A program made the position numbers and the translations under genes. From an uncultured Pseudomonadota bacterium (GTDB lineage: Bacteria; Pseudomonadota; Gammaproteobacteria; Steroidobacterales; Steroidobacteraceae): a DNA stretch of 64,000 nt. Location: contig CAIYLH010000113.1 of the NCBI GenBank assembly GCA_903927005.1, positions 1 through 64,000 of the forward strand, given 5' to 3'. This document shows, in pieces, positions 1-64,000 of this stretch (positions are counted from its first letter, which is position 1; each line of letters starts with the position of its first letter). The notes under the pieces were generated by a model. It had not been told where the DNA came from and did not search any database. It worked only from the letters and a program-made list of their open reading frames with translations.

Positions 1-132
1 ATGCCTGGCGACAACATCAAGATGGAAGTTGAGCTGATCAACCCCATCGCGATGGAAGAAGGTCTGCGCTTCGCGATCCGCGAAGGTGGCAAGACCGTCG
101 GCGCCGGCGTCGTCGCGAAAATCCTGCTGTAA
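1..132 (+). CDS. tuf: Elongation factor Tu, C-terminal fragment (cut by window edge)
   Basis: The first 43 codons read in frame to a TAA and match the end of EF-Tu domain 3 ([18 protein letters not shown], then [11 protein letters not shown]). EF-Tu carries aminoacyl-tRNA to the ribosomal A site as a GTP complex. The gene starts outside the window; position directly before rpsJ is the usual place of tuf at the end of the str operon (rpsL-rpsG-fusA-tuf), so the upstream genes are probably those. Confidence 0.96.
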
Positions 133-139
133 TTCGGCT

Positions 140-168
140 GGCGGGTCGCGTACACTGCGCGACCCGCC
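140..168 (+). terminator. Strong hairpin after tuf, no T-tract
   Basis: An 11-bp perfect inverted repeat (GGCGGGTCGCG / CGCGACCCGCC) with a 7-nt loop lies 8 nt after the tuf stop. No run of T follows, so it is either a Rho-assisted or partial terminator, or an mRNA 3'-end stabiliser between the str and S10 operons. The stem is read directly; the role is inferred. Confidence 0.5.
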
Positions 169-236
169 TGACCGGCAGGGGATTCCAGGCAGATTCTGAA
201 TGCTTCTGCCGTTATTTGGACTGAAAGGATCCTGAC

Positions 237-548
237 ATGGCCAACCAGAACATCCGTATCCGCTTGAAGGCGTTCGATCACCGTCTGATCGACAATTCGG
301 CGCGTGAGATCGTCGAGACGGCTAAGCGCACTGGCGCCACCGTTCGCGGCCCGGTCCCGCTGCCGACCAAGATGGAGCGTTTCACGGTCCTGACCGCCCC
401 CCACGGCGACAAGGATGCGCGTGACCAGTACGAGATTCGTACCCACAAGCGTCTGATGGACATTCTGAACCCGACCGACAAGACGGTTGACGCGCTGATG
501 AAGCTCGAGCTTCCCGCCGGCGTCGACGTCCAGATCAAGCTGAACTGA
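237..548 (+). CDS. rpsJ: 30S ribosomal protein S10 / NusE
   Basis: 103 aa, the standard family length, starting [15 protein letters not shown] and ending with the usual GVDVQIKL. S10 sits in the 30S head and also acts as NusE, linking NusG/NusB antitermination complexes to translation. An AAAGGA Shine-Dalgarno stands 8-13 nt before the ATG. First gene of the S10 operon; unusually, the next gene (rplC) is 306 bp away. Confidence 0.98.
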
Positions 549-559
549 TTAGAGGCGTT

Positions 560-584
560 GCGCGGGCCTGAAAAAGGCTCGCGC
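560..584 (+). terminator. Terminator- or attenuator-like hairpin after rpsJ
   Basis: A 10-bp stem (GCGCGGGCCT / AGGCTCGCGC, one G-T wobble) closes a GAAAA loop 11 nt after the rpsJ stop codon. It lacks a T-tract. It lies immediately before the candidate rplC promoter and could separate rpsJ transcription from that of the remaining S10 operon. Confidence 0.45.
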
Positions 585-589
585 AAGGC

Positions 590-618
590 TTGCATTCCCT
601 GACTCTGCCGCATAGTAT
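590..618 (+). promoter_or_regulatory. Candidate sigma70 promoter for rplC and downstream genes
   Basis: TTGCAT (590-595) and TAGTAT (613-618) are separated by exactly 17 bp, giving an expected start near 625 and a leader of about 230 nt to rplC. Match quality and location in an otherwise unexplained gap support it; no experimental evidence is available from sequence. Confidence 0.55.
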
Positions 619-854
619 ATGCGGCTCACTTCGGCCCGCCTTCCCGGGCGTGCCGTCCGAAGGTCGACCCAGACAGTCCGCAAGCCCTGAAAAGCTCTGC
701 TGGCGCGGGGTTGATACCACGGAGGGTTTTCCGGGACGAGCTGAAGAATCAACGTTTTATGGTCGTTGGGACCTGTGGCGAAAGCTGCGGACCTGACGGT
801 TTCGAAGTGCCACCCGCCAATTGCAGTGGGTGGACGTAAAGAGGTAAAGACCCA

Positions 855-1547
855 ATGAGCCTGAAGCATGGCTTAGGGCTGGTCGGCCGCAAACGCGGTA
901 TGACCCGCGTATTTACGGAAGCCGGAGAAACGGTGCCTGTCACCGTTATCGAGGCGCTGCCCAACCGCGTCACTCAAGTTAAGACTCCCGAGATCGACGG
1001 TTACCGTTCGGTCCAGATCACCTATGGCAAGCGCCGCGCGACCCGCGTGACGAAGGCCATGGCCGGTCACTTCGCCAAGGCGAATACGCCTGCTGGCGAG
1101 GCACTGTTTGAGTTCCGCCTGGGTGGAACCGATGGTGCCGACCTGACCTCGGGCTCCGAGCTCAAGGTCGACATGTTCGCTGCGGGCCAGATCGTCGACG
1201 TCACCGGTACGACGATGGGTAAGGGCTTCGCGGGCGTCATGAAGCGGCATAATTTCCGCGGCGGCGGCGCCTCGCACGGTCACTCGGTCACGCATCGCGC
1301 GCCGGGATCGATCGGCCAGCGTCAGACGCCGGGTCGAGTATTCCAGGGCAAGCGTATGTCGGGCCATATGGGCGTCGACCGTGTCACCACCGAGAACCTC
1401 CGGGTTGTCGAGATTGACACTGAGCGCAACCTGATCCTGATCCGCGGTGCCGTTCCGGGCACCGAGGGCGGTACGGTCGTCGTCCGTCCGTCGGTCAAGG
1501 CCAAGGGCCAGGCGCGCCGCGTGCGCACCCAGCCGGCCAAGAAGTAA
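855..1547 (+). CDS. rplC: 50S ribosomal protein L3
   Basis: 230 aa, about 20 longer than the E. coli protein, with a basic C-terminal tail ([13 protein letters not shown]). L3 is an early-assembly protein near the peptidyl-transferase centre. The long loop [20 protein letters not shown] is intact and contains the glutamine that PrmB methylates in enterobacteria. The start has a good purine-rich RBS (AAGAGG). First gene after the 306-bp leader-like gap. Confidence 0.97.
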
Positions 1548-1562
1548 AGCCGAGGCACCTCC

Positions 1563-2177
1563 ATGAAGCTCAAGGTAGTGAATGCCGGGGCCGGCAGCGC
1601 GGAAGTCGAAGTGGCTGACGCCACGTTCGGCCGCGAATTTAACGAGACACTGGTCCACCAGGTCATGGTTGCCTATATGGCGGCCGGTCGTGCTGGCACC
1701 AAGGCCCAGAAGAGCCGCGCAGAAGTGCGCGGTGGCGGTCGCAAGCCGCACGCGCAGAAGGGTACGGGCAGCGCCCGTGCCGGCAGCATCCGCAGCCCCA
1801 TCTGGGTTGGCGGCGGCCGCGCCTTCGCTGCGCGTCCGCGCGACTATTCGCAGAAGGTCAATCGCAAGATGTACCGCGGCGCGATCCGCTCGATGCTCTC
1901 TGAGCTCGCACGGACCGATCGCCTCGTCGTCGTCACCTCGATTGATCTCGAAGGCCCCAAGACCAAGCTGCTGGTCAGCCACCTGAAGAGCCTCCAGCTC
2001 GATCGTGCGCTGATCGTGGTTGAGGCGTTCGAGGAGAAGCTTTTCCTCGCGGCCCGCAACTTGCCATCGGTTGAAGTACTCACCGTCGCGCAGCTCGATC
2101 CTGTCAGCCTGGCGCGTCACGACAAGGTCCTGGTGACCGTCGGCGCGCTCAAGATGCTTGAGGAGCGCCTCGCATGA
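1563..2177 (+). CDS. rplD: 50S ribosomal protein L4
   Basis: 204 aa, normal length. Conserved extended loop [19 protein letters not shown] (about residues 57-75) reaches the exit tunnel. In E. coli L4 also represses its own operon at the S10 leader and inhibits RNase E; whether it acts on the gap before rplC here is open. GAGG RBS 7 nt upstream; overlaps rplW by 4 nt (ATGA), implying translational coupling. Confidence 0.97.
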
Positions 2178-2512
2178 GCACTGCAGCAGCAACCACCAAG
2201 CGCGTCGTGAAGCCGAGCGAGCGACTGATCAACCTGATCGTCGCGCCGCACGTGTCTGAAAAGGCCGCGCGCGCTGGTGAAAAGCACAACCAGTACGTCT
2301 TTCGCGTTCGTCGCGAAGCGTCCAAGCCCGACATTCGCAAGGCCGTAGAGCTGATGTTCTCCGTTGAAGTTGAGGCCGTTCAGGTCGTCAACGTCGGCGG
2401 CAAGACCAAGCGCTTCGGTTCATCGATGGGGAAGCGCTCCGATTGGAAGAAAGCGTACGTGAGCCTGAAAGCAGGCCAGACCATCGACCTGACGGGCACC
2501 GCGAAGGCCTAA
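2174..2512 (+). CDS. rplW: 50S ribosomal protein L23
   Basis: 112 aa. Contains the family core ([25 protein letters not shown], shortened here in reading, then [22 protein letters not shown]). L23 lies at the tunnel exit and docks SRP and trigger factor. The N-terminus is extended about ten residues relative to E. coli and is Ala/Thr-rich. Overlaps rplD by 4 nt. Confidence 0.96.
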
Positions 2513-2540
2513 CGGCCTCGAGACTGAAAGGGCAAGAGCC

Positions 2541-3368
2541 ATGGCAATGATTAAAATGAGGCCGACGTCCCCGGGTACACGATTCGTCGTGAAGCCGGAC
2601 CGTTCGCACCTCCACAAGGGCAAGGGGCACGCGCCTCTGCTTGTCGCTCAGAACTCGACCGGTGCTCGCAATAGCTACGGTCGGATCACTACCCGTCATC
2701 GGGGTGGTGCGCATAAGCACAAGTACCGCATCATCGACTTCCGTCGTGACAAGGATGGCGTGCCTGCCACCGTCGAGACGGTCGAGTACGATCCGAACCG
2801 CTCGGCGCATATCGCGCTGGTGCTGTACAAGGACGGCGAGCGTCGCTACATCCTCGCGCCGAAAGGCCTGACTGTTGGCGACCAGATCCAGTCCGGATCC
2901 GAGGCCCCGATTAAGGCCGGCAATGCGATGCAGCTGCGTCACATTCCGGTGGGCAGCTCGATCCACAACATCGAGCTGAAGCCCGGCAAGGGCGGCCAGG
3001 TCGCTCGCTCGGCGGGAGCGTCGGCTCAGTTCACCGCGCGCGAGGGGCTGTATGCCCTGGTTCGTCTGCGCTCGGGCGAAATGCGCAAGATTCACATCGA
3101 TTGCCGCGCCACCATCGGCGAAGTCGGCAACGACGAGCACAACCTGCGCGTCTACGGTAAGGCCGGTGCCAAGCGTTGGCGCGGTATTCGTCCGACCGTT
3201 CGTGGCGTCGTCATGAACCCGGTCGACCACCCGCACGGTGGTGGCGAGGGTAAGTCCGGTCAAGGCAACCCGCACCCGGTTTCGCCGTGGGGTTGGCAGA
3301 CTAAGGGCAAGAAGACCCGCCACAACAAGCGCACTAGCTTGTTCATCGTGTCGCGTCGCAAGAAGTAA
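2541..3368 (+). CDS. rplB: 50S ribosomal protein L2
   Basis: 275 aa, standard length. Highly conserved throughout: [12 protein letters not shown] near residue 55 and the C-terminal [17 protein letters not shown] containing the histidine important for peptidyl-transferase activity. L2 bridges the subunits and binds 23S domain IV. ATG at 2541 preceded by GAAAGGGCAAGAG as RBS. Confidence 0.98.
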
Positions 3369-3382
3369 GCCGAGGTTCTAAC

Positions 3383-3661
3383 GTGCCACGTTCACTGAAA
3401 AAAGGTCCGTTCGTCGATCTGCCGCTCATGAAGAAAGTCATGGTTGCGGCTGCGAAGAACGACCGTCGTCCGATCAAGACCTGGTCGCGCCGCTCGATGG
3501 TCACGCCAGAAATGGTGGGCCTGACGATCGCCGTCCACAACGGGCGAAACCACGTGCCGGTGCTCATGACCGAGAACATGGTTGGCCATAAGCTTGGCGA
3601 GTTTGCCCCGACGCGTACTTTCAAGTCGCACGGTGGTGATCGCAAGGCGTCGGCGGAGTAA
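3383..3661 (+). CDS. rpsS: 30S ribosomal protein S19
   Basis: 92 aa, GTG start with a [25 protein letters not shown] at the N-terminus and [19 protein letters not shown] near the C-terminus are diagnostic. Partner of S13 in the 30S head. Sits 14 nt after rplB and 4 nt before rplV. Confidence 0.98.
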
Positions 3662-3665
3662 GCAG

Positions 3666-4004
3666 ATGCATACCTTTGCAAAGCTGAAGAACGCCCGGAT
3701 CTCGCCGCAGAAATGCCGCCTCGTCGCTGACGTGGTTCGTGGCAAGCCGGTGGGTCAGGCTCTGGCGACGCTCAAGTTCATGCCAAAGAAAGGCGCTGAG
3801 CTCGTGTTGAAGGTTCTCGAGTCCGCTATTGCGAACGCCGAGCACAACCACAACGCGGACATCGACGAGCTCAAGGTGTGGCGCATTGAGATCGACACGG
3901 CCGCAACGCTGAAGCGCTTTGGCGCTCGCGCGAAGGGCCGGGGCACTCGAATCGTCAAGCGCAACAGCCACATCACTGTCTACGTTGCGGATGCGGCCAA
4001 GTAA
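3666..4004 (+). CDS. rplV: 50S ribosomal protein L22
   Basis: 112 aa from the ATG at 3666; the frame is open further upstream (to 3582, inside rpsS) but [19 protein letters not shown] is the family N-terminus. The long beta-hairpin that lines the exit tunnel (about residues 80-100, [17 protein letters not shown]) is intact; changes in it give macrolide resistance in other bacteria. The RBS (GGAG) lies inside the end of rpsS. Confidence 0.96.
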
Positions 4005-4023
4005 GGCCGAGGACTAGATACAC

Positions 4024-4734
4024 ATGGGCCAAAAAGTACATCCGAACGGCATCCGTCTCGGCATCACCAAAGACTGGACTTCGAAGTGGTATGCCCACTC
4101 GAAGAACTTCGCGAGTCTCGTTCACACCGACTATCAGGTGCGCGAGTTCCTCAAGAAGCGCCTGGCGGACGCCTCGGTTAGCCGGATTCATATCGAGCGC
4201 GCAGCGCGTCGTGTGAACATCACGATCCACACTGCCCGTCCCGGTATTGTTATCGGTAAGAAGGGCGAGGATATCGAGAAGGTTCGCGCCGAAGTTGCTC
4301 GCCGCATGCGCCTGCCAGTGCAGGACGTGCGCTTGAACATCGCCGAGATACGCAAACCGGAGCTCGATGCCCAGCTCGTCGCTGAGGGTATTGCCCAGCA
4401 GATCGAGAAGCGCGTTATGTTCCGTCGCGCCATGAAGCGTGCGGTGCAGAACACGATGCGTAGCGGTTCGCTTGGGATCAAGGTCCGCGCGTCGGGCCGC
4501 CTGAACGGATCGGAAATCGCGCGTACGGAGTGGAGCCGCGAGGGCCGCATTCCGCTGCATACGTTCCGCGCCGATATCGATTACGGCCTGGCCGAAGCCC
4601 ATACGACGTACGGGATCATCGGTGTCAAGGTCTGGATCTTCAAGGGCGAAGTGTTCGAAAAGACCGCGCTCGACAACGAGTCGGGTACCGAGAACATCGC
4701 TGTTCCGTCGCCTGAGTCGGCGCCGGCAGCTTAA
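4024..4734 (+). CDS. rpsC: 30S ribosomal protein S3
   Basis: 236 aa. N-terminal [13 protein letters not shown], a KH domain with the [15 protein letters not shown] nucleic-acid-binding loop (about residues 75-90), and a C-terminal domain with the usual [23 protein letters not shown]3 with S4 and S5 forms the mRNA entry tunnel and its helicase. GAGGA RBS. The last 20 residues are Pro/Ala/Ser-rich and variable in the family. Confidence 0.98.
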
Positions 4735-4758
4735 GGCCCGCGAACCGGAATCACGATC

Positions 4759-5172
4759 ATGATGCAGCCAAAGCGAACCAAGTACCGCAAGCAGTTCAAG
4801 GGCACGAACTCCGGCTCCGCACATCGCGGAAGCACGGTGGCGTTCGGCGAGTTTGCCCTGAAGGCGACCGGCCGTGGCCGGATGACCTCGCGTGAGATCG
4901 AAGCGGCGCGTCGCGCGATGACCCGCTACGTCAAGCGAGGCGGACAGATCTGGATCCGGGTGTTTCCGGACATTCCGGTCAGTGCCAAGCCGCTCGAAGT
5001 CCGAATGGGCAGCGGTAAGGGTAACGTCGAGTACTGGGTGGCCCGCGTGCTGCCCGGCAAGGTGTTGTTCGAGATGGAAGGCATTTCCGAGGAGAGCGCC
5101 CGCGAGGCGTTCCGCCTGGCTTCGGCCAAGCTGTCGATTGCCACCACTTTCGTCAAGCGCCAGATTCGCTGA
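4759..5172 (+). CDS. rplP: 50S ribosomal protein L16
   Basis: 137 aa, same as E. coli. Two adjacent ATGs; the first (4759) reproduces the family length, [11 protein letters not shown]. L16 contacts the A-site tRNA elbow. The segment containing [29 protein letters not shown], here cited only in part as [19 protein letters not shown], includes the arginine that YcfD-type oxygenases hydroxylate. Confidence 0.97.
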
Positions 5173-5190
5173 GCAGGCAGAGGAACGCTC

Positions 5191-5391
5191 ATGAGCTTCA
5201 AAGATCTCGCGAATAAGACGCCCGAACAGCTGACGGAAGAACTCCTGAAGCTGCGTCGTGAGCAGTTCAACCTGCGGATGGCCGCGGCTGCTGGTCAGCC
5301 TGCGAAGCCTGACCAGTTCGGCAAGGTGCGCAAGAACGTTGCGCGCATTAAGACGGCGCTCAGTCAGAAGCGCGTCGGAGGTAAGGCCTGA
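5191..5391 (+). CDS. rpmC: 50S ribosomal protein L29
   Basis: 66 aa, two-helix protein starting [18 protein letters not shown] with the conserved [10 protein letters not shown]. It sits beside L23 at the tunnel exit. The TGA stop overlaps the rpsQ ATG by one base. Confidence 0.96.
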
Positions 5392-5675
5392 TGTCCGCCG
5401 AAATTTCAATTGCTGCGCCGGCGGCTGCCGCCGAGCGCACGCTCACCGGCCGCGTGGTCAGCACCAAGATGGACAAGACCATCGCGGTGGAGATCGAGCG
5501 CCTGATCAAGCACCCGGTGTACAGCAAGTACGTCCGTCGCACGACGAAGGTGCTTGCTCATGACGAGAACAACGAGTGCCAGGCTGGCGATACGGTGGCG
5601 ATCACGCCGTGCCGTCCGCTGTCCCGTCGCAAAAGCTACAAGCTCGTGCGCGTTGTCGCGCGCGGCTCGCGCTGA
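5391..5675 (+). CDS. rpsQ: 30S ribosomal protein S17
   Basis: 94 aa OB-fold protein. Core [20 protein letters not shown] and [19 protein letters not shown] match the family; about ten extra N-terminal residues are Ala-rich ([11 protein letters not shown]). Primary 16S rRNA binder. Last gene of the classical S10 operon. Confidence 0.97.
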
Positions 5676-5695
5676 AGTACTAGGGAAACACTGAC

Positions 5696-6064
5696 ATGAT
5701 TCAGACGCGTACCCTGCTTGCAGCGGCCGACAACAGCGGCGCTAAGAGCCTGATGTGTATCAAGGTGCTTGGCGGTTCGAAGCGGCGCTATGCGAGCGTT
5801 GGCGACGTTATCAAGGTGAGCGTCAAAGACGCCATCCCGCGCGGCAAGGTAAAGAAGGGCGAGGTCTATGACGCCGTGGTCGTTCGTACGCGTTTCGGCG
5901 TACGTCGTGCTGACGGCTCGTTGATCCGCTTTGATGGCAATGCCGCCGTCCTGCTGACGACCAAGCTGGAGCCAATCGGTACCCGTATTTTCGGGCCCGT
6001 GACGCGAGAGCTGCGCACTGCGCAGTTCATGAAGATCATCTCTCTCGCCCCCGAGGTCCTGTAA
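5696..6064 (+). CDS. rplN: 50S ribosomal protein L14
   Basis: 122 aa, exactly the usual length; [19 protein letters not shown] start and [18 protein letters not shown] end. L14 forms intersubunit bridges with 16S rRNA and is the docking site for the silencing factor RsfS, which is also encoded in this window (42443-43015). First gene of the spc block; only 20 nt after rpsQ, so probably co-transcribed. Confidence 0.98.
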
Positions 6065-6096
6065 GGGACCGCGGCACAGAGACGGAGACACAGAAC

Positions 6097-6414
6097 ATGC
6101 ATCGAATTCGCAAGGGCGACCGGGTCATCGTAACGACCGGCCGCGACAAGGGCCGCCAGGGCACCGTGATTCGCGTTAACGATGACGACACGCTCGTCAT
6201 TGAGAACGTCAACATGGTGAAGAAGCACCAGAAGCCGAATCCGCAGGCGGGCGTCGCCGGCGGCATCGTGCAGAAGGAGGCCGCTATTCAAGCCTCCAAC
6301 GTGATGTTGTTCAACCCGGCTACGAAGAAGGGTGACCGCATCGGATACAAGATGCTGGACGATGGCCGCAAAGTGCGCGTCTTCAGGTCGAACGGAGAGG
6401 TCGTCGACGCTTAA
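6097..6414 (+). CDS. rplX: 50S ribosomal protein L24
   Basis: 105 aa with the KOW motif near the N-terminus ([19 protein letters not shown]). One of the two assembly-initiator proteins of the 50S subunit. Normal length, preceded by GACGGAGACAC as RBS. Confidence 0.97.
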
Positions 6415-6455
6415 GGCGTTGTCGCTCTCCAACCAGGACACAGGACTCGAGCATC

Positions 6456-6995
6456 ATGACCAGGCTCAAAAAGCAGTATCACGAAGTTATTCTCCCGAAG
6501 CTCATGACTGAGCTCGGGCTCACGAATCCCATGCAGGCGCCGCGGATCGAAAAGATCACGATCAACATGGGCGTTGGCGAGGCTGTCGCGGATAAGAAGC
6601 TGATGGATAACGCCGTCGCTGACTTGATCAAGATCACCGGCCAGAAGCCGTTGCTCTGCAAGTCACGCAAGTCGATCGCGTCATTCAAGCTCCGCGAGGG
6701 TCTCGTCATCGGCGCGAAAGTCACCATGCGCGGCGCGCGCATGTACGACTTCCTCGACCGTTTGATCAGCATCGCGATGCCGCGAATTCGTGACTTCCGC
6801 GGCGTCTCGCCGCGATCGTTCGACGGGCGCGGCAACTATAACTTCGGCGTCAAAGAACAGATCATCTTCCCTGAGATCCAGTACGACCAGGTCGACAAGG
6901 TCCGGGGAATGGACATCACGATTACGACGACGGCGTTTGACGACACGTCGGGGAAGGCGCTGCTAACAGCGTTCGGCTTCCCCTTCCGCAAGTAA
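6456..6995 (+). CDS. rplE: 50S ribosomal protein L5
   Basis: 179 aa, standard. Conserved [18 protein letters not shown] and [17 protein letters not shown]5 binds 5S rRNA together with L18 and contacts P-site tRNA and S13. Confidence 0.98.
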
Positions 6996-7025
6996 GCCGA
7001 TAGCAGCTCTGAAAAGGTAACGGCA

Positions 7026-7331
7026 ATGGCCAAGACCAACATGATCATGCGCGAGAGAAAGCGCGAAGCCCTGGCGAAGAAGCTCGCTGGTAAGCGCGCG
7101 AAGCTGCGCGAGGTCATCCGTGCTCCCAAGAGCACTCCGGAGCAGCGCGTCGCCGCGCAGGAAACCCTGCAGAAGATGCCGCGCGACTCTAATCCGAACC
7201 GTCAGCGTAACCGCTGCGCGGTCACCGGACGCCCGCGGGGCGTTTACCGCAAGTTTGGTCTTGCGCGCACCAAGCTGCGCGAGGCCGCGAACCGGGGCGA
7301 GATCCCTGGTTTGAGCAAGGCAAGTTGGTGA
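7026..7331 (+). CDS. rpsN: 30S ribosomal protein S14, zinc-free (C-minus) type
   Basis: 101 aa long form. It lacks the CxxC...CxxC zinc ribbon: only one cysteine is seen in [21 protein letters not shown]. This is the long, zinc-independent variant, while L36 in the same operon keeps its zinc ribbon. [19 protein letters not shown] start is typical. Confidence 0.97.
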
Positions 7332-7341
7332 GGACCCGTTC

Positions 7342-7737
7342 ATGAGCATGACTGATCCCATTGCCGACCTCTTCACGCGTATTCGCAACGGCCAGTCCGC
7401 GCGTAAGACTGATGTTAGTTGCGCTTCGTCGAAGCTGAAGGTTTCGATTGCGAAGCTTCTGCGCGACGAGGGCTATATTGCGGGCTTCACTATTACCACC
7501 GCCGGCGCCAAGTCGACGTTGACGTTGCTGCTCAAGTATCACGAGGGCCGTCCCGTGATCGAGCGCATCGAGCGCGTCAGCCGTCCGGGGCTTCGTGCGT
7601 ACCGTGGCAAGACCGAGATACCTAAGGTTCTCGGCGGTCTCGGAATCGCGATCGTTTCGACCTCGCGGGGCGTCATGACGGATCGTCAGGCTCGTGCGAA
7701 CGGCCAGGGCGGCGAAGTCCTGGGCCTGGTTTCGTAA
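7342..7737 (+). CDS. rpsH: 30S ribosomal protein S8
   Basis: 131 aa. [16 protein letters not shown] at the N-terminus and the C-terminal RNA-binding segment [20 protein letters not shown] are diagnostic. In E. coli S8 is the translational repressor of the spc operon, acting at the rplE start; no obvious mimic of its 16S site was identified here by eye. 10 nt after rpsN. Confidence 0.98.
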
Positions 7738-7747
7738 AGGATCGATC

Positions 7748-8284
7748 ATGTCCAGAGTTGCTAAGAAGCCCGTTCCGCTGCCGCAGGGCGTTACCGCCGC
7801 AATCGCGTCGGACAGCGTGACGATTAAGGGTGCCAAGGGCAGCCTGTCGCTTAAGCTTGTCGACGGCATTGCCGTTGCGCAGGAAGAGCAGACGCTGTCG
7901 GTGCAGATCAAGGCGACCCCGACCACTGCCCTTTGGGCGCTGGCTGGTGCGACGCGTGCGCACCTGGCAAACATGGCCACTGGCGTTAGCACTGGCTACG
8001 AGCGAAAGCTCGAGCTCGTCGGCGTCGGTTACCGTGCTGCGGTTCAGGGTAAGAACCTGAACCTGACGCTCGGTTTTTCGCACCCGGTTGCGTATCCGGT
8101 TCCGGAAGGCATCACGATTGAAACGCCGACCCAGACCGAGATTTTGATCAAGGGGACGGATCGCCAGCGTGTTGGGCAGGTTGCTGCCGACATCCGCGGT
8201 TTCCGTCCGCCTGAGCCGTATAAGGGCAAGGGCGTCCGCTACGCGGGCGAAAAGATTGAAATCAAGGAAGCCAAGAAGAAGTAG
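7748..8284 (+). CDS. rplF: 50S ribosomal protein L6
   Basis: 178 aa from ATG 7748 ([15 protein letters not shown]); an upstream in-frame start lies inside rpsH and is not used by the family. Duplicated fold with the C-terminal [13 protein letters not shown] motif that binds 23S helix 97 near the sarcin-ricin loop. Confidence 0.97.
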
Positions 8285-8290
8285 GCCGCC

Positions 8291-8656
8291 ATGAAGAAGA
8301 TCATAGACAAAAAGGGAACGCGTCTTAGACGCGCGACCCGTACCCGCGCAAAGATTCGCGAACTCCGTGTCGTACGTCTGTGCGTGCATCGTACGCCGCA
8401 GCACATGTATGCCCAGATCATCGATGGGGAGGGCGGCAAAGTGCTCGTCTCCGCCTCGACGGTTCAGGTTGCAGTGCGCGCGGATCTCAAGTCCACCGGC
8501 AACGTCGCGGCCGCCGCGGCGGTTGGCAAGGTCATTGCCGAGCGCGCGAAGGCCGCAGGCATTACGACCGTCGCCTTCGACCGAGCGGGTTTCCGCTATC
8601 ACGGCCGCGTCAAAGCGCTGGCCGACGCCGCCCGCGAGGGCGGGCTGGTTTTCTAA
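8291..8656 (+). CDS. rplR: 50S ribosomal protein L18
   Basis: 121 aa. 5S rRNA-binding protein; basic N-terminus [15 protein letters not shown] and C-terminal [21 protein letters not shown] match the family. Starts 6 nt after rplF. Confidence 0.97.
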
Positions 8657-8683
8657 GCAAGATTTGTAAGCAGGGATCTAACC

Positions 8684-9190
8684 ATGGCGAGACCGGAAAA
8701 GACGGCCAGCGGCGACGACCTGATCGAAAAGCTCGTTGCGGTCAACCGCACGGCGAAAGTGGTCAAGGGTGGTCGGCAGTTCGGCTTCACGGCGCTCACC
8801 GTCGTCGGCGATGGCTCAGGCCGCGTCGGCTTCGGCTACGGCAAGGCACGTGAGGTGCCGCTGGCTATCGCGAAGGCGATGCAGCAGGCCCGCAAGAACA
8901 TGTTGAACGTGCCTCTGCGCGCGGAATCGATTCATTACGCGGTCAAGGGCCGCCATGGAACGACTCGCGTGTACATGCAGCCCGCGTCTGACGGTACCGG
9001 CGTGATCGCCGGTGGCGGAATGCGCGCGGTGTTCGAATGTGCTGGTGTGCGCAACGTGCTCGCTAAGAGCTACGGTTCGCGCAACCCTATCAACGTCGTT
9101 CGCGCGACGTTCAATGCCCTGTCGCTGATGGCGTCTCCGGACGCGATCGCGGCGAAGCGCGGCAAGTCGGTCGAGGAGATCCTGGCCTAA
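8684..9190 (+). CDS. rpsE: 30S ribosomal protein S5
   Basis: 168 aa. Double-stranded RNA-binding domain in the N-terminal half ([19 protein letters not shown]) and the C-terminal S5 domain ([20 protein letters not shown]). Works in decoding fidelity with S4 and the mRNA entry helicase. Normal length. Confidence 0.98.
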
Positions 9191-9217
9191 GGCCGGAGAT
9201 CCCTGAAGGAAGCGAGC

Positions 9218-9400
9218 ATGAGCGGCAAGATCAAAGTCACGCAGAAGAAGAGCACTGCTGGACAGCTCAAGAATATTCGGGCCTGTGTACGGGGTTTGGG
9301 TCTTCGGCGCATCGGCCATACGGTCGAGGTGATCGACACGCCCCCCAATCGCGGGATGATCCGTCACGCATCGCACTTGGTCGTCGTCGAGAAGGCCTGA
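9218..9400 (+). CDS. rpmD: 50S ribosomal protein L30
   Basis: 60 aa; small ferredoxin-like fold protein containing [31 protein letters not shown] about 8 nt upstream of the ATG. Between rpsE and rplO as in most Proteobacteria. Confidence 0.96.
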
Positions 9401-9413
9401 GGAATTTAGAGCC

Positions 9414-9854
9414 ATGAAACTCAACACGATGAGCCCCGCTGAGGGCAGCAAGAAGCCCCGTCTGCGCGTTGGTCGCGGTGCGTCCGCCGGCCAGGGCAAG
9501 ACCTGTGGCCGCGGCGTCAAGGGACAGCGCGCTCGTAAGGGCGGCTACCACAAGGTCGGCTTCGAGGGCGGCCAGATGCCGCTGCAGCGTCGCTTGCCGA
9601 AGATGGGCTTCATCTCGCACGTCAAGCCGACGCGCGCCGAAATCACGCTGGACACGCTAGCCAAGGTTGCTGCCAAGAATGGCGGCGCCGTGGATCTCGC
9701 TGCCCTCAAGGCGGCGAGTCAGGTGCCGGCCGGCATCGAGAAGGTCAAGATCATCCTTTCGGGGAAGATCGACACCGCCGTGATCGTCCGTGGCTTGGCT
9801 GTCACCAAGGGTGCCCGCGCTGCCGTTGAGGCAGCCGGCGGAACGTTCGAGTAA
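9414..9854 (+). CDS. rplO: 50S ribosomal protein L15
   Basis: 146 aa. Gly/Arg/Lys-rich N-terminal extension ([19 protein letters not shown]) that penetrates the 23S core and the globular C-terminal domain ending [12 protein letters not shown]. Stop is 6 nt before the secY GTG. Confidence 0.98.
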
Positions 9855-9860
9855 TTCTTC

Positions 9861-11225
9861 GTGACGGCCAACGGTTCCAACGCTATTACTGGTCTTGGTG
9901 ACGCCTCGCGGCTCACCGAGATCCGTCAGCGCCTGCTGTTCTTGCTGGGCGGTCTGATCGTTTACCGTGTCGGGACGTTCATCCCGACGCCTGGTATCGA
10001 TCCGATAGCCTTGTCCAAGTTCTTCCAGGAGCAGGAAGGAACCATTCTCGGGCTGTTCAATATGTTCTCCGGCGGCGCGCTGTCGCGGCTGTCGATCTTT
10101 GCACTCGGCGTCATGCCGTACATTTCGGCGTCGATCATCATCCAGATGGTCGCGGTTGTGTATCCGCCATGGGCGGAGTGGAAGAAGGAAGGCGAGGCTG
10201 GCCGCCGTCGTGTCACGCAATTGACGCGATACGCTGCGGTTGGGCTCGCGATCTTTCAGGGTCTGGGTGCGTCTTATGCATTCCAGAACCAGGGTGTCGT
10301 GCTGAACCCAGGCTGGTACTTCCTGTTGGTTGCGACCGTTACCCTGACGACCGGAACCATGTTCCTGATGTGGCTTGGTGAGCAGATCACCGAGCGCGGC
10401 ATCGGCAACGGCATTTCGATGATCATCCTGTCGGGCATCATCGCGGGCCTGCCTGCTGCGCTGGGCAACACGCTCAGCCAGATGAATACCGGCGAGATGA
10501 ACCCCGCGTTCGTGATCATTCTCGCGCTGGTCGTTGCGGCGGTTACATTCTTCGTCGTCTGGGTCGAAAGCGGCCAGCGTCGTATCGCGGTGAACTATGC
10601 CAAGCGCATGGTGGGCCGGCAGATGCTCGCAGGCCAGTCGAGCCACTTGCCGTTCAAGCTGAACATGTCGGGCGTGATCCCGCCGATCTTCGCTTCATCG
10701 CTACTGCTGTTTCCAGCCACGCTCGCGAGCTTTGCCGGCACCGGCGGCAGCGACACGGGCATCTCCGGCGGCTTTAAGGCGCTGATGCAGAATATCGCAG
10801 CGTCGCTCGGCTACGGCCAGCCGCTGCACATGCTGATCTACAGCGCGCTGATCATGTTCTTCTGCTTCTTCTATACCGGTCTAGTGTTCAATTCACGAGA
10901 GACCGCGGATAACCTTAAGAAGGCCGGTGCCTTCATTCCAGGTATCCGTCCTGGCCAGCAGACCGGCGAGTACATCGATCGGGTCCTGACTCGGCTCACG
11001 CTGTGGGGCGCGTTCTACGTGACCGGCGTTTGCTTGCTGCCGGAACTGCTTATTTCGTGGGGTAACGTGCCGTTCTATTTCGGCGGTACCTCCTTGCTGA
11101 TCATCGTGGTCGTTGTGATGGATTTCATCGCCCAGCTCAACGCGCACATGGTTTCGCACCAATATTCTGGTCTGATCAAGAAAGCCAACCTGCGCGGCTC
11201 CAGCCGTTCGGGCTCGTCGCGCTAA
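9861..11225 (+). CDS. secY: Protein translocase subunit SecY
   Basis: 454 aa, GTG start, ten hydrophobic segments. The central channel of the SecYEG inner-membrane translocon. Conserved: N-terminal [19 protein letters not shown], plug-region neighbourhood ([18 protein letters not shown]), and [18 protein letters not shown] in the cytosolic SecA/ribosome-binding loop. C-terminus is Ser/Arg-rich ([10 protein letters not shown]). Immediately downstream of rplO. Confidence 0.97.
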
Positions 11226-11258
11226 GCGGCGAGCGGCGCTCCTCCGAGGTTCTGTGAC

Positions 11259-11372
11259 ATGAAAGTCCGTCCGTCCGTTAAGAAGATCTGCAAGAACTGC
11301 AAGGTCGTTCGTCGCCGCGGCATCGTTTACATTATTTGTTCTGACGCTCGCCACAAGCAGCGTCAGGGCTGA
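11259..11372 (+). CDS. rpmJ: 50S ribosomal protein L36, zinc-ribbon (C-plus) type
   Basis: 37 aa: [20 protein letters not shown] onward to RHKQRQG. Zinc ligands C11, C14, C27 and H32 are all present, so this is the zinc-dependent paralogue class, whose zinc-free form replaces it under zinc starvation in other bacteria. GAGG RBS 11 nt upstream. Last gene of the spc operon. Confidence 0.97.
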
Positions 11373-11481
11373 GACCAGAGCGCTTCAACCAGCCCGGCAG
11401 ACGGGGATCTGAATTCGGTAATGCTTTCAATGGGTTGTCCCAAAAAAGCCACCGAAATCTGATCTCTCGACGCTGTAACGG

Positions 11482-11510
11482 TTGAGGAAATCTTGGTTTT
11501 TAGCTAAAGT
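11482..11510 (+). promoter_or_regulatory. Candidate promoter for rpsM-rpsK-rpsD-rpoA-rplQ
   Basis: TTGAGG (11482-11487) and TAAAGT (11505-11510) with a 17-bp spacer, in an AT-richer stretch of the 174-bp rpmJ-rpsM gap. It would start transcription near 11517, about 30 nt before rpsM. This gives the alpha operon its own promoter besides read-through from spc. Confidence 0.5.
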
Positions 11511-11546
11511 ACGTAGTTCTTCCAAACGCATTCTTCAGGGCAGCAC

Positions 11547-11927
11547 ATGGCTCGCATTGCCGGCATCAACATCCCGATGAACAAGCACATTGTCATTGGG
11601 CTCACCCATATCTTCGGTATCGGCCGTCAGACGGCTCGTGATGCCTGCGAAGTTACGGGTGTTGCTCCGACCACCAAGACCAAGGACCTCACAGACGCCG
11701 AGGTCGCCTCGTTGCGCAGCTTCGTTGCGCGCGTGACGGTCGAGGGTGACCTTCGTCGTGAAACCGCTATGAACATCAAGCGGTTGATGGACATGGGCTC
11801 GTACCGTGGCATCCGCCACCGCAAGGGCCTGCCGATGCGCGGTCAGCGTACGCGGACCAATGCACGTACCCGTAAGGGTCCACGCAAGTCTGCCGTCAAG
11901 CTCAATGCACCCCCGGGCAAGGCCTGA
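11547..11927 (+). CDS. rpsM: 30S ribosomal protein S13
   Basis: 126 aa. [20 protein letters not shown] at the start, helix-hairpin-helix core, and a basic C-terminal tail ([15 protein letters not shown]) that reaches P-site tRNA. Slightly longer than the E. coli protein (118 aa). Confidence 0.97.
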
Positions 11928-11956
11928 GCCTCACTTCTTTTTAGGAATATCTGCGA

Positions 11957-12364
11957 ATGGCTGAACAGAAATCCGGCGGTGACAAGAAAGCTCCGCGCGC
12001 CAAGAAGGCGCGGCGCCAGGTCAGCGATGCGATCGCCCATGTGCACGCGTCGTTCAACAACACGATCATCACGATCACTGACCGCCAGGGCGGAACCCTT
12101 TCATGGGCGACGTCGGGTGGCTGCGGTTTCCGTGGTTCGCGTAAGAGCACGCCGTTCGCGGCGCAGGTTGCAGCCGAGAAGGCTGGCGTAGCTGCGCAGG
12201 AATACGGCGTTCGCAACGTCGAAGTTCGCGTCAAGGGCCCCGGCCCGGGTCGTGAGTCCGCGGTCCGCGCCCTTAACGGCTGCGGTCTTAAAATCACCAG
12301 CATTGCGGACGTCACCCCGATCCCGCACAACGGTTGTCGCCCGTCCAAGAAGCGGCGCGTCTGA
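11957..12364 (+). CDS. rpsK: 30S ribosomal protein S11
   Basis: 135 aa. [19 protein letters not shown] and [19 protein letters not shown] are family signatures; SKKRRV at the C-terminus. Forms the 30S platform with S18/S6. The N-terminus is Lys/Ala-rich. Confidence 0.97.
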
Positions 12365-12399
12365 CGGGCGCTTAAACGCGACCCTATTCGAGGAACGCA

Positions 12400-13023
12400 A
12401 TGGCTAGGTATCTCGGTCCCAAGTGCAAACTCTCGCGTCGCGAGGGCACTGATCTTTTCCTGAAGAGCGGCGTCAAGTCACTCGAGCAGAAGTGCAAACT
12501 CGGCGTGCCTCCGGGCGGCGTCAAGGGCGAACGCAAGCAGCGTCTGTCGGACTACGGCATTCAGCTTCGCGAGAAGCAGAAGCTGCGCCGCATGTACGGC
12601 GTGCTGGAGCGTCAGTTCCGCAACTATTACCACAAGGCTGCCGGTCGTCCGGGCGCCACTGGTGAGAACCTGCTGAAGTCGCTCGAGCGTCGCCTGGACA
12701 ACGTTGTCTACCGTATGGGCTTCGCTTGCACCCGCGCCGAGGCTCGCCAGTTGGTGTCTCACAAGGGCATCTCGGTGAACGGCAAGGTTGTTAACGTGGC
12801 GTCGTACCAGTGCAGCGCTGGCGATGTGATCGAGATTCGGGAGCACGCCAAGGCCCAGGGCCGCGTTGCCGCCTCGCTCGCGATTGCCGCCTCGTCCGGT
12901 TTCCCGGACTGGGTGATTGTCGACGAGAAGAAGCTGGTGGGCACGTTGAAGTCCATCCCGGACCGCGACGAAATTCTCCCGGATATCAACGAGAACCTCG
13001 TCGTCGAGTTGTACTCGAAGTAA
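12400..13023 (+). CDS. rpsD: 30S ribosomal protein S4
   Basis: 207 aa of the zinc-free type: the N-terminal domain has [20 protein letters not shown] without a CxxC...C set. S4 RNA-binding domain around residues 95-155 ([20 protein letters not shown]). In E. coli S4 represses the alpha operon through a pseudoknot near rpsM; such a structure was not identified here. Confidence 0.97.
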
Positions 13024-13035
13024 TCGAATCCCTGG

Positions 13036-13056
13036 CCCGCCGGCCCGTCCGGCGGG
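13036..13056 (+). terminator. GC-rich hairpin in the rpsD-rpoA gap
   Basis: Perfect 8-bp stem CCCGCCGG / CCGGCGGG with a 5-nt loop, 12 nt after the rpsD stop, no T-tract. Likely an RNA-processing or stabilising element within the alpha operon and not a full terminator, because rpoA and rplQ follow without a visible promoter. Confidence 0.45.
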
Positions 13057-13083
13057 TCGCAGTTTCAGACCCAGGTGCCTCCT

Positions 13084-14085
13084 ATGCAGGGATCAGTCGC
13101 AGAATTTCTGAAGCCGCGTGTCGTCAAGGTTACCGAGCAGGGACCCAGGCACGCGCGCGTTGTCATCGAGCCGTTCGAGCGTGGCTTCGGCCATACGCTC
13201 GGCAACGCGCTTCGTCGCGTCCTCCTGTCATCGCTGCCAGGTGCGGCGATCACTGAAGTCGAGATCGACGGAGTGCTCCATGAGTACACCTCGATCGAAG
13301 GCGTTCAGGAAGACGTGGTAGAGGTTCTGCTGAACCTCAAGCTGGTTGCTGTGCGCATGCACTCACGTGACGAGTCGGAGCTGCGACTGGTCAAGAAGGG
13401 CCCCGGCCCGGTGCGCGCTGGTGACATCCAGGGCGACCATGACGTCGAGATCCTGAACCCGGACCTGATCATCGCCAACCTGACGAAGGCCGGCGAGCTG
13501 AACATGACCCTGAAGATCGAGCGTGGCCGCGGTTATCGCCCGGCAATCGCCCGTAGCTTCGACGAGCAGACCCGCCCGATCGGCCGCCTGCAGCTTGACG
13601 CCTCGTTCTCGCCGGTACGTCGCGTGACTTACAACGTCGAGGCCGCCCGCGTCGAACAGCGTACCGACCTCGACAAGCTGATCATCGACATCGAGACCAA
13701 CGGTACGATCGATCCGGAAGAAGCCATCCGGCGCGCCGGCGCGATCCTCAAGGATCAGCTGTCGGTGTTCGTGGACCTGCAGGGTCAGGAAGAGGGTTCC
13801 GCCAAGGCGGTTGAGACCCAGTTCGACCCGATTCTGCTCCGCCCGGTCGACGAGCTCGAGCTCACCGTGCGCAGTGCCAACTGCCTCAAGGCCGAGAACA
13901 TCCACTACATCGGCGACCTGGTGCAGCGCACCGAGGTCGAGCTTCTTCGTACGCCAAACCTCGGCAAGAAGTCGCTCACCGAGATCAAGGAAGTCCTCGA
14001 GAGCCACGGGCTGTCGCTTGGCATGCGCCTCGAGGGCTGGCCGCCGCCGACCCTGCGTCGCGAAGACGAATACAAGACGGCCTGA
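13084..14085 (+). CDS. rpoA: DNA-directed RNA polymerase subunit alpha
   Basis: 333 aa from ATG 13084 ([12 protein letters not shown]); a GTG three codons earlier is less likely. N-terminal dimerisation domain with [17 protein letters not shown], then linker, then the C-terminal domain with [11 protein letters not shown] (the DNA-contacting arginine class) and [14 protein letters not shown], which binds UP elements and activators such as the CRP-type protein encoded at 62414-63154. Confidence 0.98.
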
Positions 14086-14117
14086 CCTAGCGTCCGGCAT
14101 TTAGCGAAGAGAAGTAC

Positions 14118-14603
14118 ATGCGTCATCATAATTCCGGCCGGCAGCTGTCGCGTAACAGCTCGCACCGCCACGCACTGATGCGGAACCTGTCGGCGGCTCT
14201 GCTGCAGTACGAGACCATCCGCACCACCGTTCCCAAGGCGAAGGAGCTGCGTCGGGTCGTCGAGCCAATCATCACGCTCGCCAAGACCGATAGCATGGCT
14301 GCCCGCCGTCGCGCGTTCGCGTTCTTGCGTAACGAGGCGCTCGTCGAGAAGCTGTTCACGGATCTCGGTCCGCGCTTTGCGACTCGCGCTGGTGGCTACA
14401 CCCGCATCCTTAAGATGGAGCCGCGTGCTGGCGACTCGGCGCCGATGGCGCTGATGCAGCTCACGGAGAAGCCAGTGGTAGCGACTGCTGCTGCCGAGCC
14501 GATTGCTGCAGGCAAGCCGAAGCGCGCCAAGAAGGCGCCGGCGGCTGATGGCGAGGCGGCTCCGGCCGCTAAGAAGCCCCGCGCCAAGAAGGCGGCTGCC
14601 TGA
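14118..14603 (+). CDS. rplQ: 50S ribosomal protein L17 with long basic Ala/Lys/Pro tail
   Basis: 161 aa. Residues 1-120 match L17 ([43 protein letters not shown]). About 40 further residues form a low-complexity tail with repeated [12 protein letters not shown] and KKPRAKK. Such tails occur in some gammaproteobacteria and resemble the repeats in the RsfS extension of this window. Last gene of the ribosomal super-operon. Confidence 0.97.
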
Positions 14604-14666
14604 GCAGTTAACGATTAGTCCGGCGTATTTCGATGACCCGTACGGGCATCGAGTCGCCATAGTAGT

Positions 14667-14696
14667 AGGCCGGGGTATCCCCCCGGCCTTTTTTTA
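14667..14696 (+). terminator. Strong intrinsic terminator of the ribosomal super-operon
   Basis: Perfect 9-bp stem AGGCCGGGG / CCCCGGCCT, loop TATCC, followed directly by seven T residues. 64 nt after the rplQ stop. The clearest intrinsic terminator in the window. Confidence 0.93.
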
Positions 14697-14767
14697 AGCC
14701 AGTCATTTCTGGCGACAATCGATCCGAGCGCGCGGTTCGATTCAGGCGGGGAGCCACTCCCTGCCGC

Positions 14768-14790
14768 GCGGGCGGCGAGACGCCTCCCGC
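14768..14790 (-). terminator. Hairpin downstream of pepQ
   Basis: Stem GCGGG-GGCG / CGCC-CCCGC with one internal mismatch and a 3-nt loop, 23 nt past the pepQ stop on the minus strand. No T-tract, so termination strength is uncertain. The remaining 14604-14812 interval holds only this and the rplQ terminator. Confidence 0.35.
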
Positions 14791-14812
14791 CGCACGCGAC
14801 GCTGCTCGCCGG

Positions 14813-16138
14813 CTAGCTCAGAGCGGCGAATGCCGCTCGCGTCAGGTTCTCCGGTTCCCCATCCGTTGCCACAACGTCGTCCTCAATGCGCACGCCTCCA
14901 TAGGGCGCGAGCTCTCCGACCCGTTGCCAGTTGATGTCTCGGCCGCGACCGTCGCCACGTGCGCGCGCCAGCAGCAGATCGATGAAGTACAGACCCGGCT
15001 CGATCGTCACAACCATGCCTGCAGTGAGCGTGCGCGTCAGGCGCAGATAGCGGTGCGCTGAGGGCGGAGGGGTGGTGCCGCCTTTGGCCGACGTTTGGTG
15101 TCCGCCGATATCATGCACTTGCAGCCCGAGCAGATGGCCGATGCCATGCGGAAAGAAGATGCTCGTAAGGTCGGTCGCCACCGCTGCATCCGCTGAGCAG
15201 GTCACGATGTTCTGTGCGACCAGCAGTTCCGCGAGCAAGCGGTGAGCTGCCAGATGGATGTCGGGGTAGTGCATGCCTGGACGAACCATGGCGCACAGCT
15301 TCAGCTCCAAGGCGTCAAAGTCAGCGATCAGTTCCGCGAAGGGGCCAGGCGCTGCGGCGTGGGTGCGGGTGATGTCGCAGGCGTAGCCGCGGAACTGCGT
15401 TCCAGCGTCGATCAGCAGCGAGCGACGTTCTGGCGGCGCGTCGCTCTGCAGTTCGGTGTAGTGCAGGATCGCCGCGCCCTCGTTCAGGGCAATGATGTTC
15501 GGGTAAGGCAGCCCCGCTTCCGTATGGCCGGATGCGGCGAGGTAGGCGAGGTGAATCTGGTACTCCGATGCACCGGCGGCAAAGGCCTTCGCGGCAGCAC
15601 GATGCGCGCGCGCGCCGGCGGCCGACGCTTGCCGCAGGCAGTTCAGCTCATAGGGCGTTTTGGCTGCTCGGGCGTAGTGCAAGGCATCCATCAACGGCGC
15701 CGGGTTGACTGCTCCGAATCCCCAGCCTTCGATGCCGGTGAACGGCTCGCCGACGAAGACTGCCCCGGCGGGCACAAAACGGCGCGCGGCCGCCGGCTCG
15801 CGGATTACCTGTACGTCAAAGCTCTCCAGCCAGGCGTCGGTCGGCATCGTCGGTGGCTTGTGCCAGTAGTCCTCGGGCTGGTGGAAAAGCAATTGTGGCT
15901 TTTGACCTGGCCGGATGACCAGAAAAGAGCCGGGCGCATTGTCGATGGGCGCCCAGACCCTGAAATGTGGGTTTGCGACAAACGGGTGCGTCTGGTCGTC
16001 GAGGAATCGGTATTGCTGAAAACCAGCCCCGATGACGAGTGCGTCCGCTCCAGCGGCGTCCAGCGCCTGAGCCGCCGTGGCGGCCATTGAGGCCAAATGG
16101 GCCGGGAAAAGGGCGTCTAGCGCGGCGTTCTTCTGCAT
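14813..16138 (-). CDS. pepQ: Xaa-Pro dipeptidase
   Basis: 441 aa, PepQ length. Creatinase-like N-terminal domain (residues 1-160) and a pita-bread metallopeptidase domain. Predicted dinuclear metal ligands D244 and D255 (LLIDAGTQFRGYACDITRTH), H335 (FFPHGIGHLLGLQVHD), E380 (TIEPGLYF) and E419 (GGVRIEDD). Cleaves dipeptides with C-terminal proline in the cytoplasm; the E. coli enzyme also hydrolyses some organophosphates. ATG at 16138 has an AGGGAA RBS. Single-gene unit, convergent with rplQ. Confidence 0.94.
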   Translation of the reverse strand: MQKNAALDALFPAHLASMAATAAQALDAAGADALVIGAGFQQYRFLDDQTHPFVANPHFRVWAPIDNAPGSFLVIRPGQKPQLLFHQPEDYWHKPPTMPTDAWLESFDVQVIREPAAARRFVPAGAVFVGEPFTGIEGWGFGAVNPAPLMDALHYARAAKTPYELNCLRQASAAGARAHRAAAKAFAAGASEYQIHLAYLAASGHTEAGLPYPNIIALNEGAAILHYTELQSDAPPERRSLLIDAGTQFRGYACDITRTHAAAPGPFAELIADFDALELKLCAMVRPGMHYPDIHLAAHRLLAELLVAQNIVTCSADAAVATDLTSIFFPHGIGHLLGLQVHDIGGHQTSAKGGTTPPPSAHRYLRLTRTLTAGMVVTIEPGLYFIDLLLARARGDGRGRDINWQRVGELAPYGGVRIEDDVVATDGEPENLTRAAFAALS

Positions 16139-16252
16139 AATTTTCCCTGTAAACGGGCTGAAATTGCGGTGCCCGCGATGGGCAAGTGTAGTGGGGTTAG
16201 CCTTGTCTGTGCCACGTCTCTAAGTTTTGTGAGCATTCCCGTTTAAAGTCTG

Positions 16253-16258
16253 TACAAT
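16253..16258 (+). promoter_or_regulatory. Candidate -10 box for the small lipoprotein gene
   Basis: TACAAT in the 204-bp gap between divergent pepQ and the lipoprotein gene, about 85 nt before its ATG. No well-spaced -35 box was found (TTGTGA upstream is 20 bp away), so this is tentative. Confidence 0.3.
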
Positions 16259-16342
16259 TTCCGGCCGTGGACCGGGACGGGCTCGTACTGACCGCCGGAC
16301 CGGCCGCGATTTCTCACCACCTAGAATTTGGGGTATCGACCG

Positions 16343-16543
16343 ATGAACGTGAAAATCGCCTTTGGCGCCATTGCGCTGGCGCTGGCCCTCGCTGCTTGCG
16401 GTGGTAACAAGGAAGCTGCTCCGGCCGCCCCTGCTGCCGACGCTGCTCCTGCTGCTGCTGCTGCTCCTGCTGCCGACGCTGCCGCGCCGGCTGCTGACGC
16501 TGCTGCTCCGGCTGCTGCCCCGGCGGAAGCGCCGAAGCCGTAA
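16343..16543 (+). CDS. Small Ala/Pro-rich putative lipoprotein
   Basis: 66 aa. Residues 1-18 form a short signal peptide ending in a lipobox (LALAAC, Cys19 followed by Gly-Gly), so the protein should be lipid-anchored; residues 20-66 are almost only Ala, Pro, Asp and Glu in AAPAADAA-like repeats (GCTGCT-rich DNA). Glycine after the cysteine argues against Lol avoidance, favouring the outer membrane. No known function; the tail looks like a flexible spacer. Bounded by its own terminator, so it is probably monocistronic and well expressed. Confidence 0.7.
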   Translation: MNVKIAFGAIALALALAACGGNKEAAPAAPAADAAPAAAAAPAADAAAPAADAAAPAAAPAEAPKP

Positions 16544-16570
16544 TCGAAACGCGCAAGCGTTTTCGATTCG

Positions 16571-16618
16571 AACCGGGTCGGATCGCCAGCTTAGGCTGGT
16601 GGGTCTGCCCCGGTTTTT
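16571..16618 (+). terminator. Nested intrinsic terminator after the lipoprotein gene
   Basis: Outer stem AACCGGG (16571-16577) / CCCGGTT (16608-16614) running into a T-run, with an inner stem CCAGC / GCTGG (16586-16599). 28 nt after the stop codon. Confidence 0.75.
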
Positions 16619-16668
16619 CAATTTCCGGGGACCCCCTACGGTTCCCTAGTCCTGCATGAGATGAACTC

Positions 16669-17205
16669 ATGAGCGTCACGCTGCGCGACGCAAGACGGTC
16701 CGATGAGGACCAACGCTGGATCCAAGCCGTGTACCCCGAGTATCTCGAGGAACTGACGGACGTGATGCATTTGGGAACCGGGGTCTTCCCGGTGCTCGGC
16801 GAGCATGGCGAACGACACGCCGAACTGCTGGCGCGATGGTTTCGCGACGACCGCTCCCACCCGCTGCTGATCCTCGATTCCGGCCGTGCCTGTGGCTTTG
16901 CGCTCGTCTCCCGGCCACTGATCGTCTCGCCGGCCAAGGGTGCGTTTGAGTTTCGCATGGCGGAGTTCTTTATCCGCGACAGCTTTCGCCGCCGCGGCGT
17001 TGGTCGCGCTGCTGCCAGCCTTATCTTCAGCCGCTTTGCCGGTCGCTGGGAGGTCTCGGAGGCCACCGCGAATGTTCGCGCCGTGGGCTTCTGGCGCCAG
17101 ACGGTGATGGCCTATACGCGCGGTCGCTACGACGAGCGCGTCCGCGACGGCGAAGTACGCCAGACCTTTATCAGCAGCAACGCACCGACCCTCGGTCGGG
17201 GCTGA
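16669..17205 (+). CDS. GNAT-family N-acetyltransferase
   Basis: 178 aa. The acetyl-CoA pyrophosphate-binding motif RRRGVGRAAA is followed by the typical helix, then NVRAVGFWRQ (motif B). Substrate unknown; the sequence after the catalytic core (YDERVRDGEVRQTF) resembles GNAT proteins acting on small molecules or protein N-termini, but no assignment is justified. ATG at 16669. Convergent with uvrA, with 8 bp between stop codons. Confidence 0.85.
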   Translation: MSVTLRDARRSDEDQRWIQAVYPEYLEELTDVMHLGTGVFPVLGEHGERHAELLARWFRDDRSHPLLILDSGRACGFALVSRPLIVSPAKGAFEFRMAEFFIRDSFRRRGVGRAAASLIFSRFAGRWEVSEATANVRAVGFWRQTVMAYTRGRYDERVRDGEVRQTFISSNAPTLGRG

Positions 17206-17213
17206 GCCGGCCC

Positions 17214-20081
17214 TCAGGCCTTGCTGCGACGCGGGCGTACGGCTGCGGGCGCCGGATGCCGTGCCAACTGGATCGTCAGGTGTTCGCCCGTATGCGAGCC
17301 GGGCAATCGTGCGATGGCCTCTGGCGTGCCGCAACCGAGCAGTCGTCCGCCACCATCGCCGCCTTCGGGCCCCAGGTCGATGACCCAGTCCGCGGTCTTG
17401 ACGACGTCGAGGTTGTGCTCGATGACCACCACCGTGTTGCCTTCGTCGCGCAGGCGTCGAAGCACGATTAGCAACTGCGCGATGTCATGGAAATGCAGGC
17501 CTGTGGTCGGCTCGTCCAGGATGTACAGCGTGCGGCCCGTTGCGCGCTTGGACAGCTCCTTTGCGAGCTTGACCCGTTGCGCCTCGCCGCCTGAGAGCGT
17601 GGTCGCGTTCTGTCCCAGACGCACGTACGACAGGCCTACGTCGAGTAGGGTGCGCAGCTTTTGGGCAATCACCGGTACCGGTTGGAAGAAAGCGTGTGCG
17701 TCCTCGATGGTCATTTCGAGCACCTCGTGGATGCTCTTTCCCTTGTAGCGAATCTCGAGGGTCTCGCGGTTGTAACGCTTGCCCTTGCAGATGTCGCACG
17801 GCACGTAGACGTCAGGCAGAAAGTGCATTTCGACCTGGATGACCCCGTCACCCTGGCAGGCCTCACAGCGGCCACCTTTGACGTTGAAGCTAAAGCGGCC
17901 TGGTTCGTAGCCGCGGGCGCGCGCTTCAGGCGTTTGCGAGTACATCTCACGGATCGGTGTGAACAGACCGGTGTAGGTCGCCGGGTTTGAGCGTGGCGTG
18001 CGGCCGATCGGGCTTTGGTCGATGTCGATGACACGGTCAATGTGCTGCAGACCGTCGACACCCTCGCAGGGTGCCGGCTCGTCACTGGCGTCGTTGAGCG
18101 TCTGTGCGACCCGGCGGTAGAGCGTGTCGTTCACCAGCGTCGACTTGCCGGATCCAGACACGCCGGTAACGCAGGTGAATAGCCCGATAGGGAAGTCGAC
18201 CGTGACTTTCTTGAGATTGTTGCCGGTCGCGTTTCGGACGCGGATCTGGCGCTTGGGGTCGTTCAGTGTGCGCTTGGTGGGAATCTCTATCCGGGTGCGG
18301 CCCGACAGGTACTGGCCCGTCAGGGAGCGGGCGCAGCCCTCGATGTCGGCGACGGAGCCTTGGGCGACGATTTCACCGCCGTGTACGCCGGCGCCGGGGC
18401 CGATGTCGACGACGTAGTCGGCCTGTCGGATCGAGTCCTCGTCATGCTCGACGACGATCACGGTGTTGCCGAGGTCGCGCAGCCGGATCAGCGTGTCCAG
18501 CAGGCGCTGGTTGTCGCGCTGGTGCAGGCCAATCGACGGCTCATCGAGGATGTACATGACACCAACAAGTCCGGAGCCGACCTGGCTTGCGAGCCGAATG
18601 CGCTGCGCTTCGCCGCCGGAGAGCGTCTCTGCGCTGCGATCTAGAGTCAGATACTGCAGGCCTACGTTGGCGAGGAAGCCAACTCGGTCGCGGATCTCCT
18701 TAACGATCTTGACCGCGACCGTACCGCGCCAGCCGGGCAGCTCGAGGGTCGTGAAGAACTCCAGCGCCCGGCTGACGGATAGCGCGGTGATCTCGGCGAT
18801 ATTGCGGCCGGCGACAAAGACATGGCGCGCCGCGGTATTCAGTCGCGTGCCGCCGCAGTCTGGGCACGGCTTATGCCCGAGGTACTTGGCGAGTTCCTCG
18901 CGCACCATCATCGAGTCGGTTTCCCGGTAGCGGCGCTCGAGGTTTGGCAGGATGCCCTCGAAAACGTGGCGCTTGCGCGCGGTGCCGCCGCGGCCGTCAA
19001 AGTAGCGGAACTCCACGGTCTCGGTGCCGCTGCCGTTGAGCAGGACCGCTTGCACCTTCGCGTCGAGTTCGTTCCAGGGCGCCTCGACGTCGAACTTGTA
19101 GTGGCGCGCGATCGACTGGATTATCGCGAAGTAATAGGCGTTGCGCCTGTCCCAGCCGCGCACCGCGCCGGCTGCGAGCGAAAGGTGAGGCTGCGTGACA
19201 AGCCGCGCCGGGTCGAAGAACTGCTTGACCCCGAGGCCGTCGCAGGTTGGGCAGGCGCCGGCGGGATTGTTGAACGAGAACAGCCGCGGCTCCAGCTCGG
19301 CCAGCGACCAGCCGCAGACGTTGCAGGCGAACTTGTCTGAAAACACGAGCTCGGCGCGCTTGGGCTCGTTGATGAACGCGATGGACGCGATGCCGTTGCC
19401 GAGCTTGAGCGCGGTCTCGAACGACTCCGCCAGCCGCTGGCCGATATCGGCGCGTGCCTTGAAGCGATCGATCACGGCCTCAATCGTGTGCTTCTTGCGC
19501 AGGTCCAGTGTCGGTGGGTCGTCGAGTTCGGCGACGGCGCCGTCGATGCGTGCGCGTACGAAGCCCTTGCTCTTGAGTTCCTCGAGCAGTTGGGCGTGTT
19601 CGCCTTTGCGGTCCTTCACCACCGGTGAAAGCAGCAGCAGCGGCGTGCCCTCCGGCAGTTCCAGCACTTGGTCGACCATCTGGCTGACGGTTTGTGCGGC
19701 GAGCTCCAGCCCATGCTCAGGGCAGCGCGGCGTGCCGGCACGCGCATACAGCAGACGCAGGTAGTCGTAGATCTCGGTGACTGTCGCGACCGTCGAGCGC
19801 GGGTTGTGCGAGGTCGACTTCTGTTCGATCGAGATGGCAGGAGACAGGCCTTCGATCGTGTCGACGTCGGGCTTCTCCATCATCGACAGGAACTGGCGCG
19901 CATAGGCCGACAGCGATTCGACGTAGCGACGCTGGCCTTCGGCGTAGATTGTGTCGAAGGCGAGTGAGGACTTGCCGGAGCCCGACAAGCCGGTCAACAC
20001 AATGAGCTTATCCCGGGGCAGATCGAGGTCGACGCCCTTCAGGTTGTGCGTGCGTGCGCCGCGGATACGAATCTCGTGCAT
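17214..20081 (-). CDS. uvrA: Excinuclease ABC subunit A
   Basis: 955 aa from [18 protein letters not shown]; the frame stays open 22 codons further but that stretch is not family-like. Two ABC ATPase modules: Walker [11 protein letters not shown] and [10 protein letters not shown], signatures [12 protein letters not shown] and [12 protein letters not shown], and zinc fingers ([14 protein letters not shown]...CDICKG). Recognises DNA damage with UvrB in nucleotide excision repair. No LexA-type box was recognised in the short divergent region with the MFS gene. Confidence 0.96.
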
Positions 20082-20151
20082 CTTGGGTCCGGGAATTTCG
20101 GGCGAATTCGATAGAATACAAGGCGCGTTCCCTTTCAGGTAAGACAACCCA

Positions 20152-21375
20152 GTGGATGAATCAAAAGCCGATGCCGGTCCTGTACGCGATGCCCGTAGGG
20201 TGCGGTTGCGTCTTGAGCCTGCCGAGCGGCACGCGCTGACGGGTTTGGCGGCTATCTATGCCGCCCGCATGCTGGGGCTGTTCCTGCTGTTGCCGGTGCT
20301 GGCGCTGTACGCGGGCAGCCTGCCGGCGGCCACCGCAGGCCTGGTGGGGCTTGCGATGGGCGCCTACGGGCTGGTGCAGGCCTGCCTGCAGGTGCCATTC
20401 GGTATGGCGTCCGACCGTTTTGGTCGCCGGCCGGTCATTACCGCTGGGCTTGTCCTGTACGCCGTGGGCTCTGTGATCGGGGGTCTTGCGACCGGCATCT
20501 GGGGCGTGATCCTCGCGCGTCTGGTGCAGGGTGCTGGCGCAGTCTCTGGCCCCGTGACCGCGTTGCTCGCCGATTTGACCCGTACTGAGGTGCGAACCCG
20601 GGCCATGGCGGTGATCGGGATCAGTATTGGTGGGTCATTCGTCCTCTCGCTGGTCGCTGCGCCGCCGCTGGAGGCGCTGATTGGCGTGCCGGGATTGTTT
20701 TGGGTGATGGCGGGACTGGCGGTGCTTTGCATCGTGCTGTTGTACACCGCAGTGCCGCAGCCGAGCTCGCCGCCAGCGCCGAAAGCCAAGGGTGGCCCGG
20801 GCCTTGCAGCCGCGCTGACTGCCCAGCTGCTGCCGTACCACGTCGGCATCTTCGTGCTGAACTTCGTACTAACTGCCGCGTTTGTCGGCGTCCCGCACGC
20901 CCTGCGCGACGTACTGGGCATTGGTCTGCATGATCACTGGAAGACCTACCTGTGGGTGTTCCTCGCGTCGGTCCCGCCGACCATCCCTTTCGTGCTTTAT
21001 ACCGAGCGCTCGAAGACCCCGTGGCGGGTGTTGCGCCTCGGCGTTACGTTGCTGGGCCTGTCGTTGCTGGGGCTGGCGTTCGCCCATACCCACTACTGGA
21101 CGCTATGTGCAGCGCTGGTGGCGTTCTTTACCGCCTTCAATTACCTCGAGGCGCGCCTGCCGGCACGGCTGTCGCAGGTCGCCCCGCCTGCGATACGTGG
21201 CGCGGCGTTGAGCGTCTTTGCAGTAGCCCAGACGCTGGGGGCCGGTGCCGGCGGTTTTGCGGCCAGCGTCATGCACGGCCAGGTCGGCCTGCCGGGCACG
21301 TTCATAGGTGCCGCGGTGGTGGTGCTCGTCTGGTGGCTGGTGGCGGGCAGCGCGGCGGCGGGCAGGCACGAATAA
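20152..21375 (+). CDS. Major facilitator superfamily transporter (YajR-like)
   Basis: 407 aa, about 12 hydrophobic segments. The inter-helix 2-3 motif A ([11 protein letters not shown]) and the repeat-2 equivalent region are present; the fold is drug:H+ antiporter-1-like. YajR of E. coli has an extra C-terminal cytosolic domain which is absent here. Start is GTG 20152, 70 bp from the divergent uvrA start. uvrA-MFS-ssb order is common in gammaproteobacteria. Substrate unknown. Confidence 0.85.
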
Positions 21376-21495
21376 TGCGTTGTTTGCGTCGGATTCTCGG
21401 GGTGCGCGGACGGCGACCGAGGGTACACTGACGCATATGGATTCGGCGGCCGGACCCTTGGGGGTCGGCCAGGCAGCAATTTCAGGAGTCATGAC

Positions 21496-21996
21496 ATGGC
21501 GCGGGGCATCAACAAGGTCATTCTGGTCGGCAACCTCGGACAGGATCCGGAAACTCGCTCCATGCCCAGCGGCAAGGCGGTCACCAACATCCGTATCGCC
21601 ACCAGCGAGTCCTGGCGCGACAAGCAGACTGGCGAGCAGAAGGAACAGACGGAGTGGCACACGGTGGTGTTCTTCGACCGGCTGGCGGAGATCGCCGCTG
21701 AGTACCTGAAGAAGGGCTCGCAGGTCTACGTCGAGGGCCGGCTGCGCACCCGCAAGTGGCAGGACAAGACCACTGGCGCTGATCGCTACTCGACCGAGAT
21801 CGTGGCCGGCGAAATGCAGATGCTTGGCGGCCGCGGCGGTATGGGCGGCGGCGGGGCGGGCGGGGAGCGCCCAGCCTATGCTGGCGGTGGTGGTGGCGGG
21901 GGTCGGCCGCAGGCGGCGCCGGCGGACAACTACAATCAGGCCGAGGCTCCGGCGCACGACAAGAATGACAACTTTGATGACGACATTCCGTTCTGA
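21496..21996 (+). CDS. ssb: Single-stranded DNA-binding protein
   Basis: 166 aa. OB-fold residues 1-110 ([39 protein letters not shown]), a Gly-rich intrinsically disordered linker, and the acidic tip DDDIPF that recruits RecO, RecQ, PriA, Exo I and other partners. Preceded by CAGGAG as RBS. Located after uvrA and the MFS gene. Confidence 0.97.
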
Positions 21997-22029
21997 GGAA
22001 TGCGGCTAAAATCAGTTAAGTTGTTGAAT

Positions 22030-22035
22030 TATAAT
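22030..22035 (+). promoter_or_regulatory. Candidate -10 box for the miaB operon
   Basis: Perfect TATAAT in a short AT-rich island (about 22005-22040) in otherwise GC-rich DNA, 85 nt before miaB; a second -10-like TAAAAT lies at 22007-22012. No convincing -35 box at 17 bp. The island is the only plausible promoter upstream of the five-gene operon. Confidence 0.4.
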
Positions 22036-22043
22036 TAATTACC

Positions 22044-22069
22044 GGCGGCGTGCCGCGTGCGCCGCCTTT
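22044..22069 (+). terminator. Hairpin with short T-run between ssb and miaB
   Basis: GGCGGCG / CGCCGCC stem (7 bp) with a 9-nt loop followed by TTT. It lies downstream of the AT-rich island, so it could be either the ssb terminator or a leader hairpin of the miaB transcript. Confidence 0.4.
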
Positions 22070-22120
22070 GCCGGGCGGCAGCAGACGCGGTAGGATTCCG
22101 GTTCCGCGTCCCATCCATCC

Positions 22121-23464
22121 ATGCCCGGCTACCTCTACCTCAAGACCTTCGGCTGCCAGATGAACGAGTACGACTCCACCCGCATGGTGGACGTGCTTCG
22201 GGCTGCTGAGGGGCTGACGCTGACCGAGGACCCCGCTCAGGCGGATGTGCTCATCCTCAACACCTGCTCGATCCGCGAGAAGGCCGAGGACAAGGTCTAC
22301 TCACACCTCGGCGTTTATGCCGAGATGAAGGCGAGGAAGCCCACTCTGCTAATCGGCGTTGGCGGTTGCGTCGCAAGCCAGGAAGGCGAGGGCATCCTCG
22401 GCCGTGCGCCCTACGTCGACGTCGTGTTTGGCCCGCAGACCCTGCATAGGCTGCCGGCGCTACTTGCCGCGGTGCGCGCCACAGGCCGCCCGCAGGTCGA
22501 CGTGAGTTTCCCCGAGAACGAAAAATTCGATCTGCTGCCGCAGCCGGCGGCCTCCGCCGCCACGGCCTTCGTCTCGATCATGGAAGGCTGCAGTAAGTAC
22601 TGCAGCTTCTGTGTCGTGCCGTATACCCGCGGTGAGGAGATCAGCCGACCGTTTGCACAGGTCCTCGCCGAGGTGCGTTCGCTGGCGACGCAGGGCGTGC
22701 GCGAGGTGACGCTGCTGGGGCAGAACGTCAACGCCTACGATGGCCCGCTGGAGGATGGCGAGCCTGCTGACCTTGCGTTGCTGATCGAACATGTCGCGGC
22801 CATCGACGGCATCGAGCGTATTCGCTATACCACTTCGCATCCGGTGGATTTCTCTGATCGGCTGATCGAGGCCTATGCCCGCGTACCGAAGCTGGTCAAC
22901 CACCTGCACCTGCCGGTGCAGTCGGGCTCCGATCGCATCCTGACGGCGATGAAGCGTCGCTACACGGCACTTGAGTTCAAGCAGAAGATCCGTCGCGTGC
23001 GTGCGGTTCGCCCGGACATTCCCGTGACCTCCGACTTCATCGTCGGCTTTCCTGGCGAGACCGATCGTGATTTCGAGGCGACGCTCGCGCTGATTGACGA
23101 GGTCGGCTTCGACCAGTCATTCAGCTTCATCTACAGTCGCCGTCCCGGTACGCCGGCGGCATCCCTTGAGGATGACGTGCCGCACGAGGTCAAGCAGCGC
23201 CGTCTGGAGACACTGCAGGCGCGCATCAACGACTTCGCCGCGGCCCGCAACCAGGCGCTGGTCGGCAAGGTCATGCGCGTTCTGGTCGAGCGGCCAGCGC
23301 GCCGCTCCTACCAACTTGCTGGCCGTACCGAGTGCAATCGCTGGGTCAATTTCGATGGCCCCGCAACCCTGATCGGGCAGTTCGCCGACGTGCTGGTCAC
23401 CGAGGCGATGGTCAACTCATTGTGCGGTCGGCTTGCGGATGCCTGCCCCGGTCGAGTCGCGTGA
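22121..23464 (+). CDS. miaB: tRNA-2-methylthio-N6-dimethylallyladenosine synthase
   Basis: 447 aa. MTTase domain with three Fe-S ligands (C11 in [30 protein letters not shown]), radical-SAM domain with [18 protein letters not shown] (CxxxCxxC), and a C-terminal TRAM domain. Adds the methylthio group at tRNA A37. First gene of miaB-phoH-ybeY-corC-lnt, a conserved gammaproteobacterial order. Confidence 0.97.
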
Positions 23465-24432
23465 GTACACCGGCCGTTACCGCACGCGAGCTTACGCTGG
23501 AGCCAGCTGACAACGAGCGTCTGGCGTCGCTGTGCGGGCCCCTCGACGATCACCTGCGGCAGTTGGAGAACCGGCTCGGCGTGAGCGTCCATCGCCGCGG
23601 CAGTCGTTTTCAGGTGAGCGGCGAGCGCGCTGATGACGCGGTGAAGATCCTTAAGCAACTCTATGGGCGTTCGGTCGCAGGCGTGACTCCGAAGGACGTT
23701 CATCTTGCGATTCAGGAGGCCGGTATGCAGGCGCCCATGGGCACTCCGGAAGAGCCGGGACGGGCCGATGAAGTTCAGGTGCAGACGCAGCGAGGCACGA
23801 TTCGTGGGCGCGGCGCCAACCAGCTAAGTTACCTCGCAGCCATTCGTCAGGCAGATCTGACCTTCGGCATCGGACCTGCCGGCACCGGCAAGACCTACCT
23901 CGCCGTCGCCTGCGCGGTTGAATCGCTGCTGGCCGACCGCGTCCGGCGCATCGTGCTGGTGCGCCCGGCCGTCGAGGCGGGCGAGCGGCTCGGCTTTCTG
24001 CCCGGCGACCTGAGCCAGAAGGTCGATCCCTATCTGCGGCCGATGTACGACGCGCTGTACGAGATGCTGGGCTTCGAAAAGGTCACGCGCCTGATCGAGC
24101 GTAATGTCATCGAGGTCGCGCCGCTGGCATTCATGCGCGGACGCACGCTCAACGATGCATTCATTATCCTCGACGAGGCGCAGAACACGACGATCGAGCA
24201 GATGAAGATGTTCCTGACGCGCATCGGCTTCGGTTCGAAGGCCGTTGTCACGGGCGACGTCACCCAGACCGATTTGCCGGGCAACCGGATCTCAGGTCTG
24301 CGTCATGTCATCGACGTGCTGCGTGGCGTTCAAGGTGTCGCGTTCACGATGTTCACGTCCCAGGACGTGGTTCGCCATCCGCTGGTGCAGCGTATCGTGC
24401 AGGCCTACGAGCGGGCCGGGGATAAAGAATGA
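23461..24432 (+). CDS. ybeZ: PhoH-like ATPase (YbeZ)
   Basis: 323 aa from the GTG at 23461, which overlaps the miaB stop by 4 nt (GTGA); the frame is open further upstream inside miaB. N-terminal KH-like segment, then a P-loop ATPase: Walker [17 protein letters not shown] and Walker [12 protein letters not shown]. YbeZ partners with YbeY and acts in RNA metabolism and ribosome maturation. Confidence 0.94.
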
Positions 24433-24893
24433 CGCTCGCGATTGATGTGGGTTACGGCACGCGTCATCCGATGGCGCCGTCGGCGCGGTTGCTCGGCCGA
24501 TGGGCGACGGCTGCTGCGGGCCGCCGCGGCGTTTGCGCCGTACTGTCGTTGCGTGTGGTTACGCCGCAGGAAGGCCGACGCCTGAATCGCGACTACCGCG
24601 GCAAGGACTACGCCACCAACGTGCTGAGTTTCCCTGCCGGGGATCTGCCGGGCGTCAAACCGACGCCGCTGGGCGATATCGTCATCTGCGCCGGCGTGGT
24701 TGCACGCGAGGCGCGCGAGCAGGACAAGCCGCCGCGGGCTCACTGGGCGCATATGGTCGTGCACGGCGTGTTGCACCTGCTCGGACACGATCATGAGGAC
24801 GACGATGAGGCGCGACGCATGGAGCGGCGTGAGATCGTGGTCTTGCGCGGACTGGGCTACCCGAACCCATACCGGCAGGTGCCCCATGGCTGA
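24429..24893 (+). CDS. ybeY: Endoribonuclease YbeY
   Basis: 154 aa. Single-strand endoribonuclease for 16S 3'-end maturation and 70S quality control. Zinc-binding signature HGVLHLLGHDHEDDDEA, preceded by LNRDYRGKDYATNVLSFP. ATG overlaps the phoH stop by 4 nt; the end overlaps corC by 8 nt. Confidence 0.96.
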   Translation: MTLAIDVGYGTRHPMAPSARLLGRWATAAAGRRGVCAVLSLRVVTPQEGRRLNRDYRGKDYATNVLSFPAGDLPGVKPTPLGDIVICAGVVAREAREQDKPPRAHWAHMVVHGVLHLLGHDHEDDDEARRMERREIVVLRGLGYPNPYRQVPHG

Positions 24894-25749
24894 TAACGGT
24901 CGTGACCCACTGCGCCGCGGCTGGCTGCAGCGCCTGCTGCAGCAGCTGTCCGGTGAGCCGCAGGATCGCGACGCCTTCGTCGAGGACATGCGCGACGCGG
25001 GCGAGCGAGGACTCGTCGATGAGGACTCGCTTGAGATGCTGGAGGGAGTCATCGCTGTCGGCGAGATGCAGGCGCGCGACATCATGGTGCCGCGTTCGCA
25101 GATGACAGTCGTTGATCGCGACGATCCGTCCGAGAAGCTGCTGCCGGTGGTCATCGAGTCGGGCCACTCGCGCTTCCCGGTGATAGGCGAGGACCGCGAT
25201 CAGGTCGTCGGCATCCTGCTGGCCAAGGATCTACTGCGCCACTACGCCGAGAACCAGGGCGGTGAGTTCGACATCCGCGAGGTCGTGCGTCCGGCAGTGT
25301 TCGTGCCGGAGAGCAAGCGCCTGAACGTGCTGCTCAAGGAGTTCCGCAAGAACCGCCATCACATGGCGATCGTCGTCGATGAGTATGGTGGTGTCGCTGG
25401 TCTTGTGACGATCGAGGACGTCATCGAGCAGATCGTTGGTGATATCGCTGACGAATATGACGTTGAAGAGGATCAGCCTATCCGCCGTGACGGTGAGCGC
25501 CAGTACACGGTGCGCGCGCTGACCCGGATCACCGAGTTCAACGAATTCTTCGCAGTCGAGCTCAGCGATGCGGAGTTCGACACCATCGGTGGACTCGTGG
25601 CGCATGCGTTCGGGCGGGTGCCGCGCCGCGGGGACTCGGTCCGCATTGGCGAGTTCGAATTCCGGGTCCTGCGCGCCGACCGCCGTCGCATCGATCTGTT
25701 GCGTGTCGTCGCGCCGCGTGACGTCATGCCGCCGGACACTTCCGGCTGA
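24886..25749 (+). CDS. corC: CorC/HlyC-family CBS-domain protein (YbeX)
   Basis: 287 aa from ATG 24886, the start that gives the family N-terminus; the frame continues upstream within ybeY. Two CBS domains (ARDIMVPRSQM..., RKNRHHMAIVVDEYGGVAGLVTIED in part) and a C-terminal CorC/HlyC domain. No membrane domain. Genetically linked to Mg/Co efflux and, in this operon, to ribosome metabolism. Confidence 0.92.
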   Translation: MADNGRDPLRRGWLQRLLQQLSGEPQDRDAFVEDMRDAGERGLVDEDSLEMLEGVIAVGEMQARDIMVPRSQMTVVDRDDPSEKLLPVVIESGHSRFPVIGEDRDQVVGILLAKDLLRHYAENQGGEFDIREVVRPAVFVPESKRLNVLLKEFRKNRHHMAIVVDEYGGVAGLVTIEDVIEQIVGDIADEYDVEEDQPIRRDGERQYTVRALTRITEFNEFFAVELSDAEFDTIGGLVAHAFGRVPRRGDSVRIGEFEFRVLRADRRRIDLLRVVAPRDVMPPDTSG

Positions 25750-27257
25750 TGGCCGCCGCCTCCTGGCGGCGCCAGGCGCCGTGGCTCGCGCTGCCGTTGG
25801 GAGCGCTGCAGTCGCTGGCGTTCGCGCCATTCGGGATCTGGCCGCTCGGTCTGCTCGCGCTCGTGCTGCTGTGGTGGCTGTGGGAGGGTGCCCGCCCGCG
25901 TCAGGCGGCGGCGACGGGCTTCGCATTCAGCGCGGGCCTGTTCCTTGCAGGGACCTATTGGCTCTATACGAGCATCCACACCTTCGGCGAGGCGCCGATC
26001 GCCCTTGCGCTGCTGCTGATGTTCGGCCTGGTCGCGCTGATGGGTTCTTACACGGCGCTACTGGGCGCGCTGCTGGCGCGTTGGGCGCCGGCGCGGGGCC
26101 CGTGGCGCTTGCTAGCCGTGATGCCTGCGGGCTGGATCCTGATGGAGTGGGTACGCGGCTGGTTCCTCAGCGGCTTCCCGTGGCTCGCGGTCGGCTACAG
26201 CCAGATAGATGCGCCACTGGCTGGCTATGCGCCGGTACTGGGCATCTATGGCACGGGCCTTGCGGCCGCGTTCACCGCAGGCGCGGTGCTGCTCGCCGCT
26301 TCCGTCTCTGCCCGCCACCGCCTGCTCCTGCTCGCGGTGGTCGTTGCGCTGTGGGGCGGTGGCGCGCTGCTCATGCGGGTCGAGTGGACGCATCCGAGCG
26401 GCCCGCCGCTGACGGTCGCGCTGGTGCAGCCGTCGATATCGCAGGACCTCAAGTGGCAGGCCTCCAATCGCGAGCACACGCTCGAGCTCTACCACCAGAT
26501 GACCGAGAGTGCGCTGGGTGCGCGGCTGGTGGTGTGGCCGGAGACGGCGCTGCCCGAGGCGTTCGAGGACGCCGTGCCGTACCTAAAGTCGATCTACCGG
26601 GACGCGCGCGCGAAAGGCACCGACCTGCTGCTGGGTCTGGACCGGTTCGACGCGGCCGGTGAGCAGCCGTACAACGGGCTGGTCGCGCTCGGCGACGACA
26701 TCCAGTGGTACTACAAGCGCCGGCTAGTGCCGTTTGGCGAGTTCTTCCCGGTGCCGAAGTTCGTGCGCGCGTGGATGCGTCTGAAGAATCTCGCGTTCGT
26801 GGACTTCCTGGCCGGCGCTCCCGACCAACCCGCGCTCGACGCCGCCGGGCAGAAGATCGGCGTGACGATTTGCTACGAGGATGCCTACGCGGTCGAGCAA
26901 CTTGCCGTGCTGCGCGAGGCGACGTTGCTGGTGAACGTCAGCAACGATGCCTGGTTCGGCGACTCGACCGCGCCGCACCAGCACCTGGAGATCGCGCGGA
27001 TGCGGGCGCTGGAGGCCGGCCGCTGGCTGATGCGCTCGACCAACAATGGCGTCTCGGCACTGATAGATCCGCACGGGCGCGTGGTCGCGCGTGCGCAGCA
27101 GTTCGAGGTGGTGGTGCTGCGCGGCGAGGTTGTCCCCTACACCGGGCTGACGCCGTACGCGGTGCTGCGCAACTGGCCGGTGCTTGGCGGGACGGTGCTG
27201 CTGCTCGCGGTGGCCGGCTTTGCCGGTCGTCGGCGCCGCGCGCTGTCAGTGGCCTGA
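25749..27257 (+). CDS. lnt: Apolipoprotein N-acyltransferase
   Basis: 502 aa. About seven N-terminal membrane segments, then a periplasmic nitrilase-like domain with catalytic triad residues in VWPETALPEAF (Glu), YYKRRLVPFGEFFP (Lys) and VTICYEDAY (Cys). Adds the third acyl chain to lipoproteins, so it is needed by LptE and the small lipoprotein encoded in this window. ATG shares one base with the corC stop. The 3' end overlaps the convergent DUF3422 gene by 12 bp. Confidence 0.95.
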   Translation: MAAASWRRQAPWLALPLGALQSLAFAPFGIWPLGLLALVLLWWLWEGARPRQAAATGFAFSAGLFLAGTYWLYTSIHTFGEAPIALALLLMFGLVALMGSYTALLGALLARWAPARGPWRLLAVMPAGWILMEWVRGWFLSGFPWLAVGYSQIDAPLAGYAPVLGIYGTGLAAAFTAGAVLLAASVSARHRLLLLAVVVALWGGGALLMRVEWTHPSGPPLTVALVQPSISQDLKWQASNREHTLELYHQMTESALGARLVVWPETALPEAFEDAVPYLKSIYRDARAKGTDLLLGLDRFDAAGEQPYNGLVALGDDIQWYYKRRLVPFGEFFPVPKFVRAWMRLKNLAFVDFLAGAPDQPALDAAGQKIGVTICYEDAYAVEQLAVLREATLLVNVSNDAWFGDSTAPHQHLEIARMRALEAGRWLMRSTNNGVSALIDPHGRVVARAQQFEVVVLRGEVVPYTGLTPYAVLRNWPVLGGTVLLLAVAGFAGRRRRALSVA

Positions 27258-28553
27258 GCGCGCCACCATCCGGTGGATTCTGGCGACGGCGAGTGCGGTG
27301 ATCGCCGCGAGGATCGGCACGCTAATGGCGACAATGATTTCCGGGTCCAGCTGCATTCCGGCCGCCTTGAGCCCCTTCGCGCAATATCCCACCAGTCCCG
27401 CCGCGTAATACGTTACCGCTGCCACTGACAGTCCTTCGACGGTTTGCTGCAGACGCAGTTGCAGGCTGCCTCGGCGGTTCATCGACTCCAGCAGTGCCTG
27501 GTTCTGGCGCTCGTGGCTGATGTCGACGCGCGTCGCCAGCAGCTGGTTCGCCCTTGCGGTGCGTGCCGATAGCGACTCCTCGCGCTGTGCCATCGTTCGG
27601 CAGGTGTTCATCGCCGGTGCCAGTCGCCGTTCGATGAATTCGCGGAATGTCTGTTGGCCCGCGATACGAATCTCGCGCAGTTCGGCGATGCGCTGCTGCA
27701 CCAGCTCCCAGTAGGCGGCGGCGGCGCCGAAGCGGAAATCGTTGGCCGCGATGCGACTTTCGAGCGCTGCGCCGAGCTGGGTCAGGCGCTCGAGCAGCTG
27801 CGGTTCGTCCGTCTCGCGTGCACCGCCGAGTGCGGCGGTAATGGCGGTGAGCTCGGCCTCAGCGCGGATCAGGAACGGTCCGAGTTCGCGTGCCACCGGC
27901 AGCGCGAGCAGTGCCATCATCCGGTAGCTGTCGATTTCCAGCAGTCGTTGCAGCATGCGTCCCATCTGTCGCGGCGTCAGGCTCCGATCGATGAGCAGTA
28001 GACGGCCGAAACCATCGGCGCGCACGTGGAAGTCCGTCACCGCGACCGCAGCCTCGTCGCCGACCTCGGCGGCAATGAGCGTGTTGCCGTCGAACCAGCG
28101 ACCGGCAATCTCGTCGTAGTGGATGGTGGTGTCACGATCTTTCAGCACCGACACGTGCGTGGCGACCATGATCGTGCCTGCGAGTGCTGCGACCCAGTCG
28201 GCCGCCACGCTCGACAGCGCGGTGCGTTCGAACGGTCCGCCGTCGTCGCCGGTGACAATGAACTTGTAGCGCACAAACTCGCTGTGGCGTTCGAAGCGCA
28301 GTCGGAACGCGCCGAGATCCAGGCTCAGGTGGATCCGCGGTGGGCCGTCAAGCCGAACGCCATGGCGTTGTGCAAGCCGCACGAGGTGCGCCCACTCGGT
28401 TTCGCGGTCGCCGTCGGGGGAGTACAGCGCCAGGAACGACGCCATCAGCGGCGCGACTAGCGCTTCAGGTGGGCGCGCGTGTACCTCGTCATTGAGCGCG
28501 GCGCGTAGCGGGTGGTCGGCCAGTGGTGGCGAGGTGACGGCGGTCATCGGCAT
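27246..28553 (-). CDS. DUF3422 family membrane-anchored protein
   Basis: 435 aa from MPMTAVTSPPLADHPLR; the longer open frame upstream is low-complexity and unlikely. The family signature HPLRAALNDEVHARPPE is at the N-terminus. The middle is helical and coiled-coil-like, and two hydrophobic segments lie near the C-terminus (YYAAGLVGYCAKGL and IVAISVPILAAITALAV). Predicted inner-membrane protein with a large cytosolic part; function unknown. Neighbour of an Lrp/AsnC regulator. Confidence 0.8.
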   Translation of the reverse strand: MPMTAVTSPPLADHPLRAALNDEVHARPPEALVAPLMASFLALYSPDGDRETEWAHLVRLAQRHGVRLDGPPRIHLSLDLGAFRLRFERHSEFVRYKFIVTGDDGGPFERTALSSVAADWVAALAGTIMVATHVSVLKDRDTTIHYDEIAGRWFDGNTLIAAEVGDEAAVAVTDFHVRADGFGRLLLIDRSLTPRQMGRMLQRLLEIDSYRMMALLALPVARELGPFLIRAEAELTAITAALGGARETDEPQLLERLTQLGAALESRIAANDFRFGAAAAYWELVQQRIAELREIRIAGQQTFREFIERRLAPAMNTCRTMAQREESLSARTARANQLLATRVDISHERQNQALLESMNRRGSLQLRLQQTVEGLSVAAVTYYAAGLVGYCAKGLKAAGMQLDPEIIVAISVPILAAITALAVARIHRMVARSGH

Positions 28554-28626
28554 GGCTCCGGGTCGGTGCTGCCCGTAGCGACGGTACAGCGCGGCGCCGG
28601 ACGCCACAATTGCGCTTCCCGACGCC

Positions 28627-29142
28627 TCAGGGCGGCCGCGGCGAGCGCGGCGGGCGGGCTGCCAGCAAGGGCAGTGCGGTCGTGCGCTTGAGCACACCGA
28701 GTTCGAAGCTGGTGTTGACCGAGCGGACGGAGGGCAGGCGCAGCAACTGCCGGTCGAGGAACTCTGAGTACGCCGCCATTGACTCGACGATGACCCGCGT
28801 CAGGTAGTCGTAGGAGCCGCTGAGGCGGACGCATTCGACGACTTCCGGCCGGCGCCGTACCAGTTGCTCGAACTGTTCGCCGGCGCCGGTGCGATGGGTG
28901 TCGAGGGTCACGAACGCATAGGCGGCGACTTCCAGGCCGAGCTTTTCACGGTCCAGCAGTGCGACCACGCTCTGTACGTAACCTTGTTCGCGCAGGCGGC
29001 GCACGCGCCGCAGGCAGGGGGCCGGCGAGAGGTGCACCAGTGCCGCCAGATCCTGATTCGCGATCGAGGCGTCCTGCTGCAGGGCGGCCAGAATGCGGAT
29101 GTCGGCTTCGTCGAGGGCGTCGGGGGCGTGTCGGGTTGGCAT
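28627..29142 (-). CDS. Lrp/AsnC-family transcriptional regulator
   Basis: 171 aa from MPTRHAPDALDEADIRIL. N-terminal winged HTH (ILAALQQDASIANQDLAALV...LRRVRRLREQGYV) and C-terminal RAM/AsnC_trans_reg ligand domain (VVECVRLSGSYDYLTRVIV). Divergent from hppD-tyrB across a 140-bp region with a perfect palindrome, so it probably controls tyrosine catabolism and itself in response to an amino acid or a derivative. Confidence 0.92.
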   Translation of the reverse strand: MPTRHAPDALDEADIRILAALQQDASIANQDLAALVHLSPAPCLRRVRRLREQGYVQSVVALLDREKLGLEVAAYAFVTLDTHRTGAGEQFEQLVRRRPEVVECVRLSGSYDYLTRVIVESMAAYSEFLDRQLLRLPSVRSVNTSFELGVLKRTTALPLLAARPPRSPRPP

Positions 29143-29172
29143 GCGCCTAGAATTGCCAGAAATCGCAAGTCT

Positions 29173-29189
29173 GCGCAACTAGATTGCGC
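29173..29189. promoter_or_regulatory. Perfect palindrome, candidate Lrp/AsnC operator
   Basis: GCGCAA-N5-TTGCGC, centred at 29181, in the intergenic region between the Lrp/AsnC gene and hppD. It is 31 nt upstream of the regulator start and 94 nt upstream of the hppD start. Length and symmetry suit a dimeric HTH regulator. Read directly; regulator assignment is inference. Confidence 0.55.
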
Positions 29190-29282
29190 TAAAACACCAA
29201 ATTATCGCTTCATGGCAACGCTATTGCCGAGATCCACCCTGTACGCCCCTTATGATCGCGGCCTACATGCAAAGGAATGCCC

Positions 29283-30323
29283 ATGGATCCCACCAACCCG
29301 ATGTCGACTGATGGCTTCGAGTTCATTGAGTACACCGCCCCGGATCCGGAGCTGCTGCGCGGCGTGTTCGGTCGAATGGGTTTTCCGGCCATCGCCCGGC
29401 ACCGCTCGAAGAACGTAACGCTGCACCGCCAGGGGGGCATCAACTTCATCATCAACGCCGAACCGCAGGGCTTCGGCCAGCAGTTCGCACGCGCCCATGG
29501 CCCGTCCGCCTGTGCGATGGCCTTTCGCGTCCGCGACGCGGCGTTCGCGTATCGCCGCGCACTGGAACTGGGGGCTGAGGCTGGCCCGGTCACGGCGGGC
29601 CCGATGGAGCTGAACATCCCCTCGATCCGTGGCATCGGCGGCAGCCTGATCTACCTGGTGGACCGCTACGGTGATTCGTCGATCTACGACGTCGACTTTG
29701 TGCCGCTGGCGACGACGGTGGACGCCGAGCCGCCGGGGCTGACGGTGATCGACCACCTGACCCACAACGTGCATCGCGGCAACATGGACCTGTGGGCAGG
29801 TTTCTACGAGCGGTTGTTCGGTTTTCGGGAGATCCGCTACTTCGACATCGAGGGCAAGAAGACCGGCCTGTTGTCGCGAGCGATGGGATCGCCCTGCGGC
29901 AAGATCCTGATTCCAATCAACGAGAGTCAAGACGACAAGAGTCAGATCGAGGAGTACCTGAGCGAGTACGGGGGTGAGGGAATCCAGCACATCGCGCTGG
30001 CCACCGATGACATCTACCGGACGGTCGACCTGCTGCGTGCTCACGGAGTCGACTTCCAGGACACGCCGGCGACGTACTACGAGGGGGTGCCGGGTCGGGT
30101 TGACGGCCACGAGGAGTCCCTCGAGGCGCTGCAAAAGCGCGCGATCCTGATCGACGGCAGCCGCGACAGCGGCATCCTGCTGCAGATCTTCACCAAGAAC
30201 GCGATTGGTCCGATATTCTTCGAGATCATTCAGCGCAAGGGTAATCGCGGCTTCGGCGAGGGTAATTTCCGCGCGCTGTTCGAATCGATCGAACTTGACC
30301 AGATACGACGGGGAGTGATCTGA
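29283..30323 (+). CDS. hppD: 4-hydroxyphenylpyruvate dioxygenase
   Basis: 346 aa. The start is chosen because AAGGA at 29272-29276 is 6 nt before this ATG and too close to the alternative at 29277. Fe(II) ligands H158 (VIDHLTHNV), H236 (GIQHIALA) and E314 (PIFFEIIQR). Converts 4-hydroxyphenylpyruvate to homogentisate. One nt precedes the aminotransferase start codon, so the two genes form a tyrosine-degradation unit; homogentisate dioxygenase is not in the window, leaving the fate of the product (catabolism or pyomelanin) open. Confidence 0.95.
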   Translation: MDPTNPMSTDGFEFIEYTAPDPELLRGVFGRMGFPAIARHRSKNVTLHRQGGINFIINAEPQGFGQQFARAHGPSACAMAFRVRDAAFAYRRALELGAEAGPVTAGPMELNIPSIRGIGGSLIYLVDRYGDSSIYDVDFVPLATTVDAEPPGLTVIDHLTHNVHRGNMDLWAGFYERLFGFREIRYFDIEGKKTGLLSRAMGSPCGKILIPINESQDDKSQIEEYLSEYGGEGIQHIALATDDIYRTVDLLRAHGVDFQDTPATYYEGVPGRVDGHEESLEALQKRAILIDGSRDSGILLQIFTKNAIGPIFFEIIQRKGNRGFGEGNFRALFESIELDQIRRGVI

Positions 30324-30324
30324 A

Positions 30325-34709
<4,385 letters not shown>

Positions 34710-34713
<4 letters not shown>

Positions 34714-35222
34714 TTGGCGGCGGGCCGCCGGTCGACGGTGTGCTCACTCTGGCCGACGGCCACCTCGAGGCGATTGGCCGCCTGCTCGCGCGTCATGGAC
34801 TGTCGATGCACTGTGTGGCGACTGACGCGCCGATCCCTGGCAGTTATCACGGTGCGCCCGAAGCGGGCGTGGTCGGCACCGACGTCTGGGTGCGCCTCGA
34901 CACGCCGGTTCATTCGGTGTTGCACGAGGCCTGCCATGCGATCTGCATGGATGGCGAGCGACGGCGAGTGCTCGATCGCGATGCCGGCGGAGACTTCGAT
35001 GAGGAGAACGCGGTCTGCTGTCTGCAGATCGTGCTTGCCGACCAGCTGCCGGGCGTCGGCGCTGCCCGACTGATGGATGACATGGATCGCTGGGGCTACA
35101 CGTTCAGGCTCGGCTCCGCGGCGCGCTGGTATGCAGAGGAAGCCGACGTGCCGCGCCAGTGGCTCGCTCAGGAGGGTCTGCTCGCTGCAGATGGCCGGCC
35201 GACGTGGCGGTTGCGCGCGTGA
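34710..35222 (+). CDS. Small HExxH-motif protein, function unknown
   Basis: 170 aa, GTG start overlapping the lptE stop (GTGA). Residues 72-76 read HEACH, an HExxH zincin signature in a helix-like context (SVLHEACHAICMD); D97-E98-E99 about 22 residues later could provide the third ligand. The remainder ends in a basic RPTWRLRA. No signal peptide, so it is probably cytosolic. I do not recognise the family; either a small metallopeptidase or a non-catalytic zinc protein. It is translationally coupled to both lptE and the next gene. Confidence 0.72.
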
Positions 35223-36475
35223 GCGGCCGGTTGGTTCGCTGGGTGCTGTGCTGTTTATTGCCATGGCTCATGCTGTCTGCAGCACGAGCCGGTGGTGTCA
35301 CCGTCGAGGCCGGTTGGGTGAGGCCGCCGCCGCCGGGTATCTCGGTCGCGGCCGGCTATCTTGTGCTGCGCAATGGTGGCACTAACGTCGAGCGCCTGAT
35401 TGGACTGCGCTCGCCGCAGGCCGCCAGTGTCGCGCTGCACGAGTCGCAGCTGTCGGGTGGCATTATCCGTATGCGGCCCGTTCCCAGCCTCGTGCTCGCG
35501 CCCGGCGAGCGGCTCGAGCTGCGACCAGCTGGCAAGCACCTGATGCTGACGGGGCTGCGCTCGCCGCTGTTCGCGGGTGCCGGCCTGCCTGTCACGCTGA
35601 CATTCGATCACGCCGGTGAGCTGACCGTGACGCTTGTTGTCGGCGATGGACCGGCGCCTGCGGTGGCTGCCGTCGTGCCGGCGCGTAGTCCGCAGCGGAT
35701 CATCACGCTCGCTCCGCACCTGACGGAACTGGTCTATGCCGCAGGCGCGGGCGATCGCCTGGTCGGCACGATCGACATGAGTGATTTTCCTGCGGCCGCC
35801 CGGCAGGTACCGCGCATCGGCGACGTTGGCCGTCTTGATCCGGAGCGCCTGCTAGCCGCGCGACCTGATCTTGTGCTGTTGTGGGGCGACGGCTCGCCGG
35901 CCGATCAGCGCGCGCTGCTGACCAGGCTTGGCCTGCCGGTGCTGAGCCTCGAGCAGCACTCGCTCGCCGACATCCCGGCGACGCTGGAGCAGCTCGGGCG
36001 TGTGTTTGGCACCGAGGCTGTTGCTGGCGCCGCGGCGCGGGCGCTGACCGCGCAGCTTGATGGCCTACGGCGCCGCTACGGCGGTGCGCGCCGCCTGAAG
36101 GTGTTCTATCAGGTGTGGAGCACGCCGCTGTACACGCTCGGTGCTCGCCATGTCGCGACCGAGATGTTGCGCGTGTGCGGCGCCGAGAACGCATTTTCGG
36201 ACCAGACGGCGAGTGCGTTCGTGGTCGACGAAGAGTCGGTGTATGCGCGTGACCCCGACGTCGTCGCACTGGCCGGCACACCGGCAGAAACGGCCCAGTG
36301 GCTGCGTCGCTGGCAGGGCCGCGTGCCGCTGCGGGCAGTCGCGAGCGGCAATGTGATCACGCTGGATCCCGATCTGGTCAATCGCATGGGCCCGCGCATC
36401 GTGCAGGGCACCGAGGAGCTGTGCATGAAGCTCGCCACACGGCGAGCGGCGCTCGACGCGGCAGCACCTCGCTGA
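35219..36475 (+). CDS. PCu(A)C copper-chaperone domain fused to BtuF-like binding protein
   Basis: 418 aa from GTG 35219, which overlaps the preceding stop by 4 nt. Signal peptide 1-24 (VLCCLLPWLMLSAARA). Residues 26-145 are a PCu(A)C (DUF461) domain with the Cu(I) motif H-X10-M-X21-H-X-M met exactly at H74, M85, H107, M109. Residues 157-410 match BtuF-type class-III periplasmic binding proteins (QRIITLAPHLTELVYAAGAG; RPDLVLLWGDG; VCGAENAF). No permease for this solute-binding half lies beside it. Probably periplasmic metal or corrinoid/chelate handling. Confidence 0.85.
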   Translation: MSGRLVRWVLCCLLPWLMLSAARAGGVTVEAGWVRPPPPGISVAAGYLVLRNGGTNVERLIGLRSPQAASVALHESQLSGGIIRMRPVPSLVLAPGERLELRPAGKHLMLTGLRSPLFAGAGLPVTLTFDHAGELTVTLVVGDGPAPAVAAVVPARSPQRIITLAPHLTELVYAAGAGDRLVGTIDMSDFPAAARQVPRIGDVGRLDPERLLAARPDLVLLWGDGSPADQRALLTRLGLPVLSLEQHSLADIPATLEQLGRVFGTEAVAGAAARALTAQLDGLRRRYGGARRLKVFYQVWSTPLYTLGARHVATEMLRVCGAENAFSDQTASAFVVDEESVYARDPDVVALAGTPAETAQWLRRWQGRVPLRAVASGNVITLDPDLVNRMGPRIVQGTEELCMKLATRRAALDAAAPR

Positions 36476-36482
36476 CCGTCCC

Positions 36483-37052
36483 TCAGTAGCGGTACTGCTC
36501 GATCCCGCTCGCTGCCAGTGCGTAGGCGGCGGAGCCAAGCTTGCTCTGGCGCGTGTGCGTCGAGACCTTGCCGCTGACCCAGTAGGCCGCGTACATCGAT
36601 TCCAGCACCAGGCCCTTGGGGTAGGTGACGTACAGCATCTGGTTCGGCGCCGGCGGCGGGACGTGAATGCAGGCGCCGTAGTACGGCACCAGGAAGAATT
36701 CGGTGACGCGTCCTTCCGCATCCAGCTCCAGCGGCACGATGAACCCGGGCAGGCGGATGCTGTGGCCGTCGAGTGAGGCATTGACGCTGTAGTCCTGCGG
36801 CTGCTGTGCGGCCAGACCGCTCTCGCCGGACAGGTAGTCGTGGACCGCCGGCGGCGGGCCGGATTTGAAACTGCTGCGCGTTGTTTCGGGAACGAGGTCC
36901 TCCCAGCTGATCGTGCCGGGTCGCGCCGCGTCTGCCGATGGATGTGGCGCCGGCGTGCCGACGGGTGGTGGCGCTGGCGGCGCTGCCTGCACCGTGACCG
37001 CGAGCAGTACGGCGAGCAGCAGGGCAAACCAGCGGCAGTGCGGTGTGGGCAT
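36483..37052 (-). CDS. DUF3299 periplasmic protein
   Basis: 189 aa from MPTPHCRWFALLLAVLLAVT; signal peptide about 1-23, then a Pro-rich linker and the DUF3299 domain (GTISWEDLVPE; IRLPGFIVPLELDAEGRV; FFLVPYYGACIHVPPPAPNQ). The conserved Cys-His pair in GACIHVPP could bind metal. Last gene of an ABC operon (ATPase-FtsX-DUF3299). From memory, the same trio occurs in Pseudomonas aeruginosa PA4064-PA4066 and Vibrio zrg zinc loci. Confidence 0.83.
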   Translation of the reverse strand: MPTPHCRWFALLLAVLLAVTVQAAPPAPPPVGTPAPHPSADAARPGTISWEDLVPETTRSSFKSGPPPAVHDYLSGESGLAAQQPQDYSVNASLDGHSIRLPGFIVPLELDAEGRVTEFFLVPYYGACIHVPPPAPNQMLYVTYPKGLVLESMYAAYWVSGKVSTHTRQSKLGSAAYALAASGIEQYRY

Positions 37053-37065
37053 CAGTTTCTCGCGT

Positions 37066-38331
37066 TCAGAGTCGGATCGACAGGCCATCGGCCAGTGCCC
37101 GGCGGTAGGCGCGCACCGCCGGCCACGCGCCGATCAGCAGGCTCGTCCCGATCACCGCGGCCAGCAGCGCCAGATCGTACGTCGTCGGCGCGCCGAGCTC
37201 CATCGCCACACCCATGCGCTGCAGCAGCAGCGGGCGTGAGGCGATGAGTGCTGCATACATCAACAAGATGCCGCCGGCTGCGCCGGCCGAGGCCAGCAGG
37301 CAGGATTCAAGCCACAGCAGCATGAACACATCGCGCGGTCGCGCTCCGACGCTGCGCAGGATCGCCATTTCCCGCCGCCGCTCATTGAGGCTGGTCAGGA
37401 TCGCGGTCAGCATGCCCAGGAGTCCCGCGGCGACGACGCAGCAGGCAATCGCCAGCAACGCGCCCTCGGCGACGCCGAGCAGCTGCCACAGCTGCGTCAG
37501 TGCAACGCCCGGGATCACGGCGGTCAGTGGTTCGCTCGCGTACTCGTTCAGCGCGCGCTGCATCAGGAACACCGCCGAGCGGGCCTTCATGCCGACGACG
37601 AACGCCGTGACGCGAGTCGGGGTGAGGTCTGCATGGCGGGCGTCATCCGCCGAGACGCGCTCGGCGGGCGGTGCATGTGCGCCGCTCGTCCAGTCGACGT
37701 GCATCGCGGCGAGCCCCTGCAGGCCGATGTGCACCGTGCGGTCTACCGGCGTGCCGGTGCGGGCGAGCACGCCGGCAACCCTAAAGGGTTTGTCGTCATG
37801 GTTGGCGAAGCTGACCTCGCCCACGCCGTGCGCCAGCACCAGCGTGTCGCCGGTGCGATAGCCGAGCCGCTGTGCCACTTCCGCGCCGAGCACCGCGTCG
37901 TACAGGTCGGCGAACGGCGCTCCGGCCGTGAACGCCAGCGCCTTGCCGTGGCCGTAGCGCCAGTGCTCGAAGTACGCAGGCACGGTGCCGAGCACGCGGT
38001 AACCACGATGTGAGTCGCCCAGCGAGATCGGCACCACCCAGGCGACGTCCGGGTGGCGGGCGACCTTGTCGACGATCGCCATGGACACCGGGTTGGTCGC
38101 ATCGCCGATCCTAAAAACGCTGTACAGCAGCAGGTTGACCGGCGAGCTGCGGCTGCCGACGACCAGGTCCGCCCCTGAGAGCGTGTTGGCGAAGCTCGCG
38201 CGCGCATCGTCGCGCAGGTGCAGCACGCCCAGCAGCAGCGCTACGCTGACCGCGATCGAGAACACCGTCAGCGCCGCGGTGTCGCGCCGGTTCCACAGGC
38301 TGCGCAGGGCAAGTCCGGCCAGCGACTTCAT
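37066..38331 (-). CDS. FtsX/MacB-type ABC transporter permease
   Basis: 421 aa from MKSLAGLALRSLWNRRDTAA. N-terminal membrane segment (about 17-38), a large periplasmic MacB-PCD-like domain (about 40-275), then three C-terminal membrane segments with FtsX signatures (GMLTAILTSLNERRREMAIL; RSVGARPRDVFMLL). Only one permease is found, so it probably works as a homodimer with the adjacent ATPase. Mechanotransmission-type rather than import-channel architecture. Confidence 0.9.
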   Translation of the reverse strand: MKSLAGLALRSLWNRRDTAALTVFSIAVSVALLLGVLHLRDDARASFANTLSGADLVVGSRSSPVNLLLYSVFRIGDATNPVSMAIVDKVARHPDVAWVVPISLGDSHRGYRVLGTVPAYFEHWRYGHGKALAFTAGAPFADLYDAVLGAEVAQRLGYRTGDTLVLAHGVGEVSFANHDDKPFRVAGVLARTGTPVDRTVHIGLQGLAAMHVDWTSGAHAPPAERVSADDARHADLTPTRVTAFVVGMKARSAVFLMQRALNEYASEPLTAVIPGVALTQLWQLLGVAEGALLAIACCVVAAGLLGMLTAILTSLNERRREMAILRSVGARPRDVFMLLWLESCLLASAGAAGGILLMYAALIASRPLLLQRMGVAMELGAPTTYDLALLAAVIGTSLLIGAWPAVRAYRRALADGLSIRL

Positions 38332-39020
38332 GGTGCGGACGCTCGGTTGAGGCTCGCAAGCGAGACGCCACGGTCGAACAGGGAGGCGAGCGAGCGATCG
38401 TGGCTGACGAACAGCAGCGTGCTGCCGGCTGCCCGGCACTCGCGCATCAGCAGCTCAAGGAAGGCGGCGCGTGCGTCCCAGTCGAGCGATGAGGTCGGCT
38501 CGTCGGCGATAATCAGTGCTGGTTGTCCGAGCAGTGCGCGCGCTGCCGCGACCCGTTGCTGCTGGCCTATGGACAGTGCAGCGACGCTGCGGTCCAGCAG
38601 TTCGGGGGCTGCAAGTCCGAGTGTAGTGAGCAGCCGCAGCGCTTCGCTGCGCGGATCCGTCAGTCGTGCGCGCTTGGCCGCTGAGAAGCGCAGCGGCAGC
38701 AGCACGTTGTCCAGCACTGACAGATAGGGCAGCAGGTTGAACAGCTGGAAGATCACTCCGACCTGGTCGGCCCGGAACGCATCTCGGCCGGCGGGGGTCA
38801 GCGTCGCAAGATCGGTGCCCAGAACCCTGACCTGGCCGGCGTTCGCCGCCAGCACGCCGGCGATGATGCCCAGCAGGGTGCTCTTGCCGCTGCCGCTCGG
38901 GCCCTCCAGGAAGACCCGCTCGCCGCTCGCGACCGTAAACCGGGCGATGTCCAGCACTGGCGGCCCGGCCGTCCAGGCATAACGGACCGAAGTCAGGTCG
39001 ATGGCGGCGGACGATGGCAT
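38328..39020 (-). CDS. ABC transporter ATP-binding protein (LolD/MacB type)
   Basis: 230 aa from ATG 39020, which has AAGG 8 nt upstream; a GTG three codons earlier is an alternative. Walker [14 protein letters not shown]-loop FQLFNLLPYLSV, signature LSIGQQQRVAAARAL (GG replaced by IG), Walker B ALIIADEPTSSLD. Overlaps the permease by 4 nt (ATGA). Confidence 0.93.
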   Translation of the reverse strand: MPSSAAIDLTSVRYAWTAGPPVLDIARFTVASGERVFLEGPSGSGKSTLLGIIAGVLAANAGQVRVLGTDLATLTPAGRDAFRADQVGVIFQLFNLLPYLSVLDNVLLPLRFSAAKRARLTDPRSEALRLLTTLGLAAPELLDRSVAALSIGQQQRVAAARALLGQPALIIADEPTSSLDWDARAAFLELLMRECRAAGSTLLFVSHDRSLASLFDRGVSLASLNRASAP

Positions 39021-39129
39021 GGCCGGCACCTTAGCAGCCCGTCCATCGTAGCGCCCGGACCCTTGCCGGGCTGGGGCGTGGGTGTGAGAGACTCAGCGCC
39101 CTCACCCAAGCATCCTCGAGGTAGACCCC

Positions 39130-40734
39130 ATGCGCAGGCTGGCAATGTGGACGGCGCTCGCCGTCATTGGCGTGGTTGGAACGAGCATCGCCGCCCCCGC
39201 GAAGGATGTGCCGGCCACGACCCCGGCGGCCGCGTCGGCCGACGGCCTGCGGGACGAGTCCTCCGTGACCAGTGGCAGCGTCGCTGTCGGTGGCCGCACG
39301 CTGGCCTACCAGGCCGAGGCGGGCCTGTTGGTGGTGCATACGGCAGACCCCGCCGACGAGGATCCGAAGCCCGCCGATGCTAAGGGCCCGATCGGACCGT
39401 CCGCTGCGATGTCCTACGTCGCCTATTCGCTCGGCAAGGAAGCCGATCCGCGCCGGCCGATCACGTTCGTGTTCAACGGCGGCCCGGGCTCGGCGACGAT
39501 CTGGCTGCACATGGGCGCGTTCGGTCCGAAGCGGGTGGTCGCCGGTGACGGCCGCCACGGCCCCGCGGCGCCGTACCAGCTCATCGACAACGCCTACACG
39601 CTGCTGCCGGAGTCCGACCTCGTGTTCGTCGATGCTCCCGGCACCGGTTTTGGTCACTTGCGCGGTGCCGACAAGGAGAAGGCGTACTTCGGCGTCGACC
39701 AGGACTCGCACGCATTCGCGAACTTCATCGTCGAGTTCCTGTCGCGGCACGGCCGCTGGAACTCACCGAAGTACCTGTTCGGCGAGAGCTACGGCACGAC
39801 CCGCGCGGCGACGCTGGCGTTCGTACTGCAGAACGAGAAGGGCCTGGACCTGAACGGCGTGATGCTGCTGTCGCAGATCCTCGCCTTCGACAACAGCGTA
39901 GACAATCCGGACTCGAATCCAGGCGTCGACCAGGCCTATGCGCTCGCGCTGCCGACGTACGCGGCGACCGCCTGGTACCACAAGAAGCTCGCCTCGGCGC
40001 CGCTGTCCCTCGAGCCGTTCCTGGCCGAGGTCGAGGCGTTCGCGCTCGGCGACTACCTGACGGCGCTCGCGGTCGGCAACCGCCTGCCCGAGGCGCGCCG
40101 CGCGGTGATTGCAGCGAAACTGCACGACTACACCGGCCTGCCGGTCGAGTATCTGCTGCAGGCGAACCTGCGGATCACCGGTGGCGTGTTCGAGCGGCAC
40201 GTGCTCGGTGGCAACGCCACTGCCGGCCGGCTCGACACGCGCTATCCGGGCGCGCCCATCGATCCGCTGGGCAAGGATGCCGACTACGACCCGGCGATGT
40301 CGGCGATCGCCTCGCCCTACGTCTCTGCGTTCAACGACTACGTGCGTCGCGAGCTTAAGTTCGGTGACGGCAAGACCTACAAGTGGATGGGCGGGTTGTG
40401 GGCCAAGTGGGACTTCCTGCATCAGCCGCCGACTGCGCCGATGAAGATGCCGCACGCAACCAACGTCATGCCGGACCTTGCTGCGGCAATGACCATGAAC
40501 CCGCACCTGAAGGTGCAGATGCACGGCGGCTACTACGACCTTGCGACGCCGTTCTTTGCCGCGATCTATGAACTCGATCACCTGCCGGTGCCGGCCGAGA
40601 TTGCCGCTAACATCGAGGTGAAGCTCTATCCGTCGGGCCACATGGTCTACGCCAACGAGTCCTCGCTTGCGGCGCTGACGCAGAACGCCGGCGCGTTCAT
40701 CCGGCGCACCTCCGGGTCCGCGGCCGCGCGCTGA
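39130..40734 (+). CDS. S10-family serine carboxypeptidase
   Basis: 534 aa. Signal peptide about 1-21 (MRRLAMWTALAVIGVVGTSIA), so it is predicted periplasmic. Alpha/beta-hydrolase with FNGGPGSATIW (oxyanion loop), nucleophile S220 in GESYG, D470 (GGYYDLATPF) and H504 (PSGHMVY). Removes C-terminal residues from peptides, with low-pH preference in the family. Its stop shares a base with the holA ATG, so holA may depend on this transcript. Confidence 0.92.
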   Translation: MRRLAMWTALAVIGVVGTSIAAPAKDVPATTPAAASADGLRDESSVTSGSVAVGGRTLAYQAEAGLLVVHTADPADEDPKPADAKGPIGPSAAMSYVAYSLGKEADPRRPITFVFNGGPGSATIWLHMGAFGPKRVVAGDGRHGPAAPYQLIDNAYTLLPESDLVFVDAPGTGFGHLRGADKEKAYFGVDQDSHAFANFIVEFLSRHGRWNSPKYLFGESYGTTRAATLAFVLQNEKGLDLNGVMLLSQILAFDNSVDNPDSNPGVDQAYALALPTYAATAWYHKKLASAPLSLEPFLAEVEAFALGDYLTALAVGNRLPEARRAVIAAKLHDYTGLPVEYLLQANLRITGGVFERHVLGGNATAGRLDTRYPGAPIDPLGKDADYDPAMSAIASPYVSAFNDYVRRELKFGDGKTYKWMGGLWAKWDFLHQPPTAPMKMPHATNVMPDLAAAMTMNPHLKVQMHGGYYDLATPFFAAIYELDHLPVPAEIAANIEVKLYPSGHMVYANESSLAALTQNAGAFIRRTSGSAAAR

Positions 40735-41741
40735 TGCGGTTAGTCGCCGAAACCCTGTCGCGCACGCTGCAGGCGGGCCTGGCGCCGGCCTGGCTGGTCG
40801 CAGGCGACGAGCCGCTGTTGGTGGGCGAGGCCGCTGATGCGATCCGCGCGAAGGCGCGCGCGGTCGGCTACACCGGCCGCGAGGTGATGTTCGTCGAGCG
40901 CGGCTTCGACTGGGACGAACTGCTCGGCGGGTTGCGTGCCATGTCGCTGTTCGCGGAGCGACGCATCGTCGAGCTGCGGCTGCCCAGTCCCAAGCCGGGC
41001 CTGGAGGGCTCCAAGGCGCTCGTCGCCGCGGTCAGCGATCCGTCGCCGGACGTGCTGCTGCTGGTGATCACCGACAAGATCGAATACAAGGACCAGTCGG
41101 CGGCCTGGGTGAAGGCGTTCGATGCCCACGGCGCCTGTGTCGACGCCGACCAGCTGCAGCCGGAGCAGCTGCCGAAGTGGCTGGAAGCACGCATGCGCGC
41201 ACGCGGCCTCGTGCCGGACGCCGATGCAGTGCAACTGCTTGCCGAGCGCTGCGAGGGCAATCTCGTCGCCGCTCACCAGGAGATCGAACTGCTGCGGCTG
41301 CTGTCGGGCGAGGGGCCGGTGAACCTCGAGCAGGTGGCTGCTGCCGTGGCTAACAGCGCCCGCTATCACGTCTTCCAGCTCGGCGAGGCACTGCTCGCCG
41401 GCGACGCGGCGCGCACGGTGCGCATTCTGGATGGCCTCGCGGCCGAGGACGAGGGTCTGCCGCTGGTGCTGTACTGCATCGCCGAGGAGCTGCGTGCCGT
41501 GCTGCAGTGGCCGCCGCCGCCGAGCGGGGCGCATCGCCGCCTGTACATGGGGGGCCGCCGGCGCAAGGAGCTGCTCGGCCAGGCCGCTCGCCGCGTACCG
41601 CGGGCGGTGGTGCTGGAGCTGCTGACCGCGGCGGGCCGTGCCGACCAGCTGGTGAAGAGTTCGCGCAAGGATCAGGCCTGGGGCGAGCTGACCCGCATTG
41701 CGACCGAATTTTGCATCGCGCCCCGCAAGCGGGCAGGGTGA
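40734..41741 (+). CDS. holA: DNA polymerase III subunit delta
   Basis: 335 aa, collinear with HolA: N-terminal WLVAGDEPLLVGEAADAIR, no functional Walker A, and C-terminal clamp-loader domain. Opens the beta sliding clamp in the tau/gamma-delta-delta' complex. Coupled to the preceding gene by a one-base overlap, followed by nadD. Confidence 0.92.
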   Translation: MRLVAETLSRTLQAGLAPAWLVAGDEPLLVGEAADAIRAKARAVGYTGREVMFVERGFDWDELLGGLRAMSLFAERRIVELRLPSPKPGLEGSKALVAAVSDPSPDVLLLVITDKIEYKDQSAAWVKAFDAHGACVDADQLQPEQLPKWLEARMRARGLVPDADAVQLLAERCEGNLVAAHQEIELLRLLSGEGPVNLEQVAAAVANSARYHVFQLGEALLAGDAARTVRILDGLAAEDEGLPLVLYCIAEELRAVLQWPPPPSGAHRRLYMGGRRRKELLGQAARRVPRAVVLELLTAAGRADQLVKSSRKDQAWGELTRIATEFCIAPRKRAG

Positions 41742-41747
41742 GCCCCG

Positions 41748-42446
41748 ATGTCGACGACGCTACTTAGCGCGACCTGCCCGGCCAGTGCCGTGAGCGGTCC
41801 GATGGGTATCTTCGGGGGTACCTTCGACCCCATTCACTACGGCCACCTCAGGACCGCCTACGAGCTGCTCGCCACCCTGCGACTGCCCGAGATGCGGTTC
41901 ATGCCGGCCGGCAACCCGCCGCACCGCCCCGCGACGATCGCCAGCAACGAGCTGCGCCTGCAGATGGTCCGGGCAGCTACCGCCGGCCAGAGCGGGTTCA
42001 CGGTTGACGACCGCGAGATGCGCAAGCAGGGCCCGTCCTACAGCGTTGAGACGCTGGCCGAGCTGCGCGCCGAGGCGCCGACGCGGCCGCTGTGCCTGAT
42101 TGTCGGCATGGATGCGTTTCTGGGCCTGCCAAAGTGGCATCGCTGGCGCGACCTGCTGACGCTCGCCCATCTGGTGGTCGCCCACCGACCGGGCTGGCGG
42201 GCGCCGTTAATGGGTCCGCTGGGCGAACTGCTCGTAGAGCACGGCACGGGCAGTGTCTGCGACCTGCACGAGGCCCTTGCCGGGCGTATTTACATCCATG
42301 CTGTGACACAGCTGGAAATCTCGTCGACCGATGTCCGGGCGCTGATTGGCGCCGGCGGCGACCCACGCTACCTCATGCCAGAGGCCGTGCGGAGTATCAT
42401 CCTAGAATCGGGCTGTTATGCCCGGAAGGAAGTAGGAAGGGGATGA
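41748..42446 (+). CDS. nadD: Nicotinate-nucleotide adenylyltransferase
   Basis: 232 aa. Nucleotidyltransferase motif GIFGGTFDPIHYGHL and C-terminal EISSTDVR (ISSTxxR signature). Forms deamido-NAD from nicotinate mononucleotide. ATG 41748 adds about 18 residues before GIFGGTFD; a later start at 41802 is possible. Overlaps rsfS by 4 nt. Confidence 0.94.
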   Translation: MSTTLLSATCPASAVSGPMGIFGGTFDPIHYGHLRTAYELLATLRLPEMRFMPAGNPPHRPATIASNELRLQMVRAATAGQSGFTVDDREMRKQGPSYSVETLAELRAEAPTRPLCLIVGMDAFLGLPKWHRWRDLLTLAHLVVAHRPGWRAPLMGPLGELLVEHGTGSVCDLHEALAGRIYIHAVTQLEISSTDVRALIGAGGDPRYLMPEAVRSIILESGCYARKEVGRG

Positions 42447-43015
42447 CCGTCAAGACTGTAGCCAAGAAGCCCGCCCGCAAGACCGCTCGCCCCGCCGCCA
42501 AGGCGCCGGCGCGCGCCAAGCCCGCGGCAAAGAAGACCCCCAAGGCCGCGCCGGCAAAGCGCGCCGCCCCTAAAAAGGCCGCTGTGCCCAAAAAGGCCGT
42601 CGCCCCTAAAAAGGTCGTCGCGCCCAAAAAGGCCGTTGCGCCCAAGAAGGCGGTAGCGCCGAAAAAGACCGAACACAGCGCACTGACGCAGATCGTCGCG
42701 GCGGCGCTGGACGACATGAAGGCGCAGCACGTCATGGTGTTCGACGTGCGCGGCGTCACTGACGTCACCGACACGATCGTGATCGCTTCGGGCACGTCTG
42801 ACCGGCACGTGAAGTCGCTCGCCAGCAGCGTCGTCCACAAGGCGCGCGAGGCGGGCTACCGCACGCTGGGCGTCGAAGGCGAGCGTGAGGGCGAGTGGGT
42901 GCTGGTCGACCTGCACGATGTCATCGTGCACGTCATGCTGCCGCGCATCCGTGAGTTCTACGCGCTGGAAAAGCTCTGGGACGTGCGTTCGGCCGACCGC
43001 GGCGACGCGGTCTGA
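42443..43015 (+). CDS. rsfS: Ribosomal silencing factor RsfS with histone-H1-like N-terminal extension
   Basis: 190 aa, against about 105 in E. coli. Residues 77-190 are the complete RsfS domain (ALTQIVAAALDDMKAQHVMV; GTSDRHVKSLAS; VLVDLHDVIVHVMLPRIREF), which binds L14 and blocks subunit joining on starvation. Residues 1-76 are Lys/Ala/Pro only, ending in six APKKAV-like hexapeptides. AGGAAGGGG RBS, ATG overlapping the nadD stop: the extension is translated unless an internal start is used. Confidence 0.92.
   Translation: MTVKTVAKKPARKTARPAAKAPARAKPAAKKTPKAAPAKRAAPKKAAVPKKAVAPKKVVAPKKAVAPKKAVAPKKTEHSALTQIVAAALDDMKAQHVMVFDVRGVTDVTDTIVIASGTSDRHVKSLASSVVHKAREAGYRTLGVEGEREGEWVLVDLHDVIVHVMLPRIREFYALEKLWDVRSADRGDAV
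42563..42667 (+). repeat. Imperfect 18-bp tandem repeat in rsfS
   Basis: About six units coding (V/A)APKK(A/V), with repeated GCCCAAAAAGGCCGTTG-like sequence. Similar to AlgP/AlgR3 and histone H1-like tails. Such repeats can vary in copy number by slippage. Confidence 0.8.
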
Positions 43016-43033
43016 GCTGAAGGGCGGGTCCCG

Positions 43034-43504
43034 ATGCGCGTGCGCCTCGTCGCCGCGGGTACCCGCCTGCCGGAGTGGATTAACGCCGGCTACACCGAGT
43101 ACGCGCGGCGCATGCCACCGGAGTCGCCGCTCGAGCTGGTCGAGATCGCGGTCCCGCGAGGAACCGCGCAGGGCGCGCGCGAGCGCGCCACGCGCCAGGA
43201 AGGCGAGCGCATGCTCGCCCAACTCACCGCGCGCCAGTGGGTGGTCGGGCTGGACGTCACCGGCCGGACGCTGGACACCGCCGGGCTGTCCCGCTGGTGG
43301 GCCGGCCGGCAGCGCGATGGCCGGGATCTGGCGTTCCTGATCGGGGGGCCTGACGGTCTGGCAGCCGATGTGCTGGCGCGGACCGACGAGCGGCTGTCGC
43401 TGTCCGCCTTGACGCTGCCGCATGGTTTGGTGCGCGTGCTCCTCGCCGAGCAGCTATATCGGGCCGTCAGCCTGCTCAAGGGCCATCCCTACCACCGCGA
43501 ATAA
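43034..43504 (+). CDS. rlmH: 23S rRNA pseudouridine-1915 N3-methyltransferase
   Basis: 156 aa, standard. SPOUT methyltransferase with the trefoil-knot region FLIGGPDGLAADVL and C-terminal RVLLAEQLYRAVSLLKGHPYH. Methylates the pseudouridine in helix 69 of assembled 70S ribosomes. Follows rsfS as in E. coli. Confidence 0.95.
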   Translation: MRVRLVAAGTRLPEWINAGYTEYARRMPPESPLELVEIAVPRGTAQGARERATRQEGERMLAQLTARQWVVGLDVTGRTLDTAGLSRWWAGRQRDGRDLAFLIGGPDGLAADVLARTDERLSLSALTLPHGLVRVLLAEQLYRAVSLLKGHPYHRE

Positions 43505-43624
43505 GTCCCGCGGTCGCGCTATTGCGACGCGTAAGCCGTGGAATTTGTGGAAAATTGGCAGCCCGGCGAGGGCGGGTCGGGCTATGCTTCGACTCCTTCC
43601 CTGAGCCTGAGCCGCCTACCGCCG

Positions 43625-44221
43625 ATGAGCCTCCACCCATCGATCACCCTGGCCTCGGCGTCGCCGCGGCGTCGCGAGTTGCTCGTGCAGATCGGGGTTG
43701 CTCATGCGGTGGTGCCGGCCGATATCGATGAGACGCCGCTGCCGGGCGAATTACCGCCGGACTACGTCCGGCGTGTGACGCGCGCCAAGGCTGAGGCGGT
43801 CTGGGCGCTCGCGCCGGGCGTGCCGGTGCTGGCCGCTGACACCGCCGTCGTGCTCGGCGCTGAACTTTATGCCAAGCCTGCGGATCAGACGGAGGGCGTG
43901 CGGATGCTGCAGGCGCTCTCCGGCCGTACGCATCAGGTGTTGACCGCCGTCGCGCTGCGTTCGGCCGCGGGCATCGCGTCGGTGCTGTCGGTCAGCGAGG
44001 TGACTTTCCGCGCGTTGTCAGAGGCGGAGTGCGTGCGTTACTGGGCAACCGGCGAGCCGCGCGGCAAGGCCGGCGGCTATGCCATCCAGGGGCTGGCAGC
44101 GACGTTCATCACCCATCTGGCAGGCAGCTACTCGGGTGTCATGGGTCTGCCGCTGGCCGAGACGGCGGCATTGCTGGCGGGTGCGCGGGTAAGGCTTTGG
44201 AACAGCGAGGTGGCTGAGTGA
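43625..44221 (+). CDS. maf: Maf-family nucleotide pyrophosphatase (dTTP/UTP, YhdE type)
   Basis: 198 aa from ATG 43625 (MSLHPSITLASASPRRRELL). Conserved SxSPRR, ADTAVVLG (catalytic Asp) and GKAGGYAIQGLAATFI motifs. Hydrolyses non-canonical and canonical pyrimidine NTPs. Overlaps rng by 4 nt (GTGA). The 120-bp gap before it contains no identified promoter. Confidence 0.93.
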   Translation: MSLHPSITLASASPRRRELLVQIGVAHAVVPADIDETPLPGELPPDYVRRVTRAKAEAVWALAPGVPVLAADTAVVLGAELYAKPADQTEGVRMLQALSGRTHQVLTAVALRSAAGIASVLSVSEVTFRALSEAECVRYWATGEPRGKAGGYAIQGLAATFITHLAGSYSGVMGLPLAETAALLAGARVRLWNSEVAE

Positions 44222-45687
44222 CGGCCGAGATTCTGGTCAACGTGACGCCACGCGAGAGTCGTGGGGCGTTCCTCGAGAACGGCGTGCTGCACGAGGTGCA
44301 TATCGAGCGCGCCAATCGCCGCGGCATCACCAGCAACATCTACAAGGGCCGTGTCTCGCGCGTGCTGCCGGGCATGCAGGCCGCGTTCATAGACGTAGGT
44401 CTCGAGCGCACCGCATTTCTGCACGTCTCCGACATTGCACGACGCGAGGACGTCGGGGTTGAGTTCGAGACACCGGCCACTGACGACATCCGCGCCGCCG
44501 TCACCGAGGGCGACGAGCTGCTGGTGCAGGTGCTGAAGGATCCGCTCGGCACCAAGGGCGCACGACTGACGACGTTCATCACGTTGCCGTCGCGGTTCCT
44601 GGTGTACATGCCGCAGGGCCATGGGGTCGGCGTGTCTGCTCGGATCGAGGACGAGGTGGAGCGCACGCGCCTGCGTACGCTGATCGAGTCTTACATGCTG
44701 CCGGGCAAGGCTGGCGGCTACATCATCCGTACTGTCGCCGAGGGCGCGGAGCCTGAGGCGCTCAGAGCCGACATGCTGTTTCTGCAGCGTCTGTGGGACG
44801 TTGTCTCGGACACCGGCTTCCACGCCGCGGCAGGCGCGCTGGTGCATGAGGATCTGCCGCTGCACGTGCGGCTGCTGCGCGACCTGCTCGGGCAGGGCGT
44901 GGAGCGAGTGCAGGTTGATTCACCGGCTGCGTATGAGCGGATGCTGGAGTTCGCCCGCACGTTCATGCCCGAGAGCGTCCCCAAGATCGAGCTGTACCGC
45001 GGCAATCGCCCCATCCTCGACCTTTACGGCGTTGAGGATGAGATCCAAAAGGCGCTCGACCGCAAGGTGCCGCTGAAGTCCGGCGGTTCCCTGATCATCG
45101 ACCAGACCGAGGCGATGACGACCATTGACGTCAATACCGGCGCGTTCGTCGGTCACCGCAACCTCGAGGACACGATATTCCGCACGAACCTGGAAGCTGC
45201 AGTCGCGATCGCGCGCCAGCTGCGGCTGCGGAACCTCGGCGGCATCATCATCATCGACTTCATCGACATGACTGATGAGGATCACCGCAAGCAAGTGCTG
45301 CAGGCGTTGGAGAAAAGCATGGCGACGGACCATGCGCGCACGCAGATATCGTCGGTGTCGCCGCTCGGTTTGGTCGAGATGACGCGTAAGCGTACCCGGG
45401 AGAGTCTCGAGCACCTGCTTTGCGAGGTCTGTCCGACCTGCGAGGGTCGGCGCTACGTGAAGTCGGCTGAGACGGTCGTCTATGAGATCTTCCGCGAGAC
45501 ATTGCGCCAGTCGCGGCAGTTTGAGGTGCAGGGGCTGATGGTGCTTGCGCACTCCGACGTGATCGAGCTGCTGCTCGACGAGGAGTCCGCGGCACTGGGA
45601 GAGCTCGAGGTCGTCGTCGGCAAGCCCATCCGGCTGCAGACCGAGGCCCTGTACGCACAGGACCAGTACGACGTGGTCCTGCTGTAG
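44218..45687 (+). CDS. rng: Ribonuclease G
   Basis: 489 aa, GTG start. N-terminal S1 domain (GITSNIYKGRVSRVLPGMQA), DNase-I-like catalytic core with TIDVNTGAFVG and IIIDFIDM (metal-binding Asp residues), then the zinc-link CPTCEGR. Processes the 5' end of 16S rRNA and degrades mRNAs. It lacks the disordered C-terminal scaffold of RNase E. Confidence 0.96.
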   Translation: MTAEILVNVTPRESRGAFLENGVLHEVHIERANRRGITSNIYKGRVSRVLPGMQAAFIDVGLERTAFLHVSDIARREDVGVEFETPATDDIRAAVTEGDELLVQVLKDPLGTKGARLTTFITLPSRFLVYMPQGHGVGVSARIEDEVERTRLRTLIESYMLPGKAGGYIIRTVAEGAEPEALRADMLFLQRLWDVVSDTGFHAAAGALVHEDLPLHVRLLRDLLGQGVERVQVDSPAAYERMLEFARTFMPESVPKIELYRGNRPILDLYGVEDEIQKALDRKVPLKSGGSLIIDQTEAMTTIDVNTGAFVGHRNLEDTIFRTNLEAAVAIARQLRLRNLGGIIIIDFIDMTDEDHRKQVLQALEKSMATDHARTQISSVSPLGLVEMTRKRTRESLEHLLCEVCPTCEGRRYVKSAETVVYEIFRETLRQSRQFEVQGLMVLAHSDVIELLLDEESAALGELEVVVGKPIRLQTEALYAQDQYDVVLL

Positions 45688-45698
45688 GACGGCTTACG

Positions 45699-48600
45699 AT
45701 GAGCCGCGCGCGCACGTTCTGGAAATGGACCGCGGTGACGCTCGGCGTCGTCGGGCTGCTGCTCGCGCTCATGGTCGTGGGTTTGCACTTCTGGCTCACC
45801 CGTTCGCCGGAGCTGGGCCCGGGCATCGTCGTGCGCGTCGAGCAGCTGACGGGGCTGCGGATCTCTTACGCGCAGCTCGACGCCCGGCTTGGCCTGTACG
45901 GTCCTGAGCTTGTGTTCCGCGAGGCTGCCGTCGCCATGCCCGGCCAGCGCGACCCCGTGGTCAGCGCGCGGGCCGGTCGGGTCGGCTTCGACCTGTGGCG
46001 CGCACTGCGTACCGGTCGGCTCGCCTCAGGCCGTGTCGTACTGGAGGGCGCGCGACTGTATGTGTTCGTGACCGAGGAGGGGGTCGAACTGCGTGGCCAG
46101 GGTGTCATGCCTGGTGCGGGTGGTACGCGCCTTGCGCTCGGCCAGCTGCCGGTCGGTCATCTGCGCATCGAGGATGCCAGCGTGACCGTCAATGATCTGC
46201 GCAACACCAACCCGCCGTGGCGGGTCGAGCGGGTCAGCCTCGATCTTGAGCGCGATCTGCATGCTCTTGCGGTGCGCGGTCGCGTCAAGCTGCCGGATGC
46301 GCTCGGAGCTCGTCTGGACGTCGACGTCCGCCTGAAGGGCGATCTCGCCACGCCCGCGACGCTCGACTGGGACAGTGAGGTCGTCCTCAATCACGCCTCG
46401 CTCGCCGGCTGGACCGCATTGGTGCCGCGCTGGCACTGGCTGCCGAGCGCCGGACAGGGCGACCTGAGCGTGACGGCGCGCGGTCACGGCGCTGTGTTGG
46501 AGCGTGCCGAGACTCATCTCGACCTGAAGGACGTACGTACGCCAGCGCCGGTGGGCGGCGCGGCGGGCGAGTTGCGCGCCCTGGCCGGCACGCTCAGTGT
46601 CGTGCAGCGCGGTCCGGGCTGGATCGCCAGCGGACATGACCTGACCATCGACACCGGTCACGTCGCCTGGCGGCACGGCGAGTTCGAGTTGGGTTACGAG
46701 CCACAGAGCCGGACGGGAGGCTCGTTCTCGCTGCGCTCGCCGGCGATTCAGCTCGACGCGCTAAGCGCCCTGGCGCCGCTGGTGCCTGAGGGTGTCGTCC
46801 ATGAAGCCGTCAGCGCGCTGGCGCCACGCGGCCTGCTGACCGGCGTTGACGTGCGTGCGATACGCGGCAATCAGGCGGGGGAATGGCGCATCGACGGCGG
46901 CGTGCACTATGCGGGCCTCGGTATTGGCGCGTGGCGCGGCGTGCCGGGTCTGACCGGTCTCGATGGCGACTGGCAGGCGGACGGGCATCGTGGCCGGGTG
47001 CATCTGCGCTCTTCCGGGCTGAGCCTGGATCTTGCGCGTGCACTGCGCGAGCCGGTCCGCGCCGACAGTGCGGCGCTGACGCTCGACTACTGGTGGCAGC
47101 CTGACGGCTGGCGGTTCGCGACCGACGATGTACAGGTGAAGTCGCCCGATGCCACGCTGCATGGCATGGCGCGGCTGCTGCTGCCGGTGAATCCGGAGGA
47201 GTCGCCGCGGCTGGTGCTGGACTTCAAGGCCAATGGCGTCGATGCGCGCCACGCGTCGCGTTACCTGCCGGGGCGGATCCTGCCGGCGAGCACGATGCAT
47301 TGGCTGGACAACGCCTTCCTGGCGGGTCGCGTGCCGGAGGCTCATATCGAATTCGCCGGCGAGTTACGCAGGTTCCCGTTCCGTGACGGTGGTGGGTTGT
47401 TTCGCGTGCGCTTTGCCTATGAGGGTCTGCGGATCCATTACCACGACGAGTTCGGCGACATCGAGGATGCCTGGGGCGACGCCGAGTTCAAGAACGAGGG
47501 CTTCACCGCGCGTGCGACGCGTGCGCTCATCCACGGCATGCACATCACCGGCGCGAACGCCGGCATGCTCGACTTCAAGGACGCGGAGCTCTACGCGCAT
47601 GCAACTGCGCAGTCTGATGTCCGTGATGCGCTGTTGTTTCTGCAGCAGTCGCTGGTCGGCCCGAAGCTCGGCGAGTACTTCATGAAAGTGGCCGGGCACG
47701 GGCCGCTCACGGCGCGTGTGGATCTGAAGTTTCCGTTCCGTCGCTTTGCCGAGCGCGAGATCGTCGTGGAAGGTCAGCTGTCGCACGCGGTCGCACGTCT
47801 GCCGGGACTGGACGATCCGGTGCGCGACATCAGCGGCCCCTTCACGCTGCACGACAAGGAGCTGACGGTGCCTGGCCTGACCGCCACGGTCCTCGGCGGA
47901 CCTGCGCGGCTGCGCGCACGTACGGTTGCCGGTGTGTCCGGACGCGCCGGTGAACGGCTGCTGATCGTTGAGGGGCAGGGCCGCGCGCTCGCCGAGCGGT
48001 TGCAGCCGGCCATTGGCATCACGCAGGGCAGTTGGCTCGGCGGCGGTGCCGACTGGAAGCTGCTGGCCCGCCTTCCGCGGCTCGAGTGGCGACCGCCGCC
48101 GGATCCGGTGCCGCAGGACGCGCCGCTCGATGCGGTGCCTACCGTGCATGAGGTAGAGACGCGCTATCTGCCGACCACGATCCATCTGGAATCGAGCCTC
48201 ACGGGACTTGCGCTCGCGTTCCCCGCGCCGCTCGCAAAGCCCGCCGACGAGAGCCGGCCGCTGCGGCTGGATATCACGATCGATCCGGGCCTCGAGGAGA
48301 ATGCGCCGCATCCGCCGGGCGTATCGAAGCGGCGCGATGTGCCGCGGCCGCCCTCTTTGATCGCGCAAGTGCAGCTCGGGCACGATGCAGGTCAGGTTGA
48401 GTGGCGACACGACGACGCCTGGCATCTGGCGCGCGGCACGCTGCGTTTCGGTGGCGGTGCGCCGCAATTGCGCAGTGCGAGCGGCCTGTGGCTGGAGGGT
48501 CGGATCCCGGACTACGACCTGTCGGCCTGGCTGCGTGTGCACATGACCGCCGGTCCCAGCCACGGGCTCGGCGAATACCTGCGCGGCGGCTCGCTGGTGG

Positions 48601-49679
48601 TGGGCCGTTTCGGGATCTTCGGCTTTCACTTCGCGGATGTGACGCTCGGCCTTGAGGGTCGTGACGAGGCCTGGAACGTGCAGGTGGACGGTGCGGCGGC
48701 TCGGGGTCATCTGGTGGTGCCATGGAATCTGCCGGGTGAACGGCCGCTGACGCTGGACATGGAGCGGCTGGTCATCGGCGAGCATCTGGATGTCGTCGGG
48801 CCTGCCGAGGAGGCCACCGACCCGACGCAGTTGCCGGCGCTGGCTATACGGGTTCGCAGTCTGGAGATCCAGAAGCGGCGCTTCGGTTCGCTGGAGGCGG
48901 ATCTGTCGCGCACGGTCGACGGGCTCAAGCTCGACCGCGCGCAGGTCAAGGGCGCTTCGTTCCAGGCCTCCGCGCACGGCAGTTGGGTGATCGCCAACGG
49001 CGCCCAGCAGAGCGTTGTATCGGTGGCGCTGGAGAGCACCGACGTGCTCGATACGCTCACCGCGTGGGGATTCGAGCCTGTGCTGGCGGCCAAGTCCGGG
49101 CGTGCCAGCGGCGAACTGCGCTGGCCCGGTAGCATTGATACCGACATGTTCGGGCGCATGACTGGCAGCGTGAAGATCGCGGTCGATCAGGGTCAGGTGA
49201 TGACCGTCGATCCCGGCGCAGGGCGTGTCTTGGGGCTGCTGTCGCTGACCGCCCTGCCGCGGCGCCTGACGCTGGATTTCAGCGATCTGACCGAGAAGGG
49301 TTTCGCATTCGATAGGATCAAGGGCGACTTCGAGCTCAAGGATGGCAATGCCTTCACGAACGATCTGGTGCTGAAGGGCCCTGCCGCCGAGATCGGCATT
49401 GTCGGCCGTACCGGTATCAAGACGCGTGACTACGACCAGACCGCGAAAGTCACCGGGCATCTCAGTGGGCCACTGGCCGCCGCCGGGGTACTCGCTGCGG
49501 GACCCGCAGTAGGCGCGGCGTTGCTGCTGTTCTCGACGGTGTTCAAGGAGCCGCTCGGCGGCGTCGCGCGGGGCTACTATCGGATCACCGGAAGCTGGGA
49601 AAAGCCGACCGTGGAGCGCATTGGCGCCGGTCAGGCGCGCGAGGCGGAGAAAGCGATCGGCGGGGAAGCCCCGCGTTGA
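45699..49679 (+). CDS. yhdP: YhdP-type AsmA-like envelope protein
   Basis: 1326 aa. One N-terminal membrane anchor (about 9-33, VTLGVVGLLLALMVVGLHFW) and a very long beta-rich periplasmic domain, ending in the AsmA-2/YhdP C-terminal region (AGVLAAGPAVGAALLLFSTV; ARGYYRITGSWEKPTVER). Bridge-like protein moving glycerophospholipid from inner to outer membrane, redundant with TamB and YdbH in E. coli. Downstream of rng as in E. coli. Confidence 0.93.
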   Translation: MSRARTFWKWTAVTLGVVGLLLALMVVGLHFWLTRSPELGPGIVVRVEQLTGLRISYAQLDARLGLYGPELVFREAAVAMPGQRDPVVSARAGRVGFDLWRALRTGRLASGRVVLEGARLYVFVTEEGVELRGQGVMPGAGGTRLALGQLPVGHLRIEDASVTVNDLRNTNPPWRVERVSLDLERDLHALAVRGRVKLPDALGARLDVDVRLKGDLATPATLDWDSEVVLNHASLAGWTALVPRWHWLPSAGQGDLSVTARGHGAVLERAETHLDLKDVRTPAPVGGAAGELRALAGTLSVVQRGPGWIASGHDLTIDTGHVAWRHGEFELGYEPQSRTGGSFSLRSPAIQLDALSALAPLVPEGVVHEAVSALAPRGLLTGVDVRAIRGNQAGEWRIDGGVHYAGLGIGAWRGVPGLTGLDGDWQADGHRGRVHLRSSGLSLDLARALREPVRADSAALTLDYWWQPDGWRFATDDVQVKSPDATLHGMARLLLPVNPEESPRLVLDFKANGVDARHASRYLPGRILPASTMHWLDNAFLAGRVPEAHIEFAGELRRFPFRDGGGLFRVRFAYEGLRIHYHDEFGDIEDAWGDAEFKNEGFTARATRALIHGMHITGANAGMLDFKDAELYAHATAQSDVRDALLFLQQSLVGPKLGEYFMKVAGHGPLTARVDLKFPFRRFAEREIVVEGQLSHAVARLPGLDDPVRDISGPFTLHDKELTVPGLTATVLGGPARLRARTVAGVSGRAGERLLIVEGQGRALAERLQPAIGITQGSWLGGGADWKLLARLPRLEWRPPPDPVPQDAPLDAVPTVHEVETRYLPTTIHLESSLTGLALAFPAPLAKPADESRPLRLDITIDPGLEENAPHPPGVSKRRDVPRPPSLIAQVQLGHDAGQVEWRHDDAWHLARGTLRFGGGAPQLRSASGLWLEGRIPDYDLSAWLRVHMTAGPSHGLGEYLRGGSLVVGRFGIFGFHFADVTLGLEGRDEAWNVQVDGAAARGHLVVPWNLPGERPLTLDMERLVIGEHLDVVGPAEEATDPTQLPALAIRVRSLEIQKRRFGSLEADLSRTVDGLKLDRAQVKGASFQASAHGSWVIANGAQQSVVSVALESTDVLDTLTAWGFEPVLAAKSGRASGELRWPGSIDTDMFGRMTGSVKIAVDQGQVMTVDPGAGRVLGLLSLTALPRRLTLDFSDLTEKGFAFDRIKGDFELKDGNAFTNDLVLKGPAAEIGIVGRTGIKTRDYDQTAKVTGHLSGPLAAAGVLAAGPAVGAALLLFSTVFKEPLGGVARGYYRITGSWEKPTVERIGAGQAREAEKAIGGEAPR

Positions 49680-49690
49680 AAGGAGTGGAC

Positions 49691-50512
49691 GTGAGCATTC
49701 TTGCAGCAGTACAGATGACCTCCGGGCCCGACGTGGCCGCGAACCTTGCCGCCGCCGGTGCGCTGCTCGAGTCGGCCGCCGGCAGCGGCGCTGCCGTCGT
49801 GCTGCTGCCTGAGAATTTTAACTTCATCGGCCGCCGCGACGCCGACAAGCGCGAGGTGGCCGAAAGCTACGGCAGTGGTCCTACGCAGGACTTCATCGCC
49901 GCCGCGGCGCAGCGCCACGGCATCTGGATCATCGCCGGCACGCAGCCGCTGGCGGCGCTGGAGCCGGGTGGGCGAGTGACCAATAGCTGCCTTGTCTATG
50001 ACGCAAGCGGTCGCTGCGTCTCGCGCTACGACAAGATCCATCTGTTTGACGTCGACGTGCCGGGCAAGCCCGGCGAGACGTATCGCGAGAGCAGTCACGT
50101 GGCGCCTGGCAGCGAGGTCGTGCTGGTCGACACGCCAGTCGGCCGTGTCGGCCTGTCCGTCTGCTACGACATGCGCTTCCCCGAGTTGTACCGCCGGCTG
50201 TCGGCCGCTGGCGCGGAAATTCTGGTGATGCCGGCCGCGTTTACCGTGCCGACCGGGCGTGCACACTGGGAGACCCTGCTGCGCGCTCGTGCCATAGAGA
50301 ACCTGTGCTACGTGGCGGCCGCCGCCCAGTCGGGTGTGCACCCGAACGGTCGCGAGACCTATGGCGATACAATGATCATTGACTGGTGGGGTCGAGTTGC
50401 GACCCGCCTGCCGCGCGGCTCGGGTTTCGTCAGTGCCCCGATCGACCGCGCGGCGATCGCGCAGTGCCGCGCCGACTTCCCCGCGCTCGCTAACCGCGTG
50501 CTCAGTTGCTGA
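49691..50512 (+). CDS. Nitrilase-superfamily amidase (Nit2/YbeM-like)
   Basis: 273 aa from GTG 49691, chosen because AAGGAG lies 5 nt before it. Catalytic triad E41 (LLPENFNF), K115 (YDKIHLFDV) and C158 ([13 protein letters not shown]). The family hydrolyses deaminated glutathione or omega-amides, a metabolite-repair role. The yhdP-nit-tldD order is widespread. Confidence 0.9.
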
Positions 50513-50526
50513 CAGGAACCCGACCC

Positions 50527-52005
50527 ATGGCCGCCGCTCCGCAAGAGTTTGATTCGATGCGTCTCGCCACCGACGCGATCCTGGTGCCCGCCGGCCTGGA
50601 TATCGCCAGGCTTGAGCAGGTGCTCGACTCGATGCATTCCCACGTGCTGGATGAGGCTGAGCTGTATTTTCAGCTCGCGCACGAGGAGTCGTGGTCGCTG
50701 GAAGATGGCATCGTCAAGGATGGCAGCTATAGCATCGAGCAGGGCGTGGGCGTGCGTGCGATGGCCGGCGAGCGCACGGGTTTCGCGTACTCCGATGACC
50801 TCGTGTTGCCGGCACTGGAGGAGGCCGCACGCGCTGCGCGTGCGATCGCGCGCCACGGCGGTGACGTCGCCGCGCCTGGCGCACGCGGTGTACGCGTGGG
50901 TCTGCCAACCGGCAGCCAGCGTCTGTACGTCCCGACCGATCCGTTGGTGTCGGTGGCCGATCACGACAAGGTGGCGTTCCTGCAGTCGCTCGACGTCGCT
51001 GCCCGCAAGCTGGACCCACGGGTACGCCAGGTGATGGCGAGCCTCGCTGGCGTGCACGAGATCGTGCTGGTGATGAACTCCGCCGGCGTGCTCGCTGCCG
51101 ACGTGCGGCCGCTGGTGCGGGTCAACGTCAGTGTGATCATGGAATCAGCCGACGGTCGCCGCGAGCAGGGCTACGTCGGCATGGGCGGCCGCTACTCGAT
51201 GGCGGAGCTGATTGCGAACCCCGATGTGCTGGACCTGCCGCGCCAGGCGGTACACGCGGCCAGCGTGAATCTTGAGGCTGTGCCGACCCCCGCCGGCACG
51301 ATGACCGTGGTGCTGGCAGGCGGCTGGCCGGGTGTGATGCTGCACGAGGCGGTCGGTCATCCGCTCGAGGGCGACTTCAACCGCAAGGGGACCTCGGCGT
51401 TCTCCGGGCGCATGGGCGAGGTGGTGGCGAACCCGCTGTGCACGGTGGTCGATGACGGCACGCTGGCACGCCGGCGCGGTTCGCTGAACATCGACGATGA
51501 GGGCACGCCGACCCGCTGTACGACGCTGATCGAGAAGGGTGTGCTGACAGGCTATATGCAGGATCGCCTGAACGCACGCCTGATGGGTGTGCAGTCGACC
51601 GGCAATGGCCGGCGCGAGTCATTTGCACACACGACGCTGCCGCGCATGACCAATACCTACATGCTGCCCGGTCCGCACGATCCGGAGGAGATCATCCGTT
51701 CCGTGAAGAGGGGTCTGTATGCGGTCAACTTTGGCGGCGGGCAGGTCGACACGACCAGTGGCAAGTTCGTGTTCTCCACCAGCGAGGCCTACCTGATCGA
51801 GGACGGCCGCGTGACGCGGCCGGTCAAGGGCGCATCGCTGATCGGCTCGGGTCCCGAGGTGCTGCAGCGAGTGACGATGCTGGGTAACGACCTGAAGATC
51901 GACGCCGGCGTCGGTAACTGCGGCAAGGAAGGCCAGACCATCCCGGTCGGCGTTGGATTGCCCACGGTCAAGGTCGAGGGCCTGACGGTCGGCGGCACAG
52001 GCTGA
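50527..52005 (+). CDS. tldD: Metalloprotease subunit TldD
   Basis: 492 aa from ATG 50527. Zinc motif [14 protein letters not shown] (HExxxH) is present. Works with PmbA (TldE, 55485-56819) as a heterodimeric unfolded-peptide protease, known for microcin B17 maturation and CcdA degradation. The two genes are separated by four minus-strand genes. Confidence 0.95.
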
Positions 52006-52020
52006 GGGCCGCGCGCCGGA

Positions 52021-53226
52021 TCAGGGGCTGGGATCTTCCGCAGGCACCGCCTGGTAGGTCAGCGAGTGCTGGCCGATTATCACGATGTCGCCGTCGGCGA
52101 GCGTGTGGCGACGGACACGCTCGCCCTTTAGCAGCAGCCCGTTAGTGCTGTTGAGATCCTCGATGATTGCCGAGCCGGGCGACACGCTGATCTGGCAATG
52201 ATGGCGGCTGACGAACGTCGAATCGATCTGCAAGTCGTTCTCGCTGGTGCGCCCGATCAGTACGCGCCCGCAACGCAGCGCCAGCGCCGCCACGACCCGC
52301 CCCTCCAGTGACACCTGCAGGTAGCCCACGGGAGCGTCCAGCGAGCTCTGCGGCAGTTGTGGCGCAACTGGCGCGGCCGGAGCCGGTCGGTGACGCGGTG
52401 GAATCCTCGCTGCGTACTCGACCCAGTGCAGGCTGTCGATGGCGGCCTGCACCTGATCGGCGCCGACGCACTCCAAATGCTGCTCATAGGCGTTCATCAG
52501 CGCGGTATCGCACAGCGTGTTGACCAACCGCGGCATGCCACCGGCATAGCGCTGCACGAGTTCCAGCGCAGACGCGTCGAACAGGGCGTGGCCGTTCGCG
52601 CCGGCGACGTCGAGGCGGTGCTGGATGTAGGCGGCGGCCTCGACGGCGGGCAGGGCGGTCAGCTGCAACCGACCGCACACCTCTGCCGCAACCGCGGCGA
52701 GTGCCGGCGCCTCCAGCAGATCTGCCAGCGGCGGCTGGCCGGCGAGGACGATGCACAGTGATCGGCGCGCATCCGGTCCGTGCAGCTGCGCGAGCCTGCC
52801 GATCTCCTCGAGGACCTCTTGGCCCAGATGCTGCGCCTCGTCGATGATCAGCAGTACCGACCGATCCGCCGACCGCTGCTCGAGCAGGAACGCATCGATG
52901 GTCGCCAACATCTGCGCGCGGTTCATGCTGAACGGCGCAAACCCGAACTGCACCAGCAGTCCCTGCAGGAAGCCCAGTGCGGTGACCTGGGTCTGGTTGA
53001 GACGGGCCACGACGACGCGAGGCGGCAGGTCCGCGAGGAAGCGTTCGATCACGATCGTCTTGCCGGCGCCGGTCTCGCCGGTCAGCACGAGAATCCCGGC
53101 GGTGTGCTGCAGTGCCGCCTGCAGCTGTTCAGCGACGGCTGCATGTTGCGGCGACAGGTACAGAAAGGCCGGGTCCGGGCTGAGCCGGAACGGCAGTGCG
53201 TTCAGTTGGAACAGGTCAAGGTACAT
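52021..53226 (-). CDS. ExeA-like AAA+ ATPase with C-terminal FHA domain
   Basis: 401 aa. Residues 1-275: ExeA/GspA/MshM-type ATPase beginning MYLDLFQLNALPFRLSPDP, Walker A 50-57 (GETGAGKT), Walker B 124-130 (LLIIDEAQHL). Pro/Ala linker about 276-300. Residues about 315-395: FHA phosphothreonine-binding domain (VLIGRTSENDL; SRHHCQISV; DLNSTNGLLL). No membrane segment or peptidoglycan-binding domain. Alone, convergent with tldD; TATAGT at 53271-53276 (minus strand) is a possible -10. Partner unknown. Confidence 0.88.
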   Translation of the reverse strand: MYLDLFQLNALPFRLSPDPAFLYLSPQHAAVAEQLQAALQHTAGILVLTGETGAGKTIVIERFLADLPPRVVVARLNQTQVTALGFLQGLLVQFGFAPFSMNRAQMLATIDAFLLEQRSADRSVLLIIDEAQHLGQEVLEEIGRLAQLHGPDARRSLCIVLAGQPPLADLLEAPALAAVAAEVCGRLQLTALPAVEAAAYIQHRLDVAGANGHALFDASALELVQRYAGGMPRLVNTLCDTALMNAYEQHLECVGADQVQAAIDSLHWVEYAARIPPRHRPAPAAPVAPQLPQSSLDAPVGYLQVSLEGRVVAALALRCGRVLIGRTSENDLQIDSTFVSRHHCQISVSPGSAIIEDLNSTNGLLLKGERVRRHTLADGDIVIIGQHSLTYQAVPAEDPSP

Positions 53227-53312
53227 GCGCTTCCGTGCCTGCCGCGCCTGAGGGAGTCATGCTAGGCGCGACTATACGTAAATCTGTTGCTCGCCGGCAG
53301 CAGCGCAGTGGC

Positions 53313-54398
53313 TCAGGTCAGGCGGCGCATCTTGGCGAGGGCCGTATCGCGTGCCCGCGCCGTCGGCGCGACTAGCGTCGCGTGGCCGAGCTTGCGGCCT
53401 GGGCGGGCCTCGTTTTTGCCGTAGTCATGCAGGTGCAGGCCCGCAACCGCCAGGGCCTTCGTCGTACTGGGCATCCGGCCGACGAAGTTGACCATCGCCG
53501 CGTGGCCGCGCGCGGCGGTACTGCCCAGCGGCAGGCCGGTGATCGCGCGCAGGTGGTTCTCGAACTGGCTGGTCTGCGCGCCCTCGATCGTCCAGTGGCC
53601 GGAGTTGTGGACGCGTGGCGCCATCTCGTTGGCGATCAGCTTGCCGTCGGCGACGAAGAACTCCATTGCCAGCACGCCCACGTAGCGATAGCGGTCGAAC
53701 ACGGCCCGCACGTATTTTTCGGCAGTGCGCTGCAGCGTTGTGATGCGCGCGGCCGGTGCGCGTGTCTCGGCGAGAATGCCGTTTTTATGGACGTTCTCGG
53801 CGAGCGGGTACGCGGCGACTTCGCCGCGCGTGCTGCGCACCGCGACCAGCGACAGCTCGCGCGAGAATCGAACGAACCCCTCGTAGATCAGCGATTCACC
53901 ACCGAGCTGCGCCCAGGCGGCATCGATGTCGGAGCGCTTCATGATCCGCGCCTGGCCCTTGCCGTCGTAGCCGAGCCGGCGAGTCTTCAGGATGCCCGGT
54001 ACGCCGATGCGCTCGATTGCCGCCTCGAGGTCCGAGCGCAGGTCCACGGGTGCAAATGGCGGCGTCGGGATGCCGAGGTCGCGGAACAACGTCTTCTCCA
54101 GCAGTCGGTCCTGCGCCACTTCGAGCGCTGCGGGCTGTGGGTAGATCGGCACCAGACCCGCAAGCGGCTGCAGCGCGCTGACCGGGATGTTCTCCCAGTC
54201 GAAGGTCAGCACATCGGCGCGTGCGGCGAAGGTGGCGAGGGCGGCGATGTCGTCGAACTCGCCGGTCGTGATCGGGCCCACCTGGCCGCCAGGGGTGTCG
54301 GCGCTGCGGTCGTAGAACTCGCAACGGATGCCGAGTGGGTAGCCCGATAGGGCGAGCATCCGGCCCAGCTGGCCTGCGCCGATCACCGCGACCTTCAT
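53313..54398 (-). CDS. purK: N5-carboxyaminoimidazole ribonucleotide synthase
   Basis: 361 aa ATP-grasp enzyme: [19 protein letters not shown] start, [12 protein letters not shown] and [20 protein letters not shown] motifs. Converts AIR, ATP and bicarbonate to N5-CAIR. ATG overlaps the purE stop by 4 nt. Confidence 0.96.
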
Positions 54399-54895
54399 GG
54401 CCGGGGGACCCGCGGGTCGGGCTGCTCTAGAACGGCCTCGGTCTGCGCGGCGCGGAACGCTTCCAGCGCCGTGCTGATCGCCGGGTACTTGTTGGCGAGG
54501 ATCGCGGCGGCGAGCAGCCCCGCGTTGGTGGCGCCGGCCGAGCCGATCGCGAGCGTGCCTACCGGAATGCCGGCAGGCATCTGCGCGATCGACAGCAGCG
54601 AATCGATGCCTGACAGCGTCTTGGACTGCACCGGTACGCCGAGTACCGGCAACGAGGTTTTGGCGGCCACCATGCCCGGCAGGTGCGCGGCACCGCCGGC
54701 GCCGGCGATCACCACCTCAAGTCCGCGGGCCTTGGCACTGCCGGCGTACTCGAACAACAGGTCCGGCGTGCGGTGTGCGGAAACCACGCGCACCTCGTGT
54801 GGCACGCCCAGCCGAGTCAGCGCGTCGGCCGCGCCTTGCATCGTCTCCCAGTCAGAAGACGACCCCATGATGATTCCGACCAGTGGCTGCTGCAT
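54395..54895 (-). CDS. purE: N5-carboxyaminoimidazole ribonucleotide mutase
   Basis: 166 aa from [19 protein letters not shown]. Class I PurE signatures SAHRTPD and [14 protein letters not shown]. Takes the PurK product to CAIR in purine synthesis. Immediately follows darP in the same direction. Confidence 0.96.
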
Positions 54896-54896
54896 G

Positions 54897-55436
54897 TCAG
54901 GTCCGATCCTCAGCTTTGGTTCCACCTGTGCCGAGCACCGTGCGCAGCCAGCGGAACAGTTCCCGGGAGGCGGCCGGCGGCCGGCCGAGTGCTGCCTCGA
55001 GTTGGGCCGTGTCGACCAGCGAGCGTAACCGCTGACCGTCCAGCGCCGGTTCGCTGGCCAGCAGCGAGACGATTGCCGATTCCCCGTCCTCGATCAGGCG
55101 GTTGCGCCAGATCTCGAGGCGGTGGAACTCGCGCGCCGCGATCCGCTGGTCGATCAGTTGCAGCTGGATCGTCGCGCGAATCGCGGCGACGTCGGTGTGC
55201 CGCAGCAGTTTGCCGATCAGCTGGCGTTGCCGGGCGGCGCCGCCGTGGGCGGTGATCCGGTGGGCCAGCTCGATCGCGTCCCGCAGCTTCTCCGACAGGG
55301 GCAGCCGCGCCAGTTCGGTCGGCGGCAGGGCCACCAGCTGGTCGCCGAGTTCCTTCAGTTCCGCAGCATTGCGCTTGCGCCGGGTCCTGCTCGGGCCCTC
55401 GTTCTCGTAAAGCTCATTTTCGTCGTGCGCCGCCAT
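54897..55436 (-). CDS. darP: Ribosome biogenesis protein DarP (YjgA, DUF615)
   Basis: 179 aa from [20 protein letters not shown]; the frame is open 24 codons further without support. Conserved [19 protein letters not shown], then a helical domain. Binds late 50S precursors in E. coli. Divergent from pmbA (48 bp), as in many Proteobacteria. First gene of darP-purE-purK. Confidence 0.9.
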
Positions 55437-55484
55437 GCCCCATCCTAGCCTAGAATGTGCCTTCATTCCTGCGCCCGGAGCCGT

Positions 55485-56819
55485 ATGCCCTCGTCCGCCC
55501 CCGCTCACGCCGATCTCGCCGCCCTGGTTGAACGGGCCTTAGTCGCCGCCCGCGCTGGTGGTGCCACTGCCGCCGACGTGGGCATTGGCGTCGACACCGG
55601 GCTGTCGGTCACGGTACGCCTGGGCGAGGTCGAGACACTCGAGTACCAGCGGGACCGCGGGATGGGCATCACCGCCTATGTCGGCGGGCGCAAGGGCGCT
55701 GCGAGCACGGGCGACCTGTCGTGGCCGGCGATTGCTGCTGCGGTTGCTAAGGCGATCTCGATCGCCCGCTTCACGGCGGAGGACGAGTGCGCGGGCCTGC
55801 CCGAACCGAACACGCTGGCGCGGGATGTTCAGGACCTCGATCTGTGCCATCCATGGGATCTGGAGGCGGACGCTGCCATCGAGCTTGCCCGTCGCTGCGA
55901 GGCTGCGGCGCTGGGCGCCGACCCACGCATCACCAACTCCGAGGGCGCAACCGTCGCGACCCACCGCGCCCACCGCGTCTATGGCAACACGCTGGGTTTC
56001 CTTGGCGGCTACCCATCCACCTACAGCAGCGTCAGCTGCGTCGTGATGGGCCAGGCGGGCGATCAGCAGGAGCGCGACTACTGGTACACGGCCGCCCGCG
56101 ACTGGCGTGCGCTCGAGGACGTGGAGGGGGTCGGCCGGCGCGCGGCGGAGCGCACCGCCCGGCGGCTCGGCGCCACGCGCCTGGCGACCATGCGCGCGCC
56201 GGTGCTGTTTGTGCCGGAGCTCGCCCGCGGCCTGATCGGCAACTTGATCGGTGCGATCCGCGGCGGGGCTCAGTACCGACGCAGCTCGTTCCTGCTCGAT
56301 TCGGCGGGGCAGCAACTGTTTCCCGCGTTCTTTGGCATTTCCGAACGACCGCACCTGCCGGGTGCGCTCGGTAGCGCGCCGTTCGACGCCGAGGGTTGCG
56401 CGACCCATGACCGCGAGCTCGTGGCCGCAGGTGTGCTGGATGGCTACGTGCTCAACACCTATTCCGCGCGCAAGCTCGGACTTGCGACCACCGGCAACGC
56501 CGGCGGGGCCCATAACCTGATCGTGCATCCGGGCGAGGACGACTTCGACGGGCTGCTGCGGCGCATGCGACGCGGGCTCGTCGTCACCGAGCTGATGGGG
56601 CAGGGCGTCAATGGCGTGACGGGTGACTACTCGCGCGGCGCGACCGGCTTCTGGGTCGAGGATGGCGAGATTCGCCATCCGGTCCACGAGATCACGATCG
56701 CCGGTAACCTGAAGGACATGTATCGCCACCTTGTGGCGGTTGGCCGTGACGTAGACGCGCGCGGCTCGGTGGTGACCGGCTCACTGCTGATTGAGGAGAT
56801 GACGATAGCCGGCGAATGA
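55485..56819 (+). CDS. pmbA: Metalloprotease subunit PmbA/TldE
   Basis: 444 aa from ATG 55485. Paralogue of TldD without the HExxxH zinc site. Family segments [20 protein letters not shown] and [20 protein letters not shown]. Non-catalytic partner in the TldD/E heterodimer. GGAG RBS close upstream; an in-frame start 30 nt earlier is less likely. Confidence 0.94.
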
Positions 56820-56865
56820 GACCGGGCCGGCCGGCTCGGTCCTGACACACGCGGGAGCAGCAGCG

Positions 56866-58146
56866 ATGGCCGATACCTACCACAAGCGCACTGTCGGCGG
56901 ACGGACGCTCTCGCCGGTTACGCAGATGATGGGCTTTGGCTACGAGCCGCGCCTGTCCGAAGGCGCGCTCAAGCCGCCGATCTTCATGACCTCCACCTTC
57001 GTGTTCCGCACGGCGCAGGAGGGCAAGGACTTCTTCGACTACACCTCCGGTCGCAAGCCGCTGCCCGCCGGGACGGCGGGTGGGCTCGTCTACTCACGCT
57101 TCAATAACCCGAATCTCGAGGTGCTCGAGGACCGCCTTGCGCTGTGGGACGAGGCGGAGGCCGCTGCCGTGTTCTCCTCCGGCATGAGCGCGATCGCGAC
57201 GACGTTTCTTGCGCATCTGCGCGCGGGCGATGTGCTGTTGTGCTGTCAGCCGCTGTACGGCGGCACCGAGACGCTCATCGCCAAGGCGCTGCCCAACTAC
57301 GGCATCCGTCACGTCGGCTTCCACGATGGGCTGTCGCGCGAGATGGCGATGGCGGCTGCACGGGAGGCGATGGCCCAGGGTCGGGTCGGGCTGATCATGA
57401 TCGAGACGCCGGCCAATCCCACCAATGCGCTGGTCGACATTCGGCTGATGGCCGAGGTCGCGGACCTGATCGGCCGCGAGCAGGGCCACCGGCCGCTGCT
57501 GGTGACCGACAACACACTGCTCGGACCGGTTTACCAGAACCCGTTGCAGGACGGCGCTGATTTGAACGTCTACTCGCTGACCAAGTATGTCGGCGGGCAT
57601 TCGGATCTCGTCGCAGGTGGCGTGACAGGCTCCAGGGCGGCCGTACAGCCGGTGCGGCAGCTGCGCGGCGCCATGGGCACCCAGTTGGATCCGAACTCCG
57701 CCTGGATGCTGCTGCGCTCGATGGAGACGCTCAAGCTGCGCATGGAGCGGGCGTTCACCAGCGCCCGCGAGGTGGCGTTGTTCCTGGCGGGGCATCCGAA
57801 GGTGACGGGCGTGAACTATCTCGGTCTGCTGGCCGCCGATGACCCGCGGCGGGCTCTCTACGACCGCCAGTGTCGTGCAGCGGGTTCCACGTTCTCATTC
57901 GATGTGCAGGGCGGCGAGGCGGGCGCGTTCCGCTTCCTCGATGCGCTGACGGTGATCAAGCTCGCCGTCAGCCTCGGCGGCACCGAAAGTCTCGCCAGTC
58001 ACCCGGCGTCGATGACGCACTCCGGCGTGCCTGCGGCGCTGCGCGCGACGCTCGGCATTGGCGAGGCGATGATCCGCCTGTCGGTGGGCATCGAGGAGCC
58101 GGCGGACCTGATTGCGGATATCGGCCAGGCGCTGGAGGGCGTCTAG
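56866..58146 (+). CDS. Cys/Met-metabolism PLP enzyme (cystathionine gamma-synthase family)
   Basis: 426 aa, with family motifs [52 protein letters not shown] and the PLP lysine in [13 protein letters not shown]. Could be a cystathionine synthase/lyase or a methionine gamma-lyase-like enzyme; GFGYEP and the long N-terminal region indicate a distinct subfamily. The final 4 bp overlap the convergent YihY gene. Confidence 0.88.
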
Positions 58147-59468
58147 GGCGCGGCCTCCGGATCGCGGGCCGCGAATTCGCGCAGCGTCACACGACCGAGC
58201 TCGGCGCGGATCGCCGCGTCCACGCGCGCGCAGGCCTCCTCGGCGGGCGCTGCGATGGCGGCGCGGCGCAGCATCATGGCCCGCCCGCTGCGGCCGTCAC
58301 GGACGGCGCCGAGCACCTCCGCCAGCGTGATCCTCTCGGGATCCCGCGCCGGGAGCAGCTCCTCGCCGCCGGTGGTCTCCAGCAGGCCAGCAAGCGCCAG
58401 TGCGTCGATGACCGGTCCGAGCGCGATCGATGGCACTTCGAGCCGTGCCGCCAGGTCCGACACCGTGCAGCGCGGCCCGCCGTCGGCGAAGGCGCGTGCC
58501 ACGAAGTACATCGCGCTGAGCGCGAGGCGCTCGCACAGCCTTGCGGTTGGTACCAGCTCGCGCTGGCCTGGTCGCAGGTAGCCTGGATGCTGCAGGTAGA
58601 AGGCGAACAGCGCGCCGGTCAGCAGGATCAGCCAGTTCAGCCACAGCCACATCAGGGCCAGCAGCACGATCGCAAAGCCGGCGTACACGGCCATCATCTG
58701 GGTTGAGTACGCTACCAGCGCCGTGAACGCGAATCCCGCGGCCACCCAGACGGCGGCTGCGGCGAGTCCCGCCGTGAGTGCGACGCCGAACGTCACGCGG
58801 GTGTTGGGGATGAACGTGTACAGGAACGTGAACCCGGCGGTGACCACCAGCGTCGGCCCGACCCTGCCGAGCATGATCGCGAGCGTGCCAAATGGCTCGT
58901 GTGCGCCCAGCCAGACTAGCGAGGCATGTGCCGATAGCGAGGCGGTCAGGCCGAACGCGACCACCATCAGCACCGGGCCGATGACCAGCACGCCGAGGTA
59001 CTCGCTGAACCGGCGCGCGAAGCTGCGCGCCTGCTCCACGTGCCAGATGTGGTTGAAACACTCCTCAACCTTCTGGATTACCGACACCACGGTCCAGATC
59101 AGGAAGCCCAGCCCCAGCGAGCCAAGCACGCCGCCTTCCATGTGGTCGACGAACTGCAGCACGCGATGGGTCAACTCGTCGGCGCGTTCGCCCAGCGGCC
59201 GGAAGAACTCCTGCAGCAAGGGCGCGAGGTCGTGGTGGAAGCCCAATCCCTTGACGATCGAGAACGAGAACGCGCACAGCGGCACCAGCGACAGCAGCGT
59301 CGTGTAGACGAGGCTCATTGCGCGCATGTTGAGATCGCCGACGACCAGGTCGCGGGTCAGCGCGTACAGATAGCGCAGCACCACCTGGGCGGCGACGCCA
59401 GGGCGTCCGAGCGCGCGCGCGGGCGGCTCGAAAAGCAGGTCTTCCAGGCGGTGCAGGCGAGCGAGCAT
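58143..59468 (-). CDS. YihY/BrkB-family membrane protein with C-terminal extension
   Basis: 441 aa. About six membrane segments (residues 45-310) with [22 protein letters not shown] typical of the family, formerly misnamed RNase BN. Residues about 320-441 form a soluble tail with a winged-helix-like [20 protein letters not shown] segment and a helical end. Substrate unknown. Confidence 0.85.
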
Positions 59469-59498
59469 GAGGCGGGGCCGGTGGGGTTGCCGAGGTTG

Positions 59499-60395
59499 TC
59501 AGCCCACCAGCCGGGCGCGCGCCTCGCGGTAGTTGGCCGCGGTCTTGGCGATGACGTCCGCCGGCAGTCGGGGTCCCGGGGCACGCTTGTCCCAGCTCAG
59601 CGTCTCGAGGTAGTCGCGCACGTATTGCTTGTCGAACGACGGCGGGCTCTGGCCGGGGGCATAGCTCGACGCCGGCCAGAAGCGCGACGAATCCGGCGTC
59701 AGGACCTCGTCAATCAGCACCAGCGTGCCGGCCGCGTCCAGGCCGAACTCGAATTTTGTGTCCGCGATGATGATGCCGCGCTGCAGTGCGTAGTCCGCCG
59801 CGAATGCGTAGATCGCCAGGGCCGTGTCGCGCACCTTGGCGGCGAGTTCCGCGCCGATGGTGTTCGCGATGGTTTCGAAGGAGACGTTCTCGTCGTGTTC
59901 GCCGACGGCGGCCTTGGTGGCTGGCGTGAAAATCGGCTGTGGCAATCGGTCCGCCTGCTTCAGGCCAGCCGGTAGCGTGATGCCGCAGACGCCTCCCGTC
60001 TGCTGATATTCCTTCCAGCCGCCGCCGATCAGGTAACCGCGCACGACCGCCTCGACGGGCAGTGCCTGCAGGCGCCGCACGACGACGGCGCGATGCGCGA
60101 GCGTCGCTCGTTCGGCCGGGTCGCTCACGAACTGCTCGACCGGCAGTCCGGTCAGGTGGTTCGGCACGATGTGCCGCGTCTTGTCGAACCAGAACGCGGA
60201 GATCTCGCTCAGTACGCGGCCTTTGTCGGGGATCGGATCGGGCAGCACGACGTCGAAGGCCGAAAGCCGGTCCGAGGTCACGATCAGCATGCGCTCCGCG
60301 TCGATGGCGTAGACGTCGCGGACCTTGCCGCGATGGATCAGCTCGAGGTCCTTCAGGTGGGTCTCGAAGACGGGGGTCGGGGGGGATGGGTTCAT
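59499..60395 (-). CDS. purC: Phosphoribosylaminoimidazole-succinocarboxamide synthase
   Basis: 298 aa from [17 protein letters not shown], the longer SAICAR synthase class. Motifs [38 protein letters not shown] and [14 protein letters not shown]. Follows the PurE/PurK step in purine synthesis. Divergent from djlA. Confidence 0.96.
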
Positions 60396-60488
60396 GGGAC
60401 GGCGCCTTGTCACTGCTACCATGGCCGGCGGGGCCGTCACGGGCCCGAGCATTCTTGCAGCGGTCGGAAAGCAGGGTCAAGAAACTCG

Positions 60489-61268
60489 ATGCGTTGGATC
60501 GGAAAGATTGTCGGCGGGCTGGTCGGGGCGCTCGTAGGTCCCGTTGGAGCGGTCATCGGCGCGGTGATCGGTCATAGCTACGACGCCGCTGAGGATGAGC
60601 GGTCTGCCGCCGTCGACCCGCGCGCGGTCGGCGCGCTGCTGTTTGACACGGCGTTTGCGGTCATGGGCTACCTCGCCAAGGCGGATGGCCGGGTGACCGA
60701 GTCCGAGATCGACGCCGCTCGCGGCATCATGCGCCAGCTGCATCTGGAGCAGGCCGACGTGCGCCGGGCGATCGCCGCGTTTAGCCGCGGCAAGCAGTCG
60801 AACTACCCCATTGAGGCGGAATTGGCGCGTCTGACCCAGCTGTGCGGTCCGCGCCACGACCTGCTGCGGCTGTTCCTGGAGATTCAGGTGCGCGCGGCGC
60901 TCGCGGGTAACGACCTGCAGGGCCCCGTGCGGGGGCTCCTGGCCGGTGTGGCCGACCGGCTGGGGTTTGGTGGCCGCGAGGTGGCCCAGCTGGAGTCCCT
61001 GCTGCGGTTGCAGCAGGGCCGGGGCTGGTCAGCCCCCCCGCCGGCGCCCGGCGCCAGGCTCGCCAGTGCCTATGAAGTCCTCGGTCTTGCGGCCACTGCC
61101 AGCGACGAAGAGGTCAAGAAGGCGTATCGTCGGCAGATGAGCGAGAACCATCCCGACAAACTCGTATCACGAGGCTTGCCGGAATCGATGCAGGACCTCG
61201 CGAAAGAAAAGACGCAACGCATCCGTGAAGCCTACGAAGTCATCTGTGCCGATCGCAGCCCCCGCTGA
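60489..61268 (+). CDS. djlA: DnaJ-like co-chaperone DjlA
   Basis: 259 aa from ATG 60489. Glycine-rich N-terminal membrane segment (GLVGALVGPVGAVIGAVIG), a TerB-like helical domain (AVMGYLAKADGRVTESEIDA), and a C-terminal J domain with HPD (MSENHPDKLVS). Recruits DnaK at the inner membrane; affects Rcs signalling and capsule in E. coli. Its end overlaps the next gene. Confidence 0.93.
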   Translation: MRWIGKIVGGLVGALVGPVGAVIGAVIGHSYDAAEDERSAAVDPRAVGALLFDTAFAVMGYLAKADGRVTESEIDAARGIMRQLHLEQADVRRAIAAFSRGKQSNYPIEAELARLTQLCGPRHDLLRLFLEIQVRAALAGNDLQGPVRGLLAGVADRLGFGGREVAQLESLLRLQQGRGWSAPPPAPGARLASAYEVLGLAATASDEEVKKAYRRQMSENHPDKLVSRGLPESMQDLAKEKTQRIREAYEVICADRSPR

Positions 61269-61632
61269 GAAGCCACCTGTCAGTTCCGCGATACCACCGG
61301 CGCTGCAGGGGTTCTTCAGGGTCGCTGACGTTTGGGAACTGTCCGAGATTCAGCAGTGCAAGCTGCTGCGTTGCCCGTCAGGCGCCGTGTTGCGCCGCTA
61401 TCGGGCCGGGCAGGGTCCCCGACTGACGCCTGCTCAGCAGAAGCGCATCCAGATCGTCACCGGCATTCACGCCGCGCTGTCCAAGAACGGCGTGTCGGCC
61501 GATCAGGCGTTCCGCTGGATCCACGAGCCGCGCCGCGAACTGCCGTTCAAGGGCGAGACGCCCGTGCATTACATGATGGACGGCGGTGTGGACGCGCTGG
61601 TCGCGGTAGCGCACCTGCTGTCCGGCCGCTGA
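61225..61632 (+). CDS. MbcA/ParS/Xre-type antitoxin-like protein, no adjacent toxin
   Basis: 135 aa from GTG 61225, with an alternative GTG at 61246; either overlaps djlA (44 or 23 nt). The C-terminal half resembles the MbcA/ParS toxin-binding domain (DUF2384): [20 protein letters not shown]...[15 protein letters not shown]. The N-terminal half has an HTH-like segment ([13 protein letters not shown]). No RES or other toxin gene lies on either side, so it may be a solitary regulator. Confidence 0.7.
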
Positions 61633-61672
61633 TCAAGCCGGTCTTTCTCACTTCCTGACGGTCCCGCCCGCC

Positions 61673-62350
61673 ATGCAGCCACTCATCGCCCCGTCGATTC
61701 TGTCGGCCGATTTCGCACGGTTGGGGGAGGAGGTCCGGGCAGTGCTCGCCGCCGGCGCTGACCTCGTCCATTTCGACGTGATGGACAATCATTACGTACC
61801 GAACCTGACGATTGGGCCGCTGGTCTGCGCGGCCCTGCGTAAGCACGGCATCACAGCGCCTATCGACGTGCACCTGATGGTGAAGCCGGTCGATCGTCTG
61901 ATACCGGACTTTGCCGCCGCGGGCGCAAGCTGGATCACGTTCCACCCCGAGGCGTCCGAGCACGTCGACCGCACGTTGGGCCTGATTCACGAGGTCGGCT
62001 GCAAGGCGGGACTCGTGTTCAATCCGGCAACGCCGCTGACGTATCTTGACCACGTGATGGACAAGCTGGACGTGATTCTGCTCATGTCCGTCAACCCGGG
62101 CTTTGGTGGCCAGCAGTTCATGCCGGCGGTGCTCGACAAGTTGCAGCTCGTGCGGGAGCGTATCGCCGCGTCCGGGCGCGATATACGACTCGAGATCGAC
62201 GGCGGCGTGAAGGTCGATAACATCGGCGCTATCGCCGCGGCGGGTGCCGATACGTTCGTCGCCGGTTCCGCGATTTTCGGCTCCGGCGACTACCCGGCGA
62301 CGATCGCGCAGATGCGCGCCGAGATTGCTGGCGCGACTGTCCGCCGCTAG
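61673..62350 (+). CDS. rpe: Ribulose-phosphate 3-epimerase
   Basis: 225 aa TIM barrel. [18 protein letters not shown] start, metal-ligand motifs [14 protein letters not shown] and [18 protein letters not shown] and EIDGGVK. Interconverts ribulose-5-P and xylulose-5-P in the pentose-phosphate pathway. Confidence 0.97.
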
Positions 62351-62363
62351 GGATCCAGACGAC

Positions 62364-62386
62364 GACGCCCCGCAGGGCGGGGCGTC
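62364..62386. terminator. Bidirectional hairpin between rpe and the CRP-type gene
   Basis: Perfect 10-bp stem GACGCCCCGC / GCGGGGCGTC with an AGG loop, midway between the two convergent stops (14 nt after rpe, 28 nt after the regulator). No T-run on either strand. Confidence 0.55.
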
Positions 62387-62413
62387 GGGGTGCGCAGCTT
62401 GCGCCGAACGGCG

Positions 62414-63154
62414 TTACTCGTCGTCCTCGTCATCATCTTCTGCGACGACGCGGCTCTTGGTGAGCTTGTCGCGCATTTCCTTGGTAGGCACGATGACCGG
62501 GCGCGTCTTTAGCGTCGGGCGCGCACCGAACACCACGATCGTCTTGCCGGTCGCCTTGAGCAAGCCCTGCTCCTCGAGCACCTTCAGCACACGACCGGCC
62601 ATCTCGCGTGAGCAGCCGACCAGACGCGACAGCTCCTGCCGGCTGACCTTGATCTGCATTCCCTGCGGATGGGTCATCGCATCCGGCTCGCCGCACAGGT
62701 CCATGATCGCGTGCGCGACCCGGCCGGTGACATCGACAAAGGCCAGATCGCCAAGCTTCTTGTTGGTGCGGTCAAGGCGGGTTGCCAGCTGCGTCGCCAG
62801 CTCGAAGATCAGGCCCGGGCTCTCCGCGGCGATCTGTCGGAAGCGCGCATAGGTCATTTCGGCGAGCTCGCAGCTCTGCCGGGTACGGACCCAGGCGCTG
62901 CGGGTGGAGGCCTCCGCGAACAGGCCCATCTCGCCGAAGAACTGGCCCTTGTTCAGGTAGGCCAGCACCATTTCGTTGCCCTCCTCGTCCTCGATCATCA
63001 CCTCGACGGAGCCGCCGATGATGTAGTACAGGACGTCGGGCAGGTCGCCAGCGTGGATCAGCACCGTCTTTGACGGCACGGTGCGAATGCGGCAGTAGCT
63101 TAGGAAGCGGTTGATGGCGGGTAGGTCGCTCAACGGCTTGACGGGCAAATCCAT
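62414..63154 (-). CDS. CRP/FNR-family regulator, Vfr/Clp type, with acidic C-terminal tail
   Basis: 246 aa from MDLPVKPLSDLPAINRFL. Cyclic-nucleotide domain with G74-E75 and R85-S86 (FFGEMGLF...RSAWV), the residues that bind cAMP in CRP; the S128 equivalent is N131. HTH about 171-199 (SRQELSRLVGCSREMAGRVL). Residues 1-212 align with Vfr; the last 34 are extra, ending VVAEDDDEDDE. Likely global regulator; could respond to cAMP (Vfr-like) or cyclic di-GMP (Clp-like). Confidence 0.88.
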   Translation of the reverse strand: MDLPVKPLSDLPAINRFLSYCRIRTVPSKTVLIHAGDLPDVLYYIIGGSVEVMIEDEEGNEMVLAYLNKGQFFGEMGLFAEASTRSAWVRTRQSCELAEMTYARFRQIAAESPGLIFELATQLATRLDRTNKKLGDLAFVDVTGRVAHAIMDLCGEPDAMTHPQGMQIKVSRQELSRLVGCSREMAGRVLKVLEEQGLLKATGKTIVVFGARPTLKTRPVIVPTKEMRDKLTKSRVVAEDDDEDDE

Positions 63155-63254
63155 CTGTCGGTCCCTCGTGAGATCGCAGCTCTTCGCGGCGATGGCGAAG
63201 ATATAGAACATAACGCACTGAACCGCAAGCCAAAGGCGGCGGGCATGCGGCGAA

Positions 63255-63920
63255 CTAAACCCAGTACGCGCTGCTCGTCATCAGCTTCGCGACGGCGCGC
63301 ATCACTGCCCGTACCGGCGCCGGCAGTGCTGCTCCGCCACGCGCGAGCGCGTGCTGGCGATGCTTCACTTCGTCTTGTTTCATCTGTTCGATGATCGCGC
63401 GACTGGCGGTGTCCGCGGCGGGCAGGCGCGTCAGATGCGCGTCCAGATGACCCTCGACCTGCCGCTCTGTCTCAGCGATGAAACCGAGGCTGATGGCGTC
63501 GCCGGAGAGGCCGGCGATGGCGCCGATCACGACTGAGCCTGCGTACCAGAGGGGATTTAGGCGGCTGGTGTGCGAGTGCAGCGACTCCAGGCGCTCGGCG
63601 CACCAGAGCAGGTGATCGCCTTCCTCGAGCGCAGCGGCTTGCAGGAAGTTGCGCACCGCGGGGTCGCGCGTGACCAGCGCCTGACCGTGGTAAAGAGCCT
63701 GCGCGGCCACCTCGCCTGCGTGGTTGACCCGCATCAGGCCCGCCACGTGCCGGGCGGTGGCGGGGTCCAGTGGGGCGGGCGCCGGCTCGCCACCGGCTCT
63801 GGGGGTGGGTCGGCCGCTGGCCGCAGTCGCCCTCGGGCTGGCCCAGGAAACCCTAAGCCCTTGATCTACAACGGATAGAATCCGGTCTAGGGGAGACAGA
63901 TGGCGCAGGGAGGCGGGCAT
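63255..63920 (-). CDS. coq7: 2-polyprenyl-3-methyl-6-methoxy-1,4-benzoquinol hydroxylase
   Basis: 221 aa from MPASLRHLSPLDRILSVVD. Di-iron ligands E70, E100, H103, E152, E184 and H187 fit Coq7 (VNHAGEVAAQALYHG; EEGDHLLW; QDEVKH). O2-dependent C6 hydroxylation in ubiquinone synthesis. The bacterial Coq7-type enzyme is used here instead of UbiF or in addition. Ala/Pro linker at about 31-55. Confidence 0.94.
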   Translation of the reverse strand: MPASLRHLSPLDRILSVVDQGLRVSWASPRATAASGRPTPRAGGEPAPAPLDPATARHVAGLMRVNHAGEVAAQALYHGQALVTRDPAVRNFLQAAALEEGDHLLWCAERLESLHSHTSRLNPLWYAGSVVIGAIAGLSGDAISLGFIAETERQVEGHLDAHLTRLPAADTASRAIIEQMKQDEVKHRQHALARGGAALPAPVRAVMRAVAKLMTSSAYWV

Positions 63921-63929
63921 GGGTCTTTT

Positions 63930-63935
63930 ATTATA
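63930..63935 (-). promoter_or_regulatory. Perfect -10 box very close to coq7 start
   Basis: TATAAT on the minus strand, 9 nt before the coq7 ATG. Transcription starting 6-8 nt downstream would give a leader of only a few nucleotides. No good -35 match at 17 bp, so confidence is limited. Confidence 0.35.
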
Positions 63936-64000
63936 CGAAAAGGCGCTGTTGGGCGGCTTATGCACGAACACCCTTTCCAAGACGGCCCGCTGCCGGTACA

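Follow-up and report, generated by a model that had tools for sequence, protein, structure and literature searches.

The ribosome silencing factor RsfS of Steroidobacteraceae carries a basic tail that is a family-wide trait, and the APKK repeats encoded in the window (the whole stretch of 64,000 nucleotides that was analysed) are one species' version of it. The best explanation of the comparisons reported below is that the tail would be kept for its charge and its scarcity of acidic residues, and not for its sequence. A known silencer is thereby joined to a known kind of tail, a combination that was not found in the literature searched: among titles and abstract openings of the open-access literature no published account of a basic RsfS tail was found, and the word "extension" was absent from the searched text of two RsfS papers (PMC7125091, PMC3400551).

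The rsfS gene of the window and its N-terminal tail

The protein encoded in the window is an RsfS with an otherwise ordinary core (Table 1). RsfS models were its sole matches above curated cut-offs, the TIGR00090 match covering residues 82-179 against a cut-off of 56.9 bits and PF02410 scoring 110.1 bits against 21.6. W152, D156 and R170 are invariant in 46 aligned RsfS and keep the spacing of W77, D81 and R95 of E. coli, which are described as the most conserved RsfS residues (PMC3400551, in excerpt). In an AlphaFold2 model the core displays pLDDT block means of 88-97 from residue 81 to residue 180, and Foldseek matched it to the solved RsfS structures 2id1 (E 2.2e-12), 9ss4 and 6sj6. A survey of RsfS lengths among relatives, as proposed in the first-pass annotation, returned 110-143 aa in the 36 readable genomes from other families of the order, and the 190 aa of the window protein were judged long on the basis of this comparison. 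Length is a typical and not a defining trait of the RsfS protein family.

Table 1. Location of the rsfS features in the window and of other tailed proteins in the same genome
Feature	Location	Strand	Basis or remark
nadD, upstream overlapping gene	41748..42446	+	NF000839, 232 bits
Purine-rich leader with likely ribosome-binding site	42427..42442	+	start codon overlaps nadD stop (ATGA)
rsfS coding sequence, 190 aa plus stop	42443..43015	+	PF02410 E 6.5e-32; TIGR00090 119.2 bits
K/A/P-rich N-terminal tail of 76 residues, free of acidic residues and predicted to be unstructured	42443..42670	+	codon count; AlphaFold2 coil
Six imperfect 18-bp units encoding AAPKKA AVPKKA VAPKKV VAPKKA VAPKKA VAPKKT	42563..42670	+	tandem-repeat analysis
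RsfS core domain, residues 80-180	42680..42982	+	family models; pLDDT; Foldseek to solved RsfS structures
rlmH (23S rRNA methyltransferase), downstream gene	43034..43504	+	NF000986, 184 bits
DksA, N-terminal KPAA-rich tail of ~150 residues	L307:9230-10129, contig C110		own genome
DNA topoisomerase I, K/A/P-rich C-terminal tail	L315:12558-15161	-	own genome
RNase R, K/A/P-rich C-terminal tail	L329:13453-15996	-	own genome
Pyrophosphatase-like frame (by eye), short basic C tail	L313:5437-6063	+	laxest threshold only

By codon count, tail residues 1-76 comprise 22 K, 24 A, 12 P, 8 V, 5 T, 4 R and 1 M with zero D or E, and their net charge was recounted as +26. The initial description of an RsfS with 76 extra N-terminal residues, almost wholly K, A and P, is thus borne out, with 58 of the 76 residues being K, A or P and a make-up resembling that of histone H1. 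Of the six APKK hexapeptides it listed, all six stand as in-frame units, which fill the last 36 tail residues, but only five hold APKK and the sixth holds VPKK. Tandem Repeats Finder placed the 18-bp array at 42572-42671 with 5.6 copies and 79% matches, and reported a 54-bp period too. The nearest species read (G005) has no such array, in keeping with the earlier suggestion that the number of these in-frame repeats could change. When the bases of the tail plus four core residues (Met excluded) were shuffled, the net charge averaged 9.5 +/- 4.6 versus +25 in the actual segment, a value reached in 0 of 300 shuffles. The GC content of the tail (0.675) and of the core (0.673) are close to each other. 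Residues 1-80 were modelled by AlphaFold2 as coil with pLDDT block means of 57-67, suggesting that the tail is probably disordered.

The tail is very probably translated from 42443, as first proposed, the support coming from comparative sequence evidence. The rsfS ATG at 42443-42445 overlaps the nadD TGA at 42444-42446 and is preceded by the leader aggaagtaggaagggg, and the same -4 overlap is common to 13 of the 15 genomes of the genus. No further in-frame ATG precedes the core. A GTG at codon 48, with AAGG five bases ahead of it, is the one alternative start-like codon in the tail, and translation from it would retain 29 tail residues together with the greater part of the array. Relatives lacking the extension with a disrupted frame, named in the first-pass annotation as evidence against its reading, were not encountered: each of the 59 family members read has an open frame from start codon through tail to core. 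Among the three closest species, dN/dS over the first 19 codons after the ATG is ~0.19-0.24 versus 0.08-0.22 in the core, and three other pairs gave 0.04-0.12 over the first 13 codons. In the last two of the eight pairs compared, the value at the tail start was ~0.8-0.9, denoting almost free evolution, and consequently sequence constraint on this segment is not uniform.

Occurrence and variation of basic RsfS tails

The sample consisted of 98 genomes including the window's own, 96 of which yielded a match (none in G039 and G093). Within the family, 60 genomes were searched and 59 matched and read, covering 25 genera, while the 15 other families of the order contributed 38 genomes, with 37 matches and 36 readable genes (G086 being unreadable). 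Charge was taken as the sum of the net charges of the N and C tails, core residues excluded; the RsfS of G007 is cut at its C side by a contig end. This sum is at least +6 in 57 of the 59 family members, and none of the 36 readable genomes of the other families exceeds +3. The two exceptions both belong to genus g19, with +5 in G032 and +3 in G051, the latter equalling the outgroup maximum. Further small tails occur within the family in G025 and G055 (+6 each) and in G015 (+7). Among the outgroups, G091 combines an N-terminal stretch of +5 over 28 residues with an acidic C end that offsets it. In G042, where rsfS has a non-ATG start, the tail amounts to +20.

GC content was considered as the cause of the tail and rejected. 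Family loci are richer in GC than those of the other families (median 0.686 vs 0.623), but a locus GC of 0.60 or more is found in 21 of the 36 non-family relatives, all of them without a comparable tail. Conversely, tails of +19 to +24 occur in six family members with a GC of 0.52-0.59, and a seventh is the above-mentioned G042. The best explanation for the whole distribution is that the tail was already present in the family ancestor or was gained early within the family.

Charge persists where length and sequence do not. N-tail length ranges from 11 to 145 aa across the family, and repeat unit and sequence vary too. The 2863 pooled N-terminal residues, among which are four core residues from each row, contain 1.3% D+E and 30% K+R. 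Compared with base shuffles, the 41 tails that reach 30 residues or more have a median charge z of 2.8 and a minimum of 1.1, which is a modest excess. Among 62 tails that are 60 bases or longer, 26 contain a tandem array, and 24 of these arrays have a period that is a multiple of three. The N tail of locus L025 (G031, genus g18), of ~145 residues, is largely made of 4.2 copies of a 57-bp unit with a 91% match and is probably a recent repeat expansion.

The end that bears the charge varies as well. A tree of NadD and the RsfS core was built with 65 rows, namely the 59 family members and six of the 36 outgroups. It contains a group of 19 rows (support 85/81) in which the N tail is below +10 in 18 of the 19, and nine rows of this group, from genera g8, g10, g13, g15 and g22, have a C tail of +9 to +23 instead. 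Over the means of 25 genera, N and C charge showed a correlation of -0.63 (p 0.0008), uncorrected for descent and obtained from a first count in which the start of G042 was misread, some C ends were missed and four core residues were included in each N tail. In four independent pairs on well-supported branches, N and C charge moved in opposite directions in one or two, the same way in none and were equal in the rest, which is not significant. The exchange of N for C tails is therefore suggestive, not proven.

Basic tails have probably been added to RsfS more than once, as judged from sequence comparison across a class-wide sample of 281 genomes (269 matched), in which 69 genomes outside the earlier set were read: the 30 best-scoring and 39 others picked chiefly for long open frames. 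In this reading the start was the nearest ATG with a ribosome-binding-like site, and N tails with an internal ATG may escape it. All six genomes of family f102 (loci L202, L268, L269, L270, L271 and L272) have RsfS C tails of +12 to +20, and milder C tails of +5 to +10 are present in family f79, in 11 of the 18 genomes that matched out of 20 searched. No K/A/P tail was seen among the 30 best-scoring loci of a phylum sample of 150 genomes (146 matched). Bacterial RsfS chains retrieved by a PDB sequence search measure 105-152 aa, and chain G of 28ye (ribosome silencing factor S, 152 aa) likewise has a basic A/K/P/R-rich N-terminal stretch before its core, although this stretch is of ~35 residues and without a hexapeptide array, as against 76 residues with an array in the window protein. 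A publication describing this chain was not found.

Possible roles of the tail

The reading to which we would give about an even chance, by analogy with other lysine-rich tails, is that of an electrostatic tether without sequence specificity that would raise the residence of RsfS on the 50S subunit through rRNA phosphates. The core would dock on uL14 as other RsfS do, while the flexible tail would span much of the neighbouring surface and bind rRNA phosphates of the subunit. This contact would speed the capture of RsfS and prolong its residence, and longer residence would tighten subunit anti-association while ribosomes idle. Such a tether fits the tolerance for end, length and sequence, since a polycation at either end needs no defined contact. 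The presence of the charge in 57 of 59 family members and in 0 of 36 relatives, the replacement of N tails by C tails, the C tails of f102, the paucity of acidic residues, the constrained first codons of the closest trio, the array periods that are mostly multiples of three and the K/A/P-rich tail of the genome's own RNase R all speak for it; weighing against it are the modest excess over shuffles, the almost free evolution of the tail start in two pairs, the scarcity of N-for-C exchanges on the tree, the small tails of some members and the mild N-terminal stretch of G091.

Both rRNA as the partner of the tail and the effect on residence are what we infer from precedents. In E. coli, RNase R is reported to need its K-rich tail for enrichment on stalled ribosomes (excerpt of PMC3949413), and the binding site of S. 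aureus RsfS is described as adjoining helix 95 of 23S rRNA and bL19 (excerpt of PMC7125091). The K-rich C-terminal domain of RNase R is likewise a disordered lysine-rich tail on a ribosome-associated protein; it differs in belonging to another enzyme, in being C-terminal and in the importance of its acidic E740, whereas the RsfS tail has no acidic residues (PMC3949413). Lysine repeats are stated to confer processivity on DNA upon topoisomerase I, where they are also H1-like, but C-terminal and acting on DNA (PMC7398561, in excerpt). AlgP, with a KPAA tail, is described as localising to polyphosphate granules, and such peptides as binding DNA (PMC9239181, in part). The KPAA-repeat domain of AlgP/PhaF has K/A/P composition, tandem repeats and disorder in common with the RsfS tail; its repeats are tetrapeptides on another, helical domain, as opposed to hexapeptides in RsfS, and composition alone is common to both. 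The AlgP/PhaF domain architecture was absent from the window RsfS in a profile search, in which only RsfS models passed the curated cut-off.

An unlikely alternative partner is polyphosphate or the nucleoid of starved cells, where the tail would park RsfS together with DksA and couple silencing to starvation. Polyphosphate is reported to bind E. coli RNase R in its lysine-rich region (PMC12345225, in part), and three further proteins encoded in the window's genome, DksA, TopA and RNase R, bear similar tails. The main text of that polyphosphate screen, however, contains zero mentions of RsfS or DksA, and in families without a comparable RsfS tail the DksA N-terminal extension, counted from the farthest ATG, reaches at least +32 in 16 of 20 genomes, which argues that the two tails are not coupled.

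It is more doubtful still that the tail has no particular function, being a low-complexity run that grew by slippage in GC-rich DNA and was tolerated since it overlaps nothing essential. The highly variable length and repeats, the weakly conserved sequence, the GC-richness of the family, the two freely evolving pairs and the small tails of g19 agree with such an origin. The high-GC relatives without a comparable tail and the tailed family members of lower GC do not, nor do the near absence of acidic residues, the return of charge at the other end in several genera and the C tails of f102.

A masking role, in which the tail would fold onto the acidic uL14-binding face and hold RsfS off ribosomes until a polyanion such as rRNA or polyphosphate displaces it, appears quite improbable. 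The RsfS face toward uL14 is described as overall negative and the uL14 helices as positive (PMC7125091, in excerpt), and for this reason a lysine tail could compete in cis; however, the tail is modelled by AlphaFold2 as coil without secondary structure, and masking would have to survive the change of tail end. That the whole extension is untranslated, RsfS starting internally near residue 76, is scarcely credible: the core does begin near residue 80 and the GTG at codon 48 follows a weak AAGG, yet codon 48 and the core have no start-like codon between them, and the open frame, the nadD overlap and the constraint on the first codons in six of the eight pairs all point to 42443.

Other tailed proteins of the same genome

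A composition scan was run on 1.35 Mb of the genome (33.7%, window included). With a strict K/A/P-tail test, four proteins were retrieved, RsfS, DksA, DNA topoisomerase I and RNase R, all of them nucleic-acid or ribosome machinery. A laxer threshold added three weaker frames, of which, by eye, one resembles a DNA-binding regulator and one an inorganic pyrophosphatase; the confinement of tails to nucleic-acid machinery is therefore perhaps not strict. For the lysine-rich N-terminal extension of DksA, no paper was found in the open-access literature.

These tails suggest that bacterial histone-like tails are not special to AlgP or topoisomerase but may be common to a few proteins that work on ribosomes or nucleic acids. 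An improbable extension of the tether would make Steroidobacteraceae RsfS a polyanion-gated silencer, whose charge-selected disordered tail, borne at either end, would sense the balance of free rRNA, idle 50S and polyphosphate and set the time and place of silencing; the tails of DksA, RNase R and TopA would join it in one electrostatic layer covering the proteins of growth arrest. Among the relatives read, RsfS is a widespread protein that varies rather little in size. The family's natural N- and C-terminal versions, with N tails of 11-145 residues, therefore offer a natural test of whether the charge of a tail is enough by itself to tune a hibernation factor.

Two further observations concern the window. 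Dense overlapping CTG-type tandem repeats of 9-21 bp occupy 16415-16524, where the plus-strand frame is a leucine-rich low-complexity ORF of 95 aa that is perhaps not a gene. At 14118-14603 lies the gene for ribosomal protein bL17 (161 aa), which ends in a K/A/P-rich extension containing some acidic residues.
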